Shown here: one piece after another, positions 1 to 64,000 of the stretch
How positions within the stretch are numbered: position 1 is the stretch's first letter
How the letters are laid out: each line of letters opens with the position of its first letter
Assembly: GCF_020509005.1 (NCBI RefSeq)
Contig: NC_063019.1
Coordinates: 4,216,001-4,280,000, forward strand
Direction of reading: 5' to 3'
Origin: Fulvia fulva
Lineage: Eukaryota > Ascomycota > Dothideomycetes > Mycosphaerellales > Mycosphaerellaceae
DNA: 64,000 nt
Position numbers and translations under genes: made by a program
Notes under the pieces: model-generated
Seen by the model: the letters and a program-made list of their open reading frames with translations, nothing else
What the model was told of the DNA's origin: nothing
The model's database searches: none

Positions 1-716
1 GTAGAGAGTCCGCTAGGCCTATAGAAGTAAGGTAAAGACCTAGAGCCTCGTAGAATAAGTAGCGAGCTACCTATAGGAGTAGGAATAGAAAAAGAGACTC
101 CCTAAAACAATAGGCCTAATAGTACTTCGAACCTTCTAGAGAGACAACTACTAACTATATAAGGACCTTACTAGGGCCGAAGTAAGTATAGCTATCTAAA
201 TCAGGTCCGAATATATCGGGTTAAGGGCCTATCTATTTAGAAGACACGTACTAGATATCGAGAGCTTAGCTTACTAATATAGCTACCTATCGTAAAACCT
301 AGAGTATATACTACTACAATACCCGTAGTAGGTAAGCGGTAGGGATACGTAGAGATATTAAGTAGAGAGAAGGGACTATAAGTCCCTTATTAAAGACAAA
401 GGTAACATCCGCCGGATTATACGGTAGATACTACGATAAGGTTTCTTCTAATAATTTAGGCTAGTAAAGGAGACGGAAGAGTAGCTAGATAAGAGGCGGA
501 AGCTAGAGGGGTTATAGATAGGGTAGTTATTAGGGTAGGCCTATAATACTAGCGTACCCTTAATAAGGAAAGCGTAAGGTATAGGGACGAGAGACAGGAC
601 CTATAGGAGAGAGGAGGGGTTTTTACCGACATAGTTTCCCCTTTATATATAGCAAACAAGATGGTATAGCTATATAGGCTATAGGGCACTATAACAGCTT
701 AATGAAATATCTATCT
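1..716 (+). mobile_element. LINE family B, 3' fragment, RIP-damaged
   Basis: This is the 3' end of a non-LTR retrotransposon. It aligns by eye with 14820-15526, which is the same family nested in LINE A1, and it ends in the same short ATCTATCT-type tail near 700-716. The 5' part lies outside the window. The sequence has almost no CpA or TpG and no open frame of useful length. It corresponds to the region downstream of the reverse transcriptase: the C-terminal part of ORF2 and the 3' UTR. The family assignment rests on the RT-bearing copy at 13755-15526. Confidence 0.7.
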
Positions 717-1216
717 ATTTGAATATACTAACTTAACGTTTAGAACAAATACTACTAGACTAGCTACTAGGCTAGCTACTAGGCTAGCTACTAGGCTAGC
801 TACTAAATAGGCTAACTTATTATTTAGAACGAAAGCTAATATACTATCTATATAAACCTAGCTACTTAAGGAGCTAGTTAAGATACTTATACTAAGGATA
901 AAGCCTTAATCTATATTAAGACTTTAACCCGTATAGGCTTTTTCTTAGTTCGTTTATTTTAACTATTTATATCTACGTTCTTAGCAAAAAGTTGGTCTTA
1001 TTAGTTACTCTCTACGCCTTTTTAAGCGCTGGTTTAATAGACCTACTATCTACTACTATTAGGTCTTTATTTACGACAAGAACGGGCTCTTTCTAGCTCT
1101 ATAAGGTCTTCTAGTACATCTAATTTAGGCTCTTCGTCTATAACGATAGCCACCTTCTTTTATTTTATCTTAGAAGTCTACTAGTATTTGTTAAAGTTAG
1201 TAAGTTAAAGACGTAT
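717..1216. other. AT-rich spacer without a gene; short 12-bp tandem repeat
   Basis: No coding region is visible. The stretch is TpA-rich and CpA-poor like the RIP-damaged transposons around it. At 760-805 the 12-bp unit ctagctactagg occurs three times plus a partial copy. It lies between the LINE B tail and the LTR of the minus-strand Copia. Confidence 0.5.
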
Positions 1217-1438
1217 TGAGAACAGGACACGAATTGCGTAGCCGTAAAAGATAGGAATTACAGATTATGTGAATGAAGAAGGACCTAATAGGATAGCGTG
1301 TATCTATGTACAGTATCGCTAGTTGATCGTATAGGTGTTTTAGGAGGGACAGCTGTACTCAGGACTTGACTAGCAAGTCCTGATTACTAATCCCCCCAAG
1401 CACCTAATGTTGACCCTATGACCTGCATATTCTCAACA
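1217..1438 (-). repeat. Putative 3' LTR of Copia C1
   Basis: The block starts TG and ends CA on both strands and is directly preceded, on the minus strand, by a purine-rich tract (gagtgggag, 1439-1453) like that before the 3' LTR of the intact Copia. About 222 bp, close to the 236-bp LTRs of the other family. No matching second copy was found in the window, so the outer boundary is inferred from the TG dinucleotide alone. Confidence 0.55.
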
Positions 1439-1441
1439 CTC

Positions 1442-4400
1442 CCACTCAGGTCAGAAGGTCTCAAACAATCCCTTATACAAGCTGGAGCTGCCTTACAAAG
1501 TTTTGAAACTGCTGGCCATTAAGGGGCTTAGTCAGCCCATTAGCAACCATGTCCTTTATGTAGCAGTAATCCACTACAATCTTCCTTTGCCACCAGAGAT
1601 TCCTGACATAGTGGTATGCCACATCAATATCCTTTGACCTGTCATGGACATGGGCATCTTTGACAAAGGTCAAAGCTGCTTGGTTGTCACCCATAAGCTT
1701 CACGGGTCTCAGCTCATCAACAGTACTTTTGCTTGCCTTGATCCTAGGTTGGAATGAACACTCTCCAACCAGGTCAGGACACATCATCTCTCTAAGGACT
1801 GCAGCAAGAAACTGTGACTGCTTGGCTGCTGCATTCATGGCCATGAACTCAGCCTCTATTGTTGATGTAGCAACAGACTTCTGCTTCCTACTCATCTAGG
1901 ACATAGGTGATCCACAAAGGAACTACACATGTCTAAGGATTGAGACTCTGTCTGCCTTGTCTATGGCATAATCAGAATCTGAGTATCCCTAGAGAATACC
2001 TCCTCCTCTTCTGTACATCAAGCCCAGGTCTGGGTATGATCTCAGATATCTGGATAGTTTCTTCAAAGCTCTAAGATGTTGCTTTGAAGGGTCAGCAACA
2101 TATGAGCTGATTCTTCTAAGGGGGAAAGCAAGGTCTGGCCTTGTCATTGTCATTAGCCACATCCAGGTACCATTGCAACTCTGGTACTCCTGTTTGTTGC
2201 ACCTCTCATCCATAGTAGCTGAAGGTCTTAGATCCTCATAGCTGTCTATAGGTAAGAGTGTGGGTGTGGCCTTCTCTGGAGAGATGCCTATCTTAGCAAG
2301 GTTAGTTTGGATATAGTGTCCTTGATCAAGCTTTACAGTACCTTGGGACCTGTTTCTTGTAATCCTCATTCTAAGGATCTTCTCAGGTTCCCTAAGATCT
2401 TTGATCTTGAACACTCTTCTAGATTCAGCCTTAAACCACTGAACATCTGACAGCTTTGGAGCTGCAATGGGGATGTCATCCACATGGGTGAGGACCATGA
2501 TGTCTCTTCCTCTGTGGACGAGTAGGCATGGATCCACCTAGGACTGGGTGAATCTAATCTGTTCTAGCTTAGCAACACAGAGCTTGTTCCAATCTCTAGC
2601 TGCTTGCTTCAGTCTATACAGGCTTCTAAGGACCTTGAAGACCATATTTAGTGGAATTTCAACACCTAGGGGTGGGATCATGTAGATGTCTTCAAGAAGG
2701 CTGCTTTCGGTGAAAGCATTGTTCACATCCACCTGGTGCATCTCAAGATCTCTCTCACATACTACAGCCATGAAGACCCTAAGCGTATCATGCCTAACAG
2801 TAGGTGCAAAGGTCTCTTCAAAGTCAACACTATATTTCTGTGAAAACCCTCTTGCAACTAGTCTTGCCTTGAACTTTTGAATAGCTCTACTGATCATTCT
2901 TTTCACATCAAAAACCCACTTAGATGTAACCAGGTTTGCACCCCTTGGTGGTACAACTGGATCCAAGGCGTTGTTGCTTCCTAAGGCAATAAGTTCCTTC
3001 TGGATTGCCTCTTTCCACATATGTCCCTAATTGGGGTCTCCCACTGCCTCCTTATAGGAATTTGGGATTGGCACTTCCTGCTGGTAGGCTATGGCCTGCC
3101 TAACAGCAGCAAATGCATATCCCTCTACATCATTCAGGATTTCCTCAACCTAGCTCATAGTTAGATCAAGATGAAACATCTGAGCAATCAATGCCCTATA
3201 ATGCTTGGCTTCATGCTCAGCAGAGCCATCATCTTCATCCCCCCTTGACCTCTAGTTGCCTGCAAGCTGAGGTGGCTGTTGAGGTTGATCCTCCTGAACA
3301 AGTTCCTCGTCCTTTCCTTTTCTTGGAGTCCCCTCTACTCTAATCTTCTGGTACTCTCTAACGTCTTTTGGAGGTTGGGGAAGTTGCACAAACAGAGGCT
3401 TTGCCTGGAGCTGCTGTGGCTGCATTGATGAACTGGAGACCTGAGCAGGAGGTCTTCTAACGGGGTTTCTCTTTAGGGCTCTGCTTGACTGGTTTGTGAA
3501 GGTGATGCCAAGATCCATATCACCCCCCTTCTCATTCTCAAACCAGTCAACTTGCCCGTGTGTTTTGATGGCTTTCATGTCAGGCTCCTAGAAGAGCCAT
3601 TGCTTTGTGGTGTTCTCTATATAGCCAACAAAGACAACTTCTTTACCCCTATTTATAAGCTTGTCACTTCGCAAGCCTTGAGGTTGGGATCTCGGGTCTA
3701 CATAGACCACTGCTTTACATCCCTAGACTCTCAAATGGTCAACTGATGGTACCTGGCCAGTGAAGGCTTCTTCTGGTGAAAAAGTAGTACTATCTATCAT
3801 TGGTCCATTTGGAAGTCTGTTTCTGACCACAGTTTGAGCAATAAGGGCCTCTAGCCAGAATTCAACTGGCATATTTGAGTCCTCAAGCATAGCTCTCACT
3901 GTATTCTCAGAGGCTTGGATTGACCTTTCCACAGGTCCATTCTGAAGTGAGTTGTAGGCATCAGTTGTGTCCATCTGAATGCCAAACTCCTTCTCCCACT
4001 GTTTTAGCAAGGAAAGAATTTCCCTTGCACCATCACTACGGATTGCAGATAGAAAACACCTTGAGCTGTTCTCTACCTGAACCTTCCATTCCTTTAGAGC
4101 TGTAGGAGCATCACTCCTAGCCTTCAAAGGGATTACCCACTTCTTCCTTAAGAAGTTGTCTGCAATCTCAAGCCAGTACTTGAAGCCAAGTCTTGAGACT
4201 GCACCTTGAAAAGGCCCACAGATGTCAATAGAGATGAGGGCCAGGCTCTCTCCTTTCCTCTCTGTGGCAGGTCCTTTGAACTTCCTCATGTTTGCAAGGG
4301 AGCAGACCTTGCAGTTCTGGTGTTCAGAAGGAACAGGAATGGGATCTTTCTTGTCAGTGACTCTATGCAGGTTTCTTAGCAGTCCCTTGCTAAGGTGTGC

Positions 4401-5930
4401 ACATCTTCTATGCTATAGCTCCCACTGGTCCTGGGACTCAGTGGCAGTCATAGCCTGTTCCAATTCACACTCAAAGTGTGTACCTAACTTGGACAGACTC
4501 AAGTCATGCTCCTATAGAGAGGCATATGCTTGAGGCATAGCTTCAAGCTGCTCTGAAACACTTTAAATGAATGGAACACCCCCTCCCAGCTTTGTCTAGA
4601 CAACAGGGTTTCTAGAAAGGGATTTGGGGGTGAAACTGGGTGGTTGGACAGCAAACTGTTGGCTGAACTGATTCTAAGAAACAAGGCTAACTCTAAGGCC
4701 AGGAACAAACAAAACATTCTTCAAGACAATCTGCTTCCCAGAAGGACCACCCATCACTGCACTCCCCTCATGTGTGGCATGTAGGTAGCCACCCCCAACC
4801 TTGATCCACTTCCTCTTCTGAAGAGGTTTCAGGGTCCTGAAAAGTGAATCCTGGTCAGTCATATAGGATGAAGCACAAGAGTCAAGCAACCACTCTGAGG
4901 AGGGGTACTTGCTTTTGGCTTCCACAGTTGAATGGGCAACCTCATCAACTTCATCATCCCCTGATGGTGTCTCAGGGTCTGATGAGTCTTCCTGGGTTGC
5001 ATAGGCTCTTCCTTGTAAGGTCCTTCATCACCACTAGGATGTCCCTCAGGCTTGGGGATGGGGACCTCCTTCTTGGTGGTGATGATTGTCTCTTTGCAAC
5101 AGAGGTGTTTCCTCTGTTGAGTTTGTCCTTCGTGACAGCATGCTTGGCTCCAGAGAGGTGTGGGCAATCCTTGATCACATGATCACCATCACAGAGATGG
5201 CAGGTGATCTTGCCCTAGAAACCTCTTCCTGCAAACATTGCTGTTTCCTTAGATGCAACTTCCAGCCTGGATTCATGTGACTCAAGCAGTTGTAGACAAT
5301 CTTCATATGACAGTCCTGGCTAGGCCAGGATAGTGTTCTTGGTCTCAAGATACACCTCAGGCAGGGCTTGAAGCAGATGCTTCAGCTTCCTTGTAGGCTC
5401 TCTGTAGTGAGCCTCTGCTGGGTCAACTTCAGCAATCCTTCTTACAAGATTGCCAAGGTGGACCCAGGCCTGTCTGATGCTTATGCCATCTATCATTCTG
5501 AAGTTGATCAATTCTTGAACAACTGTCATTGTATATGCAGCATGAACCTTGCTGTACTTTGCCCTCATCTTGAGCTAGATCTCTCCAGCTTGTCTCATCT
5601 CTAACACCTCATCTTAGTCATCTCGTGAAAGGCAGATGAAGATCTTATATCTTGCCTTTACATTTGCTTTCCTCCTAACTGGACTGTATCTTGACTCTTC
5701 GAGTCCAGGTAAGGGATCTGATGACTTAGATGGTGTTGAGGAGCTGGGTGTGCTTGATAATAGATGGCTTCTATCTACAACCCAAAGCACATCTTGAGCT
5801 TCAAGATGGTCTTGTATCAATGAGAACCATGTCCTCTAGTTGTCCTTGATTAGGATAGGTGCTGCTCTCCTCCTACTAAGGGTGCTATGTCCAGTTTCCT
5901 CTATGCTTTTATATATAGGACAGGATGGCT
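1442..5930 (-). pseudogene. Copia gag-pol polyprotein, broken by amber codons
   Basis: A polyprotein gene that once encoded capsid, protease, integrase, reverse transcriptase and RNase H for Copia retrotransposition. Visible pieces are the gag knuckle CHLCDGDHVIKDC near 5150-5215, protease WLLDSCASSYMT near 4870-4900, integrase with SIDICGPFQ and NGPVERSIQ in 3723-4289, RT with KARLVARGFSQ in 2538-3020 and LTHVDDIPIAAPK in 1989-2537, and RNase H with SVATSTIEAEFMAMN in 1473-1895. The frame is conserved across the breaks, and the breaks I inspected are CTA on the plus strand, that is TAG on the coding strand. This is expected if CAG or TGG codons were hit by RIP. Not functional as it stands. 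Confidence 0.85.
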
Positions 5931-5945
5931 GCCTACAGAAGAAAG

Positions 5946-6396
5946 GTATTCGTTCGTACGCGATCGGATCGATAGGAGGTGAACCGAACGCGAGGTTGAT
6001 AGTGGAGAGAATGGCTGTCCACTAGAAAGCGAGGAAAGTCGGTCGTAAGGATCGTGTTTCTAAGACACTGTCTGTAGCTCTCTTAGGGGAGGGTGTTCTG
6101 AGACACTACGGCTCTCTTAGACGGAACAGTTAGTTAGTGAGGACAACGCGATGTCCTGAGAGCAACTCTTCCTAGTAGGCTCGCCCACCTTTCTAAGGTA
6201 TTGGCACAGGCTTCTCTTCCAACCCTCTAAGTTGGTCAAAGTCTGACAGTGCCTCACTAGGCTCTTTCACGACTAACATACACCTACAGCGAGCTGTAGT
6301 TTCCTATATAATGCGGAGGCGGCCTCCAGTCTGCCCTTCCTTTTGGTATTGTAGAGGAATAACTATCACGACTTCAATCTATAAGACCTAAAAGCT
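5946..6396 (-). other. Probable 5' leader of Copia C1
   Basis: The stretch lies between the gag start and the primer-binding site on the minus strand. No open frame is visible. It keeps CpA and TpG and shows no similarity by eye to the leader of the intact Copia at 19268-19715. It could alternatively be a separate insertion. Confidence 0.4.
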
Positions 6397-6413
6397 AACC
6401 CGGGCTCATAACC
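6397..6413 (-). other. Primer-binding site matching initiator tRNA-Met anticodon arm
   Basis: On the minus strand this reads GGTTATGAGCCCGGG, immediately inside the LTR end. It is complementary to the anticodon stem-loop region of initiator tRNA-Met (which contains CTCATAACC), the half-tRNA priming mode known from Drosophila copia and yeast Ty5. The same sequence follows the left LTR of the intact Copia at 19267. Confidence 0.65.
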
Positions 6414-6589
6414 TGTTGAACAGGTACGGATTGATGGCAGCGGAGTGGAGTAAGAGATCAATCTTCAACTGACTAATAACACAATCAAAACATTGGTTCC
6501 TGATATGTTGCTACATGCTCGTGCTATTAGTCAGTTGAAGATTGATCTCTTACTCCACTCCGCTACTATCAATCCGTACCTGTTTAACA
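6414..6589. repeat. Inverted LTR fragments forming a palindrome
   Basis: The stretch 6414-6477 is the LTR end of the 19032-24648 Copia family on the minus strand. It is joined directly to a plus-strand fragment of the same LTR (about 6476-6589). The last ~64 bp of each fragment form inverted arms (6414-6477 and 6526-6589) around a spacer of about 48 bp. The arms are nearly perfect, with differences of C/T and G/A type. This is a rearranged junction, not a normal LTR. Confidence 0.75.
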
Positions 6590-8420
6590 AGACGCTTATT
6601 TATATAAAGACAGTCGTAGATAGTATACTAGTAAGATATACTCGTTATTAACGTAAAGATACTAGAGTAAGGCTTATCTTATTAATCTAGGTTTTCTACT
6701 TATTCCTAACGGTCCTTTATTAATAAGAAAAACTAGTCTACTAAGCTCGAGATAGGAAAACAAAAGATCTCTATTATAAGGGAGTAATATATTATATAGA
6801 GTAGTTAAAGGAGGCCTTCCTTCTCTTTATTATAAACGTAAATATTAAATTATTTAGCCTAAAGCTAAGACTAAGAGAGTAGCTTTTCTATAAGACCGAG
6901 AAGATTAAGTCGAGAGGTATAGATCTAGTTCTTAATACCGGAATAGTTAGACTCGATATAGGACGTAGTCTAGATACTATATTATAGCTTCTTGCTTAAA
7001 GCGACGGTAGTAAAGTTATATCTATAGGGAATTTATATACGCTAAAGATAGCTTTACCTCTTTAGCTAGTATACTTTAATCTCTTCTAGCTTTTCATTAA
7101 AACCGGACTCTATTAGGCCTTAGTAGAGGCTAGTAAAAAACGCTTAGAACTCTTAAGTCTTTTTAGCGTTAACAAAAACCCTATCTTTGTTCTACTCCTA
7201 CTTAAACTCGTCTCGATAGTATATAAGGATATCCTTTTAGAGATACTATAGATATAGCCGTATTATTATATCGGGAAAGATAGCCTCTATTATAGCGAGA
7301 TAGCTACGATCGTGATCGGTTATAAGGAGCTTAGAGTCGGGGATTCGTTCTTGATAAAGGATCTCTTAGAGGCTTCTAAACGCCTAGATAAATATTAGTA
7401 TTTCCTTCTTTAATAGTAACGTAAGGCTAAATTAAAGCGTCTTATTCGATCTAGAAACGCCGTAGATATTAAATAACGGCTTATTATACTTATTTATCTT
7501 ATATATAGAGTTGTAGATAAGAATATCCGGATCATAACGCTAGATCTTAAGCGCTTTAAAGTAAATAAAAATAAGCTAATTAGGTCTATTATTGTTACTA
7601 ACGCTATAGCGATAGTAATAGCTATTACGGTCGAGAAGTTCGAGCGTAGTATTAACTACTATATACGTTACGAGAATCTTAAGCCGTAGCCTTTATAAAA
7701 TATTAGAAATGTCTTTTTGTTTTTAATAAGCCGTAGGGAACTTCGTTTTAATTAATAAAAGCGACTCTATAACGCTAATACCGTAGGCTATATACTCTTT
7801 AATAAGAGTAATAATAGTGTTATTCTGTTTAAAACGTTGCTAGGTTATCTTAATCGTATTAATATCGTTAAGAAGATAGGAGTATAGCTTACTTATTTCG
7901 TTCCTAATATACTTAACTATATAGGTACTATTAGGGTAGTAGAATTTATATAGTAGGATTAGATAGCCTCTCTTATACAATACTATTCTATATTACCGCT
8001 ACCTATTTACGAGCTTTTAGTAGTTATAAGTCTTGCCTCCTCGTCTATAACAAAAAGTCGTTTATCTTAAACTATCTTTCTTAACCTTCTTTGAATATAT
8101 AATAATAACCTTAACTTATATCTATAGCGTCGTATCTACGTTTATATTATGTCTCTTAATATATCTTTTATAGCGTAGAAGTCGTTATAGTATTCGGCGT
8201 CTTAATTGCTATTAGTATCTTTACTCAAAACGAGGTCCTAATTATTATCTATCTCTTCGTCTAAGACGGTATTATTATTCTAGGTTCTAGGCTATTACTT
8301 AGGCTAGCGCTATATTAAGGTAAGTTTAAAGAGGTTATTGTAATAAAGAATATAGTTATTGTTAATACCGAAAGACTAAGGTAGATACGTTAGTAACAAG
8401 ATAGTAGGGTAGAAGGATCA
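6590..8420 (-). pseudogene. RIP-destroyed Mutator-like (MULE) transposase
   Basis: Conceptual translation of the minus strand gives long conserved-frame stretches split by amber and ochre codons. The recognisable part, near 7200-7480, reads NKYNKPLFNIYGVSR, then LLITDHDRSYLAAIEAIFP, then a segment like the conserved His-containing block of MULE transposases (here RLYLQYL..KDIL). An upstream part near 7880-8080 resembles a FAR1-type zinc-binding domain (RGGKTYN..., CKRG-like, now Tyr where Cys is expected). MULE transposases are DDE enzymes that cut and paste DNA elements. Terminal inverted repeats were not identified. The identification is by motif only and would need a profile search of the de-RIPed sequence. 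Confidence 0.5.
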
Positions 8421-8640
8421 TAGGATTAAAGAAATACACGACGACGCGACAGTAGTAGTAACGTTAGAGATAAGCGATAACATTGCGTTAATAACAAATA
8501 TAACGATATATATAAGTCATATATAGGGTCTACCTTTAGTTAAGACTAGGGTCTGCCTATAGACTCTATAGAATGTTCTCGCCCTCCTAGCTTTGATTGA
8601 TAGAAAGCTTATATATATTTCGCTAGGGTATAGCAGTCTG
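8421..8640. other. Spacer; transition from RIP-damaged to normal sequence
   Basis: No gene is seen. CpA and TpG reappear gradually here and are common from about 8600 on, marking the left edge of an island of unmutated sequence that carries the repeat-protein gene. Confidence 0.4.
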
Positions 8641-9096
8641 CTCACGTCGTAGAGGGTCGACTGGCCGTCGTCATTCCACATCTAAGTTGAGCTTGGTCTC
8701 AACATCTACCGAGGAAGTTAGATAACATGAACACGCCGATAGCCCCATCGCCCAGGTGTAGAAATTTATGATCGAGCATAGCTTGCCTGAGTCCAAGCTT
8801 TATCGTGCGCATGGGACGCAGCGTGTACTAGCATACCTTGCCTGTGTATAGACTCATCCTGCGCATGCGATGCAACGTGTGCTAGGATCGGTATCCTAGT
8901 GCGCGGTCCACGTGGGTCCGTAGCTCTTAACAACATGCGGCAGGCCGTTGACTCTTGTTCGTCCACCTAGCTGACTATCGTGGCAAGTTACATATTTAAG
9001 AACAGACGATTCTCCGTCGCAGCAGAGAAATTAACCCCTTCGCTCCAGCACAAAACCGTTCCACATAAAATCCAGCTTCGCTTGTGATCCATCACA
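8641..9096 (+). promoter_or_regulatory. Promoter and 5' UTR region of the repeat-protein gene
   Basis: This unmutated upstream region has a TATA-like TATTTAAG at 8993-9000, about 100 bp before the ATG at 9097, and a pyrimidine/CA-rich leader. It also holds an imperfect 55-bp direct duplication (8782-8891). The small minus-strand open frame here (8766-8966) has no recognisable features. Transcription start and regulators cannot be determined from sequence alone. Confidence 0.45.
8782..8891. repeat. Imperfect 55-bp direct duplication upstream of the gene
   Basis: Two adjacent copies start with cttgcct at 8782 and 8837. Each contains a gcgcatg core followed by acgcagcgtgt or a close variant. 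Copies differ at many positions, so the duplication is old. Possible upstream activating element or simple tandem duplication. Confidence 0.6.
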
Positions 9097-10144
9097 ATGA
9101 AGTCAAGCGCCCTATTCATTATGATCGCCACTACCGCTCTTGCAGTTGCAGGACCAGTCGGACTCGAGTCTGGCGCTCGGATGCCGTATCACAGGTAGGT
9201 TGAGTTTTGTCTGCAGCGATTCAATCACTGACGCCAAACGTTACAGCCGATGGGCAAAAAGAGACCCCGTCGCCGAAGCGCACGCGGACGCAGATCTATA
9301 TAGCGGGTGGCAAGCGAAGAGGGATGCTGTCGCGGATAAGGATGCGGCCCACACGGACGCAGGTCTATATGGCGGGTGGCCAGCGAAGAGGGATGCTGTC
9401 GCGGATAAGGATGCGGCCCACACGGACGCAGGTCTATATGGCGGGTGGCCAGCGAAGAGGGATGCTGTCGCGGATAAGGATGCGGCCCACACGGACGCAG
9501 GTCTATATGGCGGGTGGCCAGCGAAGAGGGATGCTGTCGCGGATAAGGATGCGGCCCACACGGACGCAGGTCTATATGGCGGGTGGCCAGCGAAGAGGGA
9601 TGCTGTCGCGGATAAGGATGCGGCCCACACGGACGCAGGTCTATATGGCGGGTGGCCAGCGAAGAGGGATGCTGTCGCGGATAAGGATGCGGCCCACACG
9701 GACGCAGGTCTATATGGCGGGTGGCCAGCGAAGAGGGATGCTGTCGCGGATAAGGATGCGGCCCACACGGACGCAGGTCTATATGGCGGGTGGCCAGCGA
9801 AGAGGGATGCTGTCGCGGATAAGGATGCGGCCCACACGGACGCAGGTCTATATGGCGGGTGGCCAGCGAAGAGGGATGCTGTCGCGGATAAGGATGCGGC
9901 CCACACGGACGCAGGTCTCTATGGCGGGTGGCCAGCGAAGAGGGATGCTGTCGCGGATAAGGATGCGGCCCACACGGACGCAGGTCTATATGGCGGGTGG
10001 CCAGCGAAGAGGGATGCTGTCGCGGATAAGGATGCGGCCCACACGGACGCAGGTCTATATGGCGGGTGGCCAGCGAAGAGGGATGCTGTCGCGGATAAGG
10101 ATGCGGCCCACACGGACGCAGGTCTGTATGGCGGGTGGTCATAA
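9097..10144 (+). CDS. Secreted Kex2-processed repeat protein (candidate RiPP or pheromone-like precursor)
   Basis: Two exons, 9097-9194 and 9247-10144, with a 52-bp intron (GTAGGT donor, CTGAC branch-like site at 9228-9232, ACAG acceptor), give a 331-residue protein. Reading through the intron hits an in-frame TAG at 9196, which supports splicing. Residues 1-19 form a signal peptide (MKSSALFIMIATTALAVAG). A short pro-region ends at Lys37-Arg38. A divergent first unit (39-58) is followed by 11 identical 23-residue units and a truncated 20-residue last unit that ends GGWS without Lys-Arg. Each full unit is DAVADKDAAHTDA followed by GLYGGWPAKR. Known family logic: Kex2 cuts after Lys-Arg in the Golgi, Kex1 trims the basic pair and dipeptidyl aminopeptidases may shorten the acidic N-terminus. 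I infer 11 copies of one secreted peptide carrying GLYGGWPA. No Cys is present, so it is unlike Sordariomycete alpha-pheromones; the Tyr/Trp-containing core could suit a cyclised dikaritin. No tailoring gene is nearby. Function unknown. Confidence 0.82.
9195..9246 (+). other. Predicted 52-bp intron of the repeat-protein gene
   Basis: The exon 1 boundary is CAG/GTAGGT and the acceptor is TTACAG at 9241-9246. A CTGAC branch-like motif lies 14 bp before the acceptor, a typical geometry for short ascomycete introns. Splicing joins a split Ser codon (AG + C) and puts the signal peptide in frame with the repeats. An alternative donor at 9199 would leave the in-frame TAG in the message. Confidence 0.8.
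9323..10141 (+). repeat. 69-bp tandem coding repeat, 12 units
   Basis: There are eleven full 69-bp units plus a final 60-bp unit. Copies are almost identical at nucleotide level. The two changes I found within the repeated codons (CTC at the Leu codon near 9918 and CTG in the last unit) are silent, and the last unit also changes Pro to Ser before the stop. Every unit keeps its CpA and TpG sites. Confidence 0.95.
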
Positions 10145-10177
10145 TGAGTGAGCTTAACGTTCAAACATACGTTAATA

Positions 10178-13100
10178 GATAGATAGATTTGTCATTCCCC
10201 TGTTCTAGGACCATATTCGGCCTATATAGGTATATGTCTATTGTTATGTACAAAGGGAAACCCGAATAGGTGAAAACCCTTCCCGCCCCCGACTACTCCT
10301 TATCTAGATTAGCTTTCCCTCTGAACGTACGTAGTCTATGTCACTACCCCGTTAGCCCCCGCTCCTAGCCGGTCTCGTCGCGCTACGCCGTGTCCTCTCT
10401 TCCTATACTACTCCTACTAGGCGGTACCGTTCTAGCTAGGCCTTCTCTAGTATCTAGTTCGTAATGCGCCGTAGGTCCTTAACGTTATTAAGAAGTGCCC
10501 TAATCGTCCGGTTCCTCGCCTTTACTATCTACTCCCCCCTTCCTAGCGACTACCTCGGATAGACGAGGAGTACGTACCGTATATTCTAGGAGTAATAGCC
10601 GTAGGGGTAGCTAGTATTCGTGTATTCTAGAACCTTCCTCTATAATAGGTACCCCTAGAGGCCGATATGTTCGCTTCGTAGTTAGGTTACTATACTACTC
10701 TATACCCTCGTAAGGCGGTAGTAGATAAGCTTCGGGGGGGGTGCTTAACCGCGGATTTTGTAGCTAACTATTCCTTAGGTTATACCGCTAGCTAAGGGCG
10801 TCTACTATGCCCTATAACCTAGTTATTCTACCTCTCTTTCTATAGTTACTCTATAAACGATTTCTTACCCTTCTATTATATTACTAGCTATTCGTCCCTT
10901 ACCCGGTAGTTCGGCTCGTTTCCGGGTCGAATGCCCTAATACGCTAGTACTAATTTGCGGGCCCTTACGACTATACTAGCGATGACCTTCTATACTAGGT
11001 ACTATACCGACTTACCTAAGTAGAAGGTCTATAGTCCCTAGATATATAGGTCGATCGGTAGTATAGCGGTCTCGTACTTAAGTATCCTTATTAGTGTCGA
11101 CTTATATACCCCGGTAACCTTCCTTAGGCATTAGTTTTAGATCTTCGCTAGCGCCGCGACGAGTCCCTTTAATAGGTAGGCCCTCTCGCCTAAGGACTAT
11201 ACTTAGCTACTATAGGTAAGGACTGGCCGTATAATAGCCGTATATAGAAGTCGTAACTACCGAAAGTCCGCCCCCTATATAGACGTAGTAAGCCTCTAGT
11301 ATAATGCTATATTCTGTTTAGCTTTCCGTAATATTGTCTATACGTACTTCCTCTACCGTAGCGCCGGGTCTACCTATAGTCCGAGGATCCTAAGCTAGTT
11401 TACCGGGTTAGTCGTATACCCCTATATCTAGATAGAAGCTTATATATTATAGAACCGTAGCCGGCGCGTAAAGTATATTAGATTATACTTTTCTAGGGTA
11501 AACCGAGCTCCGTACCTCCTAGCCTAGTCCTCGTAGATCTTGTGCTTCTCTTCTAGTAGCCTATAGTTCTCCTTAGTCGAGGAAGACTACGCTAGGATAT
11601 TCGTGTCGTCTACGGAGCCGCTCGTAGCGGTGTTCTAGGATTCTAGGGCTAGGAGTAGCGTCGCCGTAAAGAAGAGGAATAGAATAGGTACTAGCGTTAA
11701 GCCTTACGGGATTCTAGTATAGACTACTTAAAATAGGCTTTTATACTAGCCGACTAGGATCGACGTACTACGGTTTTAGAGGTAGGACCGTACGAAGTTA
11801 ATAAGCTACGTAGGGAGTCCTTTCGACCTTAGGATATAGAGTAGCCGCGGGTATAACACGTAGTCGAAGGCTCCCGATATGTCTAGACTAAGTAAGGATG
11901 CTATATTGTCCCTATTCTTATACTAGATAGCCTTTACCTAAGAGGTAATAAGTTCTATCGTAGATAGCGTCGATCGCTATAGGCGCGTACCTATCTAGGT
12001 GTCCGGGAGTAGGGAGTATTCCTCTACCGCCTCGGAGAGTCTCGTTATAACTAGCTTCTTAAGCGCATTCCTAAGAGTATTAAGGAGCGTAATTAGGCGG
12101 TACGACTTTACCTACGTATAGTCTTCCTTTTACGGCTTACGTAGGACTACTATCGTCGATTGTTTAAATACTATCGGGTAGTATCCGGTCTATAGGTAGG
12201 CGTTAAAGATCGCTACGACTACTAGGGCTAGTTAATCTCTATACTTCTTTAGTAGCTCGTTCAGGATCCTATCCGGCCCCGGGGCTTTCTTCGCCGGTAA
12301 CTTCCTAAGTATAGCGGTAACTTCTCCCTCGGACACCTCCTATTAGGCCGCGATACTAGGGGCTAGAGGAGTAGAGCTATTTATATCGCTTAGATTAGCC
12401 TTGACTAGGGGCGGAAAGAACTTACTAGCTAGTAGACGCGCCTTAGCCTTAGGGTCGCTAACCGGGCTACTAGGCAATTATAGCGCTAGGATAGAGAAGG
12501 AGGGGCCCTATATAGTGTCCTATCGGGCCTATCTCGCTAGCTTCTATATCCTCGCTAGCTTACCGGCGATTTCTTCTACTATAGCCCTCTAGCCGACTAC
12601 TTTCTCCCTCCGTATTAGAGCTTTCTTCTATTAGTATACCTCCCTATATACGTTCTAGGCCTCCTCGCTATAGCTACTCGTCTATACCCGGCGGGCTCTC
12701 CTTACTTCTCTTACTACCGTAGTATACTTCGGCGTCTAGTATAGTTAAGACTATATTATTAGTTAGGTAAGCGGAACGTAATATAAGGTCGCTTTTCTTA
12801 TTTCGTCTATTAACCCTTAGACTGCCTCGTCTATCTCGTCTTTACTATTATATTACTACTACGCGATCTAGACTAGCCTCTCGGAGTCGTCGAGGTATAC
12901 CTAGATATTAGCCTAGTAGGCCTTTCCCTAGTTTAGCTTAGGGGTTCTCGCTAGTATATATTATATCTATATCGTAACAGAGGTCCTGACTAGTATATAG
13001 TCTAACGACGCCTCGAGTTTATGTTCGATCCTATAGTAGGTTACTATATAGTAGTAGCTATCTAAGATCTAGGAGAGGTCGATCGTGCCTTAGAGTCCCC

Positions 13101-16100
13101 CTCTCTTCTAGGTACCTAGGTCCTTCGGGGTATTAAGGGCAATTACATTGCTCGCTATTAAGTCGAGTACTTCGTAGGCTATAGGGTACGGCTATATAAG
13201 GCTTTCCTAGGAAGGGTAGTATATATTAAAGTCTCCTACTACAATATAGTACCCTTATCTCTTAAGCGTACTATCTAGGTATCTATAGACCCTAAGGTCG
13301 TAACTAGACCTCGAGGCTAGCGGTTATATATATAGGTTGTGTCTCTAGGTACTACCTACGTAGAGGGAGGTAATATCGCCCCCGCCTTCTTCGTCTACGT
13401 AGTATACTACCTCCTAGTCGGATTCTAGTATGTCCTTACTAATATAGAAGTACGTACGGGGTCTACCGTCGCTTCGTAGGTATATCGTATAGCCTAGTAA
13501 CTTATAGGTCGTTAGTCTCTTATAGTACGGGTTAATCTATAGCTCCTCGATTACTAGAATATAGTAGACGTACGGGTCCGCCTTGTATAGGAAATAGTTT
13601 TATACTATATCCTTACTATAGTTAACGTTATACTAGATAAAACGAAGCGTATCGAGGCTAGTTATCGTTATCGACAATCATTTCCTCTATAATGTCCTAT
13701 ATCCTACTATCTAGCGCGTCCTAGTCTACGTCTATCGGTTATATACTAAAGGGGCGTCCTTACTATCTCTCGATATCGTAGGAGCCTTCGATAACGTCTT
13801 ATACTAAAGGCTAATATATATCCTATAATAGAAAGGTATCCCCTAGTAGGTAACGAAGTTCGTCTACTCCTTTCTCTAGGAACGGACGACATACCTAGTC
13901 CTAGAGAGATATACGTCCGACCCGGTAAAGGTAGAGGCTAGAATACCTTAGGGATCTACTCTCTCCCCTATCCTATTTCTAATATTTATGTCTAATCTAA
14001 TCCCTCTACTTACCTCTCCGTAGACCTTAGTATCGGGATTCGTAGATAATATAAACATTCTAGCCTAGTTAGACTCGATAGAGGAGAACTGTCGCCTCCT
14101 AGAAGATAGGCATAAGAAATGCGACGAGTAGGTAAAGAAGTATAGTACCCGGTTCGCCCCTAAAAAGTACTAACTTATATACTTTAGTAAAGCGAGAATA
14201 TACTATAATATAAAGGCGGCGGTAAGAATCTAAGGCTACGAGACTAAGCTATTAGCGGAGCTACGAGTACTAGGGATCTAGGTCGACCCGAAGCTAAGCT
14301 AGAATATATAGATTAAGAAAGCCTAGAGTCGAGCGTAAGTTAACGAAGCCTCGATAAAGAGGCTTACGGCGTCTATATAGAGAGCAACATTCGATAAGGT
14401 AAGAGTAATATATAAGGCGATCGTTAGACTAGCTATATTATACCGGGCATAGATTTAGGGAATAGGAGGCGTAGGTAAGCCGATTCCGAAACGGATTAAG
14501 CAACCCCTAAATAGGATATAGGTAGGTAACCTACGAAGGATACTAGGCGTATATAAGATAACATTAATAAGTAAGGTAGAAATAGAGACGGGAACACTAC
14601 TAATTGGCTAATATATCCGGGGAATAAGAATTTAATACGCGGTAAAGACGATAGATTACCTAGTATAAACTACGATCTAGGAGGCGAAGAATAAGATAAA
14701 AAGCCGCTACCGGAGAGGGGCCGGACGTAGGACAAGCTAAAAAGAGGATAACCTTACTATCTTTACGGCCGTATAGATAGGTACCGAATAGCTAGTATAA
14801 AAAGAGGAGGAGCGTAGGACTCGCTAGGCCGGCGGGAGTAAGGCTAAGACCTAAAGTCTAGCGGAATAGATAGCGAGCTACCTATAGGAGTAGGACTAGA
14901 AAAGGAAGCCCCCTAAGACAATAGGCCCGATAGTACTCCGAGCCTTCTAGAGACACAATTACTAGCTATATAGGGACCTAATAAGGGCCGAAGCAAGTAT
15001 AGCGATCTAAATCAGGTCCGAATATATTAGATTAAGGGCCTACCTATTTAGGAGACGCGTACTAGATATCTAAAGCCTAGCCTACTAGTATAGCTACCTA
15101 TCGTAAAACCTAGAATGTATACTACTACGATGCCCGTAGTAGGCGAGAGGTAGGGGAAATTAGAGGTACTAAGCGGGAAGGAGAGACTATAAGTTAATTA
15201 TTAGGGATAAAGATAACATTTACCAAATCTCTCGGTAGATACTATAGTAGGGATACCTCTAGTAGTTTAGCCTCGCTAGCGAGACGGAGGAGTAGATAGA
15301 TAAGAGGCGGAAGCTAGAGGGTTATAGATAGGGTAGTCATTAGGGCAGGCCTATAATACTAGCGTACCCTTAATAAGGGAAATCTAAGACGATAACTAGG
15401 GGGAAAAGATAGGCGGGAAGGAGGAGGGGTTTTTACTAATACGGTTTCCCCTCTATATATACGAAAATAAGATAGTATAGCTATATAGGCCAAAGGGCAC
15501 TATAACAGCTTAATGAAATATCTATCTATATACTAAAGGGGAGCCGGGCCTAGTTAGATTCCCTCGCCGTAACTAGTAGAGTACGTAGCCTCCCGTACGC
15601 CCTAGGTTACGTATCCTTTATATTATTCTCGGCCCTAGGGCGCCTATACCCGACCGCCGCTAGCTAGTTCCGGTATAGACTAGCCTTACGGTCGCCGTAG
15701 AATCTTAGGGCGATGGTTCTGTTTATAATTGCCTTATTTTTCGCTAGTTTCCGCTATAGGGCTATATAATAGGTAGTACCCCGGACAGTTCGCGTACCGC
15801 CTCGTAGCCGATATATAGTCCCTAGATATATAGTCTCCTATATAGTTCGAGTAGGCCTACTTGTTTATATACGTATAGGTTTAGTATCTATACTATTAGC
15901 ACTTAAAGTATTAGAGGACACGAAAGGATAAGGAGTGCTTTTCGACTATCTTAAGGCTATATTACTAGATTAGGCCTTGTTCTATCGCTAGATCCGCCGC
16001 TTTCGCGTCTTATAGCTATATAATTAGCGCCGAGGCCTTCTTACCTTCTAGCCATTTTCTATAGAGCTAAGTCGCCTCCTAGATTAGAGAGTTAAGAGTG

Positions 16101-16934
16101 ACCGGGTTGTCCTCTTAGAGAGTACGTAGATGACCTTAGTTAGTTAGGTCGAACTCTTTAGGTATATCGTAGACTAGGATTGTAAATTGCTTCGTTAAGA
16201 CCTTCGCTAATACCGTAACCTTAGATACCTACTATAGCTATACCTCTAGGTGCCTCCTAGTAGTAGTAGAGCTAGTATAGATCTATAGAATACCGTTAGA
16301 CTATTAGTTTACTACGACCACCCCTAGTTAATTAATTCGCTAGGCGAGCTCCTTATTCGATAGCTTCGTAACTTTAGCCTAGTCTTCCTTTACTATAATA
16401 CGGATCGTAACTATATTGTACGTTAGGCGGGGGCCTAGTATCGATACCGTAACCGATACCTAGCTATAGGGGTATTAAATCCGGGTGGCCTTATTAATCG
16501 CCTAAGACGTCGTCCTTATTTCTTATTACCCTCGGTAATACGATAGTACTAGCGCCGTACGTAGCTAAGTAATTATTACCTAGAGAGACCGGTATAGGAG
16601 CTAATCGTTAGTTTCTATACTTTTTACGTCCTCTATAAGTTACTACTAGTTATCTTAGGGGAGCTTCGCCTATAGAGCCGTAGGCGCTAGTAGTACCGTA
16701 GCCTAGACTACTATTACCTAGGAGTTACCTAATGTAGCTAGGCACCTCCGCGGCGTTTAGAGCTAAAGAAATAGGGTGAAGAGAACTTTAAGCTATCTCA
16801 ATTTAATAAGGTAGAACTCCCTTAATTCTAGGGGTAGTAGCCCACTTTATAGATCGTTAGAATAGCCTTAATAAGGACTTTCGAATATATTGTGTTTAGC
16901 GATAGCGCTAGTTCGGTAGAGATCTTCGACGGTA
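10178..16934 (-). mobile_element. LINE family A copy A1 (Tad1-like), RIP-damaged, carrying a nested LINE B
   Basis: This is a non-LTR retrotransposon on the minus strand, homologous along its length to the intact copy at 38938-43923. The 3' tail (gatagatagat) is at 10178. ORF2 RT and endonuclease remnants run from about 10300 to 13690 and ORF1 from about 15541 to 16770. A target duplication flanks it: acatacgttaata at 10165-10177 and atatacgttaata at 16935-16947, the one difference being a RIP-type C to T. No CpA survives over most of the body, and all reading frames are closed. LINE B (13755-15526) splits it. Its insertion point is 20 bp beyond the stop of the repeat-protein gene. Confidence 0.88.
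13755..15526 (+). mobile_element. LINE family B, 5'-truncated, nested in LINE A1
   Basis: The element starts inside the reverse transcriptase: the plus-strand translation gives SLDIVGAFDNV-like and GSTLSPILFL-like motifs and a GFVD block, with interspersed stops. It ends with an ATCTATCTAT tail. The 15-bp duplication tatatactaaagggg flanks it (13740-13754 and ending at 15541). The unoccupied site is seen intact in LINE A2 near 37209. This is a textbook 5'-truncated target-primed insertion. RIP has closed its frames. Confidence 0.85.
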
Positions 16935-16947
16935 ATATACGTTAATA

Positions 16948-18227
16948 CGTAAATATTAGGCGGGGCTATAACGTTATAGAGAGTACGATATAGAACGGTA
17001 TACCTATATAGGTTTATATATATATCGGTACGCTACCTACGGTCTTTTTTACGATACATATTTCGATTATCTCTTCGTAATTATATATAGGGCCCTATTG
17101 TCCTAGAGAAGTCTCTAGAGAGAAGACTAGTACTATCTTATTAGAGTCTTAAAGTATCGTATTAAATTATTATTATCTTTAATATCTATCTAAGAGACTA
17201 CTACTAGTAAAAGGTACTATTAGCGGTTATAGACCTCTAAAGGTAAGCGTAGTAGAGTAGAGCTCTCTACTAACCCTTCTAGACTATAAAGTAGCGTACG
17301 ATCTACGCTACCGCTACCTAACGTATAGTACTTACTATACGACGATATAGGCGTTAGCGACTAGTATATATTTACGAGTTCGCTAATAGGTATAGTACGG
17401 TAGGTTACGTAACCCCGAAACTTAAAAGTTAACTAATTAGAGCGGGCGCTAAGGCTACTTAAGGGCTAGTAATAGAGCTCTACTCCCTCCTCGCTAACGC
17501 TACTACCTACACTCGAGTGTTCGTAAGCTTATACGTCGCTACGGTAGATAGCTAGCGCTCGTCGGTCATTACGCTTAATTACGACTCTACCGTACTTACT
17601 ACTATAATAGAATCCTAGAGCCTCTAAAAATACTAGGAGCTTATAGCTAAGTACCTTCTCCTACTTATTAAACTTATTATATCTTAAAGTATATAAGGTA
17701 TAAGTACTAGTTATTATAGATATAGAGTTACTAATCTAGTAGAATATTATAAGCCGAATTTAGTAGCTAAGTAGTAGTATAGATATAGTTAGAGCTAGCT
17801 CTATTTCTCGCTACTATACTATATTTATAGTACTTATAACTTACCTTCTATAGATATAGAGAGTAGTAGCTAGGATATAAATATAGCTTTTAGCTTATCT
17901 TTCTTAATAGTCTAGTTATAGAATTACTACTAGTTAGAGTTCTAGTAGTTAGACTTCTCCTTATAAGTCTTATTATTAGATAAGTACTATAGGCCTAGTA
18001 TAGACGACTAACCACCCTAGTAAGTAAGGGCGCGCCTAGTAACCTTAGAATAGCTTACGTATAGGTATTAGTGTTTACCGGTCCGCGGACTATAAGATAT
18101 TTACTAAGATCTTAAAAAATAATAAATCTAAAATTCTTAGATTCTCGAGTTTTTTTAATATATCCTCCTCTATTACGAAACTATCCCTAGTTTTACCTCT
18201 ATTACGCCTAATACAAATTAAGACACT
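16948..18227. other. RIP-damaged intergenic sequence, no identifiable gene
   Basis: Because 16935-16947 is the second target-site copy of LINE A1, the sequence from 16948 on was originally the direct downstream flank of the repeat-protein gene. It is strongly TpA-rich and has no reading frame or motif that I can recognise. Confidence 0.5.
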
Positions 18228-18461
18228 TGTTATAATATAGTATCTTAAAGGGAATTAATAATTAGGAAGTGATCTAGTAGCCTAAGGTATCTATCATAAC
18301 TTAGCTTATAGGAAGATACCTTCTCTCCCCTTTAGCTTAGATAGACATCTAACACAATCAACACATTAGTTCCTAATATATCGCTATATACTCGTACTAT
18401 TCGTTAGTTAAAGAATAATCTCTTACTCTACTCCGCTACTATCAATCCGTACCTGTTTAAT
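18228..18461 (+). repeat. Left LTR of old Copia C2
   Basis: This is the RIP-mutated counterpart of the 236-bp LTR of C3, starting tgttataatatag and ending just before the mutated primer-binding site. The right LTR of C2 is not found; the element is cut at about 25936 by a LINE. Confidence 0.8.
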
Positions 18462-19031
18462 CGGTTATAAGCCCGGGTTTATATAGAAATAAGAGCAATC
18501 TATATTAATATAAATTACTTATATCCCTTACTATTGTAGTAGAAAACATCTAGGAATCAGAATTCTCCCCCGTCTATCCTATTAAGGAGCTTAGTTTGAT
18601 ACTAAGTAATAGGTAACCTAGACAAGGACTCTATACAGCTTACTTAAAGCTAATACCTTAAAGATACTCTATAGGTAGAGCTATATCGAGATCCTATTAA
18701 GAAGGACTTCAAGTAAGTTATTTGAAGCTCTACTAGGAGAGACAGACCTATGTCCTAGCCCGAGACCTTATACCGCTCCTTCTTTACTTTACTAAGTAGG
18801 CCTTAGTATCTATACCTACGAATTTTCCTATTCTATACTAGAAGCCTTAGTAGGATCTAAGCCACTACTTTAGAACATATACACCTTATTTCATTATATC
18901 TAATCTATAATAGATTTATACTAAGAGAAGATAGAGGGGAAGGGAGGCAAGATCCTAATTCTTAGGAGGGACAATTATAGGAGATATTTCAATCTTTAGA
19001 GATATAAGATAGAGAGTTAATTAGTATTCTT
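18228..19031 (+). mobile_element. Old Copia copy C2, left part (LTR, leader, start of gag), RIP-damaged
   Basis: This is colinear with the younger Copia C3: LTR (18228-18461), primer-binding site ggttataagcccggg (RIP-changed), leader and the first ~130 bp of gag. It stops at ttctt (19027-19031), where C3 inserted, and resumes at 24649. Differences from C3 are almost all C to T or G to A in CpA/TpG context. Confidence 0.9.
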
Positions 19032-19267
19032 TGTTAAGATGTAGCATCTCAAAGGGAGTCAACAATCAGGAAGTGATCTGGCAGCCTAAGGCATCCACAA
19101 TGACTCAGCTTGTAGGGAGATACCTTCTCTCCCCTTTAGCTTAGATAGACATCTAACACAATCAACATATTGGTTCCTGATATATTGCTGCATGCTCGTG
19201 CTATTAGTCAGTTGAAGATTGATCTCTTACTCCACTCCGCTGCCATCCACCCGTACCTGTTTCAACA
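19032..19267 (+). repeat. Left LTR of Copia C3
   Basis: TGTTAAGATG at the start and TTTCAACA at the end, 236 bp, matched by 24413-24648. Carries one RIP-type change relative to the right copy (TAAGG against TGAGG). Confidence 0.95.
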
Positions 19268-19283
19268 GGTTATGAGCCCGGGT
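19268..19283 (+). other. Primer-binding site, initiator tRNA-Met half molecule
   Basis: GGTTATGAGCCCGGG directly follows the LTR. It pairs with the anticodon stem-loop of initiator tRNA-Met rather than with a tRNA 3' end, the priming mode described for copia and Ty5. The match is by inspection. Confidence 0.75.
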
Positions 19284-19715
19284 TTGTGCAGGAATAAGAG
19301 CAACCTATATCAGTACAGGTTACTTGTATCCCTTGCTATCGTAGCAGAAAACATCTGGGAATCAGAAGTCTACCCCGTCTATCCTATCAAGGAGCTTAGT
19401 TCGATACTAAGTGATAGGTAACCCAGACAAGGACTCTGTGCGGCTTACTCAAAGCCAATACCTTGAAGATACTCTGTAGGCAGAACTGCATCGAGATACT
19501 ATCAAGAAGGACTTCAAGTAAGTCATTTGAAGCTCTGCTAGGAGAGACAGACCTGTGTCCTAGCCCCGAGACCTCACACCGCTCCTTCTTTACTTTACCA
19601 AGCAGGCCTTGGTATCCACACCTACGAACTTTCCCATTCTACACCAGAAGCCTCAGCAGGATCTGAGCCACCACCTTGGAACATACACACCTTGTTTCAT
19701 TACATCCAATTTATT

Positions 19716-22700
19716 ATGGATTCATACCAAGAGAAGACAGAGGAGAAGGGAGGCAAAATCCCAATTCTTGGGAGGGACAATTGGAAGAGATGGTTCAACC
19801 TTCAGAGATACAAGATGGAGAGCCAATCAGCATTCTTTGCAATTGATGACCTAATGGAAGTGTCTTTTGACAACATCAAGGGCAAGACTCTGAAACTCCA
19901 AGAAGAGGCTACAACCAAAGAGATCCTCAATACGCCAACATGGACAAGACACAATGCAGTATGCAACTTCAGTATCCTTAGTAGGATCACAGAAGAAGAT
20001 GAATTTGAGCTTGAGGGCTCATGTGAATCTGGAAGAGCTGCTGAGAAGTGGGTGTATCTCTGGAACAAGTATAGCCAGGTGCTACCAACCCATGCACATG
20101 AGCTCACAAAGCAATTTGTGACCTTTGAGATGAGTGAAGAGTTCACCATCAGATCTGCATGGACACACCTGGTTTCTCTTGGAAAAAGGATTGCTGATGT
20201 TGACCCAGAGGGTCAGCATTACAGGAAAGCTGATGTGAGGATGACCCAGCTCTTAAGCTCACTGCCACCTGACTACCATGTAGCCAGGGATACTATCATG
20301 GCTCAGCCAAAGATGGATCATGAAAGGACCTTAAAGATCCTTGAAGCTCAAGAAGCCAGGTTGGATCCCTCTAAGGCTGAGTATGGCATGGCAGCCACCT
20401 GGGTCAAGCCCTCAGGTCTAGCAAGACCACTCTCCTGCCTTCTCTGTGAGAAGGATCATCTGATCAAGGACTGCCCTAGTTTGCCTGAGGCAAGAAAGGT
20501 CCTTAGATCTCATTCCCAACCACCATCTTCCCAGAATACAACACATGTCAAGAAGAAGAGAACTCCACCACCCACTTCAAGGAGGACACCAAGAGAGAAG
20601 TCCTCTATGGAAGAACTTAAGAAAATGGTGAAGAAACTCAGCTCTGACATGCTGTCACTCCAGAAGAACCAGGCCCAGTCTTATACCTCTAAAGCAAAGA
20701 AGACTGGAAAAGGTTTCTCCGCCCAAGAGTCACCATGCAGCTCATCCCCAGAGACAATGTCTGATGATGATGAGTATGATGAAGTGGCTCACTCAACTGC
20801 AGAAGTCCAAGGCAAGTTCCCCTCGTCAGAGTGGTTACTTGACTCCTGTGCTTCATCCCATATGACTGACCAAAGCTGCCTCTTTAGATCTATGACTCCC
20901 TTGACAAGGAAGAAATGGATCAAAGTGGGAGGTGGGTTTTTATTGGCCACTCATATTGGGAATGCAGAGATGAGTGGGAGAGCTGGCAGAAAAGTTGTTT
21001 TGGAAGATGTCCTGCTTGTACCCAAGCTAGGAGTGAACCTGGTTTCATGGAACCAGTTTAGCAAGCAGTTTGGTGTGCAACCTCCATCATTTTCTCTTGT
21101 TTCCCCCTCTGGTGAGACTGTTGTCCAGACAAAGCTCCTTAGGGGGGTTCCATTCATTGATGAGATTTCTCCTCTCCTACAAGAACGGGCACATTACTCA
21201 TCATGTGCACCACCAATGGAGAATGCCTTTGTGACTGCTCAATCAGAGACCGACCTGAAGCAGTGGGAGCTTTGGCATAGAAGATTTGCACACTTTGGGA
21301 AGAATTTGCTCCAGAATCTTCACAAGGTAACAGACTTGAAAGAACCCATTCCTATCCCTAAGGATGGCTTTCACCAGTGCAGAGTATGCTCAATAGCAAA
21401 GCTGAAGAAGTACAAAGGCAAAGTTACAGAGAGAAGACCTGAAAGACTTGCCCTTGTATCTATTGACATATGTGGCCCACTACCAATCTCAAGACTAGGA
21501 TTCAAATACTGGCTTGAGATTGTTGACAACTTCTCCAGGAAGAAGTGGACCTTTCCTCTTAGGAAAAGAGAAGATGCTCCAGTTGCTCTCCAGAACTGGA
21601 AGATCAAAGCAGAGAGGAAATCATCAGCGCAGCTGAAAGCAGTAAGACTTGACAATGCAAAAGAACTTATTGCATTAGTGAAGCAGTGGGAGAAGGATTT
21701 GGGGATTGGGCTCGAGCCGACTGAGGCATACAACTCTCTACAGAATGGACCAGTTGAGAGGTCAATACAAACCTCAGAGGACTCTATAAGGGCAATGCTT
21801 GAAGAGGCTAAAATGCCGGTTGAATTTTGGCCTGAAGCACTAGAGGCCCAAACTTATATGAGGAACAAACTGCCAAATGGCCCAGATTACGATGGGTTCA
21901 AGGTTTCACCAGATGAGGCTTTTGATGGTATCAAACCGACCATCAACCATTTGAAAGTTTGGGGATGCAAAGCTGTTGTCTATATGGACACAAGATCCCA
22001 ACCTCAATGGGCAAGAAGTGACAAGCTAATGAATAGGGGTAAAGAAGCAGTGTTTATTGGGTATGTTGAAAACACAGCTAAAGCCTGGCTCTTTTGGGAA
22101 CCAGACATGAGAGCTGTTAAACAACACACACATGCAGACTTCTTTGAGGACCAGCCTGGAGGTGATATGGGTCTCAATGTTCCAACATTGAATCTACCAA
22201 GCAGTGCACCAGCTAGGAAGCCCTTAGGAAGGCCGAGGAAGAACGTATCCTTAGGACAATCTACCTACCATTCAGGCGTCCATCAGAGCCCCCCCGAAAT
22301 AGATCAGCCAATTGAGAGCCCTAAAGTCGCTCAGCCGAGAAAGCTGTTTGTGCAACTTCCCCAGCCTCCGGAGAACGTAGGGGAATTTCAGAAAATCGAT
22401 CAGCCAATTGAGAGAAGCTCCCTAGATCCCCAGGAAATAGACGTTACTAGGTCACAAGTGACGGTCCCTAAATCATCCCTTGGAAAGAGAAAGGCTGACT
22501 ATGATGTTGAGGGCTATGACATGAAACAGAAAGCCCCAAGATCCATGGTCCCTAAGCCCGAACTAACCACTGAAGTGGGAGAAGCAATGGACCTCTCAGA
22601 GAACCTTGCTGCTTTTCACCAAGCTTTCTTTGCAGCCATGCAATCAGTGGACAGTTCAATACCATGGGATAGCGAATTCCTGGAAGAAGTTGAGGAAATG

Positions 22701-24347
22701 GCCTTTGCAGCAACTGTAGAAGCCATTGCATGCAAGCAAGAGGTCCCAATTCCAAAATCCTACAAGGATGCTGTGAATGACAAGAAATGGGGACATCTTT
22801 GGAAGGAAGCAATCCAAAAGGAACTAGATGCTCTACAGAGTAACAACACCTGGGAAAATTCTGTTCCACCAAAAGGAGCAAATCTGGTTACATCAAGATG
22901 GGTCTTTGATATTAAGAGAAGCATTAGTGGAGCTATTGAAAAGTTCAAGGCTAGACTAGTTGCAAGGGGCTTCTCACAGAAGTTTGGTGTTGACTTTATG
23001 GAGACATTTGCACCTACAGTAAGACAGGACACCCTTAGGGTGTTTATGGCTATTGTGTGTAAGAAGGATCTTCATCTTCACCAAGTGGATGTGAACAATG
23101 CATTCACAGAAAGCACCCTCCATGAAGACATCTTCATGTTACCACCACCAGGAGTTGAGCTTCCACCAAACATGGTGTTCAAAATCCTCAAAAGCTTGTA
23201 TGGACTTAAGCAAGCAGCTAGAGATTGGAATCAACTCTGTGTGTCAAAGCTCAGAGAGATTGGATTCACACAGTCAGAAGTGGATCCATGCCTACTTATC
23301 CATAAGAAGAGGGAGATCATAATCCTTATACATGTGGATGACATTCCAATTGCTGCACCAAAGTTGACAGATGTTCTCTGGTTCAAAAGAGAACTTGGCA
23401 AGATCTTCAAGATCAAAGATCTAGGTGAACCTGAAAAGATCCTTGGCATGAGAGTCACAAGGGACAGGAAGAGAGGAATCCTGAAACTTGACCAAGGACA
23501 CTTTGTTAGGGACAGCCTAGCCAAGATGGGAATGAACCATGAGAAGGCAGCACCTACACACTCACCCATGGACAGCTATGAGGCCCTCAAACCTTCAAGC
23601 CACATGGATGAGAGGTGTGACAAGGCAGAGTACCAGAGTATTAATGGTACTTGGATGTGGCCAGCAACAATCACAAGGCCAGACATTGCTTTTGCCCTAG
23701 GAAGGATGAGCTCATTTGTGAGTGACCCATCCACCTACCACATGAAGGCTTTGAAGAAGATCACTAGGTACCTAAGATCATACCCTGATCTAGGACTTCA
23801 GTTCTCAAAGTCTGGAAAAGGACACCTTATTGGATACTGTGATTCTGATTATGCAATGGACAAAGCAGACAGAGTCTCAATCCTTGGGTATGTCTTCTTC
23901 CTCTGTGGGGCACCAGTTTCTTGGATGAGCAAGAAGCAAAAGTCTGTAGCAACATCCACAATGGAGGCTGAATACATGGCTATGAATGCATGTGCGAAGC
24001 AGTCCCAATTCCTAGCTTCACTGCTGAGGGAAATGGATTGTCCAGAGTTAGTGGGAGACTGTTCCCATCAACCAAGAATCACTGGAAACCAGGAGACTGT
24101 ATCAAATTTGAGACCAGTCCAAGTAAGAGGTGACAATCAAGCTGCCCTCACCCTAGTGAAAGATGCACATGTTCATGACAAGTCGAAGCACATTGACATT
24201 GCCTATAACGCTGTTAGAAAACTTTGGTAGAGGAGGCTTATTGCTGTTGAGTACACCCCAACCTCTGAGATGGTTGCAGACGGGTTTACAAAACCAAAGA
24301 CTGGTCCACACTTCCAGAGGTTTGTAAGCCAGCTGAACCTGTCATAA
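19716..24347 (+). pseudogene. Copia gag-pol polyprotein with a single amber codon at 24228
   Basis: The frame opens at 19692. I prefer the second Met, at 19716 (MDSYQEK), because it has G at +4. Residue numbers below count from 19692. Gag carries a CCHC knuckle (CLLCEKDHLIKDC, 249-261). Protease has DSCAS at Asp384, with Cys where Gly is usual. Integrase has His529 and CRVCSIAK of the HHCC finger, then Asp592, Asp654 and Glu689 as the catalytic triad. RT has QVDVNNAF and IHVDDI (Asp1216-Asp1217). RNase H has Asp1384, Glu1425 and Asp1481. A TAG at 24228-24230 interrupts the last 38 codons; the homologous position in C1 is Trp, so TGG was probably changed by RIP. The frame then runs on (VADGFTKP) to TAA at 24345-24347. 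The truncated 1512-residue product keeps all catalytic motifs and might retain activity. Confidence 0.9.
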
Positions 24348-24399
24348 AAAGGTCCAAGTACTATTGACAGGAAGTGAGCAGACTGTAACCTCCCATACG

Positions 24400-24412
24400 A
24401 GATGAGTGGGAG
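24400..24412 (+). other. Polypurine tract of Copia C3
   Basis: The purine-rich GAGATGAGTGGGAG lies immediately upstream of the right LTR, where plus-strand DNA synthesis would be primed. C1 has a similar tract before its 3' LTR. Confidence 0.75.
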
Positions 24413-24648
24413 TGTTAAGATGTAGCATCTCAAAGGGAGTCAACAATCAGGAAGTGATCTGGCAGCCTGAGGCATCCACGATGACTCAGCTTGTAGGGAG
24501 ATACCTTCTCTCCCCTTTAGCTTAGATAGACATCTAACACAATCAACATATTGGTTCCTGATATATTGCTGCATGCTCGTGCTATTAGTCAGTTGAAGAT
24601 TGATCTCTTACTCCACTCCGCTACTATCTACCCGTACCTGTTTCAACA
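24413..24648 (+). repeat. Right LTR of Copia C3
   Basis: 236 bp, same ends as the left LTR. Three RIP-type changes cluster at 24622-24631 (tgccatccac in the left LTR, tactatctac here), next to the border with heavily mutated C2 sequence. Confidence 0.95.
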
Positions 24649-25936
24649 TTCTTTATAATTAATGACCTAATAGAAGTGTCTTTTAATAATATTAAGGGCA
24701 AGACTCTAAAACTCTAAGAAGAGGCTATAACTAAAGAGATTCTTAATACGCTAATATAGACAAGACAAAATGTAGTATACAACTTTAGTATCCTTAGTAG
24801 GATTATAGAAGAAGATAAATTTGAGCTTAAGGGCTTATATAAATCTAGAAGAGCTACTAAGAAGTAGGTATATCTCTAGAACAAGTATAGCTAGGTACTA
24901 CTAACCTATATATATAAGCTTATAAAGTAATTTATGACCTTTAAGATAAGTAAAGAGTTCACTATTAGATCTATATAGACACACCTAGTTTCTCTTAGAA
25001 AAAGGATTGCTATTGTTGACCTAGAGGGTCAGTATTATAGAAAAGCTAATATAAGGATGACCTAGCTCCTAAGCTTACTACTACCTAACTACTATATAGC
25101 TAGGGATACTATTATAGCTTAGCTAAAGATAGATTATAAAAGGACCTTAAAGATCCTTAAAGCTTAAGAAGCTAGATTCGATCCCTCTAAGGCTAAGTAT
25201 AGTATAGTAGCTACCTAGGTCAAGCCCTTAGGTCTAGTAAGACTACTCTCCTACCTTTACTATAAGAAGGATTATCTAATTAAGGACTGCCCTAGTCTAC
25301 CTAAGGCAAGAAAGGTCCTTAGATCTTATTCCTAACTACTATCTACCTAGAATATAATATATATTAAGAAGATAAGAACTCTACTACCTACTTTAAGAAG
25401 GACACTAAGAGAGGAGTCCTCTATAGAAGAACTTAAGAAAATAGTAAAGAAACTCAGCTCTAATATACTGTTACTCTAGAAGAACTAGGCCTAGTCTTAT
25501 ACCTCTAAAGTAAAGAAGACTAGAAAAGGGGTTTCCGCCTAAGAGTTACGTAACTTATATAGCTTATCCCTAGAGACAATTTCCGAAATAGATTAGCTAA
25601 TTAAGACCCCTAAAGTCGCTTAGCCGAGAAAGCTGTTTATATAACTTCTCTAACCTCCGGAGAACGTAGGAGAATTTCAGAAAATCGATTAGCTAATTAA
25701 GACAAGCTCCCTAGATCCCTAGGAAATAGACGTTACTAGGTTATAAGTAACGGTCTCTAAATCATCCCTTAGAAAGAGAAAGGCTAACTATAATGGTAAG
25801 GGCTATAATATAAAATAGAAAGCCCTAAAATCTATAGTCCCTAAGCCCGAACTAACTACTAAAGTAGGAGAAGTGATAGACCTCTTAGAGAACCTTACTA
25901 CTTCTTACTAAGCTTTCTTTATAGCTATATAATTAG
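24649..25936 (+). mobile_element. Old Copia copy C2, right part, RIP-damaged and internally deleted
   Basis: The copy resumes exactly at the C3 target duplication and follows gag of C3. Near 25578 it jumps from sequence matching about 20758 of C3 to sequence matching about 22297, skipping roughly 1.5 kb (protease and integrase). It then follows the integrase-RT linker until about 25936, where LINE C begins. All frames are closed by RIP. Confidence 0.85.
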
Positions 25937-27965
25937 TAGGAAGAACGGCTCCCTCTTATATATATATATTGTTTATTATGCTATTATAGAGCCTATTAGC
26001 CTATATAGCTATACTACCTACTTCTAGTTATAAAGAGGAAACTCGTATTATAGAGTAAGAACCCCCTCTCCTCTCCTATACGTTCTTAACCTTACCTTCT
26101 TTTGTATTTTCCTTATTAAGGGTATACTAGTGTTATAGGCCTGCCCTAATAACTACCCTATCTACACCCCCTTGACCTCCCGCCTCTTCTCTATCTACTC
26201 CTCCGTCTCGCTAGCTAGCGCGAACTGTTTAAGAAAGCCCTACTATAGTATCTACTATACTATCCGTCTTACGTCTCGCTTGTCCGTTACGATTAACTAG
26301 TAGTAGCGTCTTACTACCTTAGCTCTCTACTAGCCTCGTCCTTCTACCTATTACGGGCACCGTAGTATTATGTACTCCGGGTTCTATAACGGGTAGTTAT
26401 ACTAGTATACTAGGCTATCTACGTCCGGGACTTTCCTTCTATATAGGTAGGCCCTTAACCCGATATATTCGGACCTAATCTATATCGCGATACTTACTTC
26501 GGCCCTTATTAGGTCACGGTAGAGTAGGTAGTTATGTCTCTAGAAGGGGCGTAAGGCTAGGGGTCCTCGATTTAGTAGGGTATTCTCTTTCTATTTCTAT
26601 TCCTAAAGGCAGCCCGCTACCTACTCTACGAGGCTTTACGTCTTTACCTTATTACCCTTTTTCCTCCGTGCCTTTTCCTCCTCCTCCCTCCTCTCTAGCT
26701 ACTCCTAGGTTCGCTTAACGACTTTAAACGTACGTAGGTCGTCTTACTTTTAGCTTTAACGTGCCCTAAGGCTAGGTAGTCGGTCGTACCTCCTAGCGAT
26801 CTTCTCCGTAGAGTCCCGAATAGCTTATTATACTAGATAATCCGCCGTCTTCCTAGCGTATTAGATCCTCATTCCCTTAATATAATATTTAATCGGGGGG
26901 GACCCTATCTCTATCTCCGGTACTCTCGTTAGCGGTATCTTATAGGCTCCTAGTATCCGTCTAAGGTTCGCGGCCTACGTCCGGTTTAGGGGTCCCTCTA
27001 TCCGCTTCGGGATTGGTTTACCTACTCCTCCTATCCCCTATATCTAGGCTCCGTAGAGTATTACTAGTTTTACGATCGTCTTATATATAATCCTTACCTT
27101 ATTAAACGTAGCTCCCTATATTAACGTTATAAGTCTAGTTATTATAGCCTCGTTAACCTAGGCTCTATTCTAGGCTTTCCTAATCTAGGGGCTCTAGCTA
27201 AGCTTAGGGTCTAGCTAGATTCCTAGGACTCGTAATTCGGGAGAGGGCTTCGTTACGTAACTCTAGATAGTTACCCTTACTTATATATTATAGTAGGTTC
27301 TTGCCTTACTAAAGTAGATAAGCTAGTACTTTTCCGGGGCGAAACGGGCGCCGTATCGACGTACCTATTCCTCGTATACCTCGTGTCTTTCTATAAGTAG
27401 CCGGTAGTTTTCTACGGTCGTCGTTAACTAGGCTAGGATGTTCGTATCGTCGACGAACCCTAAGGCCGACGTTTATAGTAAGGCAAGTAGTAGGATTATA
27501 TCCGCTATAAAGATTAAGAAGAGGATTAGGGATAGTATTAAACCCTAGGGGATTCCGTATTCTATATATATAAGGTTACTCTCCTTACGCTTCCTAAGGA
27601 TAATCTACGTTATTCTCTCCTTAAGGAAGGAGTTTACGAAACTTATTACCTACCGCGGGATTCCTTTTTACCGTAGGATATAGAGGAGTCGCTCGTAGGA
27701 GACGTTATCGAATGCCCCTAAGATATCGAGAGACAATAGTAATATAACCCTATTCCGTCTATAGTACTAGAGAGTATAAATCTATTCGGTAATAAGCTCT
27801 ATAGCCGTTTAGGTAGATCGTTTGCTCCTACTACCTATCTATATCTCTAGGAGTAGGTTATTATCCTCGACGAGCTATATAATTATTCTTACTACGACCT
27901 TCTCTAGTATCTTTCAAATTATATTTAGTAGTACGATCGGCCTATAGGACTTTAGCTTTATATAG
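25937..27965 (-). mobile_element. LINE family C, RIP-damaged, 5'-incomplete
   Basis: This is a minus-strand non-LTR element with an AT-rich 3' end near 25937-25985. The minus strand at 27440-27480 encodes SALGFVDDTNILA, the RT catalytic block. It resembles LINE A and B in overall plan but is a different family by sequence. It is cut at about 27965 by the tail of a LINE B. Confidence 0.75.
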
Positions 27966-29740
27966 ATAGATATTTCATTAAGCTGTTGTAGTGCCCTTTG
28001 GCCTATATAGCTATACTATCTTGTTTTCGTATATATAGAGGGGAAACCGTATTAGTGAAAACCCCTCCTCCTTCCCGCCTGTCTTTTCCTCCTAGTTATT
28101 GTCTTAATTTTCCCTTATTAGGGGTACGCTAGTGTTATAGGCCTGCCCTAATAACTACCCTATCTGCTACCCCCTAGCTTCCGCCTCTTGTCTATCTACT
28201 CCTCCGTCTCGCTAGCGAGGCTAAACTACTAGAGGTATCCCTACTATAGTATCTACCGAGAGATTCGGCGAATGTTGCCTTTGTCCCTAATAATTGACTT
28301 GTAGTCTCTCCTTCCCGCTTAGTGCCTCCAATTTCCCCTACCTCTCGCCTACTACGGGCATCGTAGTAGTATATGTTCTAGGTTTTGCGATAGGTAGCTA
28401 CACTAGTAGGCTAGGCTATAGATATCTAGTACGCGTCTTCTAAATAGGTAGGCCCTTAACCTAATGTGTTCGAACCTGATTTGGATCGCTATGCTTGCCT
28501 CGGCCCTTATTAGGTCCCTATATAGCTAGTAATTATGTCTCTAGAAGGCTCGGAGCGCTATCGGGCCTGTTGTCTTAGGGGGCTTCCTTTTCTAGTCCTA
28601 CTCCTATAGGTAGCTCGCTATCTGTTCCGCTAGGCTTTAGGTCTTAGCCTTGCTCCCGCCGGCCTAGCGAGTCCTACGCTCCTCCTCTTTTCGTGCTAGC
28701 CATTCGGTGCTTGTCTATATAGCCGTAAAGGTAGTAAGGTCATCCTCTTTTTGGCTTGTCCTATGTCCGGCCCCTCTCCGGTAGTGGCTTTCTATCTTAT
28801 TCTTTACCTCCTAGATCGTAGTTTGTACTAGGTAACCTGTCGTCCTTACCGCGTATTAAATTCTTATTCCCCGGATGTACTAGCCGATTAGTAGTGTTCC
28901 TGTCTCCATTTCTACCGTGCTTATTAACGTTGTCTTATATACGCCTAGTACCCTACGTAGGTTGCCTACCTATGTCCTATTTAGGGGTTGCTCTATCCGT
29001 TTCGGGATCGGCTTACCTACGCCTCCTGTTCCCTAAATCTGTGCCCCGTATAGTATAGCTAGTCTAACGATCGCCTTATATATTACTCTTGCCTTGTCGA
29101 ATGTTGCTCCCTATATAGATACCGTAAGTCTCTTTATCGAGGCTTCGTTAACTTATACTCGACTCTAGGCATTCTTAACCTATATATTCTAGCTTAGCTT
29201 TAGGTCGAGCTAGATCCCTAGTACTCGTAGCTCCGCTAATAGCTTTGTCTCGTAGCCTTAGATTCTTACCGCCGCCTTTATATTATAGTGTGTTCTCGCT
29301 TTACTAAAGTATATAAGTTAGTACTTTTTAGGGGCGAACTAGGCACTATGCTTCTTTGCCTACTCCTCGCATTTCTTATGCCTATCTTCGAGGAGGCGAC
29401 AGTTCTCTTCTGTCGAGTCTGACTAGGCTAGGATGTTTATGTCGTCTACGAACCCCGATACTAAGGTTTACGGAGAGGTAAGTAGGGGGATTAGATTAGA
29501 CATAAATATTAGAAACAGGATAGGGGAGAGAGTAGACCCCTAAGGTATTCTAGTCTCTACCTTTACCGGGTCGGACGTATACCTTCCTAGGACTAGGTAT
29601 GTCGTCCGTTCCTAGAGAAAGGAGTAGACGAACGTCGTTACCTACTAGGGGATACCTTTCTACTATAGGATATATATTAGCCTTTAGTATAAGACGTTGT
29701 CGAAGGCTCCTACGATATCGAGGGCAAGGAAGGAATTGTA
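27966..29740 (-). mobile_element. LINE family B, 5'-truncated, RIP-damaged
   Basis: A minus-strand copy homologous to 13755-15526, with its tail (tagatagatattt) at about 27966. Its 5' end lies near the ALDIVGAFDNV block at about 29690-29740. It keeps more CpA/TpG (for example at 28700-29000) than LINE B at 13755, so it is less heavily RIPed. No clear target duplication was found. Confidence 0.75.
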
Positions 29741-30540
29741 TTTAGTAAGCTAGCTACGAGATAAGGTAATAAGTCTTAACCGCGCTTTCCTACTTATCTA
29801 GTACTACCGTGTAGCCTCGTTTCGAGAGGTTAGCCTAGAGTAAAAGCTTCCCTCTACGCCCTCCCTCCCTATTTGCTCCTTAAGCTAATATCCACCTCTA
29901 TAGGCCTAAGCCCTTTAGTACTCTCTATTGACCGATATACGTATCCGTCCTCTCGGGCTATATAGACAGTGTTAGCCGTCGCTACTAGTGTATACTACGC
30001 CCTAGGTTTTAACGCCCTTCGCGTTACCGTAGCCTATCTCTAGAAAGCGGCCGTCTATGCCTCGTAGGTTTGCTCGGGGTACACACTACGCCGGGTAGCG
30101 TACTCCTTAAGTTTCTACCTACTAACTAATATGAAGTTCCTTATTACCCTGCCCTCGATCCTCCCCGATTATAGAACTAATCCACTTGCATTATACCTCT
30201 TTTCCCCGTCCTAATAGCCGTCTTTTCCTTGCTTAGGCTATCGTCTTTTCCTCGTCGCAATCTACTATATTAGACTAGGTACGTTATGTAGTAGGATAGG
30301 TAGTGCCTTAGGCAAAACCGTCGTTCCTATACCGGGTGTTTAATAGGCCCTTATAGGCTTCGTTACGTGTCTACCTACCTACCGCATTACCCGCTAGCAA
30401 ACACTAGATTGTTTTGTAGTCCGCTCGACGCCGTTATATAGTCCGCTTAGTTGTTGTTCTATAGTCCGCTCGTCTAATGTTCGTCGCTTAGCCCGCTCGG
30501 TTTACGGTCTCCGGAGGTGAAAATTCTGCACTTATACTAG
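29741..30540. other. Unassigned RIP-damaged sequence with pogo-like subterminal repeats
   Basis: No coding region is recognised. At 30417-30500 a motif like tagtccgctcg occurs four times (30417, 30439, 30462, 30489). It resembles the TIR subrepeat agcccgctcgg of the Fot1/pogo element at 44410, so this may be the end of a related DNA transposon. No partner end was found. Confidence 0.35.
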
Positions 30541-33500
30541 AGGTGTCCTATCGAGCGTATAGGCCACGGTTCCGCGCCCTTCTTATACGTAGAAAGAAGA
30601 GGGACTCGCTCCCGACACGAGTATACGCTCGTCGGATAGTTTTTATACCCGTTTTGCTAGTAGTCCTCTATTCGCCGCGGCTTCGCCTACGTTACGCGCC
30701 CGTCGCGCCTACGACGCTCTAGCGTAAGAATACTTAGCTCTCTCGTAGCTAGACGAGAGGTTCGTAGCCGACAGTACGTATAGGTAATTCTCGTCGTCGA
30801 CCTTTAGCTTTATATAGTCTTCCTTCTATAGCTTCTTTAGGACGACTATAAGGGACCGCCTAAATGGCCGTAGGTAGTACCCCTTACGTAGGTAAGCCGT
30901 AAATAGTTCGGCGAGGTATAGGGCGACTTCTTCTTTATATTCTTTAAGGAGGAGGTTTAGGACACCGTCGGGTCCCGGGGCCTTACGGCCCTTTCGCTTT
31001 CCTATAATCTCCTTTATCTCCTCCTCGCCTACTATCTAGTATATATCGAGTAGCTCCGGATAGATCGTTCCCTCTATATCTATTAGGTCGGCCGTTAACT
31101 ATATTGTAAAGAAGTGGTTAGGGAACGCCTTCGCCTTCCCTTCCGGCGTTATCTATATTATACCTATCGTATTCTAGATTAGGGGAAAGTATAGTGTCCT
31201 ATCCCCGTCTCCGGCCCTTACCTACTTTATAAGCCGCTATATCTACTCCGGGTTCTCTATTACGAGACCTATAGTTACCCTCTAGTCTTATCGCTTATCT
31301 CGTTATATTTAGGCCTTCTTTACCTAACTTGCTTCCTAGTACTCGTCCTACGCTTCTTAGCTTTAGTCCTTCGTCTATTTTTGCCTTACCCTCCTTACGT
31401 CCTTAGCTTTAGCTAAGTACTCTAGGGTCTAGAAGGGCTTCTAGTGCTTCGAGGGCCTTAGTTCTAGTATATATTCCTCGGCCGCCTACTATATCGTCGT
31501 TATTATCTATTCTACCGTACTATTAAGCTCGGCTTCCGTCTCCCCGATACTAGTGTTATTTAGGTACTGTTTAAGTAGATTCCGGATCCCCTTCTAGGGA
31601 GCTTTTTTCTAGTTAAGGCGCTTTTTACCCCGAAGCTCCTCTTCTATCCCCGTCGCTATCGTTATCTAGATAGGGATATAGTCTAACCCTACCTCTAGGG
31701 TAAGGTTAGATCTATACTCTACTAGCCTTATTACTACATCCCTCGATAGGAAGTATAGGTCGATAGTACTCGCGCTTATTCTTACCTTCTACGTCTCTAT
31801 ACCCTTTAGGGTTACGAGCTCTATGTCCCTACTTTCTATAATCTCTAGGAGCTTACTACCTAGATATACGTAAGGAGGGGTGAATTCTAGACCCTACGTT
31901 AGGTAGTAGAGGTTAAAGTCGCCTAGGAGGATATAGTTTATGTCCCCTTAGTCGAGTACCTAGTTAAGTCGTACTAGCGTACCGAGGTCTCTACTCGTTC
32001 TTCCCTAAGGAGGAGGGTTATAGACGTTATATATCTAGATAGGTCCTTGACTCGTAGTGATTTAGATAGTCGTAATGTCTCCTTAACTCCCTTCCGGGTA
32101 CGAGATTACCTTCTAGGCGTCCGTACGTAATACTTTACTAACGTATATATATATCCTTAGGGTATAGCCTATACCTCCCTCGATAGCTATAAAGTACCGT
32201 AGGTCGGTATAGGTAGCAGGTCTTCGAGTATATAGGTTTAGCTATAGCTCTTATATCGCTACGATATAATGCCTTTAGTCGTCGAGTTCCTAGAGGAAGT
32301 AGAGCTAAACCTTATCCTTACTTTTATTAACGTTATACTATATAATAGTAAGGTTAGCTTATATTAGTATCACCGACTAGCTAAGATAAGGTCTATTAGG
32401 ATGCTCGTTAGCTATATAGCTCCTTCGTTTATTACGCTATCCTATTAGGTTAGTTAGCGTTTAGTCGTTAGGGGGTACCTAAAGATTTATATCTATCTAG
32501 CTTTATTTGCCGCCCTCTATAGCCCCCTTAGGCGTCCCGGCGGCGGGTAAGTACTCTACTATATGTTTTGTATCGCTTCGTCTATCCTTTTCCTTTTTAT
32601 AGCCTCGAATCCTCTATACTAGGAATTACCGAGCGTTAGTATAGAGTACCTCGCCGGAGTTATTACCCTAGCCTAACGGGCCTTTTCTTACGCTACTATC
32701 CTTCTAGGGCATTAGTTCGAGTATACCGGGTGTTTACGGCCGTAGTACGTATACCTCGATTCCTCCCGTAGGTATTATTTCCCCTAATACGGTCCTACGT
32801 AGTATAGGTACTTAGGGGTCTTCTCGGTATACTTTAGCGCGATATAGCCGTATTATTAGTAGTCGAAGTATTAGAGTCCTCTATAGCTACTCTTATATAT
32901 CTCCGTATCGAGGCGTTCGTATTACTAGAATAGTCCTCCTTCTAGGACCTAGTTTACTTATTCCGCGGTAGCTATCTAGACGATTAGAGAGGAGTACGTC
33001 TTAGTAGCTTCGACGTTCTTGTTTAGGTACGCTACTTTAGTAAAGCGTACTCCCGGTAAGGTGTTCTAGTTCTATATCTAGAGTAGGGCGAGGTCGTTCT
33101 CTACCCTAAAGGTCCTTAGTACCCTATAGGCTATTACCGTAAACTACTAGTAAGAGACCTTTACCGACCTCGCTACCTTAACTATCTAGTCCTTAAGGGT
33201 CTCGAGCTTTTATCGGTCTGTCTCCTATACTATAAAGAGGCGTATTACTCCTCTAGGCTCGATTTTAACTCCTACTATCTCCTTCTAGCCAATCCTATCT
33301 ACTAGCTCCTTACTTATTAGGCCCTCTAGCTCTCGCTTCTCCTCCGGGTCCGTAACGTACACCCTAATAGCGTTATTAGTCCTTTAGGTCCGTAGGTTAG
33401 GGGTGCTAGCTACTACGTTTACCTATATAGGAATATACTAGGTAGTAGCTTTCTATATTATCTACTAGATTGCTCTCGGGATCTAATATTTAAGTGCCTT

Positions 33501-33640
33501 AAGGGCTCCGAGGAGTTAGGCGATTATGTTCTTATACGCCCTAGCTAGGCGCTTATCTACTTCAAGTATCTCTTAAGCCTCTTTATAGAGGTCCTTCTAT
33601 ATAGAGGTTTAGTTAACCTAGAGGGGTGGCTTACTCTATA
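30541..33640 (-). mobile_element. LINE family D, RIP-damaged
   Basis: A minus-strand non-LTR element. The RT fingers motif APGPDG is recoverable near 30970-30995, the endonuclease motif GDFN near 31890-31930, and ORF1-like sequence with zinc-knuckle remnants lies at about 32550-33600. The 3' end is unclear. LINE A2 has its tail at about 33644, which cuts the 5' side. It is homologous to the plus-strand copy at 46331-48861. All frames are closed. Confidence 0.7.
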
Positions 33641-33643
33641 ATT

Positions 33644-36600
33644 ATAGATAGATAGATAGATTTGTTATTCCCCTATTCTAGGACCCTATTCGGCCTATAT
33701 AGGTATATATCTATTGTTATATATAAAGGGAAACCCGAATAGGTGAAAACCCTTCCCGCCCCCGACTACTCCTTATCTAGATTAGCTTTCCCTCTAAACG
33801 TACGTAGTCTATATTACTACCCCGGTAGCCCCCGCTCCTAGCCGGTCTTGTCGCGCTACGCCGTATCCTCTCTTCCTATACTAGTCTAACTAGGCGGTAC
33901 TGTTCTAGCTAGCCCTTCTCTAGTATCTAGTTCGTAATACGCCGTAGGTCCTTAACGTTATTAAGAAGTGCCCTAATCGTCCGGTTCCTCGCCTTTACTA
34001 TCTACTCCCCCCTTCCTAGCGACTACCTCGGATAGACAAGGAGTACGTACCGTACGTTCTAGGAGTAATAGCCGTAGGGGTAGCTAGTATTCGTATATTC
34101 TAGAACCTTCCTCTATAATAGGTACCCCTAGAGGCCGATGTGTTCGCTTCGTAGTTAGGTTACTATACTACTCTATACCCTCGTAAGGCGGTAGTAGATA
34201 AGCTTCGGGGGGGGTGCTTAACCGCGGATTTTGTAGCTAACTATTCCTTAGGTTATACCGCTAGCTAAGGGCGTCTACTATACCCTATACCCTAGTTATT
34301 CCACCTCTCTTTCTATAGTTACTCTATAACCGATTTCTTACCTTCCTATTATATTACTAGCTATTCCTCCCTTACCCGGTAGTTCGGCTCGTTTCCGGGT
34401 CGAATGCCCTTATACGCTAGTACTAATTTGCGGGCCCTTACGACTATACTAGCGATAACCTTCTATACTAGGTACTATACCGACTTACCTAAGTAGGAGG
34501 TCTATAGTCCCTAGATATATAGGTCGATCGGTAGTATAGCGGTCTCGTACTTAACTATCCTTATTAGTGTCGACTTATATACCCCGGTGACCTTCCTTAG
34601 GCATTAGTTTTAGATCTTCGCTAGCGGCGCGACGAGTCCCTTTAATAGGTAGGCCCTCTCGCCTAAGGACTATACTTAGCTACTATAGGTAAGGACTAGC
34701 CGTATAATAGCCGTATATAGGAGTCGTAACTACCGAAAGTCCGCCCCCTATATAGACGTAGTAAGCCTCTAGTATAATACTATATTCTGTTTAGCTTTCC
34801 GTAATATTACCTCTACGTACTTCCTCTACCGTAGCGCCGGGTCTACCTATAGTCCGAGGATCCTAAGCTAGTTTACCGGGTTAGTCGTATACCCCTATAT
34901 CTAGATAGAAGCTTATATATTATAGAACCGTAGCCGGCGCGTAAAGTATATTAGATTATACTTTTCTAGGGTAAACCGAGCCCCGTACCTCCTAGCCTAG
35001 TCCTCGTAGATCTTGTGCTTCTCTTCTAGTAGCCTATAGTTCTCCTTAGTCGAGGAAGACTACGCTAGGATATTCGTGTCGTCTACGGAGCCGCTCGTAG
35101 CGGTGTTCTAGGATTCTAGGGCTAGGAGTAGCGTCGCCGTAAAGAAGAGGAATAGAATAGGTACTAGCGTTAAGCCTTACGGGATTCTAGTATAGACTAC
35201 TTAAAATAGGCTTTTATACTAGCCGACTAGGATCGACGTACTACGGTTTTAGAGGTAGGACCGTACGAAGTTAATAAGCTACGTAGGGAGTCCTTTCGAC
35301 CTTAGGATATAGAGTAGCCGCGGGTATAACACGTAGTCGAAGGCTCCCGATATGTCTAGACTAAGTAAGGATGCTATATTGTCCCTATTCTTATACTAGA
35401 TAGCCTTTACCTAAGAGGTAATAAGTTCTATCGTAGATAGCGTCGATCGCTATAGGCGCGTACCTATCTAGGTGTCCGGGAGTAGGGAGTATTCCTCTAC
35501 CGCCTCGGAGAGTCTCGTTATAACTAGCTTCTTAAGCGCATTCCTAAGAGTATTAAGGAGCGTAATTAGGCGGTACGACTTTACCTACGTATAGTCTTCC
35601 TTTTACGGCTTACGTAGGACTACTATCGTCGATTGTTTAAATACTATCGGGTAGTATCCGGTCTATAGGTAGGCGTTAAAGATCGCTACGACTACTAGGG
35701 CTAGTTAATCTCTATACTTCTTTAGTAGCTCGTTCAGGATCCTATCCGGCCCCGGGGCTTTCTTCGCCGGTAACTTCCTAAGTATAGCGGTAACTTCTCC
35801 CTCGGACACCTCCTATTAGGCCGCGATACTAGGGGCTAGAGGAGTAGAGCTATTTATATCGCTTAGATTAGCCTTGACTAGGGGCGGAAAGAACTTACTA
35901 GCTAGTAGACGCGCCTTAGCCTTAGGGTCGCTAACCGGGCTACTAGGCAATTATAGCGCTAGGATAGAGAAGGAGGGGCCCTATATAGTGTCCTATCGGG
36001 CCTATCTCGCTAGCTTCTATATCCTCGCTAGCTTACCGGCGATTTCTTCTACTATAGCCCTCTAGCCGACTACTTTCTCCCTCCGTATTAGAGCTTTCTT
36101 CTATTAGTATACCTCCCTATATACGTTCTAGGCCTCCTCGCTATAGCTACTCGTCTATACCCGGCGGGCTCTCCTTACTTCTCTTACTACCGTAGTATAC
36201 TTCGGCGTCTAGTATAGTTTAGACTATATCGTTAGTTAGGTAAGCGGAACGTAAAGTAAGGTCGCTTTTCTTATTTCGTCTATTAACCCTTAGACTACGT
36301 CGTCTATCTCGTCTTTACTATTATATTGCTACTACGCGATCTAGATTAGCCTCTCGGAGTTATCGAGGTACGCCTAGATATTAGCCTAGTAGGCCTTTCC
36401 CTAGTTTAGCTTAGGGGTTCTCGCTAGTATACGTTATATCTATATCGTAATAGAGGTCCTAATTAGTATATAGTCTAACGACGCCTCGAGTTTATGTTCG
36501 ATCCTATAGTAGGTTACCGTATAGTAGTAGCTATCTAAGATCTAGGAGAGGTCGATCGTGCCTTAGAGTCCCCCTCTCTTCTAGGTACCTAGGTCCTTCG

Positions 36601-38590
36601 GGGTATTAAGGGCAATTACGTTGCTCGCTATTAAGTCGAGTACTTCGTAGGCTATAGGGTACGGCTATATAAGGCTTTCCTAGGAAGGGTAGTATATATT
36701 AAAGTCTCCTACTACGATATAGTACCCTTGTCTCTTAAGCGTACCGTCTAGGTATCTATAGTCCCTAAGGTCGCGGCTAGACCTTAAGGCTAGCGGTTAT
36801 ATATATAGGTTGTATATCTAGGTACTACCTACGTAGAGGGAGGTAATATTACCCCCGCCTTCTTCGTCTACGTAGTATACTACCTCCTAGTCGGATTCTA
36901 GTATGTCCTTACTAATATAGAAGTACGTACGGGGTCTACCGTCGCTTCGTAGGTATATCGTATAGCCTAGTAACTTATAGGTCGTTAGTCTCTTATAGTA
37001 CGGGTTAATCTATAGCTCCTAGATTACTAGGACGTAGTAGATATACGGATCCGCCTTATATAGGGAATAGTTCTATACTATATCCTTACTATAGTTAACG
37101 TTATACTAGAGAATACTAAGCGTATCGAGACTAGTTATCGTTATTAACAATCATTTCCTCTATAATGTCCTATGTCCTATTACCTAGCGCGTCCTAGTCT
37201 ACGCGTATCGGTTATATACTAAAGGGGAGCCGGGCCTAGTTAGATCCCCTCGCCGTAGCTAGTAGAGTACGTAGCCTCCCGTACGCCCTAGGTTACGTAT
37301 CCTTTATATTATTCTCGGCCCTAGGGCGCTTATACCCGACCGCCGCTAGCTAGTTCCGGTATAGGCTAGCCTTACGGTCGCCGTAGAATCTTAGGGCGAC
37401 GGTTCTATTTATGATTGCCTTATTCTTCGCTAGTTTCCGCTATAGGTATTCCGTACTATACGATAGGTAGTACCCCGGATAGTTCGCGTACCGTCTCGTA
37501 GTTAATGTATAGTCCCTAGATATATAGTCTCCTATATAGTTTAAGTAGGCCTACTTATTTATACACGTATAGGTTTGGTGTCTATACTGTTAGCATTTGA
37601 AGTATTAGAGGACACAAAAGGATAAGGAGTGCTTTTCTACTATCTTAAGGCTATATTACTAGATTAGGCCTTGTTCTATCGCTAGATCCGCCGCTTTCGC
37701 GTCTTATAGCTATACTATTAGCGCCGAGGCCTTCTTACCTTCTAGCTATTTCCTATAGAGCTAAGTCGCCTTCTAGATTAGAGAGTTAAGAGTGACCGGG
37801 TTATCCTCTTAGAGAGTACGTAGGTGACCTTAGTTAGTTAGGTCGAACTCCTTAGGTATATCGTAGACTAGGATCGTAAATCACTTCGTTAAGACCTTCG
37901 CTAATGCCGTAACCTTAGATACCTACTATAGCTATACCTCTAGGTACCTCCTAGTAGTAGTAGAGCTAATTTAGATCTATAGAGTACCGTTAGACTATTA
38001 GTTCACTACGACTACCCCTAGTTAGTTAATTCGTTAGGCGAGCTCCTTATTCGATAGCTTCGTAACTTCGGCCTAGTCTTCCTTTACTACAATACGGATC
38101 GTAACTATATCGTACGTTAGGCGGGGGCCTAGTATCGATACCGCGACCAATACCTAGCTATAGGGGTGTTAATTCCGGGTAGCCTTACTAATCGCCTAAG
38201 ACGTCGTCCTTATTTCTTATTACCCTCGGTAATACGATAGTATAAGCGCCGTACGTAGCTAAGTGATTATTATCTATAGAGACCGGTATAGGAGCTTATC
38301 GTTAGTTTCTTTACTTTTTACGTCCTCTATAAGTTACTACTAGTTGTCTTAGGGGAGCTTCGCCTATAGAGCCGTAGGCGCTAGTAGTACCGTAGCCTAG
38401 GCTACTATTACCTAGGAGTTACCTAATGTAGCTAGGTACCTCCGTAGCGTTTAGAGCTAAAGAAATAGGGTGAAGAGAACTTTAAGCTATCCAAATTAAA
38501 TAAGGTAGAACTCCCTTAGTCCTAGGGGTAGTAGCCTACTTTGTAGATCGTTAGAATAGCCTTAATAGGAGCTTTCGAATATGTCGTATT
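33644..38590 (-). mobile_element. LINE family A copy A2, RIP-damaged
   Basis: A near full-length minus-strand copy, with its tail of tagatagatagat at 33644. It is colinear with the intact LINE, with ORF2 at about 33800-37170 and ORF1 at about 37230-38450, and ends near the 5' sequence around 38590. It shows the uninterrupted target site of the LINE B that hit A1 (near 37209). No target duplication could be identified. Confidence 0.88.
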
Positions 38591-38923
38591 CAGCGATATA
38601 AAGCGAAAGTCCGAGTATTCTCTATAGTATAATATCTAGTATACTCTATATTTATAGTCGCGGTTACTATAGCTATTACTAGTTTAGCTATTATTACTAG
38701 CTATACTGTTACTAGCTTAGTAGTAGTATACTTTATGTCTGTTTTTAGTAGGCGTAGGTTCTCCTTATAAGTTGCTTAATACTCGCTAGCTAGGCTTCTC
38801 GTCTAGAGTCTATGTCTCTAGTTCACCTTCTCCTTTTCGAGAGGACTAGCGGGCGGCCGTTTAGGTTATAGCGTAAGGTCTTATAAGTATTCTATATATT
38901 ACGCGAGCTATATACGTTAAGGG
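38591..38923. other. RIP-damaged spacer, nothing identified
   Basis: TpA-rich sequence between LINE A2 and the intact LINE. No gene or repeat end is recognised. Confidence 0.4.
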
Positions 38924-39167
38924 TATATAGTAGGCTTATATAGGTGATTACGGAGGGCTAGATTATCGATCGATCTCTGCGCCAAAACACGACACATTCG
39001 AAAGCTCTTATCAAGGCCATTCCAACGATATAAAAAGCAGGCCACTGCCCCTAGGACTGAGGGAGTTCTACCCCATTCAATCTGGACAGCTTGAAGCTCT
39101 CTTCACCCTGTTTCTTCAGCTCCAAACGCCGCGGAGGTGCCTAGCTACATTAGGCAACTCCTAGGCA

Positions 39168-40445
39168 ATGGCAGCCCAGGCTACGGTACTAACGGCGCCT
39201 ACGGCCCTACAGGCGAAGCCCCCCCAAGACAACTGGCAGCAACTTATAGAGGACGCAAAAAGCATGGAAACTAACGATCAGCTCCCTTACCGGTCTCTAC
39301 AGGTAATGATCACTCAGCTACGCACGGCGCTTGTACTGTCGTATCACCGAGGGCAACAAGAAATGAGGACGACGTCCCAGGCGATTAGCAAGGCCACCCG
39401 GAATCAACACCCCCATAGCTGGGCATCGGTCGCGGCATCGATACCAGGCCCCCGCCTAACGCACGATGCAGTTACGATCCGCATTGTAGCAAAGGAAGAC
39501 CAGGCCGAAGTTGCGAAGCTATCGAACAAGGAGCTCGCCCAACGAATTAACCAACCAGGGGTGGTCGCAGTGAACCAACAGTCTAACGGCACTCTACAGA
39601 TCTATACTAGCTCTGCTACTGCTAGGAGGCACCTAGAGGCACAGCCACAGTGGGCATCTAAGGTTGCGGCATCAGCGAAGGTCTCAACGAAACAATTCAC
39701 GATCCTAGTCCACGACATGCCTAAGGAGTTTGACCCAACCAACCAGGGTCACCTACGCGCTCTCCAAGAGGACAACCCGGTCACTCTTAACTCTCCAATC
39801 CAGAAGGCGACTTGGCTCCATAGGAAATGGCCAGAAGGCAAGAAGGCCTCGGCGCTAATAGTATGGCTACAAGACGCGAAAGCGGCGGATCTAGCGATAG
39901 AACAAGGCCTGGTCTGGCAATACAGCCTCAAGACAGTAGAAAAGCACTCCTCATCCTTTCGTGTCCTCCAATGCTTCAAATGCCAACAGTATGGACACCA
40001 AACCTACACGTGCACAAACAAGCAGGCCTGCTCGAACTGTGCAGGAGACCATATGTCTAGGGACTGTACATCGACTACGAGACGGTGCGCGAACTGTCCG
40101 GGGCACCACCCATCGTATAGTGCGGAATGCCCACAGCGGAAACTAGCGAAAAACAAGGCAATCACAAACAGAACCGTCGCCCCAAGATTCTACGGCGACC
40201 GTGAGGCTAGCCCACACCGGAACCAACTAGCGGCGGTCGGGCACAAGCGCCCTAGGGCCGAGAACGATGTAAAGGATGCGCAGCCTAGGGCGTACGGGAG
40301 GCCACGTGCTCTGCTAGCTGCGGCGAGGGAATCTAACCAGGCCCGGCTCCCCTTTAGTACACAGCCGATAGGCGTAGACCAGGACGCACAGGGCAGTAGG
40401 ACACAGGACGATACAGAGGAAATGCTTGTCGATGCCGATGACTAG
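39168..40445 (+). CDS. LINE ORF1: nucleic-acid-binding Gag-like protein
   Basis: 425 residues. ORF1 proteins coat the LINE RNA and escort it to the target. Three C-terminal CCHC-type zinc knuckles are visible: CFKCQQYGHQTYTC from Cys269, CSNCAGDHMSRDC from Cys288 and CANCPGHHPSYSAEC from Cys307. The N-terminal half has no motif I can name. The C-terminal tail is basic and proline-rich, then acidic. The start has a good context (GCAATGGC) and follows a 230-bp leader. The stop overlaps the start of ORF2 by 20 nt, in a +1 frame. Confidence 0.9.
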   Translation: MAAQATVLTAPTALQAKPPQDNWQQLIEDAKSMETNDQLPYRSLQVMITQLRTALVLSYHRGQQEMRTTSQAISKATRNQHPHSWASVAASIPGPRLTHDAVTIRIVAKEDQAEVAKLSNKELAQRINQPGVVAVNQQSNGTLQIYTSSATARRHLEAQPQWASKVAASAKVSTKQFTILVHDMPKEFDPTNQGHLRALQEDNPVTLNSPIQKATWLHRKWPEGKKASALIVWLQDAKAADLAIEQGLVWQYSLKTVEKHSSSFRVLQCFKCQQYGHQTYTCTNKQACSNCAGDHMSRDCTSTTRRCANCPGHHPSYSAECPQRKLAKNKAITNRTVAPRFYGDREASPHRNQLAAVGHKRPRAENDVKDAQPRAYGRPRALLAAARESNQARLPFSTQPIGVDQDAQGSRTQDDTEEMLVDADD

Positions 40446-43400
40446 CCTCGACACGCTTAACATCATCCAGTATAACGTCAACCATAGCAAGGATATAGTC
40501 CAGAACCATTTCCTACACGAGGCGGACCCGCGCGTCCACCACGTCCTTGCAATCCAGGAGCCATGGATTAACCCGCACCATAAGAGACCAACGACCTGCA
40601 AGTCACCAGGCTACACGACATGCCTACGAGGCGACGGCAGACCCCGCACGTGCTTCTATGTCAGCAAGGACATACTAGAATCCGACTGGGAGGTAGTGTA
40701 CTACGCAGACGAAGAAGGCGGGGGCGATATTACCTCCCTCCACGTGGGTAGCACCTGGATACACAACCTATACATGCAACCGCCAGCCTCGAGGTCTAGC
40801 CGCGACCTAGGGGTCTGCAGACACCTAGACAGTGCGCTCAAGAGACAAGGGTGCCACATCGTAGTAGGAGACTTCAACATACACCACCCTTCCTGGGAAA
40901 GCCTTATGCAGCCGCACCCTATAGCCGACGAAGTACTCGACTTGATGGCGAGCAACGCAATTGCCCTCAATACCCCGAAGGACCTGGGCACCTGGAAGAG
41001 AGGGGGACTCCAAGGCACGATCGACCTCTCCTGGATCTCAGATAGCCACTACCACACGGTAACCTACTGTGGGATCGAACATGAACTCGAGGCGTCGTCA
41101 GACCACATGCCAGTCAGGACCTCTATTGCGACACAGATACAACGCACACCAGCGAGAACCCCGAAGCCAAACTGGGGAAAGGCCCACTGGGCCAACATCC
41201 AGGCGTACCTCGATGACTCCAAGAGGCTAGTCCAGATCGCGCAGCAGCAATACAACAGTAAAGACGAGATAGACGAAGCAGTCCAGGGGTTGACAGACGA
41301 AATAAGAAAAGCGACCTCACTTCACGTTCCGCTTGCCCAACCAACGACATGGTCCAAACCATACTGGACGCCGGAGTGCACTGCGGTAGTAAGAGAAGCA
41401 AGGAGAGCCCGCCGGGTGTGGACGAGCAGCCATAGCGAGGAGGCCTGGAACGTATACAGGGAGGCATGCCAACAGAAGAAAGCCATAATACGGAGGGAGA
41501 AAGCAGTCGGCTGGAGGGCCACAGTGGAAGAAATCGCCGGCAAGCCAGAGAGGATGTGGAAGCTAGCGAAATGGGCCCGACAGGACCCTACACAGGGCCC
41601 CTCCTTCTCTATCCCAGCGCTACAATCGCCTAGTGGCCCGGTTAGCGACCCCGAGGCCAAGGCGCGTCTACTGGCTAGCAAGTTCTTCCCACCCCCAGTC
41701 GAGGCTGATCTAAGCGACATAAACAGCTCTACTCCCCTAGCCCCTAGCATCGCGGTCCAACAGGAGGTGTCCGAGGGAGAAGTTACCGCTGTGCTGAGGA
41801 AGTTGCCGGCGAAGAAAGCCCCGGGGCCGGATGGGATCCCAAACGAGCTACTAAAGAAGTGTAGAGATCAACTAGCCCCAGCAGTTGCAGCGATCTTCAA
41901 CGCCTGCCTACAGACCGGATACCACCCGATAGCTTTTAAACAATCGACGACAGTGGTCCTACGCAAGCCGCAGAAGGAAGACTATACGCAGGTGAAGTCG
42001 TACCGCCCAATTGCGCTCCTTAACACTCTTGGGAAGGCGCTTGAGAAGCTGGTTGCAACGAGACTCTCCGAGGCGGCAGAGGAACACTCCCTACTCCCGG
42101 ACACCCAGATGGGTGCGCGCCCACAGCGATCGACGCTATCCGCGATGGAACTTATCACCTCTCAGGTAAAGGCCATCTGGTATAAGAATAGGGACAAGGT
42201 GGCTTCCTTACTTAGCCTAGACATATCGGGAGCCTTCGACTACGTGTCACACCCGCGGCTTCTCTACATCCTAAGGTCGAAAGGACTCCCTGAGTGGCTT
42301 GTCAACTTCGTACGGTCCTACCTCCAAAACCGCAGTACGTCGATCCTGGTCGGCCAGTACAGAAGCCCATTTCAAGCAGTCCACACTGGAATCCCGCAAG
42401 GCTCAACGCTAGCACCTATTCTGTTCCTCTTCTTTATGGCGACGCTGCTCCCAGCCCTAGAATCCCAGAACACCGCTGCGAGCGGCTTCGTAGACGACAC
42501 AAACATCCTAGCGTGGTCTTCCTCGACTGAGGAGAACTGTAGGCTACTAGAAGAGAAGCACAAGATCTGCGAGGACTGGGCTAGGAGGCACGGGGCTCGG
42601 TTTGCCCCAGAAAAGTACAATCTGATACACTTTACGCGCCGGCCACGGTTCCACAATATGCAAGCTTCTATCCAGATACAGGGGCACACGACTAACCCGG
42701 CAAATCAGCTCAGGATCCTCGGACTATGGGTGGACCCGGCGCTACGGTGGAGGAAGCACGTACAGGCAATATTACGGAAAGCTGAACAGAATATGGCATC
42801 ATGCCAGAGGCTCACTGCGTCCACATGGGGGGCGGACTTCCGGCAGTCACGACTTCTATATACGGCTATTGTACGGCCAGTCCTTACCTATGGCAGCCAA
42901 GTGTGGTCCTTAGGCGAGAGGGCCTGCCCATCGAAGGGACTCGTCGCGCCGCTAGCGAAGATCCAAAACCAATGCCTAAGGAAGGTCACCGGGGCATATA
43001 AGTCGACACCAACGAGGATGCTTGAGCACGAGACCGCTATACCGCCGATCGACCTATACATCCAGGGACTACGGACCTCCTACTTAGGCAAGTCGGCACA
43101 GTACCCAGTACAGAAGGTCATCGCCAGTGCAGTCGCAAGGGCCCGCGAATCAGTACCAGCGCATAAGGGCATTCGACCCGGAAACGAGCCGAACTACCGG
43201 GCAAGGGACGAACAGCTAGCAACACAATGGGAAGGTGAGAAATCGTTTGTAGAGCAACTATGGAAAGAGAGGTGGAACAACCAGGTTGTAGGGCATAGTG
43301 GACGCCCTCAGCCAGCGGGACAACCTAAGGAATGGTCAGCTACAAAATCCGCGGTCAAGCACCCCCCGAAGCTCATCCACTACCGCCTTACGAGGGCACA

Positions 43401-43749
43401 GAGTAGCATAGCAACCCAACTGCGAAGCGAACACATCGGCCTCCAGGGGTACCTATCATGGAGGAAGGTCCCAGGATACACGAATACTAGCTGCCCCTGC
43501 GGCTATCGCTCCCAGAACGTACGGCACGCACTCCTCGTCTGTCCGAGGTGGTCGCAAGGAAGGGGGGAGTGGATGGCAAAGGCGAGGAACCGGACGATTG
43601 GGGCACTTCTTAACAACGCTGAAGACCTACGGCGCATTACGAACTGGATACTAGAGAAGGGCTGGCTAGAACAGTACCGCCTAGTAGGAGCAGTGCAGGA
43701 AGAGAGGACACGACGCAGCGCGACGAGACCGGCTAGGAGCGGGGGCTAA
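40426..43749 (+). CDS. LINE ORF2: endonuclease and reverse transcriptase
   Basis: 1107 residues. The N-terminus is an APE-type (EEP) endonuclease that nicks the target: IIQYNVNHS, AIQEPW, VVGDFNIHHPSW (Asp149) and SDHMPV (His227). The middle is the reverse transcriptase: APGPDGIPNELL, KSYRPIALLNTLGKALEK, SLDISGAFDYV (Asp599), GIPQGSTLAPILF and GFVDDTNILA (Asp690-Asp691). The C-terminus has a CCHC-like block, CPCGYRSQNVRHALLVC, from Cys1023. I see no RNase H domain, which some Tad1-clade elements have. It starts 20 nt before the ORF1 stop in a different frame, so translation presumably needs reinitiation or a similar coupling. The frame is uninterrupted. Confidence 0.93.
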   Translation: MSMPMTSLDTLNIIQYNVNHSKDIVQNHFLHEADPRVHHVLAIQEPWINPHHKRPTTCKSPGYTTCLRGDGRPRTCFYVSKDILESDWEVVYYADEEGGGDITSLHVGSTWIHNLYMQPPASRSSRDLGVCRHLDSALKRQGCHIVVGDFNIHHPSWESLMQPHPIADEVLDLMASNAIALNTPKDLGTWKRGGLQGTIDLSWISDSHYHTVTYCGIEHELEASSDHMPVRTSIATQIQRTPARTPKPNWGKAHWANIQAYLDDSKRLVQIAQQQYNSKDEIDEAVQGLTDEIRKATSLHVPLAQPTTWSKPYWTPECTAVVREARRARRVWTSSHSEEAWNVYREACQQKKAIIRREKAVGWRATVEEIAGKPERMWKLAKWARQDPTQGPSFSIPALQSPSGPVSDPEAKARLLASKFFPPPVEADLSDINSSTPLAPSIAVQQEVSEGEVTAVLRKLPAKKAPGPDGIPNELLKKCRDQLAPAVAAIFNACLQTGYHPIAFKQSTTVVLRKPQKEDYTQVKSYRPIALLNTLGKALEKLVATRLSEAAEEHSLLPDTQMGARPQRSTLSAMELITSQVKAIWYKNRDKVASLLSLDISGAFDYVSHPRLLYILRSKGLPEWLVNFVRSYLQNRSTSILVGQYRSPFQAVHTGIPQGSTLAPILFLFFMATLLPALESQNTAASGFVDDTNILAWSSSTEENCRLLEEKHKICEDWARRHGARFAPEKYNLIHFTRRPRFHNMQASIQIQGHTTNPANQLRILGLWVDPALRWRKHVQAILRKAEQNMASCQRLTASTWGADFRQSRLLYTAIVRPVLTYGSQVWSLGERACPSKGLVAPLAKIQNQCLRKVTGAYKSTPTRMLEHETAIPPIDLYIQGLRTSYLGKSAQYPVQKVIASAVARARESVPAHKGIRPGNEPNYRARDEQLATQWEGEKSFVEQLWKERWNNQVVGHSGRPQPAGQPKEWSATKSAVKHPPKLIHYRLTRAQSSIATQLRSEHIGLQGYLSWRKVPGYTNTSCPCGYRSQNVRHALLVCPRWSQGRGEWMAKARNRTIGALLNNAEDLRRITNWILEKGWLEQYRLVGAVQEERTRRSATRPARSGG

Positions 43750-43937
43750 CGGGGTAGTGACATGGACTACGTACGTTCAGAGGGAAAGCTAATCTAGACA
43801 AGGAGTAGTCGGGGGCGGGAAGGGTTTTCACCTATTCGGGTTTCCCTTTGTACATAACAATAGATATATACCTGCATAGGCCGGATAGGGTCCTAGAACA
43901 GGGGAATGACAAATCTATCTATCTATATAGTAGGCTT

Positions 43938-44407
43938 GTAGTAAATTGCTAGTATAGCTTATAATCTAAGTTAGGTAATACTCTAGCTAAGTTTCGGCTA
44001 GTCTAGAAGGGGGCTTAGGGCCGTAGCTAAGCTATAGAAATAGGGTAACTAGAACCTCGAAATAGGCTAGCTTTAGAGCTATATATCTCGATAGGTATCC
44101 GGTACGGACAGTTGCTTTATACGTTCCTAAGTTACAATTATTACGTGCTATTAAATACGCCGTATTTAGTGATAAAAGTGGCTCTATTAAGGCTAATATA
44201 TAATCCCTATCTTAATATACGTAGTATAAAAAAGTTAGGGTTTAGTAAACCTTAACTAACGAAACGAATACTAAACGGCTTTATCTTTACGGATATCTCT
44301 CTAGAAGCGCTAATAGGCGTAAAATACGGCCGCTAGTAGCTACTAATACTAAAGACGACGATAACACTAGACTAAGTATCTACTATTTACCGGTACGGCC
44401 TTAGTAC
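43938..44407. other. RIP-damaged spacer, nothing identified
   Basis: TpA-rich flank between the LINE target duplication and the pogo element; no reading frame or repeat end recognised. Confidence 0.4.
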
Positions 44408-44409
44408 TA

Positions 44410-45542
44410 ACGTACTTTACTACCGAGCGGGCTATACTACTAAGCGGGCTACTTTTACTAAGAACTATACTACTTCTACTTTAATTACGACGGTATCTTA
44501 ACACGACGACATCCTATAGAATCGTGACTAGGAGGACAATTCCTCTTAAGATTCTTCGCTATCTAGCGAGTCTACTTAATAGGTACGTACGTTATACCCC
44601 GACTCGCTATATCGCTTATAGCGTCGTAGCCTTAGTACTAGCCGAACACTATCTAGCGACTCTCTACTCACTTCCTACCTCCTAGTATCCTCTAGAGGTA
44701 TTAATTAAGACGCCTTATCGAAGGTTAGAGACCCTCTAGACTGAATATACTTTCGCTTTCGTGCTTCCCGCTATATAAGGGCCTCGTTAGACTTACGTAG
44801 CTTACTAATCTCGCTTCGTATAAGAGCTATCTAATACGCTATCTCTCTACTCCCTCTCTATTACCCTGTTAAACAACCTTCCTCTTTCTACTACACTCTT
44901 CTGAACTCGTAACGACGCTCTAAGACGTAATAACACCTATTATAAATCCTATCTCGTCGAAGTTATAGGTGTCCTAGTTAAGGATACTATACTTCTCCTT
45001 TATATTACGTATAAGTAAGAACTACTTCTCGATAACGTCTAGATCTTCTATTAGGGCTCGCTAACGATCGTATCTACGTATTATACGAACCTTTAGCTCA
45101 CGATACCGCCTAATAAACCTGTCTATCTAATTGAGACTAGCGGGCTTAAGACCCTTCTCTTATAGTAATTAATCGGCTATTACTCGTATACTAGCCTTTA
45201 ATAGCGGGAAACCTCTAAGATCTAGCTCCTATATATACTTAAGTATTCCCCCCTCTTCTAGCTCTATAAGCTTCTTCGAATTAGGCTCGTAGTCATCCCG
45301 AGGAGGTCGTCTATTCAATTGATACTCTAGTATAGTTCGAGACGCGTCGTATACCTTTATAGCAAGTCGATTCGTAATTATCGCGTCGCGTTTCGTGGCC
45401 TAGACAGCTAAGGTCAGTTTGGCCTCGTTGAAAGATAATATACGCTATAATAGTAGTTATATAGCTATATCTATAGAAGTAGTATAGTTCTTAGCAAAAG
45501 TGGCCCGCTCGGTAGTATAGCCCGCTCGGTAGTAAAGTACGT
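44410..45542 (-). mobile_element. Fot1/pogo DNA transposon, internally deleted and RIP-damaged
   Basis: 61-bp inverted repeats (44410-44470 and 45482-45542) start ACGTACTTTACTACCGAGCG and are flanked by TA on both sides (44408-44409, 45543-45544), the target duplication of the Tc1/mariner superfamily. Each TIR holds two copies of an agcccgctcgg-like subrepeat. Arm differences are RIP-type. At 1133 bp it is shorter than an autonomous Fot1 element (usually close to 2 kb), so the catalytic core appears deleted. Confidence 0.85.
44700..45440 (-). pseudogene. Fot1/pogo transposase remnant
   Basis: The minus-strand translation gives NEAKLTLAV at the start, then RPPRDD, then IDRFIRRYREL, ALIEDLDVIEK and DTYNFDEIGFIIGV. 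This is the order of the helix-turn-helix/CENP-B-like domain and the first catalytic Asp block (NFDE) of Fot1/pogo transposases. Stops of amber type interrupt it, and the remaining DDE catalytic block is missing or unrecognisable downstream. Confidence 0.75.
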
Positions 45543-45544
45543 TA

Positions 45545-46330
45545 CTCTACTTTTAAAATACCCTATATAAGCCCGTATAATAACTTCCTATACTTCTAAT
45601 ATAATAACGCCTATTTCTACGACTTATAAAGACGCGACGACGACCCCGAAGATATAAAATACGAACGAGATACGTATAAAATCTACCTAAAAAGAAGAGC
45701 TATAGAACTACGAGAAAGGGAGAGTAAGAAAGAGGCGTTCTTTCTTATTTAAATAACGATAGTATTCTCTAGGGTATAAACTACGTTAACGGTAAGGCTA
45801 GAACTAAGAGAAGCTTCTATAGAAGTAAACCGTATAGACTACGAGGCTAGAACTAAGAGAGGTACCCTAGGGCCTAGGAAGAGAAAGATTTAAGAGAGGT
45901 CGGTTCTCTCTTATTTATCTCTCTTACTAGAGCTATATAATACGGGAAGCTATAACCGGTACTAGCGGCGCTAAAGAAGAAGTAGAGGGGACGGGTATTT
46001 TAGGATTTTGCTTATTTATAATTTATATACAACGGGACTATCCGGTATAGCGGAGAAGGCCGAGAAATACGGGCGTAATTTTAGCTCCTTCCTAGAGTAA
46101 AACGATAACGTAAACTATAATATATCATCTCGGTAACTAGGATATATAGCGTAAAAGGAGTAGGAGTTGTACGCCGGGACTTATAGGGTAGGAAGGTCCT
46201 AGTAATATTATAAAGAACAAGTAGTCCGTAATATAGCTTTTCTATTAATCGGAGATACGTACGACGTACTATTCGAAAGCGCCTATTAAGGCTATTACCT
46301 AACGAGAACAAGAGTAGCGCGCCTACGCTA
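45545..46330. other. RIP-damaged sequence, possibly the 5' UTR of LINE D
   Basis: No gene is recognised. A motif like ggctagaactaagaga occurs twice (about 45803 and 45851). It lies directly upstream of LINE D ORF1 remnants. Confidence 0.3.
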
Positions 46331-48861
46331 GCGGCCGCGTAATTGCCGCGGAAAGCGACTAGAAAATAGGAATCTACCTCCTATCCGACTAGACCCTAAA
46401 ATTATAGAGCCGCGGAGATAAATTGCCTATTTAGGTAACTTCTAACCTTAGCCGTAGCTAAAGTATAGCGATATAGAGACTAGATCCTAAGCCTAACTCG
46501 CGAGCATTAAGTAGCTCGCAAGGGATACCTAAATCTCTATTAACGGGGATACGATATAGAAACCTAGCTAGTAGTAACTAACCCTTTAATAGCTAAGCTA
46601 ATAACTAACCTAGTAATAGTAAGATAATAGCTAACGATAATATACTAATGGCCTAGGAAAGGCATAACGAACCCTAGCCGCCCCCGGCCCCTCCGCGTAG
46701 ATAGAATTATATAAAGAAGCCTAGGTAATACTAGACGAAGACAACACCTAGCCCGAGTATATAAGAATATAATCGCGTAGCTCCTTAGTACACTTAAGGC
46801 ACTCGAACACTAGACCCTAAGAACGATCTACTAGACTATATAGTACGTAATATAATAGAAGAACCCTACGTAGGCTATAATCGCCGCGGGACACTACCCG
46901 GCCTAGCCCTAGAGGACTAATAACGCGATCCGAGTCTACGTTACCGACCCGGAGGAGAAAAGGGAACTCGAGGGCCTTACGAGTAAGGAGCTCGTAGATA
47001 GAATCGGCCGGAAGGAGATCGTAGGAGCGAAGGTAGAGCTAAGGGGGGTAGTAAGGCTTTTTACTATATAGGAGACAGACCGATAAAGACTCGAGACGTA
47101 TAAGAAATAGATAACTAAAGTAGTAAAGTCAGCGAAGGTCTCCTACTAACAATTTATAGTAATAGCCTACGGGGTCCCTAGAAACTTTAAGGTCGAAAAT
47201 TACCTCCCCTAGCTATAAAGATAGAACTAGAGCACATCCCTAGGAGTACGCTTCTCTAAGGCCGTCTAGCTATATAGAAGCGTCGAACTAATAAAGATAT
47301 ACTCCTCGTTAATCGTCTAGATAGTAAATGCGGAATAAGTAAACCTTGTCCTAGATAAAGGACTATACTAGAACTACGAACGTCTTGATATAGAAATCTA
47401 CTAGAGTAGCTATAGAGTACTCTAATACTTTAACTACTAATAGTACGGACATATCGCCCCGAAATATACGGAGAAGACCCCGAAGTACCTATACTACGTA
47501 GGCCTATACTAGGGAAAGTAATGCCTACGAGAAGAAGTAAGGTACGTATACTATAGCCGGAAATACCCGGCGTACTCGAGCTAATACCTAACCCGGATCG
47601 CCGTAAAATGGAAGGCTAACTAAGCACGAATAACGACCCTAGCGAGGTACCCTACCCCGTAGTAAGGTAGCGCTTAATATAAAGGCTTTAAGGCGGCAAA
47701 AAGAAAGAGAACGGAGGAGGTAATAAGGGGTACCCTACCGAGTACGTACCCGCCGCTAGGACGGCTAAGGGGGCTAAATAGGGTAGTAAACGAGATAGGA
47801 TAGATATAGATTTTTAGAACATTCCTACTAGCCGAAGGCCTACTAACCTAAGAGGAAGATACGATAACCGTAGGTACTACCTAAGCCCGGAGTACCCCTA
47901 TTGACATTATTCTAGCTAGCCCGTAATAGTAGTATAGGACAACCTTACTATTATATAGTATAACGTTAATAAAAGCAAAGATAAGGTCTAGCTCTACTTC
48001 CTATAAGAACTCGACTACTAAAAGCACTATGTCGTAGCGCTATAGGAACCTTAGACTAACCTATATATAAGCAAACCGGTAACCTATAACGACTAACGAT
48101 ACTATACGGTAATCGGTAGGGGTATAGGATATACCCTAAGAATATATACCTACGTAAGTAAGGCTATTAGTATAGAAGTATAGAAGGTCGTACTATAGCC
48201 GGAGGGCTACTAGGGGGATATAACGACAATCGAAATAGTAATAGGCTAGGGAACCGTCCGAATCTATAACGTCTATAACCCTCCTCTATAAGGACGAACA
48301 AGTAGAGACCTAGGAACCCTAGCTACGCTAGACCGGATACTTGAATAAGGGGATATATACTAAGTCCTAGTAGGCGACTTCAACCTTTACTACCCGTAAT
48401 AGGGTCTAGACTTCACCCCCCTATACGTATACCTAGGAGGTAAGTTACTAGAAATCACCGCGAGCCGCGATATAGAACTAGCGACCCTAAAGGGTATAGA
48501 GACGTAGAAGGCGAGATTAAGCGTAAGTACGATTAACCTATACTTCCTCTTAAGAGAGCTAGTAACGAAACTAGATAAGTACCGCCCGAACCTCTTACTT
48601 AAAGTAGGATTAGACTATATCCCGATCTAGATAACAATCGAGGTAGGAGTCGAGAAGGAACCTATAGCGAAGCTACGCCTAAACTAGAAGAAGGCCCCGT
48701 AGGAGGAAATCCGAGACGAACTAGCGGTACGACTATATAATAATAGAGTAAATACGGGACTAGAAGCGGGAATAGAAGTAGAATAAGAAGCCGAGCTCGA
48801 TAAAGAAGCCGAACGGATAACGATAGTTATATAGGAGGTAGCTCGTTAGTATATACCCTAC
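46331..48861 (+). mobile_element. LINE family D, RIP-damaged, 3' end removed by Gypsy insertion
   Basis: Plus-strand copy of the element at 30541-33640. ORF1 remnants with a zinc-knuckle region, in which Cys codons have become Tyr, run from about 46400 to 47800 (knuckles near 47430-47600). ORF2 endonuclease begins near 47900, with VGDFNLYYP near 48370. It ends abruptly at the Gypsy LTR at 48862. Confidence 0.7.
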
Positions 48862-49045
48862 TATTACGGGTAGCCCGCGACCCCTCACTATAGCTACGTC
48901 GGCCCGGCTGAACCGCGGACCTTCTATATCGGGTTAGCGCGGCTTGGCTTTGCTTTATAACTTCGCCGCGCCTCGCGCTCCTCTTTCGTAGCTTTGTAGA
49001 ATAACAACTATCTCATTCGGACCCTATAGTACGCGCGCTCTTATA
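48862..49045 (+). repeat. 5' LTR of Gypsy G1
   Basis: 184 bp, colinear with the reverse complement of 62071-62254; differs mainly by RIP-type changes (tattacggg for tgtcacggg, ttata for ttaca at the end). CpG-rich middle is well preserved. Confidence 0.85.
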
Positions 49046-49079
49046 GTTTGTTCTACCTTACTACCTAGATCGCGGATCT

Positions 49080-51500
49080 AGGTAAGGGACGCGTAATAAT
49101 AGGAATAGACAGAACCGTAGAACTCGAGAACGCGTAGAGCCGTATTAGAACACAGAATACGGTAAGGCGTATAGCGCGTAGATACCTAGAGAACGTAACG
49201 CGGCGATACTATTAGTAGGTAGTCGCGCGCTCGTAGACAGTCAGGATATAGGCACCGTTACGCCTCCCCCGAACCTAGACAATATGACTTTATAAATAGC
49301 GAACGGCGGTATGCTACCGCTACCTAAGCCTAAGGGCAAAAGTAAGTAGCGTATATCTCTTTTCCCCGACCTCTCCTCTTTTCCTTAGAGTTAGACATAG
49401 GACGATAACCGGCGGGTTATAGTAGACACCGGTATCGCGCTATAATAAGAGATTGATAAAGCTTACTAGAAGGCCTTCGAGCGAGAAGAAGGTAGTGAGA
49501 TTGACTTTATAGAACTGTTCAAGTTCAAGCTCGAAGAGAACCTAGGCGGCGACCTAGACGAGGTGTATCTATTACTCGACGAGGCAGAACACATTCTCGT
49601 ATCCGAATACTAGAATGTCACCCTAGACAACCTTACGACCCTTATATCCTAACACCCGAAGACCACCTACGACTTCGTACTATAAGTAGTTAACACGGCG
49701 ATTACTAAGGGTAGACAACTCGATATAATAGAGCGAGCTAACGACCTCTAGAACACCTAGTACACTACGCTATATACCGAATACGACCGTATCTATAAGA
49801 TGCTACGAAGTGAAGAGCTTGTTATATAGAAAATGGCAGTAGATCTTAAGAGCAAGAAGAATTACGACCTAGCTAAGTTATAAGAGCTAGGGAAGAAATA
49901 TAAGGAAGCTAATAACCTATATAAGCAGTTTAGCGAGATCTACGAGAAGGAGAAGAAGAAGGCATAAGATGCTAAGGCGAAGAACTAGGCCCTATAACAA
50001 GAAGTCGATGACCTAAAGGCTCGGCTTAAGGCAGGAGACACTATATAGAACGGAGGCAGGGGCCGCTTAGGCCGCCGTCCCTCTCGTTCCCGCCTACGCG
50101 AGACCTTACTCGAGTAGCTATTACGTAGGTATCGCGAAGCTACTAGTGGAGGGGGCGGTAGCGGTAGTAGTAATAACGATAGAGACGACGATGACCGTAG
50201 CGACAATAGCCTAGGACGTAATAACGACCGTCCGCGACTAGGACCTAACAATGGTCGTGACTCGAGAATGCGTAATACCCGTACCTAGACACTACTAGTT
50301 AACCTTCTAGAACGTCTCTTTACTATTAACCGCACCCTTACTCGCGGCATAGAGATCGGTAAGGGTATGCCTAACCCTAAGTACTTTAAGAACGATAACG
50401 ACCCTAATTTCGATAGCTAGTATAGTAGTGTTCTCCTAAAGCTAACTATAGTAACCTTCCGTACTAAGGTAGATAGTCTACGCTTCGTATATAGGTAGAC
50501 ATAAGGTGATCCTTAGCGAAGTATTAAGCCGAGGATCCCTATGCCTAGACAGCAGTCCTTTAACGAGTTCAAGACTAGAGAAGAGTTATTAGACTAGATA
50601 ACACGCTAATATAGTATACGTAATAAGGGAACTAAGGCTATAGTTAATATTGCTACCTATAAGTAAGAACAAGGCGAAACCTTTATAGCCTTCTATACCC
50701 GCTACTCGAAGTTACGCGCCTAGATATTATAGACCGATAAGACCGAGCTTATACTATTCCGTAACCGACTAAACCGCAAGTTCTTTATTAAGACTTTCGG
50801 CGACCGCGAAGTCGACCGCCGCCTAGACAGTATATAAGATGTTATCGAGGAGTATACCGTACTAGACGAGAGTTTCTACGAGACAGATCGACTATACCCG
50901 TAGAAGGAGCGCCCCCGGGGCAATAGTAACTCGAATAGTAATAGCGGCTAGAATAACTAGAACAACGGTAACGTAGTTACTAGTACCGCTACCGGTATAG
51001 TAGGTACCTTAGTATAGCGCCTACTATAGTACGCTAGTACTAAGAAGAAGGAAGATCTACCGACATATCTATAGAACCTACCTACGCTTAACCGTAAGTA
51101 GCGCGAAGACCTTAAGAAGTAGGGTAAGTACTACCGCTACCGTATAGGTTCTTACGTATCGACTAACCCTAAATACCTAATATATAGGTACGATAGCGAC
51201 TATCGCCTACCGCGTCTACGCAATACTACGCCGAATCTGAACGCGAACCTTAGTTCCCTAGCCGCCGATCCGCGGTAGGGAAATAGCACGACCGCTACCT
51301 AAGCGTAGTAGATAGCGGTTACCCGAACTTCCTAGGACAGAAAGAGTATAAGATTAAGAGACACGGAACGTAAGAGACGGTAATAGACTATAGTAAGGAG
51401 CTTAAGATATCGGTATACGTACTAGATAAGTAATAGCTAGCTATGTACCCTTATATAGTGTTACCCGTAATAATATAATAGAGAAAGGCTCGAGGCCTTA
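49080..51500 (+). pseudogene. Gypsy gag remnant
   Basis: Conserved-frame fragments of a capsid-like protein. An arginine-rich stretch lies near 50040-50290. A zinc-knuckle position near 51120-51190 now reads GKYYRYRIGSYV, consistent with Cys codons TGC changed to TAC. Multiple amber and ochre stops. Assignment rests on position between LTR and pol. Confidence 0.6.
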
Positions 51501-54500
51501 TAGATTCTACTTCTACCTCTCTCTTTCTTAACTAGAAATTTATACGTAAATACACAATACCCCTGATCCCTTTGACGTAAAGCCGACGACTAATACTAGG
51601 AGATAGAACGGCTACTAGGCGGCAGATTATACACGCGGCCCCTATAGACGTAGTTATAGGCGATTATTACGAGTAAATGTTATACTACGTCACCGACCTC
51701 GAATACGACATCGTCTTTAGCCTACCGTAGCTTATAGCGCACAACCCAAACATCTTCTAGGAGATAGGCGAGGTGGCATTTAGGTCGGATTACTACTTTG
51801 GTCACTGTCTATAGAATAAGATACCGATAACAGTATAATCCCTAAACTACCGCGAGAAGAAGAAGTAGGCACTAGTACGGTACGGACTAGAGCCCTTTAC
51901 TAGAGAAGTAGCGAGCTTTATAGCAGGAGGGGCAGAGCTAAACGTCTTATTATATGACCTAGAAGACATAGACGATAAAGAAGTAGACTACTAGGGCGTT
52001 TCTTAACGCGCGTAGGGGATATACGCGTACCGGCCTAGGGCTAAGTACTTCTATATTATGCCTACTAGGCGTAAGAGCGACGGCGGAGAGCCTAAGCTAA
52101 GTGTAATAGCTACTAATGATCTAGACCAATTCTTGAACAAGCAGTTCAATCACAACCCGAAGGAGAAGTTGCCGCTAATATACTACGATATTACGGACGC
52201 TTTCTTAGCTAAGGATTATAAAGGACTCCTACCTTACCGACTAGGCGTAGATCATAAGATTTATATTAAGCCTAATAGTCTATAAGAGCCACTATACCGC
52301 AAGCCCTACGGCCTAGCTAAGAAGGAGAACGAGGTAGTTAAGAAATGGCTAGACGAGTAAACATCTAAAGGGAAGGTACGGAAAGTAGGGCAAAAGACGA
52401 ACTAGTCTCCTACACTAGTGCTAGTAGTACGTAAGCCTAGAGGTGGGCTACGTGTTTATATCGACTATAGAGGATTGAATACGATCACTATTAAGAACCG
52501 GTATCCGATTCCCTTGATATAAGAGACGCTTAACCGTATACACGGTAAGAAGTACTTTATAAAGCTAGACATTATAGCAGCCTTTAACAAGTTACGGATA
52601 GCTAAAGGGCACGAGTAGTTAATAGCGTTTGCGACACGATACGGCATCTACGAGTGTCTAGTGTTACTATTCGGCTTGTATAACGGACTAGCATCGTTCT
52701 ATTATATATTAACAAGGTCTTATAAGAACACCTAGATGACTTTATGTCGGCCTACCTAGATAACGTACTTATCTTTAGTAATACCTTAGAGGAGTATATT
52801 AAATACGTGCGGAAGGTTCTTACTAAGCTACGCGATATAGGACTTATAGTAGATATCGACAAAAGCGAATTCTACTAACAGAAGGTAAAGTATCTTAGGC
52901 TAATTATAACCCCTAACGGCATCGAGATAGACCCCGAGAAACTCGAATGTATTCAGACATAGGAAGCTCCTAAGAACCTAAAGGATATCTAGGCCTTCCT
53001 TAGATTTGCCAACTTCTATAGGCGGTTCATCGAAGTATTTTCGCGTATAGCTACTCCTCTTACAAACCTGACCAAGTCGGACGGACCAAGTAATCATAAG
53101 AACAGAAGGATTTAATGGTCACTAGATTGCTAACGAGCCTTTGACAATTTGAAAGCTACGTTTAGTAAAGCCGGCATGCTCGTACATTACGTACTAGGTA
53201 GGGAAACAGTAATAGAGACAGATTCTTTAGATTTTGTGAACGCCGGCGTACTTTCGTAGTATGACGAGAATAGTGTGCTACATCCTATAGCCTTCTACTC
53301 GAAGAAGTTAAGTCTATAGGAGTGTAATTATGAAATCTATAATAAGGAACTATTAGCCATTATTAAGGCTTTTAAGGAATAGAGACCCGAGCTCGCCTAC
53401 GAGGTAGATAATAAGGACTTATAGCTAGTCAAGATTTATACCGACCACAAGAACCTAGAATACTTTATAACGACAAAGTATCTAAATCGGCGACAAGCGC
53501 GTTGGTCTAAGTTCTTATTACAGTTCAACTTTAAGATAATATACCGTCTAGGACTTTAAGGTACAAAGCTAGATAGCCTAACGAGACGTAGCTAGGACCT
53601 TCCGTAGGGGGTAGACGACCCTCGGAACTAGTATTAGCATTAGACATTGCTGCCTCCTAAGCGATTCCTTAAGATCGTCTCACTATAGGTAATAGTAGAA
53701 GATACGCCGGAAGAAGAGGAACTAGTACCGCTAAACCCTAAAGCTAAAGAGTTTATACCTATAGAACGAGATACGCCTACTAGATAACCGGCGACGCGTA
53801 AAAGTTAGCGGGAAGCCGAACTCGAGTATCGAATGTCGACGGCGTACGTAACTAATAACGAGCTTAAGACCGCGATTAAGGACCTATAGAAAGACCGTAC
53901 TCCTACACTACTATAGAGAGCGAAGATTCACCTAGCACACTATAAAGTAGATAGCGACCTACTATATATTCGAAATCATTACGACGGCTAGAGCTTATAG
54001 GTACTAAATGACTAAGCTTTATAGACTAGGATAATTAAGATAAACTATAACGCTCTAGCAGTAGGCTATCTAGAACGAGCTCGTACTTATAAACTCGTGG
54101 CACGTAAATTCTACTAGCCTAGATTAGCGAGATCCGTACGTAGATATACCGCGAATTACCGTACCTACCGTATAACAAAATCTCTACACTCCTAGCCACT
54201 AGGATTACTATAGCCACTTCCTATTCTAGATCGGCCTTAGAAACACATTGTAGTCGACTTCGTTATCGGACTCCTAGACAGTACTCTTAACGGTATAGTC
54301 TATAACAACATTATAACCGTTACTAATAGGCTTACTAAGGAAGTCGAGCTGATCCCTATTAGCGTAATAATAGCATAGAATACGGCAAGGCTTTTCCTTA
54401 AATATATGTTCTGTCGGCGCGGGTTTCCTAATACTATTACATTAGACCGTAGTAAGTAGTAGGTTACTACCTTCTAGAAGAAACTCTATAAGATACTCCG

Positions 54501-55612
54501 TACAAATCGTAAGCTAAGTTCTTCGTATTACCTAGAAACTAATAGACAGTCAGAACCTACTAACTAGGCGATAGAACAGTATCTCCGTATGTTTACTAAT
54601 AAGGCATAGGATGACTAGGTAGAATAGCTATGCCTTGCTTAGTTCGCGATCAATAATCACCTATCTAAGACTACTAGTGTATCGCCGTTCTACGCTACCT
54701 TAGGCTATAACCCTAAGTTTATAGAGCGAGTTGACCTAAACGCTAGAAAGAAGAGAGGACTAACTACTCTCTAGCGACTAGATACGCAATTAGTAGAAAC
54801 CTTTATACGTCGAATTTACGAACTTTATAAGCACCTTTAAGAGAATATACGAATATTATAAGCTCTCTAAGTAGAAGTAGTAAACCGCTACCAAAGCATT
54901 CCTCTAGACTATAAGGTAGGTAATTAGGTATATCTTAGTACTAAGAACATCCGTACGACTCGACTATCTAAGAAGCTAGATAGGATATATACCGGCCCTT
55001 ACTAGATTATAGAAGTTATACCGGCTAGACTCTCTTATCGACTGAAACTATTAGACGCTCTAGTAGGACTTAATAACTACTTCTATACCTTACTACTATA
55101 ACGAGCCGACTACCCTGATTTCCTACTACTTAAAGGGTAGTATCTAGCGCCGCTACTACCGATAACTATCGAACCTAATACTACCGAGGCTAATATAGTA
55201 GCCGATATAGTAGTAGTACCTACGTATATATACGAGGTAGAAAAGATCCTTCATATATATACCCGTAAGCGGGTAGGCAAGGTGAAGAAGGCGTATAAGC
55301 GTAAGGTAGATATATAGTATAAGGTGAAATAGGCTAGATATTAGAACGAGGAGGATAGTAAGACCTAGTAACCTTTAAAGGATATACTTAAACACGTAGC
55401 CGCCGCTATTATAGACTTTTACTATAACCGGCCGGAGTTGTCTACGCCTATAGGCTTCGTAGCTCTATCTAACTAGTCCCTACTAGCTACTAAGGTACTC
55501 GGGCTTAATACGATCAAGGTTATTCCGAAAGACACCGTTACGAATAAGTCGCCTCGAGCCTTACCTCTAATAGAATTTACTCCGTATATATTCGATACTC
55601 GAGTAGAGCCTA
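51501..55612 (+). pseudogene. Gypsy pol remnant with chromodomain
   Basis: An open stretch at 52058-52285 lies just before the RT (LPYRLGVDHKIYIKP). RT motifs include [19 protein letters not shown] near 52455-52520 and [16 protein letters not shown] near 52560-52610. RNase H follows at about 53200-53560. Integrase covers about 53930-55120 (HHCC region, then the core). A chromodomain-like region lies at about 55220-55420. It aligns with the unmutated G2 protein over its C-terminal part. Closed by many stops. Confidence 0.8.
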
Positions 55613-55629
55613 TAGAGCCTATAATAATA

Positions 55630-58600
55630 GATAGATAGATTTGTTATTCCCCTGTTCTAGGACCCTATCCGGCCTATATAGGTATATATCTATTGTTATA
55701 TATAAAGGGAAACCCGAATAGGTAAAAACCCTTCCCGCCCCTAACTTCTCCTTATCTAGATTAGCTTTCCCTCTGAACGTACGTAGTCTATGTCACTACC
55801 CCGTTAGCCCCCGCTCCTAGCCGGTCTCGTCGCGCTACGTCGTGTCCTCTCTTCCTATACTACTCCTACTAGGCGGTACTGTTCTAGCTAGCCCTTCTCT
55901 AGTATCTAGTTCGTAATACGCCGTAGGTCCTTAGCGTTGTTAAGAAGTGCCCTAATCGTCCGGTTCCTCGCCTTTACTATCTACTCCCCCCTTCCTAGCG
56001 ACTACCTCGGATAGACGAGGAGTACGTACCGTACGTTCTAGGAGCGATAGCCGTAGGGGTAGCTAGTATTCGTATATCCTAGAACCTTCCTCTATAATAG
56101 GTACCCCTAGAGGCCGATGTGTTCGCTTCGTAGTTGGGTTACTATACTACTCTATACCCTCGTAAGGCGGTAGTAGATGAGCTTCGGGGGGTGCTTGACC
56201 GCGGATTTTGTAGCTAACTATTCCTTAGGTTATCCCGCTAGCTAAGGGCGTCTACTATGCCCTACACCCTAGTTGTTCTACCTCTCTTTCTATAGTTACT
56301 CTATAACCGATTTCTATAATAGGTACCCCTAGAGGCCGATATATTCGCTTTATAGTTAGGTTACTATACTACTCTATACCCTCGTAAGGCGGTAGTAGAT
56401 AAGCTTTAGGGGGTACTTAACCGCGGATTTTGTAGCTAACTATTCCTTAGGTTGTCCCGCTAGCTAAGGGCGTCCACTATGCCCTACAACCTAGTTGTTC
56501 TACCTCTCTTTCTATAGTTACTCTATAACCGATTTCTTACCTTCCTATTATATTACTAGCTATTCGTCCCTTACCCGGTAGTTCGGCTCGTTTACGGGTC
56601 GAATGCCCTTATACGCTAGTACTAATTTGCGGGCCCTTACGACTATACTAGCGATAACCTTCTATACTAGGTACTATACCGACTTACCTAAGTAGGAGGT
56701 CTATAGTCCCTAGATATATAGGTCGATCGGTAGTATAGCGGTCTCGTACTTAACTATCCTTATTAGTGTCGACTTATATACCCCGGTGACCTTCCTTAGG
56801 CATTAGTTTTAGATCTTCGCTAGCGGCGCGACGAGTCCCTTTAATAGGTAGGCCCTCTCGCCTAAGGACTATACTTAGCTACTATAGGTAAGGACTAGCC
56901 GTATAATAGCCGTATATAGGAGTCGTAACTACCGAAAGTCCGCCCCCTATATAGACGTAGTAAGCCTCTAGTATAATACTATATTCTGTTTAGCTTTCCG
57001 TAATATTACCTCTACGTACTTCCTCTACCGTAGCGCCGGGTCTACCTATAGTCCGAGGATCCTAAGCTAGTTTACCGGATTAGTCGTATACCCCTATATC
57101 TAGATAGAAGCTTATATATTATAGAACCGTAGCCGGCGCGTAAAGTATATTAGATTATACTTTTCTAGGGTAAACCGAGCCCCGTACCTCCTAGCCTAGT
57201 CCTCGTAGATCTTGTGCTTCTCTTCTAGTAGCCTATAGTTCTCCTTAGTCGAGGAAGACTACGCTAGGATATTCGTGTCGTCTACGGAGCCGCTCGTAGC
57301 GGTGTTCTAGGATTCTAGGGCTAGGAGTAGCGTCGCCGTAAAGAAGAGGAATAGAATAGGTACTAGCGTTAAGCCTTACGGGATTCTAGTATAGACTACT
57401 TCAAATAGGCTTTTATACTAGCCGACTAGGATCGACGTACTACGGTTTTAGAGGTAGGACCGTACAAAGTTAATAAGCTACGTAGGGAGTCCTTTCGACC
57501 TTAGGATATAGAGTAGCCGCGGGTATAACACGTAGTCGAAGGCTCCCGATATGTCTAGACTAAGTAAGGATACTATATTGTCCCTATTCTTATACTAGAT
57601 AGCCTTTACCTAAGAGGTAATAAGTTCTATCGCGGATAGCGTCGATCGCTATAGGCGCGTACCTATCTAGGTATCCGGGAGTAGGGAGTATTCCTCTACC
57701 GCCTCGGAGAGTCTCGTTATAACTAGCTTCTTAAGCGCATTCCTAAGAGTATTAAGGAGCGTAATTAGGCGGTACGACTTTACCTACGTATAGTCTTCCT
57801 TTTACGGCTTACGTAGGACTACTATCGTCGATTATTTAAATACTATCGGGTAGTATCCGGTCTATAGGTAGGCGTTAAAGATCGCTACGACTACTAGGGC
57901 TAGTTAATCTCTATACTTCTTTAGTAGCTCGTTGAGGATCCTATCCGGCCCCGGGGCTTTCTTCGCCGGTAACTTCCTAAGTATAGCGGTAACTTCTCCC
58001 TCGGACACCTCCTATTAGGCCGCGATACTAGGGGCTAGAGGAGTAGAGCTATTTATATCGCTTAGATTAGCCTTGACTAGGGGCGGAAAGAACTTACTAG
58101 CTAGTAGACGCGCCTTAGCCTTAGGGTCGCTAACCGGGCTACTAGGCGATTATAGCGCTAGGATAGAGAAGGAGGGGCCCTATATAGTGTCCTATCGGGC
58201 CTATCTCGCTAGCTTCTATATCCTCGCTAGCTTACCGGCGATTTCTTCTACTATAGCCCTCTAGCCGACTACTTTCTCCCTCCGTATTAGAGCTTTCTTC
58301 TATTAGTATACCTCCCTATATACGTTCTAGGCCTCCTCGCTATAGCTACTCGTCTATACCCGGCGGGCTCTCCTTACTTCTCTTACTACCGTAGTATACT
58401 TCGGCGTCTAGTATAGTTTAGACTATATCGTTAGTTAGGTAAGCGGAACGTAAAGTAAGGTCGCTTTTCTTATTTCGTCTATTAACCCTTAGACTGCCTC
58501 GTCTATCTCGTCTTTACTATTCTATTACTACTACGCGATCTAGACTAGCCTCTCGGAGTTATCGAGGTACGCCTAGATATTAGCCTAGTAGGCCTTTCCC

Positions 58601-60817
58601 TAGTTTAGCTTAGGGGTTCTCGCTAGTATACGTTATATCTATATCGTAATAGAGGTCCTGACTAGTATATAGTCTAACGACGTCTCGAGTTTATATTCGA
58701 TCCTATAGTAGGTTACTATATAGTAGTAGCTATCTAAGATCTAGGAGAGGTCGATCGTGCCTTAGAGTCCCCCTCTCTTCTAGGTACCTAGGTCCTTCGG
58801 GGTATTAAGGGCAATTACGTTCCTCGCTATTAAGTCGAGTACTTCGTCGGCTATAGGGTACGGCTATATAAGGCTTTCCTAGGAAGGGTAGTATATATTA
58901 AAGTCTCCTACTACAATATAGCACCCTTGTCTCTTAAGCGCACTATCTACGTGTCTATAGACCCCTAGGTCGCGGCTAGACCTCGAGGCTAGCGGTTATA
59001 TATATAGGTTGTGTATCTAGGTACTACCTACGTAGAGGGAGGTAATATCGCCCCCGCCTTCTTCGTCTACGTAGTACACTACCTCCTAGTCGGATTCTAG
59101 TATGTCCTTACTAATATAGAAGCCCGTACGGGGTCTGCCGTCGCCTCGTAGGTATGTCGTATAGCCTAGTAACTTATAGGTCGTTAGTCTCTTATAGTAC
59201 GGGTTAATCTATAGCTCCTAGATTATAAGGACGTAGTAGACGCGCGGGTCCGCCTCGTATAGGAAATGGTTCTGGACTATATCCTTGCTATAGTTGACGT
59301 TATACTAGATAATGCTAAGCGTGTCGAGGCTAGTCATCGGCATCGACAATCATTTCCTCTATATCGTCCTATGTCCTACTACCCTATACGTCCTAGTCTA
59401 CGCCTATCGGCTATAAACTAAAGGGGAGCCGGGCCTAGTTAGATTCCCTCGCCGTAGCTAGTAGAGCACGTGGCCTCCCGTACGCCCTAGGTTACGTATC
59501 CTTTATATCGTTCTTAGCCCTAGGGTACTTATACCCGACCGCCGCTAGTTAGTTCCGGTATAGGCTAGCCTTACGGTCGCCGTAGAATCTTAGGGCGACG
59601 GTTCTGTTTATGATTGCCTTGTTTTTCGCTAGTTTCCGCTATAGGCATTCCGTACTATACGATAGGTAGTGCCCCGGACAGTTCGCGTACCGTCTTATAG
59701 TCGATATATAGTCCCTAGATATATAGTCTCCTATATAGTTCGAGTAGGCCTACTTATTTATATACGTATAGATTTGGTGTCTATACTGTTAGTATTTGAA
59801 GTATTAGAGGACACGAAAGGATAAGGAGTGCTTTTCTACTATCTTAAGGCTATATTACTAGACTAGGCCTTATTCTATCGCTAGATCCGCCGCTTTCGCG
59901 TCTTATAGCTATACTATTAGCGCCGAGGCCTTCTTGCCTTCTAGCCATTTCCTATAGAGCTAAGTCGCCTTCTAGATTAGAGAGTTAAGAGTGACCGGGT
60001 TGTCCTCTTAGAGAGCGCGTAGGTGACCCTAGTTAGTTAGGTTAAACTCCTTAGGCATATCGTGGACTAGGATTATAAATTGCTTCGTTAAGACCTTCGC
60101 TAATGCCGTAACCTTAGATGCCTACTATAGCTATACCTCTAGGTGCCTCCTAGTAGTAGTAGAGCTAGTATAGATCTATAAAGTGCCGTTAGACTATTAG
60201 TTCACTACGACCACCCCTAGTTAGTTAATTCGTTAGGCGAGCTCCTTATTCGATAGCTTCGTAACTTCGGCCTAGTCTTCCTTTACTATAATACGGATCG
60301 TAACTGTATCGTACGTTAGGCGGGGGCCTAGTATCGATACCGCGACCGATACCTAGCTATAGGGGTGTTGATTCCGGGTGGCCTTACTAATCGCCTAGGA
60401 CGTCGTCCTCATTTCTTATTGCCCTCGGTAATATAACAGTATAAGCGCCGTACGTAGCTAAGTGATCATTACCTATAGAGACTAGTAAGGGAGCTAATCG
60501 TTAGTTTCTATACTTTTTACGTCCTCTATAAGTTGCTACTAGTTATCTTAGGGGGGCTTCGCCTATAGGGCCGTAGGCGCCGTTAGTGCCGTAGCCTAGG
60601 CTACTATTACCTAGGAGTTGCCTAATGTAGCTAGGCACCTCCGCGCCGTTTAGAGCTAAAGAAATAGGGTAAAGAGAGCTTTAAGCTGTCTAGATTAAAT
60701 AAGGTAGAACTCCTATAGTCCTAGGGGCAGTGGCCTGCTTTATATATCGTTAGAATAGCCTTGATAAGAGCTTTCGAATGTGTCGTGTTTTGGCATAGAG
60801 ATCGATAGTCCACCGGT
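55630..60817 (-). mobile_element. LINE family A copy A3, full length, unevenly RIP-damaged
   Basis: A minus-strand copy with the 17-bp duplication tagagcctataataata at 55613-55629 and 60818-60834, which interrupts the Gypsy pol. The tail gatagatagat is at 55630 and the 5' end near 60817. A short internal segment near 56090-56310 is repeated at about 56316-56540 (the block starting aggtacccctagaggccg), so the 3' UTR side contains a local duplication. RIP is heavy over 56000-58900 but milder at about 59100-60800, where CpA and TpG reappear. Confidence 0.9.
56098..56540. repeat. Local tandem duplication inside LINE A3
   Basis: The block from ataggtacccctagaggccgat to cgatttct occurs at about 56096-56315 and again at about 56316-56535. 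Copies A1, A2 and the intact LINE have it once. The two copies differ by RIP-type changes, so the duplication predates at least some of the mutation. Confidence 0.75.
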
Positions 60818-60834
60818 TAGAGCCTATAATAATA

Positions 60835-60872
60835 CCTAACTTTAGTTATAAGGATTATACGCGAGTACTTAC
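60835..60872 (+). pseudogene. Gypsy G1 continued: last codons of pol
   Basis: After the second copy of the LINE A3 target duplication, the sequence follows the C-terminal coding end of G2 (around PNFGHKDHTRV), with RIP-type differences. It breaks off at about 60872 where Copia C4 begins. Confidence 0.75.
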
Positions 60873-62070
60873 TATTGAATATACTCTTTACTAGTAAAAG
60901 CTATCCTTAGGGATAGGAATAGGTTCCTCTAAGTCTATTACCTTATAAAGATTCTAGAGCAAATTCTTCCTAAAGTGTACAAATCTTCTATACTAAAGCT
61001 CCTACTACTTTAGGTCGGTCTTTAATTAAGTAGTCACAAAGGCATTCTCTATTAGTAGTGTATATAATAAGTAATATGCCCGTTCTTATAGGAGAGGACA
61101 AATCTTATTAATGAATAGAACCCCCCTAAGGAGCTTTGTCTAGACACTAGTCTTACTAGAGGAGGAAATAAGAGAAAATAATAGAGGTTGAACACTAAAC
61201 TACTTACTAAACTAGTTCTATAAAACCAGGTTTACTCCTAGCTTAGGTATAAGTAGGATATCTTCTAAAACAACTTTTTTACTAGCTCTCCTACTTATCT
61301 CTACATTCCTAATATAAGTAGCTAATAAAAACCTACCTCCTACTTCAATCTATTTCTTTCTTATTAAGGGAGTTATAGATCTAAAGAGGTAGCTTTAGTC
61401 AGTTATATAGGATGAAGTATAGGAGTTAAGTAACTACTCTAACGAGGAGAACTTGCCTTAGACTTCTATAGTTAAGTAAGCCACTTTATTATACTTATTA
61501 TTATTAGACATTGTCTCTAGGGATGAGCTATATAAGTCACGTAACTCTTAGGCGGAAAACCCTTTTCTAGTCTTCTTTACTTTAGAGGTATAAGACTAGG
61601 CCTAGTTCTTCTAAAGTGACAGTATGTTAGAGCTAAGTTTCTTTACTATTTTCTTAAGTTCTTCTATAAAGGACTTCTCTCTTAGTGTCCTCCTTAAAGT
61701 AGGTGGTAGAGTTCTCTTCTTCTTAATATATATTATATTCTAGGAAGATAGTAGTTAGGAATGAGATCTAAGGACCTTTCTTACCTTAGGTAGACTAGGG
61801 CAGTCCTTAATCAGATGATCCTTCTTATAGAGAAGGTAGGAGAGTGGTCTTACTAGACCTAAGGGCTTAACCTAGGTAGCTACTATACTATACTTAGCCT
61901 TAGAGGGATCTAACCTAGCTTCTTAAGCTTTAAGGATCTTTAAGGTCCTTTTATAATCTATCTTTAGCTGAGCTATAATAGTATCCCTAGCTATATAGTA
62001 GTTAGGTAGTAGTAAGCTTAAGAGCTAGGTCATCCTTATATTAGCTTTCCTATAATACTGACCCTCTAGG
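60873..62070 (-). mobile_element. Copia fragment C4, RIP-damaged
   Basis: The minus-strand sequence is homologous to about 20215-21400 of Copia C3: the end of gag with the CCHC knuckle, the protease, and the start of integrase. It is heavily RIP-mutated and all frames are closed. It is cut on the right at 62070 by Gypsy G2, so its remainder may continue beyond that element outside the window. Unlike C2 it lacks the 1.5-kb internal deletion. Confidence 0.85.
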
Positions 62071-62254
62071 TGTAAGGGCGCGCGTACCATAGGGTCCGAA
62101 TGAGATAGTTGTTGTTCTACGAAGCTACGAAAGAGGAGCGCGAGGCGCGGCGAAGTTATAAAGTAAAGCCAAGCCGCGCTAACCCGATGCAGAAGGTCCG
62201 CGGTTCAGCCGGGCCGACGCAGCTACAGTGAGGGGTCGCGGGCTGCCCGTGACA
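62071..62254 (-). repeat. 3' LTR of Gypsy G2
   Basis: On the minus strand it begins TGTCACGGGCAG and ends GCCCTTACA, 184 bp, TG...CA. It matches 48862-49045. Confidence 0.9.
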
Positions 62255-62268
62255 GTACCCCCCCTCCC
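62255..62268 (-). other. Polypurine tract of Gypsy G2
   Basis: GGGAGGGGGGGGTAC on the minus strand, immediately upstream of the LTR, in the place where plus-strand synthesis is primed. Confidence 0.8.
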
Positions 62269-62448
62269 AAAACACGCCTCAGTCCTCTGAGCGTTATTCA
62301 CCTTGTGAGGCCACTTGCCTGTCGAGCTCCATAATCGCGCGAACGCCGAATCATCCTCTAGTGCCCTGTCGTCATCCGATAACATCGCATTCGCTCTATT
62401 AAGACCATCCTCGACCGGCTTCCTTCGAGAAACATGTTGCCTAGTTAG

Positions 62449-64000
62449 CTAGCTTGCCCCAGATCTAAGTCTGTCTTCGGCTCGCACTCGCGTATGATCC
62501 TTATGACCAAAGTTGGGTATCATTGCAGGCTCTGTAGGCTCCACTCGAGTATCGAATATGTGCGGAGCAGATTCTATTAGAGGCAAGGCTCGAGGCGACT
62601 CATTCGTGACGGTGTCTTTCGGAATGACCCTGATCGAGTTGAGCCCGAGTATCTCAGTGGCTGGTAGGGACCAGTCAGATGGAGCTGCGAAGCCTACAGG
62701 CGTAGACAACTCCGGCCGGTTATGGTGAAAGTCTGCAACAGCGGCGGCTGCGTGTTCAAGCATGTCCTCTGCAGGTTGCCAGGTCTCACCATCCTCTTCG
62801 TTCTGATATCCAGCCCATTTCACCTTGTACCATGTATCTACTTTGCGCTTGTGCCCCTTCTTCACCTTGCCTGCCCGCTTACGGGTGTACATGTCAAGGA
62901 TCTTTTCCACCTCGTACATGTGCGTAGGTGCTGCCACTACATCGGCTGCTGCATCAGCCTCGGTGGTGTCAGGTTCGATAGTTATCGGTGGTGGCGGCGC
63001 CAGATGCTGCCCTTCAAGTGGTGGGAAATCGGGGTGGTCGGCTCGTTGTAGTAGTGAGGTGTGGAAGCAGTTATCAAGTCCTACTAGAGCGTCTGATAGT
63101 TTCAGTCGATAAGAGAGTCTGGCCGGCATAACTTCCGTGATCTGGTAAGGGCCGGCATATCTCCTGTCCAGCTTCTTAGATGGTCGAGTCGTGCGGATGT
63201 TCTTGGTGCTAAGATACACCCAATCACCCACCTTGTAGTCTGGAGGAATGCTTCGGTGGCGGTTTGCTGCCTCTGCTTGGAGAGCTTGTGACATTCGCAT
63301 ATTCTCTTGAAGGTGTTTGTGAAGCTCGCAAATTCGACGCACAAAGGTTTCTGCTGATCGCGCGTCCAGTCGCTGGAGAGTGGTCAGTCCTCCCTCCTTT
63401 CCAGCGTTCAGGTCAACTCGCTCTATGAACTCAGGGTTGTATCCTAAGGTGGCGTAGAACGGCGACACACCAGTAGTCTCAGACAGGTGATTGTTGATCG
63501 CGAACTGAGCAAGGCACAGCCATTCTGCCCAGTCATCCTGTGCCTCGTTGGTGAACATGCGGAGATACTGTTCCATCGCCTGGTTAGTGCGTTCTGACTG
63601 TCCATCAGTTTCTGGGTGATACGAAGAACTCAGCTTGCGATTTGTGCGGAGCATCTTGCAGAGTTTCTTCCAGAAGGTAGCAACCCACTGCTTGCCACGG
63701 TCTGATGTAATGGTGTCAGGAAACCCGCGCCGACAGAACACATGTTTGAGGAAAAGCCTTGCCGTATTCTGTGCTGTCATTGCGCCAATAGGGATCAGCT
63801 CGACTTCCTTAGTGAGCCTGTCAGTGACGGTCATAATGTTGTTGTAGACCATGCCGTCAAGAGTGCTGTCTGGGAGTCCGACAACGAAGTCGACTGCAAT
63901 GTGTTTCCAAGGCCGATCTGGAACAGGAAGTGGCTGTAGTAATCCTAGTGGCTGGGAGTGCAGAGATTTTGTTGTACGGCAGGTGCGGCAATTCGCGGTG
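62449..64000 (-). CDS. Gypsy pol, C-terminal part: integrase plus chromodomain (partial)
   Basis: 517 codons are open from the window edge to the TAG ending at 62449; the N-terminal protease, RT and RNase H lie outside. The frame does not begin at the Met at 63852 but continues upstream. At the edge is CRTC, the last pair of the HHCC zinc finger, then the integrase core with HIAVDFVVGLP (catalytic Asp at 63889-63891), TSDRGKQW (second Asp) and HPETDGQSERTNQ (Glu). Then come the GPYQITEV barrel region and, at about 62720-62930, a chromodomain (YEVEKILDMY, WYKVKWAGYQ, TWQPAEDM). Such chromodomains guide chromoviruses to heterochromatin with methylated H3K9. Uninterrupted, so probably recent. 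Confidence 0.92.
   Translation of the reverse strand, partial: TANCRTCRTTKSLHSQPLGLLQPLPVPDRPWKHIAVDFVVGLPDSTLDGMVYNNIMTVTDRLTKEVELIPIGAMTAQNTARLFLKHVFCRRGFPDTITSDRGKQWVATFWKKLCKMLRTNRKLSSSYHPETDGQSERTNQAMEQYLRMFTNEAQDDWAEWLCLAQFAINNHLSETTGVSPFYATLGYNPEFIERVDLNAGKEGGLTTLQRLDARSAETFVRRICELHKHLQENMRMSQALQAEAANRHRSIPPDYKVGDWVYLSTKNIRTTRPSKKLDRRYAGPYQITEVMPARLSYRLKLSDALVGLDNCFHTSLLQRADHPDFPPLEGQHLAPPPPITIEPDTTEADAAADVVAAPTHMYEVEKILDMYTRKRAGKVKKGHKRKVDTWYKVKWAGYQNEEDGETWQPAEDMLEHAAAAVADFHHNRPELSTPVGFAAPSDWSLPATEILGLNSIRVIPKDTVTNESPRALPLIESAPHIFDTRVEPTEPAMIPNFGHKDHTRVRAEDRLRSGAS

Follow-up and report, generated by a model that had tools for sequence, protein, structure and literature searches.

In Cladosporium (Fulvia) fulvum Race 5, which causes tomato leaf mould, a gene on chromosome 8 (C8) encodes a repeat-containing precursor protein and lies among transposon remnants, raising the question of what kind of peptide it encodes and which genes, if any, work with it. 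The window, that is the whole stretch of DNA analysed here (64,000 nucleotides, C8:4216001–4280000), holds the gene at positions 9097–10144; positions without a prefix refer to the window. A sequence-only reading had proposed a RiPP or a signalling peptide, and the balance between the two now shifts towards a RiPP, because UstYa genes are the nearest recognised host neighbours of the precursor and are parted from it by an identifiable transposon insertion. The precursor is probably of the KEP/UstYa (dikaritin-type) kind, with an apparently new core.

The gene consists of two exons on the forward strand. Exon 1 (9097–9194) provides the ATG, the signal-like MKSSALFIMIATTALAVAG and the start of the pro-region in an open frame, and is followed by an intron of 52 nt (9195–9246), predicted from its GTAGGT donor, CTGAC branch-like site, and ACAG acceptor. 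Exon 2 (9247–10144) contains the end of the pro-region, SRWAKR, all repeat units, and the stop codon TAA (10142–10144). Spliced as 9097–9194 plus 9247–10144, the frame is open over 331 aa, and the unspliced frame hits TAG at 9196–9198; the two-exon structure and KR-ended pro-region proposed earlier are thus exact to the base. In order, the protein comprises MKSSALFIMIATTALAVAG, PVGLESGARMPYHSRWAKR, DPVAEAHADADLYSGWQAKR, eleven copies of DAVADKDAAHTDAGLYGGWPAKR, and a terminal DAVADKDAAHTDAGLYGGWS before the stop. By eye, its N-terminus has the charge, hydrophobic stretch, and A-V-A site typical of a signal peptide. The 331 residues include 13 KR sites and, as first noticed, not a single Cys.

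The repeat array was detected by Tandem Repeats Finder as 12.4 copies of a 69-bp unit with 99% matches and a score of 1674, and is not a product of chance. Translation resolves it into a divergent first unit of 20 aa, DPVAEAHADADLYSGWQAKR (9263–9322), eleven 69-bp units each encoding DAVADKDAAHTDAGLYGGWPAKR with the core GLYGGW (9323–10081), and the last unit, DAVADKDAAHTDAGLYGGWS, with the stop codon (10082–10144). At the DNA level, ten of the eleven units are identical and the remaining one carries a single silent change, a near-identity that suggests recent amplification or homogenisation. The earlier description of eleven identical 23-residue units and a final variant is right on both points, but it missed the divergent first unit (DLYSGWQA-KR), so that the cores number 13, namely 12 GLYGGW and one DLYSGW, all with Tyr and Trp. 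Of the conserved eight residues, GLYGGWPA, that it had proposed as the core, only [GD]LY[GS]GW is common to all 13 units. The core is better taken as the hexapeptide GLYGGW, since the sequence past Trp varies (PA, QA, or S-stop), with the final unit terminating directly after W-S. KR closes every unit except the last. By definition, a KEP has three or more tandem repeats that are 8 aa or longer and lie between dibasic sites (Umemura 2020, PMC7329392), and the eleven 23-aa units with their two variants fall within this definition; the KEP architecture recognised at the outset, with a signal-like start and KR-separated units in one frame, is present. Ste13-like dipeptides form an unbroken run in unit 1 (DP-VA-EA-HA-DA before DLYSGWQA); in the later 12 units, the X-Ala run breaks at DK, after DA-VA. 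The unbroken X-Pro/X-Ala run, found in unit 1 (9263–9322) alone, is possibly the trace of a pheromone-like ancestor. Further frames are left open over the array, at 9204–10148 (+, another frame), 9225–10142 (−), and 9241–9906 (−), with 221–315 codons, because the repeat length is divisible by three.

The sequence-only reading had suggested looking for UstY (DUF3328) genes near the locus, and the outcome was positive. A profile search with PF11807 (UstYa) across the whole assembly (67,169,167 bases, 14 contigs) gave 41 matches at the exon level, three of them at C8:4206743–4208767, left of the window. These belong to two intact genes, the nearest host genes recognised: UstY-1 (C8:4206614–4207801, + strand, four exons, 340 aa) and UstY-2 (C8:4209085–4208061, − strand, three exons, 304 aa), both Pfam-confirmed as UstYa (DUF3328) and with frames open throughout. 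Today, 16–18 kb separate the precursor from the two genes.

The two UstY proteins are unequal. It is reported that CctR is a membrane-bound, lumen-facing homodimer in which the motif HxxHC(x)nHxxHC holds two coppers, an arrangement proposed for the DUF3328 family (PMC12435403). This motif is complete in UstY-2 (H165/H168/C169 and H200/H203/C204), and its four His and two Cys are invariant in 20 aligned proteins, UstY-2 itself and 19 of the 34 other proteins matched. In UstY-1, the motif is incomplete, with Arg replacing the equivalent of H200, and the protein also deviates at columns 107, 114, 166, 225, 235, and 236, where the UstY-2 group shows no variation; UstY-1 may not function as an ordinary enzyme. 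A protein search with UstY-2 returned 35 proteins, the first being the identical CLAFUW4_12641 of Fulvia fulva, with relatives of 58–61% identity in Zymoseptoria brevis, Pseudocercospora fuligena, and Sphaerulina musiva. The predicted model of UstY-2 is of moderate quality (mean pLDDT 69.7) and places a helix at residues 34–62 and the motifs within helices 162–177 and 195–215. By sequence, no solved structure matched UstY-2 at E 0.1, and the best of seven Foldseek matches of the model had E 5.5, so no structural claim is made past the helix at 34–62 and the position of the motifs in helices.

Adjacency alone is no proof that UstY-1 or UstY-2 acts on the GLYGGW peptide, and its value depends on how often such neighbours occur. 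As a rough figure, the 24 UstYa loci with 18.5 kb on either side cover about 1.4% of the genome, and the surroundings of the five loci with at least two UstYa genes, a count that includes the C8 locus, cover 0.3%. A KEP test beside other UstYa genes of the same genome found none in eight sequences (six of 3.3–3.6 kb and two pieces); one weak four-residue match in the piece from C12 is not KEP-like by eye. Small as it is, this control gives no support for a general co-location of KEP and UstYa genes in C. fulvum. Across the 154 kb of C8:4146001–4300000, a similar simple KEP test was passed, among 977 stop-to-stop ORFs of at least 50 aa, only by two frames of the array, so that the scan of this region revealed no second KEP with which the UstY pair could be partnered.

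The sequence between the precursor and UstY-2 explains their present distance. The regions upstream of the two genes share a 65-bp inverted match (56/65 bases alike, 86%), which was considered as a regulatory element and rejected, because it forms the end of a repeat element whose family is also represented on C2 and C7. The C2 copy (C2:833202–846263, about 13 kb) extends from CACAGAGTC... to ...GACTCTGTG and is flanked on both sides by a perfect 8-bp duplication, ACGATCTG, independent of the C8 site. At C8, the 8-bp duplication GAATGTTC lies at 8571–8578 on the right and at C8:4209579–4209586 on the left; in a fixed register, 8 bp would match perfectly by chance with a probability of 1.5e-5. 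Since inverted ends and a perfect 8-bp duplication are found here and likewise at the C2 copy, the 14,984 bp between precursor and UstY-2 (C8:4209587–4224570; in-window part 1–8570) are best explained as a single insertion that contains further, nested elements. According to its RIP profile, the insertion is largely RIP-mutated, and it contains ORF pieces of a nested Copia element (1989–4289) recognised by their Pfam domains. The label "hAT-like" given to it here derives from the 8-bp duplication and the inverted ends. The duplicated string agrees one base further at the C8 site (GAATGTTCT), and the common string at C2 has ten letters (ACGATCTGCA); with CACAGAG/TACAGAG taken as the first bases of the element, the duplication is 8 bp at both sites. 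As GAATGTTC is near-palindromic, a longer inverted end was considered in its place; 8/8 direct versus 6/8 inverted matches and the differing flanks at C2 and C7 speak against it. For the C7 copy, no left end was identified; the flank near its end and the left flank of the C8 insertion both carry CCTGGAAT. A 300-bp palindrome upstream of UstY-2 (C8:4209160–4209460), pieces of which also lie upstream of UstY-1, was likewise rejected as a shared promoter element, as it is a dispersed foldback element with at least 104 matches genome-wide.

With the insertion computationally removed, UstY-2 and the precursor point away from each other with 1,019 bp between their start codons, and we infer that the two genes were formerly divergent neighbours at a distance of about 1.0 kb. 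This original cluster layout, deduced from the insertion, is the clean result of the analysis. The 518 bp upstream of the ATG (8579–9096, + strand), presumably the promoter of the precursor and formerly shared with UstY-2, are without RIP signature (TpA/ApT 0.97; (CpA+TpG)/(ApC+GpT) 1.13). If the dikaritin-type reading is right, the locus shows how a transposon can hide a RiPP cluster from fixed-distance rules, the partner genes having moved from about 1 kb to 16 kb apart while they stayed intact.

Dikaritins are RiPPs that derive from KEPs and are cyclised by UstYa homologues (review, PMC10512285). Features that mark them are found at C8, including a KEP precursor (with the signal judged by eye), an adjoining UstYa gene, the UstY-2 motif, and Tyr in the core. 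It is reported that 1758 of 7878 KEPs (22%) have UstYa genes among their 15 closest genes, on average 3.09 genes away, and that Tyr occurs in 65.6% of the repeats of UstYa-accompanied KEPs versus 38.2% of the others (Umemura 2020, PMC7329392). We consider it likely that the gene encodes the precursor of a small dikaritin-type RiPP cluster, in which a UstY enzyme of the copper type oxidises or cross-links the core GLYGGW. Observations that weigh against this reading include that relatives of the precursor were not found although those of UstY-2 were, that no tyrosinase lies near, and that UstY-1 is without one motif His. If expressed, the precursor protein would go into the secretory pathway, and cleavage by Kex2 behind each Lys-Arg would yield 13 peptides with [GD]LY[GS]GW, 11 of them ending in GLYGGW-PA before trimming. 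UstY-2, with both HxxHC motifs and as a lumenal enzyme anchored in the membrane, may then, either by itself or together with UstY-1, cross-link or otherwise oxidise the core, where Tyr and/or Trp are the most likely sites. General peptidases would remove the flanking residues, and the product would then be secreted; its role as a secreted bioactive peptide is a guess. The partner of a cross-link is not predictable, because the dikaritin links described in the sources used here (Tyr-Ile, Tyr-derived, Phe-Leu) are all without Trp. A Tyr-Trp or Trp-centred cross-linked hexapeptide, formed through the unequal pair with UstY-2 contributing the full two-copper site and UstY-1, lacking one ligand His, serving as its partner or for a different oxidation, is a tentative idea that we regard as doubtful. 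The Trp-involving cross-link and the unequal UstY pair are the surprising possibilities of the locus.

The same neighbours bear on the strongest rival, in which the KEP peptides remain unmodified linear chains that serve as a secreted signal or effector, with the UstYa pair serving something else or another substrate. This is unlikely but deserves attention, given that 78% of KEPs have no UstYa neighbour (Umemura 2020, PMC7329392) and that the clean X-Pro/X-Ala run in unit 1 is as seen in Ste13-trimmed peptides. However, the later 12 units interrupt the run at DK, and a Ste13 signature is reported to be absent from toxin-type (UstYa-linked) precursors (Le Marquer 2019). That the UstYa genes are the nearest recognised host genes, with UstY-2 about 1 kb off before the insertion, also argues for a dikaritin-type product rather than a linear peptide.

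The surroundings of the cluster suggest a second rival, a relic intact in sequence but silenced by the RIP-mutated repeats around it, so that its product is no longer made. The Race 5 genome has 67.17 Mb on 14 chromosomes, with 4,340,606 bp in Chr8 (Zaccaron et al. 2022, PMC9453070). RIP indices were calculated in non-overlapping 1-kb windows with the thresholds of the same study. The cluster lies in an island of 111 kb (C8:4176001–4287000), bounded at about 4176 kb, where gene-dense RIP-free sequence ends with a DUF2786 gene, and at about 4287 kb, where such sequence resumes with tRNA-endonuclease and CLP1 genes. Within it, 79 of the 111 1-kb windows are RIP-affected; the 32 not marked by the indices comprise five in the UstY islet, one at the precursor, 23 in four retrotransposon blocks (two Copia, a LINE, and a Gypsy), and three isolated ones at 4188, 4193, and 4198 kb. 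A RIP-mutated dispersed repeat, with 89–96% matches at three other places in a 124-kb region, occupies 10172–11000; it starts 28–31 positions past the stop codon of the precursor and reaches at least 11000, where the query ended. The precursor could be silenced because the insertion stands 518 bp upstream and this repeat about 30 bp downstream. On the other side, none of the three frames or their splice sites is damaged, most motifs are preserved, and no RIP signature is seen in the three genes or in the sequences that precede UstY-2 and the precursor. Moreover, candidate effectors of C. fulvum are themselves reported to be enriched in gene-sparse regions, as are UstYa-domain genes (adjusted p 0.01) (PMC9453070). 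We therefore regard a silenced relic as quite improbable.

The precursor and the two intact UstYa genes are the only host genes recognised in the island. Among ten ORFs scanned in the weakly RIP-affected stretch at C8:4185–4199 kb, which includes the three isolated 1-kb windows, one is a retroelement RNase H and nine had no Pfam match at E 0.01; five further ORFs from the UstY islet and its left edge, and another two from the same place, had no Pfam match either. No peptidase, transporter, or regulator was recognised among the part of the island ORFs that was scanned. In the window, the earlier claim of a single host-type gene in 64 kb is borne out among the 11 ORFs of at least 150 aa. Four of these are overlapping frames of the precursor locus and seven were scanned against Pfam, six of which match reverse-transcriptase, integrase, or related retroelement domains, two of them (in the Copia remnant at 1989–4289) below the Pfam cut-off. 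The seventh (39168–40442) had no Pfam match at E 0.001; a CCHC pattern seen by eye and its place before a LINE ORF suggest that it is the first LINE ORF.

An alpha-type mating pheromone precursor of C. fulvum, the third alternative, would share the KEP layout and the Ste13-like dipeptides, which at C8 are those of the first unit, and such a gene has been reported for the species (Le Marquer 2019). According to this study, pheromone peptides contain two Cys in Dothideomycetes outside the Pleosporales and PYG[LM]P[IV]G in the Pleosporales. The precursor at C8 has neither of these and differs further in its UstYa neighbours, which hardly any pheromone KEP is reported to have (0 of 227 yeast-type and 3 of 216 filamentous ones; Umemura 2020, PMC7329392). 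On these grounds, the pheromone identity was rejected and is very improbable. The reported pheromone gene was not located by two genome-wide DNA patterns, WCxxxGQxC (7 matches) and CxxPGQxC (26 matches); all were translated, and on visual inspection no match is a pheromone repeat flanked by dibasic sites. That the array is a chance repeat or an artefact of assembly, with no gene behind it, is hardly credible, for although near-identical tandem arrays can be mis-assembled and further frames of the array are open too, the signal-like start, the in-frame intron, the KR of each unit bar the last, and the UstYa neighbours all fit one frame, in a published assembly of PacBio and Hi-C data with Illumina polishing (PMC9453070).

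The dikaritin-type reading was further compared with known systems. The ustiloxins, phomopsins, and asperipin-2a have in common with the C8 precursor a signal-type start, many Kex2-separated units with a Tyr core, and UstYa-family neighbours, but no counterpart of the GLYGGW core was found among them. The core of the ustiloxin/phomopsin subtype is given as EDYXI (Le Marquer 2019), which GLYGGW does not fit. In addition, ustiloxin and phomopsin clusters are reported to have a tyrosinase (PMC7329392), whereas none lies near the C8 locus; of 20 matches genome-wide, both on C8 are at 483–484 kb, about 3.7 Mb off. Dikaritin cross-links are described as Tyr-Ile, or Tyr-derived in asperipin-2a, none of them on Trp, whereas the GLYGGW core contains Trp. 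Secreted repeat precursors with a Tyr-containing core from a plant-associated fungus are also seen in the epichloecyclins (GigA), but those are nonapeptides with an Ile-Tyr link according to the dikaritin review, as opposed to the proposed hexapeptide at C8. In Venturia inaequalis, likewise a plant pathogen, putative dikaritin clusters with KEP and UstYa were predicted from sequence; four dikaritin precursors there are reported to peak in mid-late infection.

Victorin is made from the precursor VicA, with the core GLKLAF, in a Dothideomycete plant pathogen. By description, it resembles GLYGGW in having six residues with a Gly-Leu start and an aromatic end, a multi-core Kex2-type precursor, and a Dothideomycete plant pathogen as its producer; the middle core residues are unlike, and victorin is described in the review as chlorinated with a Phe-Leu cross-link.

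The failure to recognise the core in the sequence-only reading is matched by the collections searched. In a word-based protein search, none of the 7999 best word-sharing candidates scored for the full 331-aa precursor matched at E up to 1, and none of 1168 candidates for its first 127 aa did at E up to 10; this search requires shared 5-residue words and similar length, and distant or much shorter or longer relatives can escape it. The collection contains Fulvia fulva, since the first match of UstY-2 is the F. fulva protein itself, and yet no entry of the precursor was found in it. GLYGGW was not found in the protein collection or in the literature searched, a scope that does not take in the KEP lists supplementing Le Marquer 2019 and Umemura 2020. 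Among the literature matches listed, none describes a RiPP in C. fulvum; a review of repeat-containing effectors names the species for Ecp6 (PMC4617103). If the dikaritin-type reading is true, a peptide product with a new core has been overlooked in a plant pathogen that has seen decades of effector research, and its precursor, two UstY genes, and one core in 12 of 13 units would offer a simple three-gene system to dissect the role of each UstY.

Other UstYa loci of the genome differ in content. Several UstYa matches lie together at C13:1685190–1702660 with tyrosinase matches at C13:1695336–1696086, and this group is probably a separate cluster of the ustiloxin/phomopsin type in C. fulvum; no KEP-like ORF and no long tandem repeat were found in C13:1686001–1696000. 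On C12, an 84-bp tandem repeat of 2.7 copies lies between UstYa matches, at positions 4395–4615 of the piece examined.
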